A stretch of 29,743 bases of DNA from a virus, in the IMG/VR virus record IMGVR_UViG_3300005613_000306, positions 1-29,743 of that record, one strand, 5' to 3'. The notes under the pieces were generated by a model. It did no database searches, had not been told where the DNA came from, and saw only the letters and a list, made by a program, of their open reading frames with translations. Numbering within the stretch: the first letter of the stretch is position 1; every line of letters starts with the position of its first letter. A program made the position numbers and the translations under genes. This document shows positions 1 to 29,743 of the stretch, in pieces.

Positions 1-162
1 ATACATCCGATAAAAGGCGTTAACACGGATATGCACGGCAATCCTATAAGTGGTAATAATAATTTGGTTTGGAACGACAAGCAAACCCTTACCAACGCAC
101 TAGCAAGGATAGCAGAACTGGAACAATCACTTAACGCTACTAAATCAAACCTAAACCTTTGA
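1..162 (+). CDS. Partial CDS, C-terminal end of an unknown protein
   Basis: Frame 1 is open from the first base to a TGA at 160-162, giving 53 residues of a gene that starts outside the window. The end (ALARIAELEQSLNATKSN) has heptad-like spacing of A/I/L and looks like a short coiled coil. The next promoter begins inside its last codons (TTTG at 158-161). No family is recognised. That it is a real gene end is an inference from the reading frame and the tight spacing to the next gene. Confidence 0.55.
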   Translation: MHPIKGVNTDMHGNPISGNNNLVWNDKQTLTNALARIAELEQSLNATKSNLNL

Positions 163-188
163 AAATTAAGAAATTAACCGTATATTAG
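158..188 (+). promoter_or_regulatory. Bacteroidota-type promoter for the left accessory genes
   Basis: TTTG at 158-161, a 19-base spacer and TATATTAG at 181-188 fit the Bacteroidota sigma-ABfr consensus (TTTG, about 19 bases, TAnnTTTG) with one mismatch in the -7 box. The start codon at 208 lies 19 bases downstream, so this mRNA would have a short leader. A small inverted repeat, TTAGT-AAG-ACTAA (184-196), overlaps the box and the expected start point and could bind a regulator. Confidence 0.6.
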
Positions 189-207
189 TAAGACTAAAAC
201 CAACTGT

Positions 208-567
208 ATGAGCAAGTATTATAAACACCGTAACGGATTAGTAGTAAAATGGTTAAATGATAACAATAGCATTGCTTTTACTGGTGTTGTTGTTAATGTG
301 GGCGGTTCGGCTTGGAAATTAAAAGAAAAAAATGATTACCTTTTCATTGAAGACTTTACCACATACACCCCAACACCACAAGAATTAGCAGAATGGGGCG
401 AAACAGCCGCGCTAAGCAACGATAATCCAAAAGACGACAAAGATATTAACCTACGCTTAGAGTGCCTTAAATTGGCTGTAATGTCAAATCAAGGTATTGG
501 ACATGATAGTGAAGTTTTAACTAATGAAGCAACTGAATTTTATAACTGGATAACCCAAAAGCCATGA
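208..567 (+). CDS. Hypothetical phage protein, 119 aa
   Basis: Not recognised. The N-terminal half has alternating charged and beta-type residues (HRNGLVVKWLNDN), followed by an acidic linker around residues 70-80 (NDNPKDDKD). The C-terminal end, 'VLTNEATEFYNWI', resembles the helical end of many small phage proteins that carry 'A..fy.Wi'. It is the first gene after a good promoter, and its TGA overlaps the next ATG by 4 bases (ATGA, 564-567), so the two are probably translationally coupled. It is AT-rich compared with the structural genes. Confidence 0.7.
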   Translation: MSKYYKHRNGLVVKWLNDNNSIAFTGVVVNVGGSAWKLKEKNDYLFIEDFTTYTPTPQELAEWGETAALSNDNPKDDKDINLRLECLKLAVMSNQGIGHDSEVLTNEATEFYNWITQKP

Positions 568-962
568 AACACCAACTAATACCAAACACCTATGCAATCT
601 GCGAAAGCACGGAGCAGTGTAAAGAACTATTCGAGTTGGCTAAAAGGAAGGGCATAAAAACTCATTTTGACCCAATAGATGATTCACAATATGCTACTTA
701 TGATTTAAGGCTACTTTCATTTAACGAAGAATATGGTTTGGTAGCTGATGGATATAATTGTCAAGAAAGCCTTTCAATGGACAATACCTTCATTGACCTA
801 CCCGAATTTACAGCCCGTTTAAAGGGAGAATGGGTAGAGGGTAAGACTGTAACGCTAAGTGATGGCACATGGATGATGTTGCTATCTGCATTAGATGCCA
901 GTGAGGTAAATGATTATTCAGATGTTATAAGTGAAATCAAGGAACAACTAAACAACCAATAG
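564..962 (+). CDS. Hypothetical phage protein, 132 aa
   Basis: Not recognised. It is an acidic soluble protein with no membrane segment or signal peptide. The pattern 'YAICESTEQCKELFELAKRKG' suggests a helical start. The central part, from about residue 30 to 80, reads as mixed alpha/beta. The C-terminal end (ALDASEVNDYSDVISEIKE) is helical and acidic. It starts in a 4-base overlap with the preceding gene and ends 3 bases before the next, so it sits in the same transcription unit. Confidence 0.65.
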   Translation: MKHQLIPNTYAICESTEQCKELFELAKRKGIKTHFDPIDDSQYATYDLRLLSFNEEYGLVADGYNCQESLSMDNTFIDLPEFTARLKGEWVEGKTVTLSDGTWMMLLSALDASEVNDYSDVISEIKEQLNNQ

Positions 963-965
963 ATT

Positions 966-1136
966 ATGGAATACTGGATAAGCATTGGGAGAGTTTTAAC
1001 TGACAGAGAAAGGGCTATTTTACCAGCACTTGTATATTCTGAATATATCGAATTACCCGTTGGGGCTTTTCATGGTGCTTTTATCCGCTTGATATGGTGG
1101 AAGTGGGGGATTGTTTTAGGTAAAAGCAAAAAATAA
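966..1136 (+). CDS. Small hypothetical protein, 56 aa, Trp-rich C-terminus
   Basis: An ORF of 56 codons fills the gap between its neighbours exactly (3 bases after one stop, 4 bases before the next start). The C-terminal end has a hydrophobic, Trp-rich stretch (FHGAFIRLIWWKWGIVLG, about residues 35-52) followed by a Lys-rich end, which could be a short membrane segment. The start region is nearly identical in DNA to that of the next gene: AGATTATGGAAT...GGATAAGC occurs at 961-983 and 1136-1155 with a 3-base indel. Function unknown. Confidence 0.5.
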   Translation: MEYWISIGRVLTDRERAILPALVYSEYIELPVGAFHGAFIRLIWWKWGIVLGKSKK

Positions 1137-1140
1137 GATT

Positions 1141-1380
1141 ATGGAATGGATAAGCGTAAAGGATAGGCTGCCCGAAATAAGCTCAAATGAGTTAGATGAT
1201 GACTTTGTAGAAGATATACTATTATTAGTTATTGTCTCAACAAGTGATGAATTTAGTGGTGGTCAAATAATTGTCGAAGGGTATTACTCAAATCTTGGGT
1301 TTCAAACCTATAAATTTTCGGATAGCTTTAGTGATGTGTTATATTGGATGCCTGCACCACCATTACCAAACAACGAATAA
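1141..1380 (+). CDS. DUF551 domain protein, 79 aa
   Basis: The N-terminal 'MEWISVKDRLPE' and C-terminal 'DVLYWMPAPPLPNNE' are the two hallmark blocks of the DUF551 family (PF04448), a short family common in phages and prophages: W-I-S-V-x-x-R-L-P at the start and W-M-P-x-P-x-x-P at the end. The whole protein is this one domain at normal length. Its biochemical role is unknown. It is read in series with the small accessory genes on both sides. Confidence 0.85.
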   Translation: MEWISVKDRLPEISSNELDDDFVEDILLLVIVSTSDEFSGGQIIVEGYYSNLGFQTYKFSDSFSDVLYWMPAPPLPNNE

Positions 1381-1386
1381 ATAATG

Positions 1387-1394
1387 TATCTTTG
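1387..1394 (+). promoter_or_regulatory. Possible -7 box (TATCTTTG)
   Basis: TATCTTTG is an exact match to TAnnTTTG and lies 16 bases before the ATG at 1411. No TTG is present 19-21 bases upstream, so the promoter would be incomplete. The match overlaps an earlier in-frame ATG at 1384, which is one reason to prefer the later start for the following gene. Confidence 0.35.
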
Positions 1395-1410
1395 TATAAA
1401 CCGCAAACCA

Positions 1411-1575
1411 ATGAGCGAAAAAATAGATTTAACACTTAGCAGGATACTTGTCTTGTTGATGGTACTTACTGGCGACTTCCCAACTTGGGCTGGTGCTATT
1501 ATCATACCTTTATTGGTTGTTCAATTTATAGGCTTTTCCATTAACTTGGTGAGAAAATACAAGGCTAAACCATAA
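1411..1575 (+). CDS. Small membrane protein, 54 aa
   Basis: The protein begins MSEKIDLTLSR and then has about 35 mostly hydrophobic residues broken by a short polar turn (TGDFPTW), so it could form two short or one long transmembrane segment, ending in the basic tail VRKYKAKP. The ATG at 1411 is chosen over the in-frame ATG at 1384 because the earlier one lies on a -7-like box and adds an unusual MYLCINRKP leader. Function unknown; holin-like or regulatory membrane peptides are possible. Confidence 0.6.
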   Translation: MSEKIDLTLSRILVLLMVLTGDFPTWAGAIIIPLLVVQFIGFSINLVRKYKAKP

Positions 1576-1579
1576 GACT

Positions 1580-1861
1580 ATGCCAGTACAAACATACAGG
1601 CGCAAACCGATAGAAGTACAAGCCATACTATGGGACGGGACTAACACCAAAGAAGTAACCGACCTAATAGGCGAGGATATGTTAATCGGTGTGGGCGAAT
1701 ACGGGATAGGCTTTAAGCTGAAAAACCCTACCCACTATGGCAACGACAGATTACTACTGCGACAAGGCTCTGTCTTGGTAAAGTACCCAAACGGGCAAAT
1801 GTCGAACGCTGGATTGTACCGACCCGAAGAATGGGAATTAGTAGAAACTAAACAGGATTGA
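1580..1861 (+). CDS. PGDYG-like phage protein, 93 aa
   Basis: 'QTYRRKPIEVQAILWDGTN' matches the very common phage start 'YRKKPVxxxAxxWxGxN' of PGDYG-type hypothetical proteins, and 'RQGSVLVKYPNGQMSNAGLYRPEEWELV' sits where those proteins have GDYIIKG...IYxPxxFExxY. The length (93 aa) is normal. The GDY core is changed to GSV here. The biochemical function of this family is not established. It starts 4 bases after the preceding gene and ends 3 bases before the next. Confidence 0.75.
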   Translation: MPVQTYRRKPIEVQAILWDGTNTKEVTDLIGEDMLIGVGEYGIGFKLKNPTHYGNDRLLLRQGSVLVKYPNGQMSNAGLYRPEEWELVETKQD

Positions 1862-1864
1862 TTT

Positions 1865-2011
1865 ATGCCATTACCGAAAGTAAAAGAAAAGGAAAAAGCA
1901 AGCGAGTATTTAAAGCGGTGCATACCAGTTGAAACCAATGCAGGCAAGTCCAGCGACCAAGCGGCGGCGATTTGCTATGCTGAATATAAAAAACAAACCA
2001 AAGCCAAATGA
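1865..2011 (+). CDS. Small phage protein with RC...AAICY motif, 48 aa
   Basis: The sequence 'MPLPKVKEKEKASEYLKRC...SSDQAAAICYAEYKKQ' follows a pattern I know from many phages: MPLPKPKxGExxxxFIxRCMxD...FPDxxQRxAVCYxxW. In other phages it occurs as a stand-alone peptide or appended to head proteins. It conserves Cys19 and Cys38. Its role is not established. It overlaps the next start by 4 bases (ATGA at 2008-2011). The sequence around its start (GATTGATTTATGCCA, 1856-1870) is repeated exactly at 2784-2798. Confidence 0.7.
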   Translation: MPLPKVKEKEKASEYLKRCIPVETNAGKSSDQAAAICYAEYKKQTKAK

Positions 2012-2406
2012 GCAGCCAAAAACTAGAACGATTTATTGATAAGTATTCAGATGTTGAGATGCGATTTGATAGTGTTGTAAACTTCAAACACGCTGGAAAG
2101 CATTACAGCATTGATTACGGCAAAACCACTATGCTAAGTTTCATTGATTGGATGTGCATCAGCGATTATAAAGTGTGGACTATAAGCAACGACAATGGGT
2201 TTACTTTTGTTACGGGAAACTTATTGCAAGCGTTCAAAGCTATATTGCACTACAACAAAGTAGGTAATGGCGATTTTTTACAGATAGTAGCGCACAAAAG
2301 CTACACGGCTGCATACCAAGATTTGCTGCAATGCGAGATTGATTTTACCGAAAGCGGTGGCGATTTGTCAGATTTTAAAATTGAAATTGTAAACCCTCAC
2401 AAATGA
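2008..2406 (+). CDS. Hypothetical protein, 132 aa
   Basis: Not recognised. It is a soluble alpha/beta protein. The N-terminal helix (SSQKLERFIDKY) is followed by 'HYSIDYGKTTMLSFIDWMC' and a central 'LLQAFKAILHYNKVGNGDF'. The C-terminal end is acidic with 'TESGGDLSDFKIEIV'. ATGA overlaps occur at both ends (with the genes at 1865 and 2403), placing it firmly in the operon. No catalytic motif is visible. Confidence 0.65.
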   Translation: MSSQKLERFIDKYSDVEMRFDSVVNFKHAGKHYSIDYGKTTMLSFIDWMCISDYKVWTISNDNGFTFVTGNLLQAFKAILHYNKVGNGDFLQIVAHKSYTAAYQDLLQCEIDFTESGGDLSDFKIEIVNPHK

Positions 2407-2789
2407 TAGATTTTAAAACACCGTGCCAAATACCTATCTTTGGTATAGAGAACGAGCCGACCTTTACAGAGTACGAAAGAAAACTATACAACTACGTACG
2501 CTATCAAATTGGCTACTTAGGTGTAATTGTTATGAGCAATGTTTTAAAGTTCTACCAAGAGCAGGAAATGTGGGAGGAGTGCAAAGCTATTCACAGGGCG
2601 ATTGTAAATTACTGCACTAAAAAGGGCATTGAAGTACCGCCACTAGATGACTACACAAGCTACCAAGATGTTATATTGAAATGGCAAAACGATGTAAAAA
2701 TACACCTATCAACTGACCATTTAGAAAACAGAACGGATTATTGTATAGGTAGAATTTACGATAAATTTATAGCTACCAAAATTGATTGA
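2403..2789 (+). CDS. Hypothetical protein, 128 aa
   Basis: Not recognised. The protein is mainly helical: 'FTEYERKLYNYVRYQIGYL' and 'VLKFYQEQEMWEECKAIHRAIVNY' are amphipathic. It also has several cysteines, at about residues 8, 60, 70 and 115. Translation starts in an ATGA overlap with the preceding gene. The stop is followed after 3 bases by the short reading frame at 2793 that looks like a truncated terminase-type gene start. Confidence 0.6.
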   Translation: MIDFKTPCQIPIFGIENEPTFTEYERKLYNYVRYQIGYLGVIVMSNVLKFYQEQEMWEECKAIHRAIVNYCTKKGIEVPPLDDYTSYQDVILKWQNDVKIHLSTDHLENRTDYCIGRIYDKFIATKID

Positions 2790-2792
2790 TTT

Positions 2793-2849
2793 ATGCCAGC
2801 AGGTAGACCAAGCGAATATAACGAAATGATAAAGCTAAGTACGGACTAA
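2793..2849 (+). pseudogene. Remnant of a terminase-small-subunit-like gene start
   Basis: An 18-codon frame reads MPAGRPSEYNEMIKLSTD and then stops. 'MxAGRPxxYxxE' is the standard beginning of one class of phage small terminase / DNA-binding proteins, where it is followed by a helix-turn-helix. Here the helix-turn-helix is missing and a PLD-like gene begins 11 bases later, so the simplest reading is a truncated relic. A functional small terminase candidate lies further on at 3452. A short expressed peptide cannot be excluded. Confidence 0.4.
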
Positions 2850-2859
2850 CACATATACC

Positions 2860-3459
2860 ATGAGCGAGATAGACAGCCTTCTGTTTCAGGAAAACAATAC
2901 CAGTGATAGCAACTTTAATGCCAAAGCGAAAAAAATAGCGTGGCGAAAGACCATACGAAAAGAAAGTAGGGATGAAGATTTTGACACACTAATAACATCA
3001 GTAGGAGGATTACCCAACACAGATGAAGCGGTAATAATCAAAACAAACGGATGCAGCGATACAGGTTCTATATTCACTTATATCAACCAAAAAGAAACAG
3101 TAACGGAAGTATACCTATCTACTTGGATAATAAGCCGAAGCAATATTGAACGCCTTTTAAAATGCTTTGATGCTGGAGCAACATTGACGTTTGTTGTATC
3201 AAAAAGATTAAAAGAACTTAAAAAGTCAGATTATGCTTATCTTGTGGAGCAATTCCAAAAAAGGAAAGGCATAAAGTATAAAGTGGCGAACTGCCATGCT
3301 AAAACATTTTCTGTAAAAACAGTACAAGGCAACCATTATACCGTAACAGGTAGCGGAAACTGGACGGAAAACCCAAGGATTGAAAATTACATCATTACAA
3401 ACGATGTAGAATATTTTGGACATAATAAGGAATGGATGGAGGAAGTAACCAATGGCTAA
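2860..3459 (+). CDS. Phospholipase D-like (HKD-type) domain protein, 199 aa
   Basis: Residues 146-175 carry a single PLD-type active-site motif: His146-x-Lys148, then G164-S-G-N167 and Glu175 ('NCHAKTF...TGSGNWTENPRIE'). The central 'SDTGSIFTYINQKETVTEVYLSTWIIS' is the matching Rossmann-like half of a PLD fold. One motif per chain suggests a dimeric nuclease or an inactive structural variant, as in Nuc/BfiI-type enzymes. The usual Asp after HxK(x)4 is not obvious. It sits directly before the terminase genes and overlaps the small-subunit start by 8 bases. A role in packaging or genome processing is only inferred from position. Confidence 0.7.
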   Translation: MSEIDSLLFQENNTSDSNFNAKAKKIAWRKTIRKESRDEDFDTLITSVGGLPNTDEAVIIKTNGCSDTGSIFTYINQKETVTEVYLSTWIISRSNIERLLKCFDAGATLTFVVSKRLKELKKSDYAYLVEQFQKRKGIKYKVANCHAKTFSVKTVQGNHYTVTGSGNWTENPRIENYIITNDVEYFGHNKEWMEEVTNG

Positions 3460-3856
3460 AACTGTATCAAACGATGCTGAAATAGCGATAAGAGTAGGCA
3501 AGATAGTGGAATTGCTTTTAAGAGGTTATACAAGGCGTAAAATTGTAGAATTAACTACAAATGATTACAATGTGTGCATTAAGACAGCAGACACTTATAT
3601 TGCTAGGGCAAAGGAGATTATAGTTGATGAAATGAAAGGTAGCCGTGATGAAATGATAGCAATGGCAGCTTCAAGATACCACGACCTTTACATGAAGAAC
3701 TATAACATACAAGACTACCGAGAAGCTAGGGCGGTTCAAGATAGTATGAATAAGTTGTTTGGTTTGGAAGCCCCCAAAGCGGTTGACGTAACCAGCGGAG
3801 GAGATAAGATAACTTGGAACGAGGTCAAGACCTATGACAAGCCCGAAAAAGAATAG
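3452..3856 (+). CDS. terS: Terminase small subunit candidate, 134 aa
   Basis: The N-terminal region 'IVELLLRGYTRRKIVELT...VCIKTADTYIARAKEII' reads as a helix-turn-helix of the kind found in phage small terminases, which recognise the packaging site and feed DNA to the large subunit. The C-terminal half has amphipathic helices (RYHDLYMKNYNIQDYREARAVQDSMNKLFGL) suited to oligomerisation. The segment 'YxxLYxxxxxxxDYxxAxxxQxxxxKLxGL' is typical of this class. Placement directly before the large terminase supports the call. Confidence 0.75.
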   Translation: MAKTVSNDAEIAIRVGKIVELLLRGYTRRKIVELTTNDYNVCIKTADTYIARAKEIIVDEMKGSRDEMIAMAASRYHDLYMKNYNIQDYREARAVQDSMNKLFGLEAPKAVDVTSGGDKITWNEVKTYDKPEKE

Positions 3857-3904
3857 TATTGATAATCAGTACCCAAACACGAAAAAACACGGGTTTAGCC
3901 AACA

Positions 3905-5188
3905 ATGAAATTATCACTTAAACAGACATGCGCCCTCGACCTTTTGGAGGACAATGTTACAAGTGAAATACTTTTCGGAGGCGGTGCCGGTGGCGGAAAA
4001 TCGGTACTCGGTTGTTATTGGATAACAAAGAGTGCGTTAAAGTACAAAGGTACTAGGTGGTTAATCGGCAGGGCAAAGCTAAAGACCCTAAAGGAAACCA
4101 CGTTGAACACATTATTTGAAGTATTTAAGATGCAGGGCATTACCACAGCCATGTACAACTACAACCAAACGAGCGGTATAATATCCTTTAGTAATGGAAG
4201 CGAGATATACCTAAAGGACTTATTCTACTATCCATCAGACCCTAACTATGACGAACTTGGTTCGTTAGAAATAACAGGGGCGTTTATAGACGAAGCCAAT
4301 CAGCTAGTAAAGAAAGCCAAAGAGGTGGTTAAAAGCCGTATAAGGTACAAGCTGGACGACTATGGATTGATACCTAAAGTGCTGATGACCTGCAACCCGT
4401 CAAAGAACTGGATATACAAAGACTACTACAAGCCCTACACCTCAAACGAACTGCGTAAGGATTGGGCGTTCGTGCCGTCATTGGTGCAAGATAACCCCGA
4501 TATATCCAAACACTACATAGACAACCTTAACAGCATACAAGATAAAGCCATTAGGGAGCGTTTACTAGGCAATTGGGATTATGACCTTAACCCTGCAAGG
4601 CTGATGCCTTACGATGCGTGTTACAACCTATTCACCAACGACCACGTTAAGGGCGGCACTAAGTACATCACAGCGGACATAGCCCGTTTCGGAAAAGACA
4701 AGACCGTTATAATCGTATGGGACGGGTTCAAAGCTATCGAGGTGGTGGTACACAAAACCAACACAATAACCGAAGCAGCCGACAACATCAAGTCGTTAGC
4801 CAACCGCTACGGTATACCCATGAGCCAAGTGGTGTGCGATGAGGACGGTATCGGTGGGGGTGTGGTGGATATGCTAAGGTGCAAGGGCTTTATAGCCAAC
4901 AAGACCAGCAGCACATACGCCAATACCAAAGCCGAGTGCTACTTTATGCTAGCCGAAAAGGTGAACAAAGCGGAAATGCACATAAGGTGCGATGACATGG
5001 AAATGATTATCCAAGAACTTCAGGCAATCGAACGGGCGAACATAGACAAGGACACGAAACCGAGCATCAACTCAAAGGAAAGCCAAAAGCAGATATTGGG
5101 ACGCAGCCCCGATTATGCTGACGCCTTGATGATGCGTATGTACTTTGAAGTTAATTCTAACGTAATTTATGGTATATTAGCGATATGA
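3905..5188 (+). CDS. terL: Terminase large subunit (ATPase/nuclease), 427 aa
   Basis: This is the DNA packaging motor. The Walker A loop is at residues 25-33 (GGGAGGGKS), Walker B with the catalytic Glu at 125-131 (GAFIDEA), and the coupling motif at 161-165 (MTCNPS region). The RuvC-like nuclease half has acidic residues at D258 (ITADIA), D312/D314 (VVCDEDGIGGG) and D403/D406 (SPDYADALMM). Length is normal and all catalytic blocks are intact. The start at 3905 puts the Walker A at the usual distance from the N-terminus. Its stop overlaps the next ATG, and a promoter-like box lies in its last codons. Confidence 0.96.
   Translation: MKLSLKQTCALDLLEDNVTSEILFGGGAGGGKSVLGCYWITKSALKYKGTRWLIGRAKLKTLKETTLNTLFEVFKMQGITTAMYNYNQTSGIISFSNGSEIYLKDLFYYPSDPNYDELGSLEITGAFIDEANQLVKKAKEVVKSRIRYKLDDYGLIPKVLMTCNPSKNWIYKDYYKPYTSNELRKDWAFVPSLVQDNPDISKHYIDNLNSIQDKAIRERLLGNWDYDLNPARLMPYDACYNLFTNDHVKGGTKYITADIARFGKDKTVIIVWDGFKAIEVVVHKTNTITEAADNIKSLANRYGIPMSQVVCDEDGIGGGVVDMLRCKGFIANKTSSTYANTKAECYFMLAEKVNKAEMHIRCDDMEMIIQELQAIERANIDKDTKPSINSKESQKQILGRSPDYADALMMRMYFEVNSNVIYGILAI
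5173..5180 (+). promoter_or_regulatory. Possible promoter box TATATTAG with leaderless spacing
   Basis: TATATTAG (same variant as at 181-188) lies inside the 3' end of the terminase gene and is followed by CGAT and then the ATG at 5185. A 4-base gap between box and start codon is the same as at 6224, 12792 and 20990. A TTTG at 5144-5147 is 25 bases upstream, which is longer than normal. The call depends mainly on the repeated spacing. Confidence 0.4.
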
Positions 5189-5442
5189 CAGAAGACATAA
5201 GACAAGCGATAAGCGCAGCCGTTGGGCGTGAGTTCACGTTTAAAGGCAGTACAAAGGATTGCCACATATTCAAGACCGAGCCTAATGATAATGGGCATTA
5301 CTTTTTATTCGTGGTTAAAATAGATAACGTGGCGGTCTGCTCACTGGTTGAAATAGATAGCGAAGGTGAAGTATGGGACGGGCGGTTATTTGATGTGGCA
5401 AAGTATGTAGACAATTTAAGGGCTAAAGGACACAACCTATGA
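5185..5442 (+). CDS. Hypothetical protein, 85 aa
   Basis: Not recognised. A small acidic protein with a predicted beta-rich core (HYFLFVVKIDNVAVCSLVEIDSEGEVWDG) and helical ends. The first residues (MTEDIRQAISAAVGREF) are amphipathic. It overlaps terL by 4 bases upstream and the chaperone-like gene by 4 bases downstream. It is probably a late protein by position; no motif allows a function. Confidence 0.6.
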   Translation: MTEDIRQAISAAVGREFTFKGSTKDCHIFKTEPNDNGHYFLFVVKIDNVAVCSLVEIDSEGEVWDGRLFDVAKYVDNLRAKGHNL

Positions 5443-6041
5443 CATTAAGACAGTACATTGACATAATGGATGCCCTTATAGGAGTTGAACTTACGGACGA
5501 CCTAACGGCAACTGACCTATTCGTAACGCACCCCAAAAAGGCGTACAAGATACTGGAAGTAACGACAGGCAAAGATGAAGCGGAACTAAAGAAACTACCG
5601 CCCACGCAAATAGCAGGAATGCTCGATGTGGCGGTCAGCGGTATTCAGATACCCAAGCCCTACGAAGTGCCTTTTATCGAGGTCAACGGAAAAACCTACA
5701 AAGCGTGCGAGCCGTTGTTAAAAGACATGGCAGGCGACAAGGTGGTTTATGGTGAGATAACCTTTGGCAATTGTTTGGAAGCCTTTACGATACTTGACAA
5801 CACCACCCACCAACACAAAGCAATACCGATGGTGCTGGCGTATGTGTACGAGGGTGAAGGACACCCCACCGAACGGGCGGCTGAATTTATGGACATGGAT
5901 TACAGGGATGCAGTAAGTGCTTTCTTTTTTTTTGCGAAGTTAGGAGCTGGATATATTCTACATTTATCAAGCCAACTAGGAGCGATTATAGGACAGACAA
6001 ACACAAAGCCGCAGCCAAAAGGGCAGGCGAAAAGGAGTTGA
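5439..6041 (+). CDS. Tail assembly chaperone-like protein, zero-frame product (gpG-like), 200 aa
   Basis: The pattern 'MTLRQYIDI...', a central conserved-looking domain (PYEVPFIEVNGKTYKACEPLLKDM region), 'HKAIPMVLAYVYEGEGHPTERAAEFM' and 'DAVSAFFFFAKL' resembles the first half of tail assembly chaperone genes as I recall them from Bacteroidota phages. These proteins bind the tape measure during tail assembly and normally come in a short and a frameshifted long form. A run of nine T (5925-5933) encodes Phe-Phe-Phe near the end, and the -1 frame stays open from 5885 to 6208. The zero-frame product ends in the polar tail TNTKPQPKGQAKRS. Position far from the tape measure is unusual, so the assignment stays tentative. 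Confidence 0.6.
   Translation: MTLRQYIDIMDALIGVELTDDLTATDLFVTHPKKAYKILEVTTGKDEAELKKLPPTQIAGMLDVAVSGIQIPKPYEVPFIEVNGKTYKACEPLLKDMAGDKVVYGEITFGNCLEAFTILDNTTHQHKAIPMVLAYVYEGEGHPTERAAEFMDMDYRDAVSAFFFFAKLGAGYILHLSSQLGAIIGQTNTKPQPKGQAKRS
5925..5933 (+). promoter_or_regulatory. Candidate -1 ribosomal frameshift site (T9 slippery run)
   Basis: Zero-frame codons here are TTC TTT TTT TTT GCG, so the run contains the canonical heptamer T_TTT_TTT. The -1 frame has a stop at 5882-5884 and then none until TAG at 6209-6211, so the overlap of the two open frames is limited to about 5885-6041 and this run lies inside it. Slippage would join 165 zero-frame codons to 92 codons in the -1 frame, giving about 257 residues. 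Confidence 0.6.
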
Positions 6042-6211
6042 TGCAATTAGGATGGTATTCTACGTTAAGGGAGGCAAGTCCAGACCTATCCACGGACGAC
6101 ATAATAAAAGCCAAACCAGCGCACGAGGTGTTTGCGTACATACTTAGCAAGCGAATGAACAACAAAGTAGAATACAAGACGCAAGTAATTATGAGCGAGG
6201 TTGCAAAATAG
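6041..6211 (+). CDS. Tail assembly chaperone T-like extension (-1 frame), 56 aa from its own ATG
   Basis: From ATG 6041 the frame reads MQLGWYSTLREASPDLSTDD and ends in 'VEYKTQVIMSEVAK'. The same frame continues upstream without a stop through 'KHKAAAKRAGEKEL' back to the T9 run. 'GWYSTL...A...D......VFAYL' matches my memory of the second half of Bacteroidota tail-chaperone gene pairs, which follow the first half in another frame. It may be made by -1 frameshifting, by re-initiation at the TGATG overlap (6039-6043), or both. The -33 element of the next promoter lies in its final codons. Confidence 0.6.
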   Translation: MQLGWYSTLREASPDLSTDDIIKAKPAHEVFAYILSKRMNNKVEYKTQVIMSEVAK

Positions 6212-6231
6212 GAAACTAATATTTATATTTG
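6201..6231 (+). promoter_or_regulatory. Promoter for the 6236 gene group
   Basis: TTG at 6201-6203, a 20-base spacer and a perfect TATATTTG at 6224-6231 match the Bacteroidota vegetative promoter. The ATG at 6236 is 4 bases after the box. Since transcription in this class starts only a few bases past the box, the mRNA probably begins at or within a base or two of the start codon. Same geometry as the promoter at 12769-12799. Confidence 0.8.
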
Positions 6232-6235
6232 AGGT

Positions 6236-6562
6236 ATGGAAATACACAAAGATAGTGCAGGCAATGTATGGGAATTTAGGGAGTTCCCTTATAAAGCTAA
6301 TAGCGACACTAACGAGTTGGTGGAACTTACTTTAACCGTACCTAAACTAAGCCCCGAACAAAAAAAGGCTTTAGATGAATTGCGACTAGAAAGCGATAAA
6401 TTTGTAAGCCAACTGCAAAAGGATGTAGTGAAAGCTATTGGTGATTACGAACACCAATTGCATCAACAACACCCTGAAATGAAAGGTAGGACTTTAGCCG
6501 AGATTGGCATAACCCCAACATTGACCTTTGAAGAGGATAGTATTAAAATCGAGTTCAAATGA
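6236..6562 (+). CDS. Hypothetical protein, 108 aa
   Basis: Not recognised. It opens with a short beta region (MEIHKDSAGNVWEFREFPYK), then a long helical stretch, KLSPEQKKALDELRLESDKF onward, and ends with 'PTLTFEEDSIKIEFK'. It directly follows a strong promoter with what looks like leaderless spacing, so it should be well transcribed. It overlaps the next gene by 4 bases (ATGA, 6559-6562). Confidence 0.65.
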   Translation: MEIHKDSAGNVWEFREFPYKANSDTNELVELTLTVPKLSPEQKKALDELRLESDKFVSQLQKDVVKAIGDYEHQLHQQHPEMKGRTLAEIGITPTLTFEEDSIKIEFK

Positions 6563-6780
6563 AGATAGTAGAAAGGTTTTACCCTGCAAGCAAGGAGCGT
6601 TGGTACGGCATTACCGAAGTCGATGTTGTTGACGGAAAGCAAACGTACCCGTATGAAGACAAAGCCGAAGCGATGGCGGAGTTAAGGCTATTGAAGCTGA
6701 AGGAGCGTGGGCCGAAAGACAAGGGCAAGTTCAGAGACAAACAATACGAAAGCGCACTAAAAGCAACAGACAGGATATGA
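6559..6780 (+). CDS. Hypothetical basic protein, 73 aa
   Basis: Not recognised. 'MKIVERFYPASKERWYGITEVDV' is followed by a Lys/Arg-rich C-terminal half (RLLKLKERGPKDKGKFRDKQ), so the protein is strongly basic and could bind nucleic acid. It is coupled on both sides by 4-base ATGA overlaps. No known domain is evident. Confidence 0.6.
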   Translation: MKIVERFYPASKERWYGITEVDVVDGKQTYPYEDKAEAMAELRLLKLKERGPKDKGKFRDKQYESALKATDRI

Positions 6781-6917
6781 CGACTTACCCAGATGCAACG
6801 GAGGAAGATATTGTGCAAGCGGTTTATAACTGTTACAACTGTCCGTTTGCCCGTTTCAATGCCGTTATCCATTACAGGCGTTACGGGGTGTTCCCGTTCA
6901 ACCCACAACTAAATTAA
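6777..6917 (+). CDS. Small CxxC protein, 46 aa
   Basis: A 46-codon frame starts in an ATGA overlap with the previous stop and ends 2 bases before the next gene. The middle has 'YNCYNCPFARFN', a CxxC pair, followed by 'VIHYRRYGVFPF'. One CxxC alone could bind metal as a dimer or form a disulfide. Function unknown. The clean fit between neighbours is the main evidence. Confidence 0.55.
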   Translation: MTTYPDATEEDIVQAVYNCYNCPFARFNAVIHYRRYGVFPFNPQLN

Positions 6918-6919
6918 GT

Positions 6920-7123
6920 ATGAAAGCAGATATTAATTTAGTCATTGAACCGATAGACGTGAAAGTTTATGATAATGGCGTTGAATCTATGGCGCACTTG
7001 GATGCTGGTGATTGTATCTATAAAGACAAATCGGATTACTACATACTGATTGATGAAATAACTTACACTATACTTAGTGATACAATGGAGCAAATTAAAA
7101 CAGAGCCTTGGCTTTGTGATTGA
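6920..7123 (+). CDS. Hypothetical protein, 67 aa
   Basis: Not recognised. A small acidic, beta-rich protein (INLVIEPIDVKVYDNGVE... DYYILIDEITYTIL) ending 'TEPWLCD'. Base composition is AT-rich, as in the left accessory genes and unlike the terminase and tail genes. It starts 2 bases after its upstream neighbour and is followed by a 20-base gap. Confidence 0.6.
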   Translation: MKADINLVIEPIDVKVYDNGVESMAHLDAGDCIYKDKSDYYILIDEITYTILSDTMEQIKTEPWLCD

Positions 7124-7143
7124 TATAAACAACTAAACTAACT

Positions 7144-7317
7144 ATGAAACTAGGCGAATTTAAAGAACCATTAATTAACGGAATTGTTGCGTTGTTTTGG
7201 GCAGTACTATTTTTTATTCTGACAAGCAACAAGGATATTACCCTAGCATTGTTTATTGTTGTGCATCAAATGCACTCAGTAGCAACGTACTTCCGCAATA
7301 GAATAAACAATAAGTGA
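7144..7317 (+). CDS. Small membrane protein, 57 aa
   Basis: The protein reads MKLGEFKEPLINGIVALFWA, continues with 'VLFFILTSNKDITLALFIVVHQMH' and ends 'YFRNRINNK'. Two hydrophobic stretches (about residues 12-27 and 33-41) suggest a hairpin membrane protein with a basic tail. It immediately precedes the glycosyltransferase cassette, with its TGA overlapping the GTG start at 7314. Small membrane proteins next to phage glycosyltransferases are often flippase-like or immunity proteins, but no family is recognised here. Confidence 0.6.
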   Translation: MKLGEFKEPLINGIVALFWAVLFFILTSNKDITLALFIVVHQMHSVATYFRNRINNK

Positions 7318-7988
7318 TACCTAAAATACTGTTAGGAGCACCAATAAGCCAACGCAAGGCGTATGTACTTGACGAGTGGTTAAAGTTCATTAGGACGCTT
7401 ACCTATCCTAATTTACATATCATTCTAGTAGACAACAGCCCCGACCCGAACTGGCACAAGTCAATCAAAGGTTTTGACGTTAGGTACGTACCGCCAGTAG
7501 GTAGACCTGAAAAATACATTGCCGAGTCCCAAGAGGTCATTAGAAAGTACGCCCTAGCTAACGACTTTGATTACCTATTCAGTCTTGAGTGCGATAACTT
7601 TTGCCCTGTCAACACCATTGAGTTGCTACTGGCGCACCGCAAAGACAACGTAAACGTGCCGTACTTCCTAAAGGGCGATGAGCAAACAACCATAGGCGTA
7701 CAATTAGCAGGCATCAAATACAAAGACTACAAGCGTTACGATGTTATGCCGCCCTCGTTGAACATGGACTACATGAAAGGAAAGCTAATGACAGGCGTAC
7801 CGTCAATCGGTTGCAGCTTGTTTAGTCGTAGGTTGTTGGAGTTGCAGAAGTTCAGGCACGTATCGGACCAAGTAGGCAAGTATAGCGATAGTTGGTGGCA
7901 TTGGGATAGCATACGCAACGGCATAACACCATACGTAGACACAACATTATTCAGCGAACATAAAAGGAACAGAAAGTGGAAGCAATAG
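7314..7988 (+). CDS. GT-A type glycosyltransferase, 224 aa
   Basis: The N-terminal 'KILLGAPISQRKAYVLDEWLKFI...HIILVDNSPD' is the nucleotide-sugar binding start of a GT2-like enzyme. The DxD position is at residues 90-94 (SLECD), followed by 'GVPSIGCSLFSRRLL', 'WWHWDSIRNG' and a C-terminal 'FSEHKRN' with the late His typical of GT-A enzymes. The expected role is sugar transfer from a host nucleotide sugar to an unknown acceptor. It starts with GTG in a GTGA overlap with the small membrane protein and is the first gene of a tightly overlapping cassette. Confidence 0.8.
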   Translation: MIPKILLGAPISQRKAYVLDEWLKFIRTLTYPNLHIILVDNSPDPNWHKSIKGFDVRYVPPVGRPEKYIAESQEVIRKYALANDFDYLFSLECDNFCPVNTIELLLAHRKDNVNVPYFLKGDEQTTIGVQLAGIKYKDYKRYDVMPPSLNMDYMKGKLMTGVPSIGCSLFSRRLLELQKFRHVSDQVGKYSDSWWHWDSIRNGITPYVDTTLFSEHKRNRKWKQ

Positions 7989-8401
7989 ACATTTGGAACG
8001 AAAGAGTAAAGAACGAGCAAGAGTATTTGGAAATGTACCGTAACCTTGTGGAGTGCCTTAAAAGCGAACTATCAGAGGACGTAAAGGACAGCAAGTATTG
8101 GGACAAGAAAATAAACATCCGCCAAATCGAGAACGAGATAGCATCAAAAGAAATGTACCTTAACTCGTTGTTGAACGACAAAGCCCAACAGGAAGCAATG
8201 GTGAAGTTCAAGATGCACCTAGCGAAAGAAAAGGGCAGCGACATATTGAGGGCGGCACGTAACCCGTTAATGGCACGCAGCAACAGGGCAAACGAGTTGG
8301 AGGGCATACTAAAGGAAAAGCACGAGAACGGCACGGAAAGTTGGGCGGACTGGATATGGCGTATCAACGAGGTGCTTAACAAACTGCAAGCGTTGAAATG
8401 A
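7976..8401 (+). CDS. Coiled-coil protein in the glycosyltransferase cassette, 141 aa
   Basis: No enzyme motif. Almost the whole chain is charged and helical (ENEIASKEMYLNSLLNDKAQ, AMVKFKMHLAKEKG), ending in 'ESWADWIWRINEVLNKLQALK'. It starts at GTG 7976, inside the end of the preceding gene (13-base overlap), and stops in an ATGA overlap with the next. The strict coupling suggests a partner or scaffold for the surrounding transferases; this is an inference from context only. No similar phage protein is recalled. Confidence 0.6.
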   Translation: MEAIDIWNERVKNEQEYLEMYRNLVECLKSELSEDVKDSKYWDKKINIRQIENEIASKEMYLNSLLNDKAQQEAMVKFKMHLAKEKGSDILRAARNPLMARSNRANELEGILKEKHENGTESWADWIWRINEVLNKLQALK

Positions 8402-8979
8402 TAACACTATTGCAGCCGTGGTACGTGTCCACCAACAAAGCCCGTCAAAAGGAACTTGAAATATGCTTGCATAACAACCTAGCAAACGAGCACATCACAA
8501 AGGTAGTGTTGTACTGTGAGCATGAGTGCAAGGTAGAGCACCCCAAGTTAGTCAAGGTAATAATCAACCGCAGGGCAATGTACAACGATATGCTAAGCGG
8601 ACGTGGCATAGTAGTGTTAGCCAATACGGATATTTACTTTGATGACACAATAGAGTTAGCCAAAGGCATAAAGGAAAACGAATGTTACGCCCTATCAAGA
8701 TGGGACGTTAAAGGCAATAAGATAGTTCCCTTCCACGGTACGGACACGCAAGACGTTTGGATATTCAACAACCCTAATTTGAAAGTTGGTGATTACGGAA
8801 TGGGTATGCCGGGATGTGATAACAGGATAGCCAAGGAGATACTGGACGCAGGTTATAAGATAACGAACCCTTGTATGAGCATAAAGGCATTACACCTTCA
8901 CGAAACGGGCTATCGTACCTATACCGCCAAAGATACCGTTCACGGATTATATCACTACGTTATACCTTGTTACTTATGA
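8398..8979 (+). CDS. Glycosyltransferase-like protein, 193 aa
   Basis: Conserved blocks are 'VVLANTDIYFD' (residues 72-82, NTD in the DxD position), 'YALSRWD' (97-103), 'TDTQDVWIF' (115-123), 'GMPGCDNRIAKEILDAGYKITNP' (137-158 region) and the late histidines 'ALHLHETGYRTY'. This block order is typical of a GT-A-like family found near sugar-modification genes in phages and bacteria. Length is normal. The acceptor is unknown. It is coupled to both neighbours by ATGA overlaps. Confidence 0.75.
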   Translation: MITLLQPWYVSTNKARQKELEICLHNNLANEHITKVVLYCEHECKVEHPKLVKVIINRRAMYNDMLSGRGIVVLANTDIYFDDTIELAKGIKENECYALSRWDVKGNKIVPFHGTDTQDVWIFNNPNLKVGDYGMGMPGCDNRIAKEILDAGYKITNPCMSIKALHLHETGYRTYTAKDTVHGLYHYVIPCYL

Positions 8980-9863
8980 AAGTGCTATACATATCACTAG
9001 GTAGACACCAAACCAGTCTAGAGCAAGCCCTTAGAGGTATTGCCAGTGAGTTTAAACAAATAGACTGGACAGAGAACCCGTCAACGTTAGATGCAGCTAT
9101 TAAAAGCGTTCTATTGACGTTTAGCCCCGACCTAACATTCATGCAGCTGCAACGGGAAGGGCTGGTGAAGCCCGAAACGCTGCAAATGATTAGCGGCAAA
9201 AAATACAATTGGACGGGCGATGTGCGTACACCGATACCGCAATGGTACAAGACGTTAGCCCCGTACTTTGATTTGACTTTATTCAGTAACGGGAACGATG
9301 TAGAAGAGTTTAAACGCTTGGGCTTACGTAGCGAGTTCCTAAATATAGGGTTCGAGGAAAAGGACTACAACCTAGATGGAGCAAAGATAGATAGCGGTGT
9401 GGTATTTATGGGCAACAACTACGTTAACCAGTTCCCGTTATCCAAGTTCAGAGCCGACATGGTAAAAGCGTTACCGTTTATCGAGGTATACGGTGGCAAC
9501 TGGGCAAACGCCAAAGGCGACCTTAACAACGACCCACAAAAGGAAGCCGCAATTTACAGGGGTTGTAAAATGGCTATCAACTTATCACACTTTGACTACG
9601 ACAGATATTCGAGCGACAGGATGTTACGTATAATGGCTTGCGGTGCGTTCTGTTTATCGCACCACTACAAAGGCATCGAAAAGGATTTTGAAGTAGGTGT
9701 AGACCTTGTTACATGGCGCACGTTTGACGAACTAAAGGAACTGGTACAATATTACTCAAGCCGTCCTAACGAAGCCCTAGCGATAGCCGCTAACGGTTGC
9801 GAAAAGGTATGGGAAAAACATAAATGGAGCGATAGGATAAATGATTTACTTAAACTGGCATAG
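8976..9863 (+). CDS. GT-B type glycosyltransferase (Glyco_trans_1_2-like), 295 aa
   Basis: The start MKVLYISLGRHQTSL matches a GT-B N-domain. The C-terminal half has 'MLRIMACGAFCLSHHYKGIEKDFEVGVDLVTW...ELVQYYSSRPNEALAIAANG', the donor-binding signature of PF13524/CgeB-type enzymes, and ends 'EKHKWSDRINDLLKL'. The ATG at 8976 is chosen because it gives an ATGA overlap and a normal N-terminus; extending to 8871 would add 35 residues out of the preceding gene. The 3' end overlaps the next gene by 23 bases. Confidence 0.85.
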   Translation: MKVLYISLGRHQTSLEQALRGIASEFKQIDWTENPSTLDAAIKSVLLTFSPDLTFMQLQREGLVKPETLQMISGKKYNWTGDVRTPIPQWYKTLAPYFDLTLFSNGNDVEEFKRLGLRSEFLNIGFEEKDYNLDGAKIDSGVVFMGNNYVNQFPLSKFRADMVKALPFIEVYGGNWANAKGDLNNDPQKEAAIYRGCKMAINLSHFDYDRYSSDRMLRIMACGAFCLSHHYKGIEKDFEVGVDLVTWRTFDELKELVQYYSSRPNEALAIAANGCEKVWEKHKWSDRINDLLKLA

Positions 9864-10557
9864 GTCTGCAAACTTTGGCGACAGGCTTAGCAAGATAATA
9901 GCCGAATACCTATCTAAAGATACGGTAGTCACCTACAATGGCGAGCACTTGGAACATTATATGCTCGTAGGTAGTATAGCAAACCACGCCAATGAGAACA
10001 CAATCATTTGGGGTGCAGGTGTAGCCAACACAAACGACTACATAACCAAGGTAAAAGCCGTGCCAATGATAAGAGGCTTGTTGAGCAAAGAGATAGCGGA
10101 GCGCAGCGGTAACGTAGTGGGTAAGGTGGGCGACCCCGTTTTGCTCATGCCACAGATTTACAAGCCCAAAGTAACCAAAAAATACAAGCTAGGTATAATT
10201 CCGCACGTTGTGGAATATCTAGGTGTAGCCACTAGGTACATGGAGCATGACGACTATCTTGTTATCGACCTATGTAAGCACCCTTACGAAGTAATTAATG
10301 ACATATTGTCATGCGAGAAAACCATTAGCAGTAGCTTACATGGCATAATTGCCTCACACGCTTACGGAGTGCCTTGCGAGTGGGTTAGGTTCTCGAATAA
10401 AATAGGTGGTGATGGTTTCAAATATTTTGATTATTTTAGCAGCGTTGGTATACCGATGCACGATGTGATAGATTTGGAACACTCGCACCAATATATTGAG
10501 ATACCTAATTACGAAATAAAACATAACCTAACATTAAAAGACAATCCATTCTTATGA
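9841..10557 (+). CDS. Polysaccharide pyruvyl transferase family protein, 238 aa
   Basis: The protein shows the family's blocks in order: 'ANFGDRLSK' (residues 10-18), 'IIWGAGVAN', 'VGDPVLLMP', 'KLGIIPHVVEY' and 'SSSLHGIIASHAYGVPCEW'. PF04230 enzymes transfer pyruvate from phosphoenolpyruvate to sugar hydroxyls of exopolysaccharides, cell-wall polymers or N-glycans, adding a negative charge. At 238 residues it is shorter than many members (about 300 or more), but the core is complete. It overlaps the upstream glycosyltransferase by 23 bases and the downstream methyltransferase by 4, so it belongs to the same cassette. A pyruvyl transferase in a phage is unusual. Confidence 0.88.
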   Translation: MIYLNWHRSANFGDRLSKIIAEYLSKDTVVTYNGEHLEHYMLVGSIANHANENTIIWGAGVANTNDYITKVKAVPMIRGLLSKEIAERSGNVVGKVGDPVLLMPQIYKPKVTKKYKLGIIPHVVEYLGVATRYMEHDDYLVIDLCKHPYEVINDILSCEKTISSSLHGIIASHAYGVPCEWVRFSNKIGGDGFKYFDYFSSVGIPMHDVIDLEHSHQYIEIPNYEIKHNLTLKDNPFL

Positions 10558-11105
10558 GCGACGCATTTAACAGGGATAACCATTTACATGAGAAGTTCAA
10601 GCAACTGATTGAAGATAACGCTATCGAAGTAGTTATCGAAACGGGTACTTATCATGGTAGGAGCACACGGGCTTTTGCTGATATGGGCGTATTGGTTCAC
10701 AGTGTGGACAGCAACTCAAGTTACCTAGCCGAAGCAAGGAACTACATAGGTAATATGGCAAACGTAATGTTGCACCACGGTAACAGCCCCGACTTTCTAA
10801 GGGTTATACTTCCGACATTGAAAGACAAGAAGGTGCTTATGTTCTTGGATGCGCATTGGGAGCACCATTGCCCGTTGATTGACGAACTGGAAATAATAGC
10901 CAAAAGCGGTGTAAAGCCGATTATCGCAATCCACGATTTCAAAGTACCTGACAAGGACTTTGGTTTCGATGTGTACCACGGTCAGCCGTTCGAGTGGTCG
11001 TGGATTGAGCCGAGCGTTAAAAAGATTTACGATAAATTCACCCATTACTACAACACCGAAGCCGCAGGCGCAAAGCGTGGAGTAGTATTCATAGAACCTA
11101 AATAA
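10554..11105 (+). CDS. SAM-dependent methyltransferase, 183 aa
   Basis: Motif I is 'VVIETGTYHGRSTRAFAD' (residues 27-43), the acidic ribose-binding residue is Asp52 ('VHSVDSNSSY'), and 'MFLDAHWEHHCPLIDEL' (96-112) is a hallmark of class I methyltransferases that act on sugars or lipids in glycan clusters. The rest of the fold ('IIAIHDFKVPD') is present, and the length is normal for a minimal enzyme. The likely acceptor is a sugar made by the neighbouring enzymes, but this is inferred from context. Confidence 0.8.
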   Translation: MSDAFNRDNHLHEKFKQLIEDNAIEVVIETGTYHGRSTRAFADMGVLVHSVDSNSSYLAEARNYIGNMANVMLHHGNSPDFLRVILPTLKDKKVLMFLDAHWEHHCPLIDELEIIAKSGVKPIIAIHDFKVPDKDFGFDVYHGQPFEWSWIEPSVKKIYDKFTHYYNTEAAGAKRGVVFIEPK

Positions 11106-11106
11106 C

Positions 11107-11937
11107 ATGGACACAAAACAATTCTTCAAGAACTTTCCCGTAATGCCCAAAAAGGTGTATTCGCAAACAGGCGAAGAGGGAATACTGGAATACATTTTTA
11201 GCCACTTCCCACCCAAAGGCAAATACCTAGTCGATTTCGGGGCAGGTGACGGTGTTAATTTAAGCAACTCACAACTACTATTGCAAAACGGCTGGCAAGG
11301 TCTTAGGATGGACGGTAAGGCCGCTGGTGATGTAAAACAGGAATACATCACAGCCGAAAACATCGTACCGTTATTCAAAAAATACCAAGTTCCGCAAACA
11401 TTCGACCTATTGAGCATCGATATGGATGGTAACGACTATTGGGTATTGAAAGAAATACTAAAGGTTTACAAGCCGTTGGTTATCGTAGCCGAGATAAACG
11501 GGTGCTTAGAGCCATACCAAAGCGTAGCGATGAAGTACAACCCTACGCACGTACATGAGGGCAACGACTATTATGGCGCAAGTTTCCAAGCGTTCAAAGA
11601 ACTATGCAAGGATTATGTAGTGGTGCACAACCGCCATAACCTTAACATCTTTTTGGTGCACAAGGATTTGATAGGCAACATCGAAAGCCCCGTTACTTGT
11701 ATCAGAGACCAGTACCACCACCACAGCCCTAACCGTGAGTGGGTGGCTAACCCTATTGAGGTTGAAGTTGTTGGCGTGGAGTATGACGAAGTAGCACCCG
11801 ATGGCACGGAGTTTATACCGTTTGAGGGCAGCGATATTGAAGCGAAAGTGAACGCTTATAAGGAGCGTTTCCCAGCAGATGATGAGCAACCAGTACCAGC
11901 ACCGAAAAGACGTGGCAGACCTAAAAAAAGCAAATGA
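11107..11937 (+). CDS. FkbM-like methyltransferase with AT-hook-like tail, 276 aa
   Basis: Residues 18-50 ('YSQTGEEGILEYIF', 'YLVDFGAGDG') and 104-130 ('SIDMDGNDYWVLK... VIVAEIN') follow the FkbM-type O-methyltransferase layout. The C-terminal 30 residues are Pro- and Lys-rich and end 'PAPKRRGRPKKSK'. RGRP flanked by Lys/Arg is an AT-hook core, which would bind AT-rich DNA or simply act as a basic tether. The tail is not part of the methyltransferase fold. It starts 1 base after the preceding stop and overlaps the next gene by 4 bases. Confidence 0.78.
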   Translation: MDTKQFFKNFPVMPKKVYSQTGEEGILEYIFSHFPPKGKYLVDFGAGDGVNLSNSQLLLQNGWQGLRMDGKAAGDVKQEYITAENIVPLFKKYQVPQTFDLLSIDMDGNDYWVLKEILKVYKPLVIVAEINGCLEPYQSVAMKYNPTHVHEGNDYYGASFQAFKELCKDYVVVHNRHNLNIFLVHKDLIGNIESPVTCIRDQYHHHSPNREWVANPIEVEVVGVEYDEVAPDGTEFIPFEGSDIEAKVNAYKERFPADDEQPVPAPKRRGRPKKSK

Positions 11938-12668
11938 AATTAGCGGCAGTATACAACGTATGGGACGGATTAGAGCACTTGGATAAGTCCATAAGCCTAA
12001 TATACCCTTTTGTCTACCATGTTATTCTAGTTTGGCAGGACGTGAGCAACTTTGGTGAGCACAACCCCGACACGGCAACAATGGTGCAAGTGTTGGCTAC
12101 TAAATACCCAAAGGTAAAGCACCTACACTATTCACCTGATGTAAGCAAGGGCGGTACAAAGAACGAAGCCGACAAGCGTTTCAAAGGCACTATGCTGGCA
12201 AAGGAATTAGGGTCTACCCATTTCCTGCATATCGACACGGACGAATATTACGTACCTAGCGACTTTGAAAAGGGCAAGGCGTTTGTTTTAGAGCACAACT
12301 TGGACACAAGCTATTGCAGGTTGGTTACGTATTTCAAACAACCTAATTACAGGCTTGAGCCGTTGGAAAGTTACTACGTACCGTTTATTTGTAAAATCAC
12401 ATCTTGCAATATCGGTGGATTTAGGGTGTATGTAGACCCGACACGTGGCACAAGTCCAGTAGGGCGTTGCAAAGAAGTTCCGATACTAATGCACCACATG
12501 AGTTATGTTAGAAATGACATGGCTATGAAGCTACGCAACAGCAGCGCACGGGTTAACATCAGGAACATGGAGCAGCGGCTAAAAGAAATTAACGATTGGC
12601 AGTTAGGGCAACCGCACCCGTTTATGGCAGGGTTCAATATAATCGAAACTGAAAACTTGTTTGGTTGA
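11934..12668 (+). CDS. GT-A type glycosyltransferase, 244 aa
   Basis: 'AAVYNVWDGLEHLDKSISLIYPFVYHVILVWQD' is a GT2-like N-terminus, and 'HFLHIDTDEYYVPSDF' (residues 97-112) carries the metal-binding DxD (D101-T-D103). The C-terminal half has 'HHMSYVRNDMAMKLRNSSA', a feature of enzymes that use a late His-His pair. It is the last gene of the cassette and is followed by a strong terminator. The acceptor is unknown. Confidence 0.8.
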   Translation: MKLAAVYNVWDGLEHLDKSISLIYPFVYHVILVWQDVSNFGEHNPDTATMVQVLATKYPKVKHLHYSPDVSKGGTKNEADKRFKGTMLAKELGSTHFLHIDTDEYYVPSDFEKGKAFVLEHNLDTSYCRLVTYFKQPNYRLEPLESYYVPFICKITSCNIGGFRVYVDPTRGTSPVGRCKEVPILMHHMSYVRNDMAMKLRNSSARVNIRNMEQRLKEINDWQLGQPHPFMAGFNIIETENLFG

Positions 12669-12703
12669 AAGAATAGTGCTACCTTAGCATTGTTGTTAGT
12701 GGT

Positions 12704-12732
12704 AAGCCCAACCCCGTAAGGTTGGGTTTTTT
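12704..12732 (+). terminator. Intrinsic terminator after the glycosylation cassette
   Basis: CCCAACC (12707-12713) pairs perfectly with GGTTGGG (12720-12726) around a 6-base loop and is followed by six T (12727-12732). It closes the cassette and insulates it from the tail module that starts 70 bases later. Confidence 0.9.
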
Positions 12733-12748
12733 ATTGCCTAAAAAATAA

Positions 12749-12765
12749 TTTAGGTTAGTCTAAAA
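12749..12765 (+). promoter_or_regulatory. Candidate operator A (shared with 24017-24034)
   Basis: The reverse complement of this 17-mer is TTTTAGACTAACCTAAA, which differs by one base from 24017-24033 (TTTTAGACTAATCTAAA). The motif is a near-palindrome with TTTAG/CTAAA half-sites. It ends 3 bases before the -33 TTG of the promoter for gene 12804. The position just upstream of -33 is typical of an activator site. Confidence 0.6.
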
Positions 12766-12768
12766 CTA

Positions 12769-12799
12769 TTGTTTGGTAACTCTAAATTTATTATATTTG
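12769..12799 (+). promoter_or_regulatory. Promoter of the tail module
   Basis: TTG at 12769-12771, a 20-base spacer and a perfect TATATTTG at 12792-12799. The ATG at 12804 follows after only 4 bases (GGGC), predicting a leaderless or almost leaderless transcript. Spacer length and box-to-ATG distance equal those of the promoter at 6201-6231. Confidence 0.85.
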
Positions 12800-12803
12800 G
12801 GGC

Positions 12804-13280
12804 ATGGCAACCCTAAAGACCGTTATCGACATACTGCAAACCACAGCCGAAGCAATGGCAGGGCTTAACGGTTTCATATACGGCAACCGCTCGGAGATTA
12901 ATACGTTAGGCGAAAAGAACTATCCTTTATTGTTGGTTGACCGCAATTTAACCATAACGTCAATGGAGTTGATAGGTGGGCGCAGGGTGTATTCTGTTTT
13001 GTTCCAGTTTTTCAGTTTATATCACAGGGACTTGGAAGCGCAAGATGTAGACCAAGACGCACAAGAGGCGTTATTGGTTGTTGCCGAACAGTATCTAAAG
13101 GAAATACGAAGACGTTTTAAGTTAGACCAAAGGATTAGGATAATCAACGACACCGTGAACAACGGGGACTTCACTTTCAACTACACCAACGATAGGTTAT
13201 TGAGGTTGCAGTTCACAGTCCCGATTGAGGTATTTGATAACAGCTGCAACAACGGGGTGTTCAACTATGGAGTTAGCTAA
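12804..13280 (+). CDS. Tail terminator/completion-like protein, 158 aa
   Basis: A small alpha/beta protein with 'TVIDILQTTAEAMAGLNGFIYG', 'NYPLLLVDRNLTIT', 'YSVLFQFFSLYHRDLEAQD', a long amphipathic helix and a C-terminal strand 'LLRLQFTVPIEVFDN'. This resembles the short head-tail joining or tail terminator proteins placed next to gp10-like genes in Bacteroidota phages. The role at the tail end is inferred from architecture and from the next gene. It is the first gene of the unit behind promoter 12769-12799. Confidence 0.55.
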   Translation: MATLKTVIDILQTTAEAMAGLNGFIYGNRSEINTLGEKNYPLLLVDRNLTITSMELIGGRRVYSVLFQFFSLYHRDLEAQDVDQDAQEALLVVAEQYLKEIRRRFKLDQRIRIINDTVNNGDFTFNYTNDRLLRLQFTVPIEVFDNSCNNGVFNYGVS

Positions 13281-13743
13281 CTTACGCAAGGAACTTGAAA
13301 TAGTAGGTGCGTTTATGGCTAACGTATTGATTGCTGAATTGTATGCAAAGGGCAAGGTAGCAAGCGGCAACCTAGTGGATAGTGTGGAATTTCAGATTGT
13401 AGAAAAAGACGACAGGGTCGTTGTTGACCTTTTGGCAGATAGGTACATTATCAACGTAAGCCAAGGGCGCAAAGCAGGCTATCCAAGTGGGGGTGATGGG
13501 TCATTCCTAAAAGCGTTGATTGAGTGGGTCAAGATTAAGAGCATTGAAACCGAGGACAAGAAAGTAAAGGCGGCAGCATGGGCAATCCGTGAAGCGATAT
13601 TCAAGCGTGGCATACCAGCAACCAATGTGATAGAGTTTGCGATTGAAGAGATAGATAAGCAAGTTGACGCAATGGTTCGTGAAGCGATATTCAAAGACAT
13701 CAAGCTCCACTTTGACGGGGTGATAGACAGGCTAAACAGATGA
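13267..13743 (+). CDS. HK97 gp10-like head-tail/tail completion protein, 158 aa
   Basis: The pattern 'GKVASGNLVDSVEFQIVEKDDRVVVDLLADRYIINVSQGRKAG', followed by 'KALIEWVKIK' and 'KAAAWAIREAIFKRGIPATNVIEFAI', is that of gp10-like neck proteins: an early S-G-x-L-x-x-S motif, a beta core, then helices with a K/R-G-I-P element. The start at 13267 is preferred over the in-frame ATG at 13225 because MELANLRKELE is a natural N-terminus and it limits the overlap with the preceding gene to 14 bases. It overlaps the next start by 4 bases. Confidence 0.7.
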   Translation: MELANLRKELEIVGAFMANVLIAELYAKGKVASGNLVDSVEFQIVEKDDRVVVDLLADRYIINVSQGRKAGYPSGGDGSFLKALIEWVKIKSIETEDKKVKAAAWAIREAIFKRGIPATNVIEFAIEEIDKQVDAMVREAIFKDIKLHFDGVIDRLNR

Positions 13744-14903
13744 TAACACTACTAACAGAGCAAGCGACACCCTTAGAAAGTTTTACCAACGCAGTTTGGA
13801 GCGTTACGAGCGATGACGTGAACATAAAGAAAATGTACTGTCTTTTCCAAGGCGTTAACGGCAACCTTGATAGCAGCTTTATAGAGTTAAGGGTGCAACC
13901 CAGCATAGCAGGTACAGCCGTGTTCGAGTTCGATTTGCAGGAGTTCTACCGTGACAACCTAAGCTACAACATACAGACGCCAGCGATAGCGGCAAGGCAA
14001 TACACCGCACCTAACAGCTACTTCACCTTGCTTAGTTACAACTTTGTCGAGTTGTTGGACAGCAACGGGGTGCTGGTGCAAGGCGATGACCTAGCGGCAA
14101 TCACAAGTAAGGTAGTAATAAACGCAGCCCGTCAAACGTACAATGCTGCAGGATTGCCGAACAAGGTAATAACCACTAGCGGATTTAACGAGTTTTTGAC
14201 TAACAGCCCACGAACCATAGACATAGCCACTGGTGAAAGCTACGTACTTAGCCTATACACCGCCAGTACATCCATCAATGCCATATCGGTCAACTTCAGG
14301 GACTCGGCAGGCAACTCATTGGCAAGCCACACAATCAACTACACCGCTAGCATAAGCGGACGTTACGACATAGCGATAGGATTGGCTAACCTAGCAACGG
14401 CAGGCATAACACCACCAGCAGGGGCGTACGACTACCGTATAAGCGTTGGGCAACAATCGGGAACATACACAAGGTATAGTGAGTTCTTTGTGTTCAAGAT
14501 TGTAAATAAGTGCGATGGAGCGGTACGGGTTCACTTTTTAAATAGGTGGGGCGGTTTCGACAGCTTTACGTTTGACGGCTACAACGAAAGCAGCATACAA
14601 CCACGGAGCACCCAATACGAGAAGTATTTAAGCAACGGGTTCACACCACAGGATAGGGGCGCACAAGCCCAATATAGGGACGTGGTGCAGTTAAAACAGT
14701 TGAACACCAAAGCCATAAGCAACGAGCAATTGGAGTGGTTAGCGGAACTAGTAGGCAGTCCAGTAGCTTATATCGAGGAAAGCGGTCAATTGATACCGAT
14801 AACGATTGACGATAAGAGTGCACTTATAAGCGACATAAACAACGTCAGTACATTGCAGATAGCTATAAGGCTGGCAAACAACATAAGAAACCAAAGGTTA
14901 TGA
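13740..14903 (+). CDS. Tail-tip/distal-tail-like structural protein, 387 aa
   Basis: A beta-rich protein with an N-terminal Ig-like or jelly-roll part and the central phrase 'KCDGAVRVHFLNRWGGFDSFTFDGY' (about residues 257-281), which recurs in tail-tip proteins of Bacteroidota phages. The C-terminal region has 'LEWLAELVGSPVAYIEESGQLIPITI', likely a strand-rich docking domain. It overlaps both neighbours by 4 bases. Its position beside a large tail protein and before the tape measure suggests a baseplate or distal-tail role; no sequence motif proves it. Confidence 0.6.
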   Translation: MITLLTEQATPLESFTNAVWSVTSDDVNIKKMYCLFQGVNGNLDSSFIELRVQPSIAGTAVFEFDLQEFYRDNLSYNIQTPAIAARQYTAPNSYFTLLSYNFVELLDSNGVLVQGDDLAAITSKVVINAARQTYNAAGLPNKVITTSGFNEFLTNSPRTIDIATGESYVLSLYTASTSINAISVNFRDSAGNSLASHTINYTASISGRYDIAIGLANLATAGITPPAGAYDYRISVGQQSGTYTRYSEFFVFKIVNKCDGAVRVHFLNRWGGFDSFTFDGYNESSIQPRSTQYEKYLSNGFTPQDRGAQAQYRDVVQLKQLNTKAISNEQLEWLAELVGSPVAYIEESGQLIPITIDDKSALISDINNVSTLQIAIRLANNIRNQRL

Positions 14904-17515
14904 TTGAGGTAACGCTATACGAGAACGATGCGAACATGGGTACTATCGAGATTAACGATAGCGACAAGTTTCCATTGGCGTTAACGAAGTCCAATTCAGA
15001 CATCAGGGACATAACCAAAAGGCAGGGCGTTTACACAAAGGACTTCAAGGTACTTGCCACGAGTAATAACAACAGGCTGTTAAAATACATCTACAACGCC
15101 AATGCCACCGCCATAGGTGGCAGGGATTGTTCGGTAAGCTACAACGGTATGCCTATCCTTACGGGCTTGATATTCGCCATAAAGGTAGAGCAAAGGACAC
15201 AAGCCGACGAGTACACATTAAGGATTTACAGCGACAACGTGGACTGGTACACATTGTTGGGCGGTGCTACCATAAACAGCTACGACTACGGCAATGCTGA
15301 AGTAGCAAGTTTCGGTATGAGCAACGGTCAACTAAGCGGCATATTACCAGCTAATGCCACGCAATCGACATTGAGCCGTGCATACATTGAAGCTAGTTGG
15401 AGGTTTCCAAGTTTGTTTGATTATGTGTACCCATTGATAAGTTACGGGCAGCCTGATAACGGAGCATCAAACGGCAATTCCGTAACCGAAACGGATATGC
15501 GCCCTGCTATCTACATCGGCAAGATGTTAACTAAGGCATTTTCAAGCATAGGCTACACTTTGACAAGTGATTTCTTCAGTACGGGCATAGGTTCTAAGTT
15601 GATACTTCCGTTTACTGGCGATGGGTTTGTTCAACCGTCAAGCTATACGGATTTATACGCTTTGTCAGCGGAACAAACCAATCAAGTTAGCTTAGCGTTT
15701 AGCCAGTTCCAAAGCACGTTCCAAGGTAGGTTGCCATTGAACGTAGACGTTAATGACCCTAGTAACCAGTACGACACATCTTTATTCCAAATTGATTTAG
15801 TCCAATCGGGTGATTATGTTATTGACCTTTTGGGTATTATTAATCTAAGGGCATTTTCTAATATAGTCAATATTACGTTAAATGATGTTTTAGATTTTTA
15901 TGTTGCCATACGTGAAGTTGGTAGTACGACTGATAAATTTAGGATTTACAGTGACCTTTTTCAAACACCGAGTATAAATATATTTGGGGGAACAATATTA
16001 CCTAATGGCTTAGCGGTTAGGTTTGAGGGGACAAGCGTACCAATATCGTTAGATGCTGGTACATATGAGTACTATGTTTCTTTTAAAGTGAAAAGCATTA
16101 CTGATGTACAATCAGGACAGGCTCAATCTTTATCGTTAAGGGCTGGTATAGGTAGTAAAATGACATTTACCATGCAACCGCCAATAACAAAAGACCAATC
16201 GTACACAGTAGCTAATACAATATCTAATACTAAAGTACTTGATGTTATCGCTGGTTTGCAAAATATATTTAACCTATATTTTAATACTAACACCGATGCA
16301 CGGACGGTTACGATTGAGCCGAAAATAGCATTAGTAAAACCGCTTTCACAGGGCATTGACCTTAGTGGTAAACTGGATGTAGAAAACAGGATAACCACGG
16401 ATATAATCCAAAACTACAACCGCAATTTGCAATTCCAATACGCCAACGACAGTAAAGACGAATGGCAGGAGGCTTACAACCAAGAGCAAGGTAGTATTTA
16501 TGGAAGTGCTTTATATGACCTTGGTGCCGACTTTAAAGACGGTACTACCCAACTAGGGACTAAAACCTTTGCCGCTACACTATTGTACAACGTGCACCCG
16601 TGGAGTCCAAGCGGTTGCCCTATTCCCGTAATGTGGAACGTGAACGCACCAAGCCCCCCGAAGTCTTTTGATTTTTTGCCTAGAATACTTTACTACAAAG
16701 GTTATGTAGAGATACTTCAGACGGGCGGTATAAAAGCTAGTTGGAACTGGTTAGATGTGTCATTAACCACCATACCGAGCAGCTTCATGCTTGACCCCGA
16801 CACGGCAGCACCAGCGGACGTTAATCTATTATACAACGACAGCCCCACCCAAAACGGATTAGTGAGGACTTACTATAATGGCGATGTAGCGATAATCCAC
16901 GATAGGAGGGTGCACAGGGCGTACTTCAAGATAACGGGCATAGACTTCCGCAATCTTGATTTGTTCAAGCCTATCTACCTTGACCACGTAAATTTACAGG
17001 GGTGGTACTATGTGAACCAAGTTATCGACTTCACCCCGAACAAAGAGAAAACCACGTTATACGAACTTGTAAAGGCATTCGACACGTTGCCGATAGATAG
17101 ACCGATAGTTACCGAGATACCGACCATACAAGGCAGCACAAGACAATTGAGCGCAATCGGTGGCGGTACGTTGACAGGCAGCGGCAAACAATCGTTTGAG
17201 TCTTTAGTTGGCTTCAACGGTTCGGGCAACGTAGGTATAATCAGGGGCGGTGGTACGGTATTAGGTAACGGAAATATCCAAACCGTAACAGACCAACACA
17301 TTTTTGGTAATTACAACTTTGGCAACGATAGTGTTTGGGTGGTAGGGTTGGGAACGGGTAACGACACGAGATACAACGGATTGCAGCTAACCACGGCAGG
17401 TGTATTCAAAGTGCACGGTGGTACGGTAAGGACAATAGTAAACAGCGTAATAACGGACGTTTACGCAACGATTGAAGGTAATTTAGAAACAGTACATTTG
17501 ACAGGCAATGGATAA
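14900..17515 (+). CDS. Large tail/baseplate protein, 871 aa
   Basis: The N-terminus 'DSDKFPLALTKSNSDIRDITKRQGVYTKDFKVLATSNNNRLLKYIYN' matches the start of large tail-tip proteins in Bacteroidota phages ('FPLxxxxSxxDIxDIxxR...FxxPxTxxN'). The following 600 residues are mostly beta. The last 130 residues are Gly-rich, GGGTLTGSGKQSF and IIRGGGTVLGNGN, and look like a fibre or beta-helix segment. DNA from about 15,780 to 16,290 is clearly more AT-rich than the flanks (about 27% GC over 15,781-15,900 by hand count), indicating a swapped internal domain (about residues 294-463). It overlaps the tape measure gene by 8 bases. Confidence 0.7.
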   Translation: MIEVTLYENDANMGTIEINDSDKFPLALTKSNSDIRDITKRQGVYTKDFKVLATSNNNRLLKYIYNANATAIGGRDCSVSYNGMPILTGLIFAIKVEQRTQADEYTLRIYSDNVDWYTLLGGATINSYDYGNAEVASFGMSNGQLSGILPANATQSTLSRAYIEASWRFPSLFDYVYPLISYGQPDNGASNGNSVTETDMRPAIYIGKMLTKAFSSIGYTLTSDFFSTGIGSKLILPFTGDGFVQPSSYTDLYALSAEQTNQVSLAFSQFQSTFQGRLPLNVDVNDPSNQYDTSLFQIDLVQSGDYVIDLLGIINLRAFSNIVNITLNDVLDFYVAIREVGSTTDKFRIYSDLFQTPSINIFGGTILPNGLAVRFEGTSVPISLDAGTYEYYVSFKVKSITDVQSGQAQSLSLRAGIGSKMTFTMQPPITKDQSYTVANTISNTKVLDVIAGLQNIFNLYFNTNTDARTVTIEPKIALVKPLSQGIDLSGKLDVENRITTDIIQNYNRNLQFQYANDSKDEWQEAYNQEQGSIYGSALYDLGADFKDGTTQLGTKTFAATLLYNVHPWSPSGCPIPVMWNVNAPSPPKSFDFLPRILYYKGYVEILQTGGIKASWNWLDVSLTTIPSSFMLDPDTAAPADVNLLYNDSPTQNGLVRTYYNGDVAIIHDRRVHRAYFKITGIDFRNLDLFKPIYLDHVNLQGWYYVNQVIDFTPNKEKTTLYELVKAFDTLPIDRPIVTEIPTIQGSTRQLSAIGGGTLTGSGKQSFESLVGFNGSGNVGIIRGGGTVLGNGNIQTVTDQHIFGNYNFGNDSVWVVGLGTGNDTRYNGLQLTTAGVFKVHGGTVRTIVNSVITDVYATIEGNLETVHLTGNG

Positions 17516-20423
17516 GGCATTAGTATATCGGGTAAGTTTTGACGGGCTGGACAAACAGCTTGACGCAATCGGCAAGGTCGACAGGGAACTGGCAAACCTA
17601 ACCGCAACGGTTAAAGACCAGCGCAAGTCATTGGAGATACTTGAAAAGACGAACCAAAAAAACACACAGGAATATGCCGACCTAACAAATGAGTTGGGCA
17701 AAAACATAGTCCAGCAGCGAAACCTAACCAAGCAAAAGGGCGACCTTATACGGGAAACCCAAAACGAAGCAAAAGTCAACCAAGAGAACGAGGGCAGTAT
17801 AGTTTCGTTACGGGCTCAGCTATCCAACCTTACCAAAGAATACAACAACCTAACCAAAGCCGAAAGGGAAAGCGCAAAGGGCAAAGACGTTCAAAACCAA
17901 GCCAAAGCCATCAGCGATGAGTTGAAGAAATTGGAAGGTGCGATAGGCGACAACAGGCGCAACGTAGGTAATTATGGTGATGCCCTAAAGGGGTTAAGCA
18001 GCCAATTTACCGTGGCAGGCGTAAATGTTGGGGGCTTGATAGATAAGTTCCAAGGCTTACGTAACAACGTAAAAACGGTAGTCGATGGATTGGATAACGC
18101 AATCAACTCGATACAAGATAGTTCAAAAGCAACTGAAGGGTTTAATGCGGCAACGGGCAAATCAACTGGCATATTAGGCAGGGTGGTAGGTTCGCTCGGC
18201 AAGTTCAGATTAGCGTTAATCGGTACTGGCATAGGTGCAATAGTTGTGGCATTGGGTAGTTTGTTAGCGGCTTTCCTTTCTACACAAGAGGGCGTTGATG
18301 CGGTTACCCGTATATTAAAGCCGTTCCAAGTAGCGTTCCAACGTATTATAGGATTGTTCCAAGAAGCAGGAACAAAAGTATTTACGCAACCTAAAGAAGC
18401 GTTAAAGGACTTGGGCGATTTCATAGTTGGGCAATTCACTAATAGATTGGATGCGTTGCGCAATATATTCAACTCCACAATCAGCGCAGCTAAAAATCTA
18501 GGGAGTGCATTTACTTCAGCCATTACGGGCGACTTTGACGGTGCAAGAGCCGCACTAAGTTCCGCAGGCGATGACATCAAAAACGTAGGTTCTAACTTTG
18601 TAGACTTGCAAACGGGCGTTAAGGGTACTATCACATCACTTACAAACTTTGCCGTAGAAGCAATTAAAACGGGCAAAGAACTTGCAGATTTAGGCATAAA
18701 GATTGAGCAAGTAGAAAACAGGAACAAAACACTTATCGCAAGCCTTAACGCACAAATCGAAGCCGAAAAAGCATTGGCAGCCGACACGAGCAAAACAGCA
18801 GCCGAAAGGGAAGCTGCAGGAAAAAAAGCGACAGAACTTATCGAGCAAAGAAAGCAAGCGGAACTGGAATTGATAGAATTGCAGATACAAGAATTGACCA
18901 TAAAACAGGGGTTGAACAAAACAAGCAGAGAAGAGGAGGGGTTACTTCAAGACTTGATAGCCAAAAGGGACGAAGCTAAAAGGGCGGCAGCAGCGGCAGG
19001 CAAAGAGGTAACAAGCCAAATCAATGCAGCCAACAAAGCGCAAGAGGATGCAATCAAAGCACAAGTAGAAGCCAACAAAGCGGCACTGGATAAGATAAAG
19101 CAAATCAAACAAGCCAATGACCTAGCATTGATTGACGGTACAGAGGAGCGCACCCGTGAGGAGTTAAGGTTGCAGAACGAATCGAACCTAGCAGGGGTGG
19201 AACAATTAAAGGTTTCGGAAAAGATTAAACAGCAGATACGGGACGCATTCAACGAGCAATACAAGATTGCCATTGACCAGTTGAACAAAGAAATAGCTGA
19301 CAGGGAAACGCAGGCGCAATTTGAATTAAACCAATCAAGGCTAGAGGGCGAAAAGCAATTCATTACCGACAAACTAGCATTGGGTGAATTTGAACTGCAA
19401 CAGCTTATTCTTCAACAGGAACGTGAACTGGAATTATTTGACGGCACGGAAACCGAAAAGAACGTACTGTTGCAACAACAGCTTAACGCCCGTAACGCCA
19501 TTATCCAACAGAACGATGCATTATTGCTACAACAGAAGTTGGATAGCGAAAAAGCAAGATTAGAAAACGAACAACTATTAGCCGAAACACAAGCGGAAAA
19601 AGACAGGCTGGATTTTGAACTGTTGTTGTTCAAACAAGAGCAAGAACTGGCATTATTCCAAGGCACGGAGGAGCAGAAGACATTACTACTTACCAAGCAA
19701 ACGCAGGAGCGCAACGCACTACTTGAAAAACAGGCGCAAGCACAAACGCAAGCTAACCTAGCTATTGCACAAAGCTATTCAGATTTATTCGGTGCGATAG
19801 CAGGATTGTTCGAAGAAAACGCAGCATTGCAAAAGGCGGCAGCGTTTTTTCAAATCGGTGTGGACACGGCACGGGCTATAAGTTCGATTACAGCGGCAGC
19901 AGCAAAAACATCAACAACACCGATTGACTTAGGTATCAAGATAGCCGCTGGCATTGCCACGGTACTGGCAAACATAGCCAAAGCAAAAGCGTTATTGACT
20001 GAAGACCCTGAATTTAAATACGGTGGCGTATTTGAAAAGTTTGCACAAGGCGGTCAACTGGCAAAACAGGGCGGCTGGATTAAAGGCAATTCACACGCTA
20101 ACGGGGGCGTCAAGTTCTCGGTGGGCGGCAGGGTAATGGAAGCCGAGGGCGGAGAGATAATCGTGAACAAAGGTATTCAGAAACGCCCCGACTTCGTGCA
20201 AGCCATTTCAGAAATGAACTACCTAACGGGCGGCAAACGGTTCGAGACTGGCGGTATCGTTGCACCTAAGTTCAGCGCAGCAGGGGTGAGCATTGCAGCA
20301 CAACAACAACAAGTAGGCAACATAACCCTATCCGTACCGCCTATGCAAGTGCTCAACAACGTAGTGGACACGACCGACCAGCAAAGTTCGATTATCCAAA
20401 TCCAAAACCAAGTTACGCTGTAA
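17508..20423 (+). CDS. Tail tape measure protein, 971 aa
   Basis: It is the longest gene and sets tail length. The N-terminal 150 residues form a coiled coil of the kind that opens tape measures in this group (LDKQLDAIGKVDRELANL, LTNELGKNIVQQRNLTKQKG, RRNVGNYGDAL). A membrane-type segment follows at about residues 234-260 (LALIGTGIGAIVVALGSLLAAFLS region). Residues 380-760 are long alternating helices with three related 'GTE-E' units near 541, 645 and 717. The C-terminus has the Gly-rich pattern 'GGWIKGNSHANGGVKFSVGG' and 'GGEIIVNKGI' common to tape measures. No peptidase or lysozyme domain is visible. Confidence 0.93.
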   Translation: MDKALVYRVSFDGLDKQLDAIGKVDRELANLTATVKDQRKSLEILEKTNQKNTQEYADLTNELGKNIVQQRNLTKQKGDLIRETQNEAKVNQENEGSIVSLRAQLSNLTKEYNNLTKAERESAKGKDVQNQAKAISDELKKLEGAIGDNRRNVGNYGDALKGLSSQFTVAGVNVGGLIDKFQGLRNNVKTVVDGLDNAINSIQDSSKATEGFNAATGKSTGILGRVVGSLGKFRLALIGTGIGAIVVALGSLLAAFLSTQEGVDAVTRILKPFQVAFQRIIGLFQEAGTKVFTQPKEALKDLGDFIVGQFTNRLDALRNIFNSTISAAKNLGSAFTSAITGDFDGARAALSSAGDDIKNVGSNFVDLQTGVKGTITSLTNFAVEAIKTGKELADLGIKIEQVENRNKTLIASLNAQIEAEKALAADTSKTAAEREAAGKKATELIEQRKQAELELIELQIQELTIKQGLNKTSREEEGLLQDLIAKRDEAKRAAAAAGKEVTSQINAANKAQEDAIKAQVEANKAALDKIKQIKQANDLALIDGTEERTREELRLQNESNLAGVEQLKVSEKIKQQIRDAFNEQYKIAIDQLNKEIADRETQAQFELNQSRLEGEKQFITDKLALGEFELQQLILQQERELELFDGTETEKNVLLQQQLNARNAIIQQNDALLLQQKLDSEKARLENEQLLAETQAEKDRLDFELLLFKQEQELALFQGTEEQKTLLLTKQTQERNALLEKQAQAQTQANLAIAQSYSDLFGAIAGLFEENAALQKAAAFFQIGVDTARAISSITAAAAKTSTTPIDLGIKIAAGIATVLANIAKAKALLTEDPEFKYGGVFEKFAQGGQLAKQGGWIKGNSHANGGVKFSVGGRVMEAEGGEIIVNKGIQKRPDFVQAISEMNYLTGGKRFETGGIVAPKFSAAGVSIAAQQQQVGNITLSVPPMQVLNNVVDTTDQQSSIIQIQNQVTL
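19120..19740 (+). repeat. Degenerate internal repeats in the tape measure gene
   Basis: The protein segments 'LALIDGTEERTREELRLQNE', 'LELFDGTETEKNVLLQQQLN' and 'LALFQGTEEQKTLLLTKQTQ' start near residues 539, 643 and 715. Each is followed by a charged helix, so the rod region contains at least three copies of a GTE-type repeat at spacings of roughly 105 and 72 residues. Repeat number is expected to affect tail length. Confidence 0.55.
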
Positions 20424-20602
20424 TGGAAATTAAGACAGATAAGGAAACATTAAAGGTGCGCCAATCACATTGTAACGGTTGCGAGCATAAAGAATACATA
20501 GTACCTATACTCAACCTAGTTGCCCAATGTGGCGAATGTAGGTGTATATTGAAAGCCAAACAGAACTTTAAATTCAGCGTATGCCCAGTAGGGAAATGGT
20601 AG
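20423..20602 (+). CDS. Small Cys-rich (zinc-ribbon-like) protein, 59 aa
   Basis: The frame reads 'SHCNGCEHKEYIV...AQCGECRCILKAKQNF...SVCPVGKW': two C-x2-C pairs, an extra Cys and a terminal CPxGKW. This is the pattern of a small zinc-binding family seen next to tail genes of many phages (DUF6171-like, from memory). Function is not established. It starts in the stop codon of the tape measure gene (TAATG, 20421-20425). Confidence 0.7.
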   Translation: MEIKTDKETLKVRQSHCNGCEHKEYIVPILNLVAQCGECRCILKAKQNFKFSVCPVGKW

Positions 20603-20778
20603 AACAATTGAAGTCCTTTGTCTATAAAAACAGTTGGACGGCTGGCGAGGTGAGCGTGGCTTACCATGCTTATAAAGCATTAGGGCATAAGTACCCTAAC
20701 AGCATGGGTTGCCCAAGCTGCATGAAAGCGATAATGAATTATTGGCGAGCATATCTAAAGGAAAATGGCAACGGATAA
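20596..20778 (+). CDS. Small hypothetical protein with MGCPSC motif, 60 aa
   Basis: Not firmly recognised. The helical N-terminal part (EQLKSFVYKNSWTAGEVSVAYHAYKAL) is followed by 'NSMGCPSCMKAIMNYWRAYL', a CxxC that may bind metal alone or with the preceding Cys-rich protein. The ATG at 20596 is preferred because it shortens the overlap with the upstream gene to 7 bases; an in-frame ATG at 20581 would add five residues (MPSRE). It overlaps the next gene by 14 bases. Confidence 0.55.
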   Translation: MVEQLKSFVYKNSWTAGEVSVAYHAYKALGHKYPNSMGCPSCMKAIMNYWRAYLKENGNG

Positions 20779-20953
20779 AGAGTTAATAGAGTTAGCAGAT
20801 AAAGGGCTATTGTCAAAAGACACACGGGTAAAAGCTATAAAGGCTTATTACCGTTCATTACTTCCTAACACCCCCACCATCAAAGAGGCGGTACTCACTA
20901 CCGCAAACAAGTTCGGTATCGACGAAAGTACCGTAAGGCGTACCGTCAAGTAA
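20765..20953 (+). CDS. Small helix-turn-helix protein, 62 aa
   Basis: The C-terminal half 'TIKEAVLTTANKFGIDESTVRRTVK' is a clear helix-turn-helix: a positioning helix, turn with F-G-I-D, and recognition helix ESTVRRTV. The N-terminal half is helical and charged. It lies just upstream of a promoter-like element and the capsid module and may regulate late promoters, but a structural DNA-binding role is equally possible. The protein stops before the 48-base intergenic region containing the box at 20990. Confidence 0.6.
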   Translation: MATDKELIELADKGLLSKDTRVKAIKAYYRSLLPNTPTIKEAVLTTANKFGIDESTVRRTVK

Positions 20954-20989
20954 TATTCATTTTGCCCATACTATAATATTTTACGTACC

Positions 20990-20997
20990 CATCTTTG
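20990..20997 (+). promoter_or_regulatory. Promoter-like -7 box before the capsid module
   Basis: CATCTTTG matches TAnnTTTG at all but the first base and lies 4 bases (TAGC) before the ATG at 21002, the same spacing as at 5173, 6224 and 12792. The best TTTG upstream (20961-20964) is 25 bases away, which is long. The intergenic region is AT-rich as expected for a promoter. Confidence 0.5.
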
Positions 20998-21001
20998 TAG
21001 C

Positions 21002-22426
21002 ATGGAGCGTGTGGTAAACGTAATGGGCGACATAGGTACGGACATCAACAGTAAGATGTTCATAGAGCAGTTGCAGTCTTACGGCTATTCACAACCCATA
21101 CAAGTAAACATAAACAGTAACGGCGGCAGCTTGGTTGATGCCTTTGCTATTTACGATTACCTGCAAACACCTACGGGAAAGAAATACAAGTTTGAAGCCA
21201 ATATAGTTGGCATGGCAGCAAGTGCCGCAACGGTTATCGCTTTGGCTTGTGGGGCTAGGATAGGTGAGAATTCGGCGTTCTTTATACATGAGGCATACTA
21301 CCCTGAATACGACCCGAACACGGGCGAAATGGTGGTACTTGAAAGCATGAACGTAAGATTGGCAAATCTGTACAGCGAGCACACGGGACTGGATGTTTCC
21401 AAAGTGCGCTCAATGATGAAAGCCGAGACGTTTATGGATGCCGAGGGTGCTTATGAGTTAGGTTTCGTAAAGGGTATCAATACGCAGGTAAAGATAGCCG
21501 CAAACGCAGAGCAAGCCATAGCGGAATGGAAGCTTGCAATCGAGGACAGGACGTTTACGGATTACCCCGAAAGCGCAAGCAACAACGCCAAAAAGGCATT
21601 GGATTGGATTGAGGAACACGGACGGGACGTAGTCAAAGGCGGTACGGAAGTAGGTTTGGCAAGGGCTAGACAGTTAGCCAACAAAGAGCCGATAAGCGAG
21701 GACACCGTTAAGCGCATGGCAGCGTTCAACAGACACAAACAGAATAGCGAGGTTGCGCCCGAATATAAAGACGAACCGTGGAAGGATAGCGGTTATGTGG
21801 CTTGGTTGATGTGGGGCGGTACTTCGGGGGTGAATTGGGCAATAGATAAGAGTAAAACAATTTCAAACATACTTAACCTTTTAAAAGACGTAGACATGAG
21901 TTTTTTATCAAAATTGAAAAACACCATACAAGGCATCCAATCTAAAATGATTGACGGTGAACTTGCTGATGGTACAAAAGTAATTATCGAAAGCTTTGGC
22001 GAAGACCTTGGCGTAAACGACCTTGTTTCGGTAGTGACCGATGAGGGCGCAATTCCTGCACCCGATGGCGAACACCTTTTGAGCGATGACAAAACCGTTA
22101 TCGTAACAGAGGGCGGCAAGATTACCGAAATCAAAGAAAAAGAAGTTGAAGCCATGAAAGACGAAAAACCGAGCGAAGTTGAAGCCGCCTTGTTGATGTT
22201 GGCTGAAGGCTTGCAAGCTATCAAAACCGAACTTGCGGAAATGAAAGCAGCCCAAACAGCACCAACGCCACAGGCTAAGCGTGTACCAACGGCAGTAGCG
22301 CAAAAAGTAACGCCTAAAGCCGATGCAGCACCTAGCAAAGAGGTTAAAGCCGCAGGCGGATGGGATAGCCTTGCAAAGTTCGCTCAGCGTTACGGTGAGA
22401 AAAACCACAAATTGAAATTTAACTAA
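21002..22426 (+). CDS. ClpP-type prohead protease fused to a scaffold-like domain, 474 aa
   Basis: Residues 1-180 form a ClpP/S14-like protease: 'INSNGGSLVDAFAIYDYL' (37-54), nucleophile Ser74 in 'GMAASAATVIA', and His96 in 'FFIHEA'. The acidic member by my alignment is Glu142 ('AETFMDAEGA'), as in many phage homologues. Residues 190-290 hold a second module (LDWIEEHGR...GGTEVGLARARQLANKEPISEDTVKRM...AWLMWGGTSGVNWA) known from other phage head proteins. From residue 299 (MSFLSKLKN) a coiled, charged scaffold-like tail with a Pro/Ala-rich linker runs to 'KFAQRYGEKNHKLKFN'. It cleaves or clears the prohead scaffold; placement right before the capsid gene fits. Confidence 0.88.
   Translation: MERVVNVMGDIGTDINSKMFIEQLQSYGYSQPIQVNINSNGGSLVDAFAIYDYLQTPTGKKYKFEANIVGMAASAATVIALACGARIGENSAFFIHEAYYPEYDPNTGEMVVLESMNVRLANLYSEHTGLDVSKVRSMMKAETFMDAEGAYELGFVKGINTQVKIAANAEQAIAEWKLAIEDRTFTDYPESASNNAKKALDWIEEHGRDVVKGGTEVGLARARQLANKEPISEDTVKRMAAFNRHKQNSEVAPEYKDEPWKDSGYVAWLMWGGTSGVNWAIDKSKTISNILNLLKDVDMSFLSKLKNTIQGIQSKMIDGELADGTKVIIESFGEDLGVNDLVSVVTDEGAIPAPDGEHLLSDDKTVIVTEGGKITEIKEKEVEAMKDEKPSEVEAALLMLAEGLQAIKTELAEMKAAQTAPTPQAKRVPTAVAQKVTPKADAAPSKEVKAAGGWDSLAKFAQRYGEKNHKLKFN
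21896..22426 (+). CDS. Candidate internal in-frame scaffold product, 176 aa
   Basis: ATG 21896 lies in the frame of the protease gene, preceded by the A/T-rich ACTTAACCTTTTAAAAG stretch, and begins MSFLSKLKNTIQGIQSKMID, which looks like a natural gene start. In related phages I recall the matching sequence ('DGTxIxxxxxxLxxGxxVxxxxxxGxxxxxPDGEHxL') as a separate gene. A second translation start would give a free scaffold, as in lambda C/Nu3. This is an inference; only the fusion is certain. Confidence 0.4.
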   Translation: MSFLSKLKNTIQGIQSKMIDGELADGTKVIIESFGEDLGVNDLVSVVTDEGAIPAPDGEHLLSDDKTVIVTEGGKITEIKEKEVEAMKDEKPSEVEAALLMLAEGLQAIKTELAEMKAAQTAPTPQAKRVPTAVAQKVTPKADAAPSKEVKAAGGWDSLAKFAQRYGEKNHKLKFN

Positions 22427-22447
22427 AACTTACAAAAGACATACGAC

Positions 22448-23404
22448 ATGGCAAATGCAATAGAAATTATCGAAACATGGAACTCCGATTATGTAGCGGA
22501 GTTGTTTATCGAGCCAGCCATCGACACCGAGCAGGGCTTGTTCGCTGGCGGTTACACCGTGGACGCATTGGTTAACAAATCAAAGACGTTCTACGTTAAC
22601 TCTGAATTGAAGTATATCACCAAAAAGAAAGACACTTGCGGTTTCACCCCTTATGGTACTTCAGACCTTACCGAGGTAACATTGAGCACTCAACCAATGG
22701 CTATCAATCTTGAGCAATGCGCTTCGGAGTTCTTTGATACCGTGTTCAAACGTAGCCTTAAAAAAGGAACAGGCGTTTACGACCTTGAGGGTACTGTTAT
22801 CATGGATGCGGTTGTAACCAACGCACAACGTGCCATCAAAAACGATGCGTTCACTTTGGCTTGGTTCGGTGATACGTCTTTGGCAAGTACAGCGTTCCTA
22901 AGTCCGATTGACGGATGGTTCAAGAAGTTTGAGAACGATGCCGATGTAAACAAGTATTCAATCGGTTCAACTGGCGACTTCGCTTTGGAAGCCCTACGCA
23001 CTATCTCTGATGCCGTTGAAACTTCTATTATCGAGCAAGACGACAGCAGCGTTTACCTTGTAAGCCGTTCCGTATATCAGAACCTTTTGAAAACTTACGA
23101 AGCCCTTGGTACTGATGTTGGTCTTACCCGTTTGAATGACGGTCATGACCTTATGTTCCGTGGCGTTCCAGTTATCAAACAGAACATTTGGGACAAAGCT
23201 ATCAGTGACTTGTCATTGAGCAACAGCAAGCGCATTTTCTACGGTCCTTTGGCTAACCTTATGGTAGGTACTGACATTGCAAACCCGGGTAACGATGCTA
23301 TGTTGTTCCTAGACCACTTGGAAGAAAAGACCTACTTTAAAGCGAACTTCGACCTTGGTGTACAATACACTTTTGGTAGCAAGATTGCTTACGCTAGGGG
23401 TTAA
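22448..23404 (+). CDS. Major capsid protein, 318 aa
   Basis: It follows the protease/scaffold gene, as capsid genes do, and its sequence has the character of a HK97-fold shell protein: 'MANAIEIIETWNSDYVAELFIEPAIDTEQGLFAGGY', a helical central part with 'EGTVIMDAVVTNAQRAIKNDAFTLAWFGD', and 'MFRGVPVIKQNIWD' and 'IFYGPLANLMVGTD' toward the C-terminus. Codon use leans to GGT, CGT, CTT and GTT more than in neighbouring genes, as expected for a highly expressed protein. No cleavage site can be assigned by eye. A stem-loop follows the stop. Confidence 0.88.
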   Translation: MANAIEIIETWNSDYVAELFIEPAIDTEQGLFAGGYTVDALVNKSKTFYVNSELKYITKKKDTCGFTPYGTSDLTEVTLSTQPMAINLEQCASEFFDTVFKRSLKKGTGVYDLEGTVIMDAVVTNAQRAIKNDAFTLAWFGDTSLASTAFLSPIDGWFKKFENDADVNKYSIGSTGDFALEALRTISDAVETSIIEQDDSSVYLVSRSVYQNLLKTYEALGTDVGLTRLNDGHDLMFRGVPVIKQNIWDKAISDLSLSNSKRIFYGPLANLMVGTDIANPGNDAMLFLDHLEEKTYFKANFDLGVQYTFGSKIAYARG

Positions 23405-23406
23405 TT

Positions 23407-23439
23407 AAATAACAAGGGGGTGTAATAGCCCCCTTATTT
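23407..23439 (+). terminator. Stem-loop after the major capsid gene
   Basis: AGGGGG (23415-23420) pairs with CCCCCT (23429-23434) around an 8-base loop, extended by AAATA/TATTT (23407-23411 with 23435-23439) and a small bulge. No T tract follows, so it is more likely a partial terminator or mRNA-stabilising hairpin that raises capsid over tail-tube expression than a full stop. Confidence 0.6.
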
Positions 23440-23452
23440 AAACTTAAAAATC

Positions 23453-24004
23453 ATGTGTTTAACATCGAGCATAACATACACTTGCGAGGACGAAAGCGCA
23501 GTTGGCGGTTTTAAAGCCATTTACGTTGCCAGCCGTGACAGTATTGTGTCGTTTACCAAAGGTAGTGACCACACATACACAGCGGTAAGCATGGCAAGCA
23601 CGGCAGTAGCCGACCAGTTCCACGAGATTGACCCGACCGACTACACAGCCGTGTTGACTTGGACTAACGAGTTGGCTGATGGCGGTTCAAACTCAATCAG
23701 TACCGACCTACAAATGACCGTACCTAAAATCGACACCGTAAAAAGTGCCAAACTTAACGCCTTAAAAGAGTGCTGCAAGTTGGTTGTTATCGGAGTAACG
23801 AACGAAAACAACGCCCTTGTGTTCGGATGGGACGAGCGAGTTGGCAAAGTTGGTGCATTGAGGGTAGCCGTTAACGGTAACATCGGTGCAGGACTGGCGG
23901 ACGGCAACAACTACGGTCTACAATTCACTGGACAACAGGTAGAATTGCCGTACAACTTCCAAGGGACTATATTGGTTAGCGGTACATCGGTAGTTATTAG
24001 CTAA
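23453..24004 (+). CDS. Tail tube-like virion structural protein, 183 aa
   Basis: A beta-rich protein of 183 residues directly behind the capsid gene. The phrase 'TVPKIDTVKSAKLNALKECCKLVVIGVTNENNALVFGWDERVG' resembles tail tube proteins of Bacteroidota phages, where a 'K...L..L......VIV.D.NG..W..G' block is common. The second half is Gly/Ala-rich strands (GNIGAGLADGNNYGLQFTG). A capsid decoration protein is the main alternative. The 'ITYTCEDESAVGGFKAIYVA' N-terminus also recurs in such proteins. Confidence 0.55.
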   Translation: MCLTSSITYTCEDESAVGGFKAIYVASRDSIVSFTKGSDHTYTAVSMASTAVADQFHEIDPTDYTAVLTWTNELADGGSNSISTDLQMTVPKIDTVKSAKLNALKECCKLVVIGVTNENNALVFGWDERVGKVGALRVAVNGNIGAGLADGNNYGLQFTGQQVELPYNFQGTILVSGTSVVIS

Positions 24005-24016
24005 AGCTAAAATTAT

Positions 24017-24034
24017 TTTTAGACTAATCTAAAA
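24017..24034 (+). promoter_or_regulatory. Candidate operator B, perfect inverted repeat
   Basis: TTTTAGA-CTAA-TCTAAAA is a perfect 7-base inverted repeat with a 4-base spacer. 17 bases of it match the reverse complement of 12749-12765 with one mismatch. Its centre is about 37 bases before the -7 box at 24063, against about 35 for the other copy, so the two promoters have the same architecture. Confidence 0.65.
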
Positions 24035-24059
24035 TAGCCCTGCTTTTGTGGGGCTATTT
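24032..24059 (+). terminator. Terminator between tail tube and portal genes
   Basis: AAATAGCCC (24032-24040) pairs perfectly with GGGCTATTT (24051-24059) around a 10-base loop. The T-rich tail is poor (AGTTATATTTG), and the next promoter box begins 4 bases later, so termination and re-initiation are packed together. The stem overlaps the end of operator B by 3 bases. Confidence 0.75.
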
Positions 24060-24062
24060 AGT

Positions 24063-24070
24063 TATATTTG
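24063..24070 (+). promoter_or_regulatory. Promoter box of the portal module
   Basis: A perfect TATATTTG, 7 bases before the ATG at 24078. At 20-base spacing the upstream triplet is CTG (24040-24042), one mismatch from TTG; a TTTG at 24045-24048 is only 14 bases away. The weak -33 and the palindrome just upstream suggest that this promoter depends on an activator. Confidence 0.7.
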
Positions 24071-24077
24071 TTATCGT

Positions 24078-25541
24078 ATGGTACGGAAGAGCGCAAAAGC
24101 AACAATAAACGAACCAAAGATACCGCAGATTTATGCGTTATCGAGGTACACCAACACAACGGTGATGCCAAATGCAGCCAAGTTTGACGACAAACTGCCG
24201 ATAATACCGTTTTTCAAAGAGGATGCCAACAACTTTATCGGTACGTTGACCGAAATGTACAACCGTAGTGCGATGCACAAGGCTTGTATCTTGATAAAGC
24301 ACGTGTTGGCGTGTGGGGACGGTATAATAATCAACAGGAAAGACGGCAATCCGTACGTACAAAACCCCGAACTTGAGGAGTTTTTGAACGAGGTCAACGC
24401 ATACGGTGAAACGGCTGAAGATGTCATCAAAAAACAACTGTTCGATGACATATTGACGCAGATGCACACCGTAAGATTGACGCTGGAAACGGTAGGCGAG
24501 GGCGAAGATGCGATAGTAAACAGGAACAACCTAAGCGTAAGCCATGCCGACATCAGCACGTTCCGTTTAGGTAAGCCCGTTGAAGGCAAAATGAAAGAAT
24601 GTTACCTTAGCTACGCATGGGATAGCGAGCTAAAGAAGTACGATGCCAAGGCGTTAGAAAAGGAAGCGGAAAAATTACAATTGTTCAACGGTGAAGATGT
24701 AGCCGAAAGCGTTATTTACAGCACTGCTTACGAAACTGGACGTTATTACTATGCCATACCCGACTACTTTACTTTGGAGTTCAAGAGGTGGGCGGATATA
24801 AGCTATGCCATACCTACGTATAACCATAGCAGGATAGAAAACCAGTTCAAGCCAAGCGGTTCGATGACGTTTATCGGCAGACCGCCAGAAGGGGCGCAAC
24901 CGCAGGACTTCATGTACGAGGTACAACAGATGTTCACGGGCGAGGGTAACAACTCTAGGATGCTAATAAACATGGTTGAGAACAAAGACCAAGCACCGAT
25001 AGTTGAATTATTTGACGATGCACCACAGGGCATATTTGAAACCTTGAGCGAGTTAGCCACACAGAGCGTATTAAGAGGGCACAGGATGCACCCGTCAATC
25101 CTAATGGCAACCGCTGGCAGTTTGGGTCAAGCCAATGAGTTAAGGACAATCTTTGAACTGTTTTATAAAAACGTAATCGAGGGCTACCAAAAAAGGGTAC
25201 TAAGGACATGGGATAAAGTACTGGACTTTGCAGGGTTTGGCGAATACACATTGGACATAGCCAACAACAACCCTATTTCTTTGTTGGGTAATATCGACCT
25301 AAGCAACGTATTGAGCGTTAACGAGATTAGGACGGAACTAGGTTACGAGGAATTGGTGGACAAGCAAAGCGAGAAAACTTTAGCGGATAAACTAGGTGCT
25401 GAAAACGTGCGCTTGATGCAATCATACCTAGCGGATAACAACCTAAGTATAGAACAGAAACGGGGCGTACTAAAAACCTTGTTCAACCTAAACGAAGTGG
25501 ACATCAACAATATTTTGCCATTACCAAACCCAACACTATGA
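24078..25541 (+). CDS. Portal protein, 487 aa
   Basis: The portal ring protein at the head vertex. The length (487 aa) and sequence fit Bacteroidota phage portals: 'NFIGTLTEMYNRSAMHKACILIKHVLACGDG' near the N-terminus, 'YYAIPDYFTLEFKRWADISY' in the wing region, 'GHRMHPSILMATAGSLGQANELRTIFELFYKNVIEGYQKRVL' in the clip/stem region, and 'NVLSVNEIRTELGYEEL' near the C-terminus. The ATG at 24078 is chosen because an in-frame GTG at 24048 would begin inside the terminator and upstream of the promoter. It overlaps the next gene by 4 bases. Confidence 0.88.
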   Translation: MVRKSAKATINEPKIPQIYALSRYTNTTVMPNAAKFDDKLPIIPFFKEDANNFIGTLTEMYNRSAMHKACILIKHVLACGDGIIINRKDGNPYVQNPELEEFLNEVNAYGETAEDVIKKQLFDDILTQMHTVRLTLETVGEGEDAIVNRNNLSVSHADISTFRLGKPVEGKMKECYLSYAWDSELKKYDAKALEKEAEKLQLFNGEDVAESVIYSTAYETGRYYYAIPDYFTLEFKRWADISYAIPTYNHSRIENQFKPSGSMTFIGRPPEGAQPQDFMYEVQQMFTGEGNNSRMLINMVENKDQAPIVELFDDAPQGIFETLSELATQSVLRGHRMHPSILMATAGSLGQANELRTIFELFYKNVIEGYQKRVLRTWDKVLDFAGFGEYTLDIANNNPISLLGNIDLSNVLSVNEIRTELGYEELVDKQSEKTLADKLGAENVRLMQSYLADNNLSIEQKRGVLKTLFNLNEVDINNILPLPNPTL

Positions 25542-26038
25542 TAACGGTAAAACAGATACTGGCATACTTTCCAAATAAATCAGATGACCCTGCGTACTTT
25601 ACAGCAAGGTTGCCGATTGTTTATGTGCAATACATCAAACCGTTTTTGGGCAAGGATTTTTATAACGAGTTGTTGACACAATACAATAACGACACCTTAA
25701 CCACCGCAAACAGGGAGTTTTTACAAGACTACTTGCAGCCTATTATCGCTCATTATGCCATGTTCAGTACGTTGTCTTTAAGACGTGCCGAACCAGCGGC
25801 AAGCGGTATCACACAATCATTGCCCGAATTTGGGCAGACCCCTACCGAAGCACAAGTAGGATTGAGCACCACCAACATACTAGGTGCTGCCGAAAGTCTT
25901 GTGAAACACGCCAAAGACTTTTTGAAGGACAATGCAAGCGATTACCCGTTGTACAAATGTGCCGACAATATAAGCGGTGGTTACGGTTTGTACATGGGTT
26001 ATTCAGACTCACAGGTTTACTTTGACAGAAACAGATAA
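25538..26038 (+). CDS. Head completion/adaptor protein, 166 aa
   Basis: 'VKQILAYFPNKSDDPAYFTARLPIVYVQYIKPFLGKDFYNELL' followed by 'REFLQDYLQPIIAHYAMFSTL' matches the short helical connector family of Bacteroidota phages (DUF6712-type, from memory), which is found right after portal or capsid genes and fits the connector below the portal. The length is normal. The overlap with the portal stop (ATGA) supports joint translation. Confidence 0.7.
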   Translation: MITVKQILAYFPNKSDDPAYFTARLPIVYVQYIKPFLGKDFYNELLTQYNNDTLTTANREFLQDYLQPIIAHYAMFSTLSLRRAEPAASGITQSLPEFGQTPTEAQVGLSTTNILGAAESLVKHAKDFLKDNASDYPLYKCADNISGGYGLYMGYSDSQVYFDRNR

Positions 26039-26040
26039 CG

Positions 26041-26826
26041 ATGCCAGTAACGCCACCAGTACGACAGATATTATTGAACGACCACAAAGACTTGGTTGAA
26101 GCGGAACTGCATTACCCTAAAGGGTTCACATTATCGCAACGGGAAAGCTACCCGAGTAACACCATACACGGGCAACTGGAATGGAAGTTCAAATATATGC
26201 AAGAACCCGTTATCGGCTTTATAAGCGTTGCCAGTACGGTCAATGACGGAGATAGATACATCTTTACGGGCGTAGGTTCAAGTGCGGAATTTGGCGGTGC
26301 GAGCACAAACGACATAGTAAGTTACCTAACCGTTGACGACTTCGGGCAAACATACAACGCATGGGACTTTATCGCACCACAGGCAGGAACATTGGTTTAC
26401 GCTACTAGCTTAGATACATGGTATTACTTTGACGGCTCGATTTGGAAGGATTTAGCGGCAGGCATAACCCCAACGGACAAAGACAATGCCACCGTAACGC
26501 TAGACGGTTCAGCCAACAACGGGGCGGTAGGTGATTATGTGGATTTATTCACACCAGCAGTCGGAAAGATATTCGAGGCGGTACTGTTAAAAAGCACGGG
26601 TTTAAACCCATTAGATGCGAGTATAAGTGTAGTTTTGCATGACGGTACGCCAGCTAACGACATAGAGATAATGCCAGCGGTAAGCACCGCAGAACTTGAC
26701 GGGGTGCTGTTTAAATACGGGGCGAATGGCGAAGCCGTAAGCGGTGGGTATTCTTTGAAACTATTGGTAACGGACAACACGGTAACAGCAGGGACGGTTA
26801 CGGTTGTCGCAAACTATTTAATCTAA
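26041..26826 (+). CDS. Phage structural/fibre-like protein with DUF2793-like region, 261 aa
   Basis: Residues 55-145 contain 'NDGDRYIFTGVG', 'QTYNAWDFIAPQAGTLVYATSLDTWYYFDGSIWKDL', the pattern of DUF2793 repeats in phage tail or fibre proteins (GdxYi ... Wdf..P..G..vyv......y.ydG..W). The last 110 residues form a separate beta domain (VDLFTPAVGKIFEAVLLKST... VTAGTVTVVANYLI), perhaps a jelly roll. It starts 2 bases after the connector gene. The role is probably a virion surface or fibre attachment protein. Confidence 0.65.
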   Translation: MPVTPPVRQILLNDHKDLVEAELHYPKGFTLSQRESYPSNTIHGQLEWKFKYMQEPVIGFISVASTVNDGDRYIFTGVGSSAEFGGASTNDIVSYLTVDDFGQTYNAWDFIAPQAGTLVYATSLDTWYYFDGSIWKDLAAGITPTDKDNATVTLDGSANNGAVGDYVDLFTPAVGKIFEAVLLKSTGLNPLDASISVVLHDGTPANDIEIMPAVSTAELDGVLFKYGANGEAVSGGYSLKLLVTDNTVTAGTVTVVANYLI

Positions 26827-26830
26827 AGCT

Positions 26831-27727
26831 ATGAAGTACTTATTGATTGTTGTTTCGGTACTGTTCAGCCTATCCGTTAACGCCCAACGTAGCATACGTA
26901 CTGGCAAGTTGTTTTTGGATGAGAGCATACAACTGAATAAAGTTTACAGCGGCGATACTTTGTTGTTTTTTGTACAAAACAAGGCAAGCGGTACGGGCTT
27001 ATCTTTGTCAATTACAAACCCATCACTTTCGTTTGATTTTTCGGCTACCGAATTAGGTTTCTTTTTGAACTACACAAACACGGACACAAGTACGTTTGAT
27101 GTTCGTGGGGAAGGCGTGTTACTACAATGGGGGGCGAATGATGGCAATGTAGGCATAGGAACGGAAACACCCACCGAGAAACTGCACGTTGACGGCACGG
27201 TACTTATTACGGACACGCTAACGATTGCGGACGGCAGCGAAAATAGCGGCTACGTACTTACAAGCGATGCAGCAGGTAACGCCACATGGCAAGACCCTAA
27301 CGCCTACGGTGAGATGGGTTTTGGAGATAGCACCCGAACAATAGCATTGACCCAAAACGTATTTAGCGTTGTAACCAATTCTAATAACACATTATGGAGC
27401 ACCGCAGCCGTTGACCTACACAACGTAACGTACAGCGGTGATAGCCTCATAATCGACAGCGCAGGGACGTACCAAGTAAACGTGCAACTAAGTGTTGAAG
27501 GTACAAATGCGAGTATTATTAGAATGGGGGTATTTATCAACGGGGTATTGGCTTGCACTTGCACGGGCTGGCAACAACTAAGCAACAATCTAATAATACA
27601 ACTTACATACATAAACATAGATGCGTTAAACGCTGGGGACGTAGTGCAAGTAGTGATAACAAACACGGCTAACGGTGACGATGTTGATGCAATCGCTGGC
27701 AAGTTAACGGTCAATAAAATAAAATGA
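26831..27727 (+). CDS. Fibre-like protein with N-terminal signal peptide and VGIGT repeat unit, 298 aa
   Basis: Residues 1-18 (MKYLLIVVSVLFSLSVNA, then Q) form a standard Sec signal peptide with an A-x-A-like cleavage site. Residues 105-150 carry 'GNVGIGTETPTEKLHVDGTV' and 'GYVLTSDAAGNATWQDP', the signature of Bacteroidota surface proteins and phage tail fibres. The C-terminal 140 residues look like a C1q/TNF-type jelly roll (FSVVTNSNNTLW ... AGTYQVNVQLSVEGTN ... AGDVVQVVITNTANGDD). A signal peptide on a fibre-type protein inside a virion gene cluster is unusual: it may be an exported surface protein or a captured host gene. Confidence 0.75.
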   Translation: MKYLLIVVSVLFSLSVNAQRSIRTGKLFLDESIQLNKVYSGDTLLFFVQNKASGTGLSLSITNPSLSFDFSATELGFFLNYTNTDTSTFDVRGEGVLLQWGANDGNVGIGTETPTEKLHVDGTVLITDTLTIADGSENSGYVLTSDAAGNATWQDPNAYGEMGFGDSTRTIALTQNVFSVVTNSNNTLWSTAAVDLHNVTYSGDSLIIDSAGTYQVNVQLSVEGTNASIIRMGVFINGVLACTCTGWQQLSNNLIIQLTYINIDALNAGDVVQVVITNTANGDDVDAIAGKLTVNKIK

Positions 27728-27924
27728 GATACCTAATACCCATATTACTTTTGAGCACAGCCCTACAAGCGAAGCCTAACGTCCGTATGATTTACGGGCT
27801 TACTGGTTTCGGGGTTAGCACCGTTGGCACGTTTATAGTGCCTTACAACAATAATTTGGGGGTGTCTATATTCGCTAGTGGTTTTCCGTTTGTTGGTGTG
27901 GCTATAATCTTTAAAAACAAATAG
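27724..27924 (+). CDS. Small exported/membrane protein, 66 aa
   Basis: A signal peptide is present (MRYLIPILLLSTALQA, cleavage before KPNV). The mature part of 50 residues has 'GLTGFGVSTVGTFIVP' and ends with a hydrophobic stretch, 'FPFVGVAIIFKNK', so it may remain membrane bound. It overlaps the preceding signal-peptide gene by 4 bases. A lysis or superinfection-exclusion peptide is possible but no family is recognised. Confidence 0.6.
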   Translation: MRYLIPILLLSTALQAKPNVRMIYGLTGFGVSTVGTFIVPYNNNLGVSIFASGFPFVGVAIIFKNK

Positions 27925-28254
27925 ATGGGCAGGACTATAACAAGCCAAAAAGGTACACAATACACATTGACGTTTGCGGCTACTGAAAAGAATAGCAGCG
28001 GCAACTACGTAGCGTCCAACATTACTGGCGCAACGATTACGTTCAGCGTATACGATAGCAACGTGAACCTTAACTTATTGTTTAGCGTGGAGTGTACCAT
28101 TACCGATGCGGCTAACGGGTTGTTCGAGTTTTTGCTGACCACTACCCATACCAAACGGGCTGGCAGTTTTGTTTGGAAAATCACAGCGGAATACGCCAAC
28201 GGTAATATAGTGCCTTGGGGTAACGGTATATTTAAAATAGAGGACTTGGGATGA
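27925..28254 (+). CDS. BppU-like Ig-fold baseplate/fibre domain protein, 109 aa
   Basis: The segments 'KGTQYTLTFAATEKNSSGNYVASNITGATITFSVYDSN', 'CTITDAANGLFEFLLTTTHTKRAGSFVWKITAEYANGNIVPWGNGIFKIED' match the N-terminal Ig-like domain of upper baseplate proteins (BppU-type). The whole protein is one such domain. It starts directly after the previous stop and overlaps the fibre gene downstream by 4 bases, which supports a role as a fibre adaptor. Confidence 0.7.
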   Translation: MGRTITSQKGTQYTLTFAATEKNSSGNYVASNITGATITFSVYDSNVNLNLLFSVECTITDAANGLFEFLLTTTHTKRAGSFVWKITAEYANGNIVPWGNGIFKIEDLG

Positions 28255-29216
28255 TAACGGTAGAGGTAATAGAAAAAGACTTCCAGTTGGAAATAGGCGC
28301 AAAGAACATCGTAACTACTTGCGACCCTGCAACCGCCGTGCTTAAAAACACGGCTGGCACTACCCTATTGACCGAAACCATACCGAGCGGAGCAAGCGAG
28401 GACATAACCGCACCCAATTCAACTACCAACGTACAAGACCAATTAGGCACACCATTGGGAACGGTAACGGGAATAAGCGGTGCGACCAACACCCAAGCCG
28501 TAACGGTTGATTACCCTACCTTACAGGAGGTAATAGACGACAACACGGCAACCGACATAGGCAACGCAATCAACAGCGCAATAGACACGGACAAGCCGAG
28601 CGATGTGTTCGTGGTTACAGCACCCAACATAACCGATACGGCACTTAACAACGGCATAACGCTGACCCAAAGAAACAAGCTATACAACCTAAGACCGTAC
28701 AAAACAGGACAAACCAATGCCATAAGCCCGTTTGATGACGGTACGTTACAAGAGGGCAGGGGGCAGGATTGGTTGACGTTGGACGACGGTACGCCACGCT
28801 GGGTGGAGATAACCACTAACCTATGGCAGGACAGGGCAAACGGGCTTGATTGGTACAACGTGATAATAGGCGCAAAGAACTATGACGACTATGCAAACGA
28901 AGCCAACACGTTGAATGTTGGCGGTTATACTGGTTTCAGAGTGCCGAACATAAAGGAACTGCAAACGATAACGCAGTATGCCGACCAGCCGATGGGTTAT
29001 GCACCGTTCAACTACAACCAAGGCGTGAGCGGTTTGATAACGATAGTATCAAGCAACAGCGAGATGCCAGTTACAACCGATGTAAGGTGCGTTATATTGC
29101 AAGTAACGGCAGGATTGCCGACTGGATATAGTTTTATCAACAGGAACAAAGTTGGCGTTGGGGGCGGCAACAGTCTTAAGCGAGCCTTTTATTGCAGAAC
29201 ATCGACACAGCTATGA
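28251..29216 (+). CDS. Tail fibre/adhesin with C-terminal DUF1566 (Lcl)-like lectin domain, 321 aa
   Basis: Residues 1-80 form a beta structure with 'ATAVLKNTAGTTLLTETIPSGASEDITAP' seen in phage tail proteins. Residues 80-160 make a helical linker. Residues 170-320 resemble a DUF1566/Lcl-type domain: 'WQDRANGLDWYNVIIGAKNY', 'GGYTGFRVPNIKELQTI' (W-R-L-P-N-x-x-E-L type motif) and 'VRCVILQVTAG'. Such domains often bind host glycans at fibre tips and are also seen in diversity-generating systems. It is the most downstream fibre gene before the lysis-type gene. No reverse transcriptase is visible in the window. Confidence 0.75.
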   Translation: MITVEVIEKDFQLEIGAKNIVTTCDPATAVLKNTAGTTLLTETIPSGASEDITAPNSTTNVQDQLGTPLGTVTGISGATNTQAVTVDYPTLQEVIDDNTATDIGNAINSAIDTDKPSDVFVVTAPNITDTALNNGITLTQRNKLYNLRPYKTGQTNAISPFDDGTLQEGRGQDWLTLDDGTPRWVEITTNLWQDRANGLDWYNVIIGAKNYDDYANEANTLNVGGYTGFRVPNIKELQTITQYADQPMGYAPFNYNQGVSGLITIVSSNSEMPVTTDVRCVILQVTAGLPTGYSFINRNKVGVGGGNSLKRAFYCRTSTQL

Positions 29217-29383
29217 GGTACTTAGAAGCCATACAATTCATTGAGAACGTGCCACCGTTTGAGCTACCGATAAACGGAATACGGGAAATTGACAAAGTGA
29301 TTGCGCATTACGAGGGACAGGGATATACCTGCGAAGTGTTGCCCGATGACGAAGATTTTGTGCGTAAACTAAAAGTACAATGA
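29213..29383 (+). CDS. Small hypothetical protein, 56 aa
   Basis: Not recognised. The frame reads 'MRYLEAIQFIENVPPFELPI' and ends 'DEDFVRKLKVQ'. It has no signal peptide or long hydrophobic stretch. The start at 29213 gives a 4-base ATGA overlap with the preceding gene; the in-frame ATG at 29192 would extend 25 bases into that gene and is less likely. It also overlaps the next gene by 4 bases. Confidence 0.6.
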   Translation: MRYLEAIQFIENVPPFELPINGIREIDKVIAHYEGQGYTCEVLPDDEDFVRKLKVQ

Positions 29384-29664
29384 AGACAGGATTTTTCCAA
29401 GAGAGCCACGATGTATTCAGCATGACACGCTTGGCGATGTTCATTAACGTGTTGGTGGCATCGTTCGTAACGATAAGCGGCAGTAGTGTTATGTTCGTAC
29501 TGGCGTACAAGTGTATGAGCGTTCCAGCTTGCGACATAGCGACCGTGCTAAATAGCGTGAGCATAGGGTACGATTATGTAACATTGGTTTTTGGTTTATG
29601 GATATTCGCATACGGGGGAAAGAATGCGGCAAAGTATATCGAGGTGAACAAAAAGAATAATTAA
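29380..29664 (+). CDS. Holin-like small membrane protein, 94 aa
   Basis: The N-terminal 'FFQESHDVFSMTRLAMFINVLVASFVTISG' and the second segment 'YVTLVFGLWIFAYGGKNAAKYIEVNKKNN' give two transmembrane helices with a basic tail. The arrangement, with 'ES....SMxRL' before the first helix and 'GKNAAKxxE' after the last, is that of small holin-like proteins encoded after the fibre genes in Bacteroidota phages. Holins form pores that let the endolysin reach the cell wall. It overlaps the preceding stop by 4 bases. Confidence 0.7.
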   Translation: MKTGFFQESHDVFSMTRLAMFINVLVASFVTISGSSVMFVLAYKCMSVPACDIATVLNSVSIGYDYVTLVFGLWIFAYGGKNAAKYIEVNKKNN

Positions 29665-29689
29665 CAATGCCTTTGGGGGGCGCAAACAA

Positions 29690-29743
29690 ATGGAAAAGGT
29701 GGAGGATTTTTTACGCAAACATCCGACTTTGGGTTTTGTAACT
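29690..29743 (+). CDS. Partial CDS at the right edge
   Basis: From ATG 29690 the frame reads MEKVEDFLRKHPTLGFVT and runs off the end. The A-rich GCAAACAAATG context is a typical start in this genome. A weak TAnnTTTG-like match (TGCCTTTG, 29668-29675) lies 14 bases before. The position after a holin-like gene suggests an endolysin or another lysis or end-module gene, but nothing in 18 codons proves it. Confidence 0.4.
   Translation, partial: MEKVEDFLRKHPTLGFVT

Follow-up and report, generated by a model that had tools for sequence, protein, structure and literature searches.

A putative glycan cassette with constant ends and an exchangeable core among the virion genes of a tailed phage

Decoration of virions with glycans by phage enzymes is already known. 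Mycobacteriophages encode glycosyltransferases that modify the capsid and tail tube, and these glycans shield the particle (Freeman et al. 2023, as cited in the text of the review PMC12619734). Phage pyruvyltransferase-like proteins are known as well, and include one with a glycosyltransferase domain described in Lak megaphages (PMC8346664) and a gene already annotated as a pyruvyl transferase in Cobetia phage Carin-5. In a non-exhaustive search of the open-access literature we met no account of a phage glycan cassette whose ends are constant and whose cores are exchanged, and it is this organization that we report here. The window, meaning the whole stretch of DNA analysed, is a complete IMG/VR record of 29,743 bases from a tailed phage, classed as linear and possibly a fragment.

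The terminase of the window is 49% identical to that of Flavobacterium phage 11b and about 40% identical to that of Bacteroides phage BS-TP3; among bacterial genomes its best match is in Arachidicoccus (55%), and it has only distant relatives in Bacteroidota. Tape measure, ClpP-type protease and capsid genes are shared with distant prophages of Rikenellaceae, Phocaeicola, Prevotellaceae and Bacteroides. The terminase kinship and these shared virion genes together make a host among Bacteroidota, of the gut-type bacteria, likely. A search of the genome contigs with the first cassette gene, g1, gave zero matches, so no close copy lies in a prophage or host there.

Gene content of the cassette

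The cassette lies between packaging and tail genes, as originally predicted, with the terminase on its 5′ side, tail genes on its 3′ side and head genes beyond those. All eight of the overlapping or almost touching genes that had been proposed are present as ORFs on the + strand (7314-12668; Table 1), and the terminator proposed to follow them corresponds to a hairpin that is the best terminator-like site of the region, where 8 such sites stand against 10.3 expected from shuffled sequences, which is no excess.

Table 1. Coordinates and assignments of the cassette genes and bordering features in the window
Feature	Position	Strand	Assignment	Evidence
Terminase large subunit	3905..5188	+	Upstream border of region	PHROG terminase 7e-33; Pfam Terminase_3 2e-10
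g1	7314..7988	+	GT2-like glycosyltransferase; constant 5′ border	Pfam GT2 0.03, below cut-off
g2	7976..8401	+	Coiled-coil-like; fixed position, fast-evolving	No usable Pfam match
g3	8398..8979	+	Probable glycosyltransferase; variable core	No Pfam match
g4	8976..9863	+	PF13524 glycosyltransferase; variable core	Pfam E 5e-21
g5	9841..10557	+	Polysaccharide pyruvyl transferase	PF04230 E 1e-12
g6	10554..11105	+	Class I methyltransferase, Methyltransf_24-like; variable core	Pfam 7e-4
g7 (whole)	11107..11937	+	FkbM-like methyltransferase plus C-terminal tail	
g7 catalytic part	11107..11793	+	FkbM-like; variable core	Pfam FkbM 2e-3
g7 C-terminal tail	11792..11937	+	Constant 3′ border	Ends ...KRRGRPKKSK
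g8	11934..12668	+	GT-A fold glycosyltransferase; constant 3′ border	No usable Pfam match
Terminator-like hairpin	12704..12729	+	Just 3′ of g8	10-bp stem, T-rich tail

The enzyme assignments are of unequal strength. Both g4 (75.6 bits to PF13524 against a curated cut-off of 25) and g5 (48.9 bits to PF04230 against 25.3) pass, the mechanical ORF of g4 beginning at 8871 and the ATG at 8976 fitting as its start. g5 retains the branch motifs NxGD, RG, GDP and SSLHG. Contacts of Pvg1p with phosphoenolpyruvate include R337, L338 and H339 (PMC6801904), and at this motif g5 and its whole branch read S-S-L-H-G, so that in a comparison of sequence motifs L and H are kept and R is replaced by S. The calls for g1, g3, g6, g7 and g8 are weaker than those for g4 and g5, yet plausible. 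Scores for g6 to Methyltransf_24 (20.9 against 26.3) and g7 to FkbM (18.8 against 22.7) fall below the curated cut-offs, and the g7 counterpart in the related record L012 passes with 51.2. The confident part of the g8 structure model (residues 1-100) has a GT-A fold, with GtrB and a Bacteroides GT2 as best Foldseek matches. The predicted model of g3 was too poor for use; g3 is likely a sugar enzyme and a candidate glycosyltransferase because its large viral family includes members fused to g4 in other phages. A PHROGs search of the cassette proteins returned nothing useful, and PDB sequence searches with g1 and g4-g8 gave empty or chance matches. The original prediction of a pyruvyl transferase, four glycosyltransferase-like proteins and two methyltransferases thus holds for g5, for g4 and, by its modelled fold, for g8, is likely for g3, falls below the cut-off for g1, and is plausible for the two methyltransferases, including the FkbM assignment.

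Cassette proteins of the window, and those of an example with a different core (type B, below), have no membrane segments, the highest 19-residue hydropathy in the cassette being 1.25. No family match or membrane protein among the cassette genes corresponds to an initiating transferase, a flippase, or a polymerase or exporter, and Pfam finds no sugar-nucleotide synthesis genes in the cassette, which supports the predicted dependence on donors supplied by the host. Alternatively, such enzymes might act during infection on surface glycans of the host, such as lipid-linked units of O-antigen or capsule in the cytosol, and by remodelling them block superinfection or keep virions from sticking to debris; cassette types would then track host glycans. 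Reliance on host pools fits this alternative, and the characterised bacterial pyruvyl transferases WcfO and CsaB do use lipid-linked sugars (PMC6801904); however, neither a flippase nor a membrane-anchored or lipid-carrier glycosyltransferase is present, and every cassette protein is soluble.

Exchange of the core between related phages

Within the same phage group, g1 is present in seven other IMG/VR records and g8 in six; two of the seven, L010 and L011, are 99.98% identical. Amino acid identity to these relatives is 70-72% for g1 and 80-85% for g8. Between these ends g2 keeps its position and diverges rapidly, with 30-37% identity where g1 has 71%, and 67-86% between relatives whose g1 proteins are 97% identical. 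The core itself comes in different forms. Type A comprises g3, g4, g5, g6 and g7 in the window and g3, g4, g6 and g7 in L009, and type B, in L010/L011, L012, L014 and L015 (where many ORFs are frameshifted, probably by sequencing errors), comprises a small ORF, two GT2 genes, an FkbM methyltransferase, a protein with no Pfam match and another methyltransferase. L013 has a further variant in a record that ends early. The cassette is under purifying selection, with amino acid identities of 69-88% (88% for g3 against its L009 counterpart) while silent sites are near saturation, and in type B genes there are at least five times as many silent as replacement differences.

The borders of exchange can be read at the DNA level. 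Outside the core L009 and L012 are 87-93% identical, with 92% and 87% in the DNA up to the g2 stop (L009 base 11133); they share no homology over the next 2.8 kb and regain it (92%) at L009 base 13936, just before the penultimate methyltransferase gene ends, within its final codons. The window and L015 likewise have related flanks and unrelated cores, with homology returning at 11792, the start of the g7 tail. This tail of 48 residues, AT-hook-like in sequence, is 87.5% identical in L003, where it is fused to a different methyltransferase. Three relatives have 95-99% amino acid identity for most of the virion proteins compared (capsid, portal, protease and neighbours), and 97-99% for those of the head; one of them carries the enzyme set of the window minus the pyruvyl transferase, the other two carry unrelated glycosyltransferases and methyltransferases, and besides the core only tape measure, tail-fibre region genes and g2 differ. 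Since the flanks of the window are closer to L015 and its core is shared with L009, cores move between backbones. The cassette is therefore an allelic locus with constant ends and a swappable core, and the ERF-type recombinase encoded by a relative of the group could carry out the exchange. Swapping between constant ends is also compatible with changing host glycans. In one relative an IS1595 element and restriction-modification genes lie directly after g8.

A smaller-scale difference concerns g5, of which none of the seven relatives has a copy. It is cleanly missing from L009, where g6 follows g4 directly, and by this gene order g5 is a single-gene add-on. Neither the allelic swapping nor the absence of g5 from L009, the nearest cassette relative, had been noticed in the original prediction.

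Recurrence of the core and its linkage to virion genes

Alignment searches found g3 in at least 193 viral contigs, g4 in 66 and the g5 branch in at least 307; a scan of the viral contigs with a single pyruvyl transferase sequence gave 0 matches, and the alignment query was needed for the last count. Of 56 dereplicated viral g3 loci, 41 have g4 at a distance of no more than 6 kb, and g3 and g4 are fused into one protein in L131/L255, L133/L212, L213 and L219. The pair is often accompanied by g5, g6 or g7, and g6 adjoins g4, g5 or g7 in other phages. L131 has the order of the window, (g3+g4)-g5-g6; other arrangements are (g3+g4)-g7-g6-x-g5 in L133, g3-x-g4-g6-g5 in L148 and g3-g4-g7-g6 in L228 and L261. 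A 109-kb contig of uncertain nature from a Bacteroidales genome (G038:C48) has scattered homologues of g1, g3, g4, g5 and g6, with the best match to g1, g4 and g5 among the 295-393 genomes searched. Such recurrence, fusion and sharing of neighbourhoods indicate that these genes function as a set which is passed around among viruses and related elements, and by these comparisons the core is an old and widespread viral module.

Part of the proposed gene order, g3 to g6, is found again in other phages (L131), and the claim that no described phage has such a combination is not supported, given the Lak protein (PMC8346664), Carin-5, the contigs with the g5 branch and the g3-g4-g5-g6 neighbourhood elsewhere; nor is the pyruvyl transferase unique to this phage. 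Fresh acquisition of the cassette from a host capsule cluster is unsupported, as g5 matches occur in 7 of 393 Bacteroidales genomes at no more than 40% identity. A recombination hotspot could gather unrelated sugar enzymes into a mixed-purpose island with no common product, and both the gain or loss of the pyruvyl transferase on its own and the genes found after g8 in one relative are in keeping with this. It is nonetheless a very unlikely account of the locus in view of the linkage and fusion of g3 and g4, their recurrence with g5, g6 and g7 in unrelated viruses, and the purifying selection. Because of this selection and of the recurrence of the set in unrelated viruses, the observation goes beyond chance.

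The module also keeps company with virion genes. Among 148 ORFs that flank it the commonest families are portal, terminase, head maturation protease, head morphogenesis and virion structural proteins, in counts where one protein may match several families and that have no random-position baseline. Seven dereplicated contigs have the order MCP-x-g3-g4, with ClpP upstream in six and portal on the far side in five; their MCPs belong to the MCP family of the window (L222 at 7e-22). In L131 the cassette is followed by a GNAT-like ORF, a head-tail adaptor and a tail completion gene, and as an exception the L228 copy sits among replication-type genes. The position of the module within virion clusters thus differs from phage to phage. 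That it lies among virion genes in unrelated phages argues against a host glycan as its target. Two near-full relatives, G001 and G004, also have no integrase among the best 25 of 30 families listed, which would leave no lysogen in need of protection. Of the two readings originally offered, virion decoration is favoured over envelope remodelling by the solubility of the enzymes, the missing flippase and membrane glycosyltransferase, the integrase result and the location near head genes, and we regard remodelling of host glycans as unlikely.

Candidate acceptors and comparison with known systems

We consider it probable that this is a phage-borne, exchangeable glycan cassette that serves to glycosylate virion proteins in the cytosol, the glycan type being swappable. 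The soluble glycosyltransferases g1, g3, g4 and g8 would build a short cytosolic glycan from host sugar nucleotides, g6 and g7 would O-methylate it, and in the window phage g5 would draw on host phosphoenolpyruvate to add a pyruvate ketal as a cap. Given that the cassette proteins are soluble and their genes lie among virion genes, the best-fitting cytosolic acceptor is a capsid or tail protein produced at that stage. Homologous recombination in the border genes (g1-g2 and g7 tail-g8), perhaps by the ERF recombinase, would swap the core, and near-identical virions would bear different coats. Whether these amount to glycan serotypes, with recombination changing the coat of virions that are alike in all else, and with antibodies, mucus or host receptors as selective agents, is a more tentative proposal that we rate as possible.

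Some observations count against virion decoration. The terminator stands between cassette and tail genes, no promoter was identified, the L228 and G038:C48 copies are not beside virion genes, and DNA would be a fitting target for the g7 tail. DNA can be a substrate of phage glycosyltransferases (PMC12619734, in the review text and its citation), and a Mom-type gene for DNA modification is present in relative G004, so that the enzymes might hypermodify phage DNA with glycans and thereby evade restriction. For making an acceptor base, however, no ThyA (thymidylate synthase) homologue was found where controls were positive, and no Tet/JBP match in a weak search whose control was silent too, both in genomes that may be partial; PF04230 and FkbM, moreover, are annotated as glycan families. 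A DNA target is accordingly improbable in our judgement.

Glycosylation of virion proteins would offer a function for the large unannotated families of g3, g4 and g5, and would bear on immune clearance, adhesion to mucus and the use of receptors. Mycobacteriophages likewise use phage-encoded glycosyltransferases, with other hosts and enzymes; the window differs in its exchangeable core and in its predicted transferases for methyl and pyruvyl groups. The Lak protein belongs to the same PF04230 branch as g5, carries an extra glycosyltransferase domain and also occurs in a phage of Bacteroidota, but it is a two-domain protein of ~540-kb genomes for which an allelic cassette is not described (PMC8346664). 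The huge phage LR756500, an unannotated record whose genes we assigned by ORF reading and one Pfam match, has glycosyltransferase, methyltransferase and pyruvyl transferase genes side by side, and differs in its extra sulfotransferase and KdsA/KdsB/KdsD-like genes. Prophage gtr cassettes for serotype conversion are also phage genes that alter a glycan through an exchangeable specificity gene. Conversion needs the membrane proteins GtrA, GtrB and Gtr(type), whereas the membrane flippase and bactoprenol glucosyltransferase are missing from the window cassette. Capsule and O-antigen loci (cps, rfb) differ in that the window cassette lies in a phage among virion genes, and in that genes for a polymerase, a flippase, an initiating transferase or sugar-nucleotide synthesis were not found in it; what they share with it are constant flanks around a core whose glycosyltransferases and modifying enzymes are non-homologous and interchangeable. 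Should the acceptor be virion proteins, the surface chemistry of these phages would be switched by one gene block, as bacterial capsule type is.

Gene differences outside the cassette

The type of terminase large subunit differs at one shared position within the phage group, between the window and the loci L096 and L100, and this difference is a second mosaic swap in the group. In G004, a near-full relative, a Mom-type DNA modification gene lies directly upstream of the terminase, and no recognisable copy of this gene is present in the window. DnaB helicase is interrupted by an intein/LAGLIDADG insertion in two relatives and is uninterrupted (449 aa) in G001, another near-full relative. In the relatives L010 and L011 the interval between g8 and the tail genes holds a transposase of the IS1595 family together with a pair of restriction-modification genes; L012 has none of these, and its flanking DNA is 94% identical to that of L010.

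Coordinates of the features discussed
Feature	Location	Detail
Terminase large subunit	window 3905-5188; L096:14513-15712; L100:15276-16475	
Mom-type gene (G004)	L096:13282-14085	PF25680, E 3.6e-44
Interrupted DnaB	L096:5780-8128; L002:4945-7365	
Transposase and restriction-modification segment (also in L011)	L010:15583-19499	IS1595 family
Restriction-modification pair	within L010:15583-19499	N6 methylase, specificity-like protein
g2	window 7976-8401	
AT-hook-like tail, g7 end	window 11900-11937	KRGRP
Small protein near portal with AT-hook-like tail, another phage	L280:9501-9830	KRGRP
LR756500 operon	L102:70-8310	

Cassette proteins g2 and g7

Where g1 is 97% identical, homologues of g2 share 67-86% identity, a far higher rate of change in g2 than in the adjoining genes; g2 may serve as an acceptor or as an adaptor. 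An AT-hook-like tail such as that at the g7 end also occurs on a small protein near the portal in another phage.

Related sugar genes elsewhere

Five cassette homologues lie on G038:C48 (L113, L114, L118-L121), a 109-kb contig in a Bacteroidales genome that also encodes proteins of 1457 and 1761 aa and an ATPase-like ORF. A search of the phage collection with two of its proteins gave no match; the contig is possibly an unknown virus or plasmid. The operon of the huge phage LR756500 combines glycosyltransferases, a sulfotransferase and a pyruvyl transferase with KdsA/KdsB/KdsD-like ORFs, through which, judging from sequence, this phage would carry out its own CMP-Kdo synthesis.
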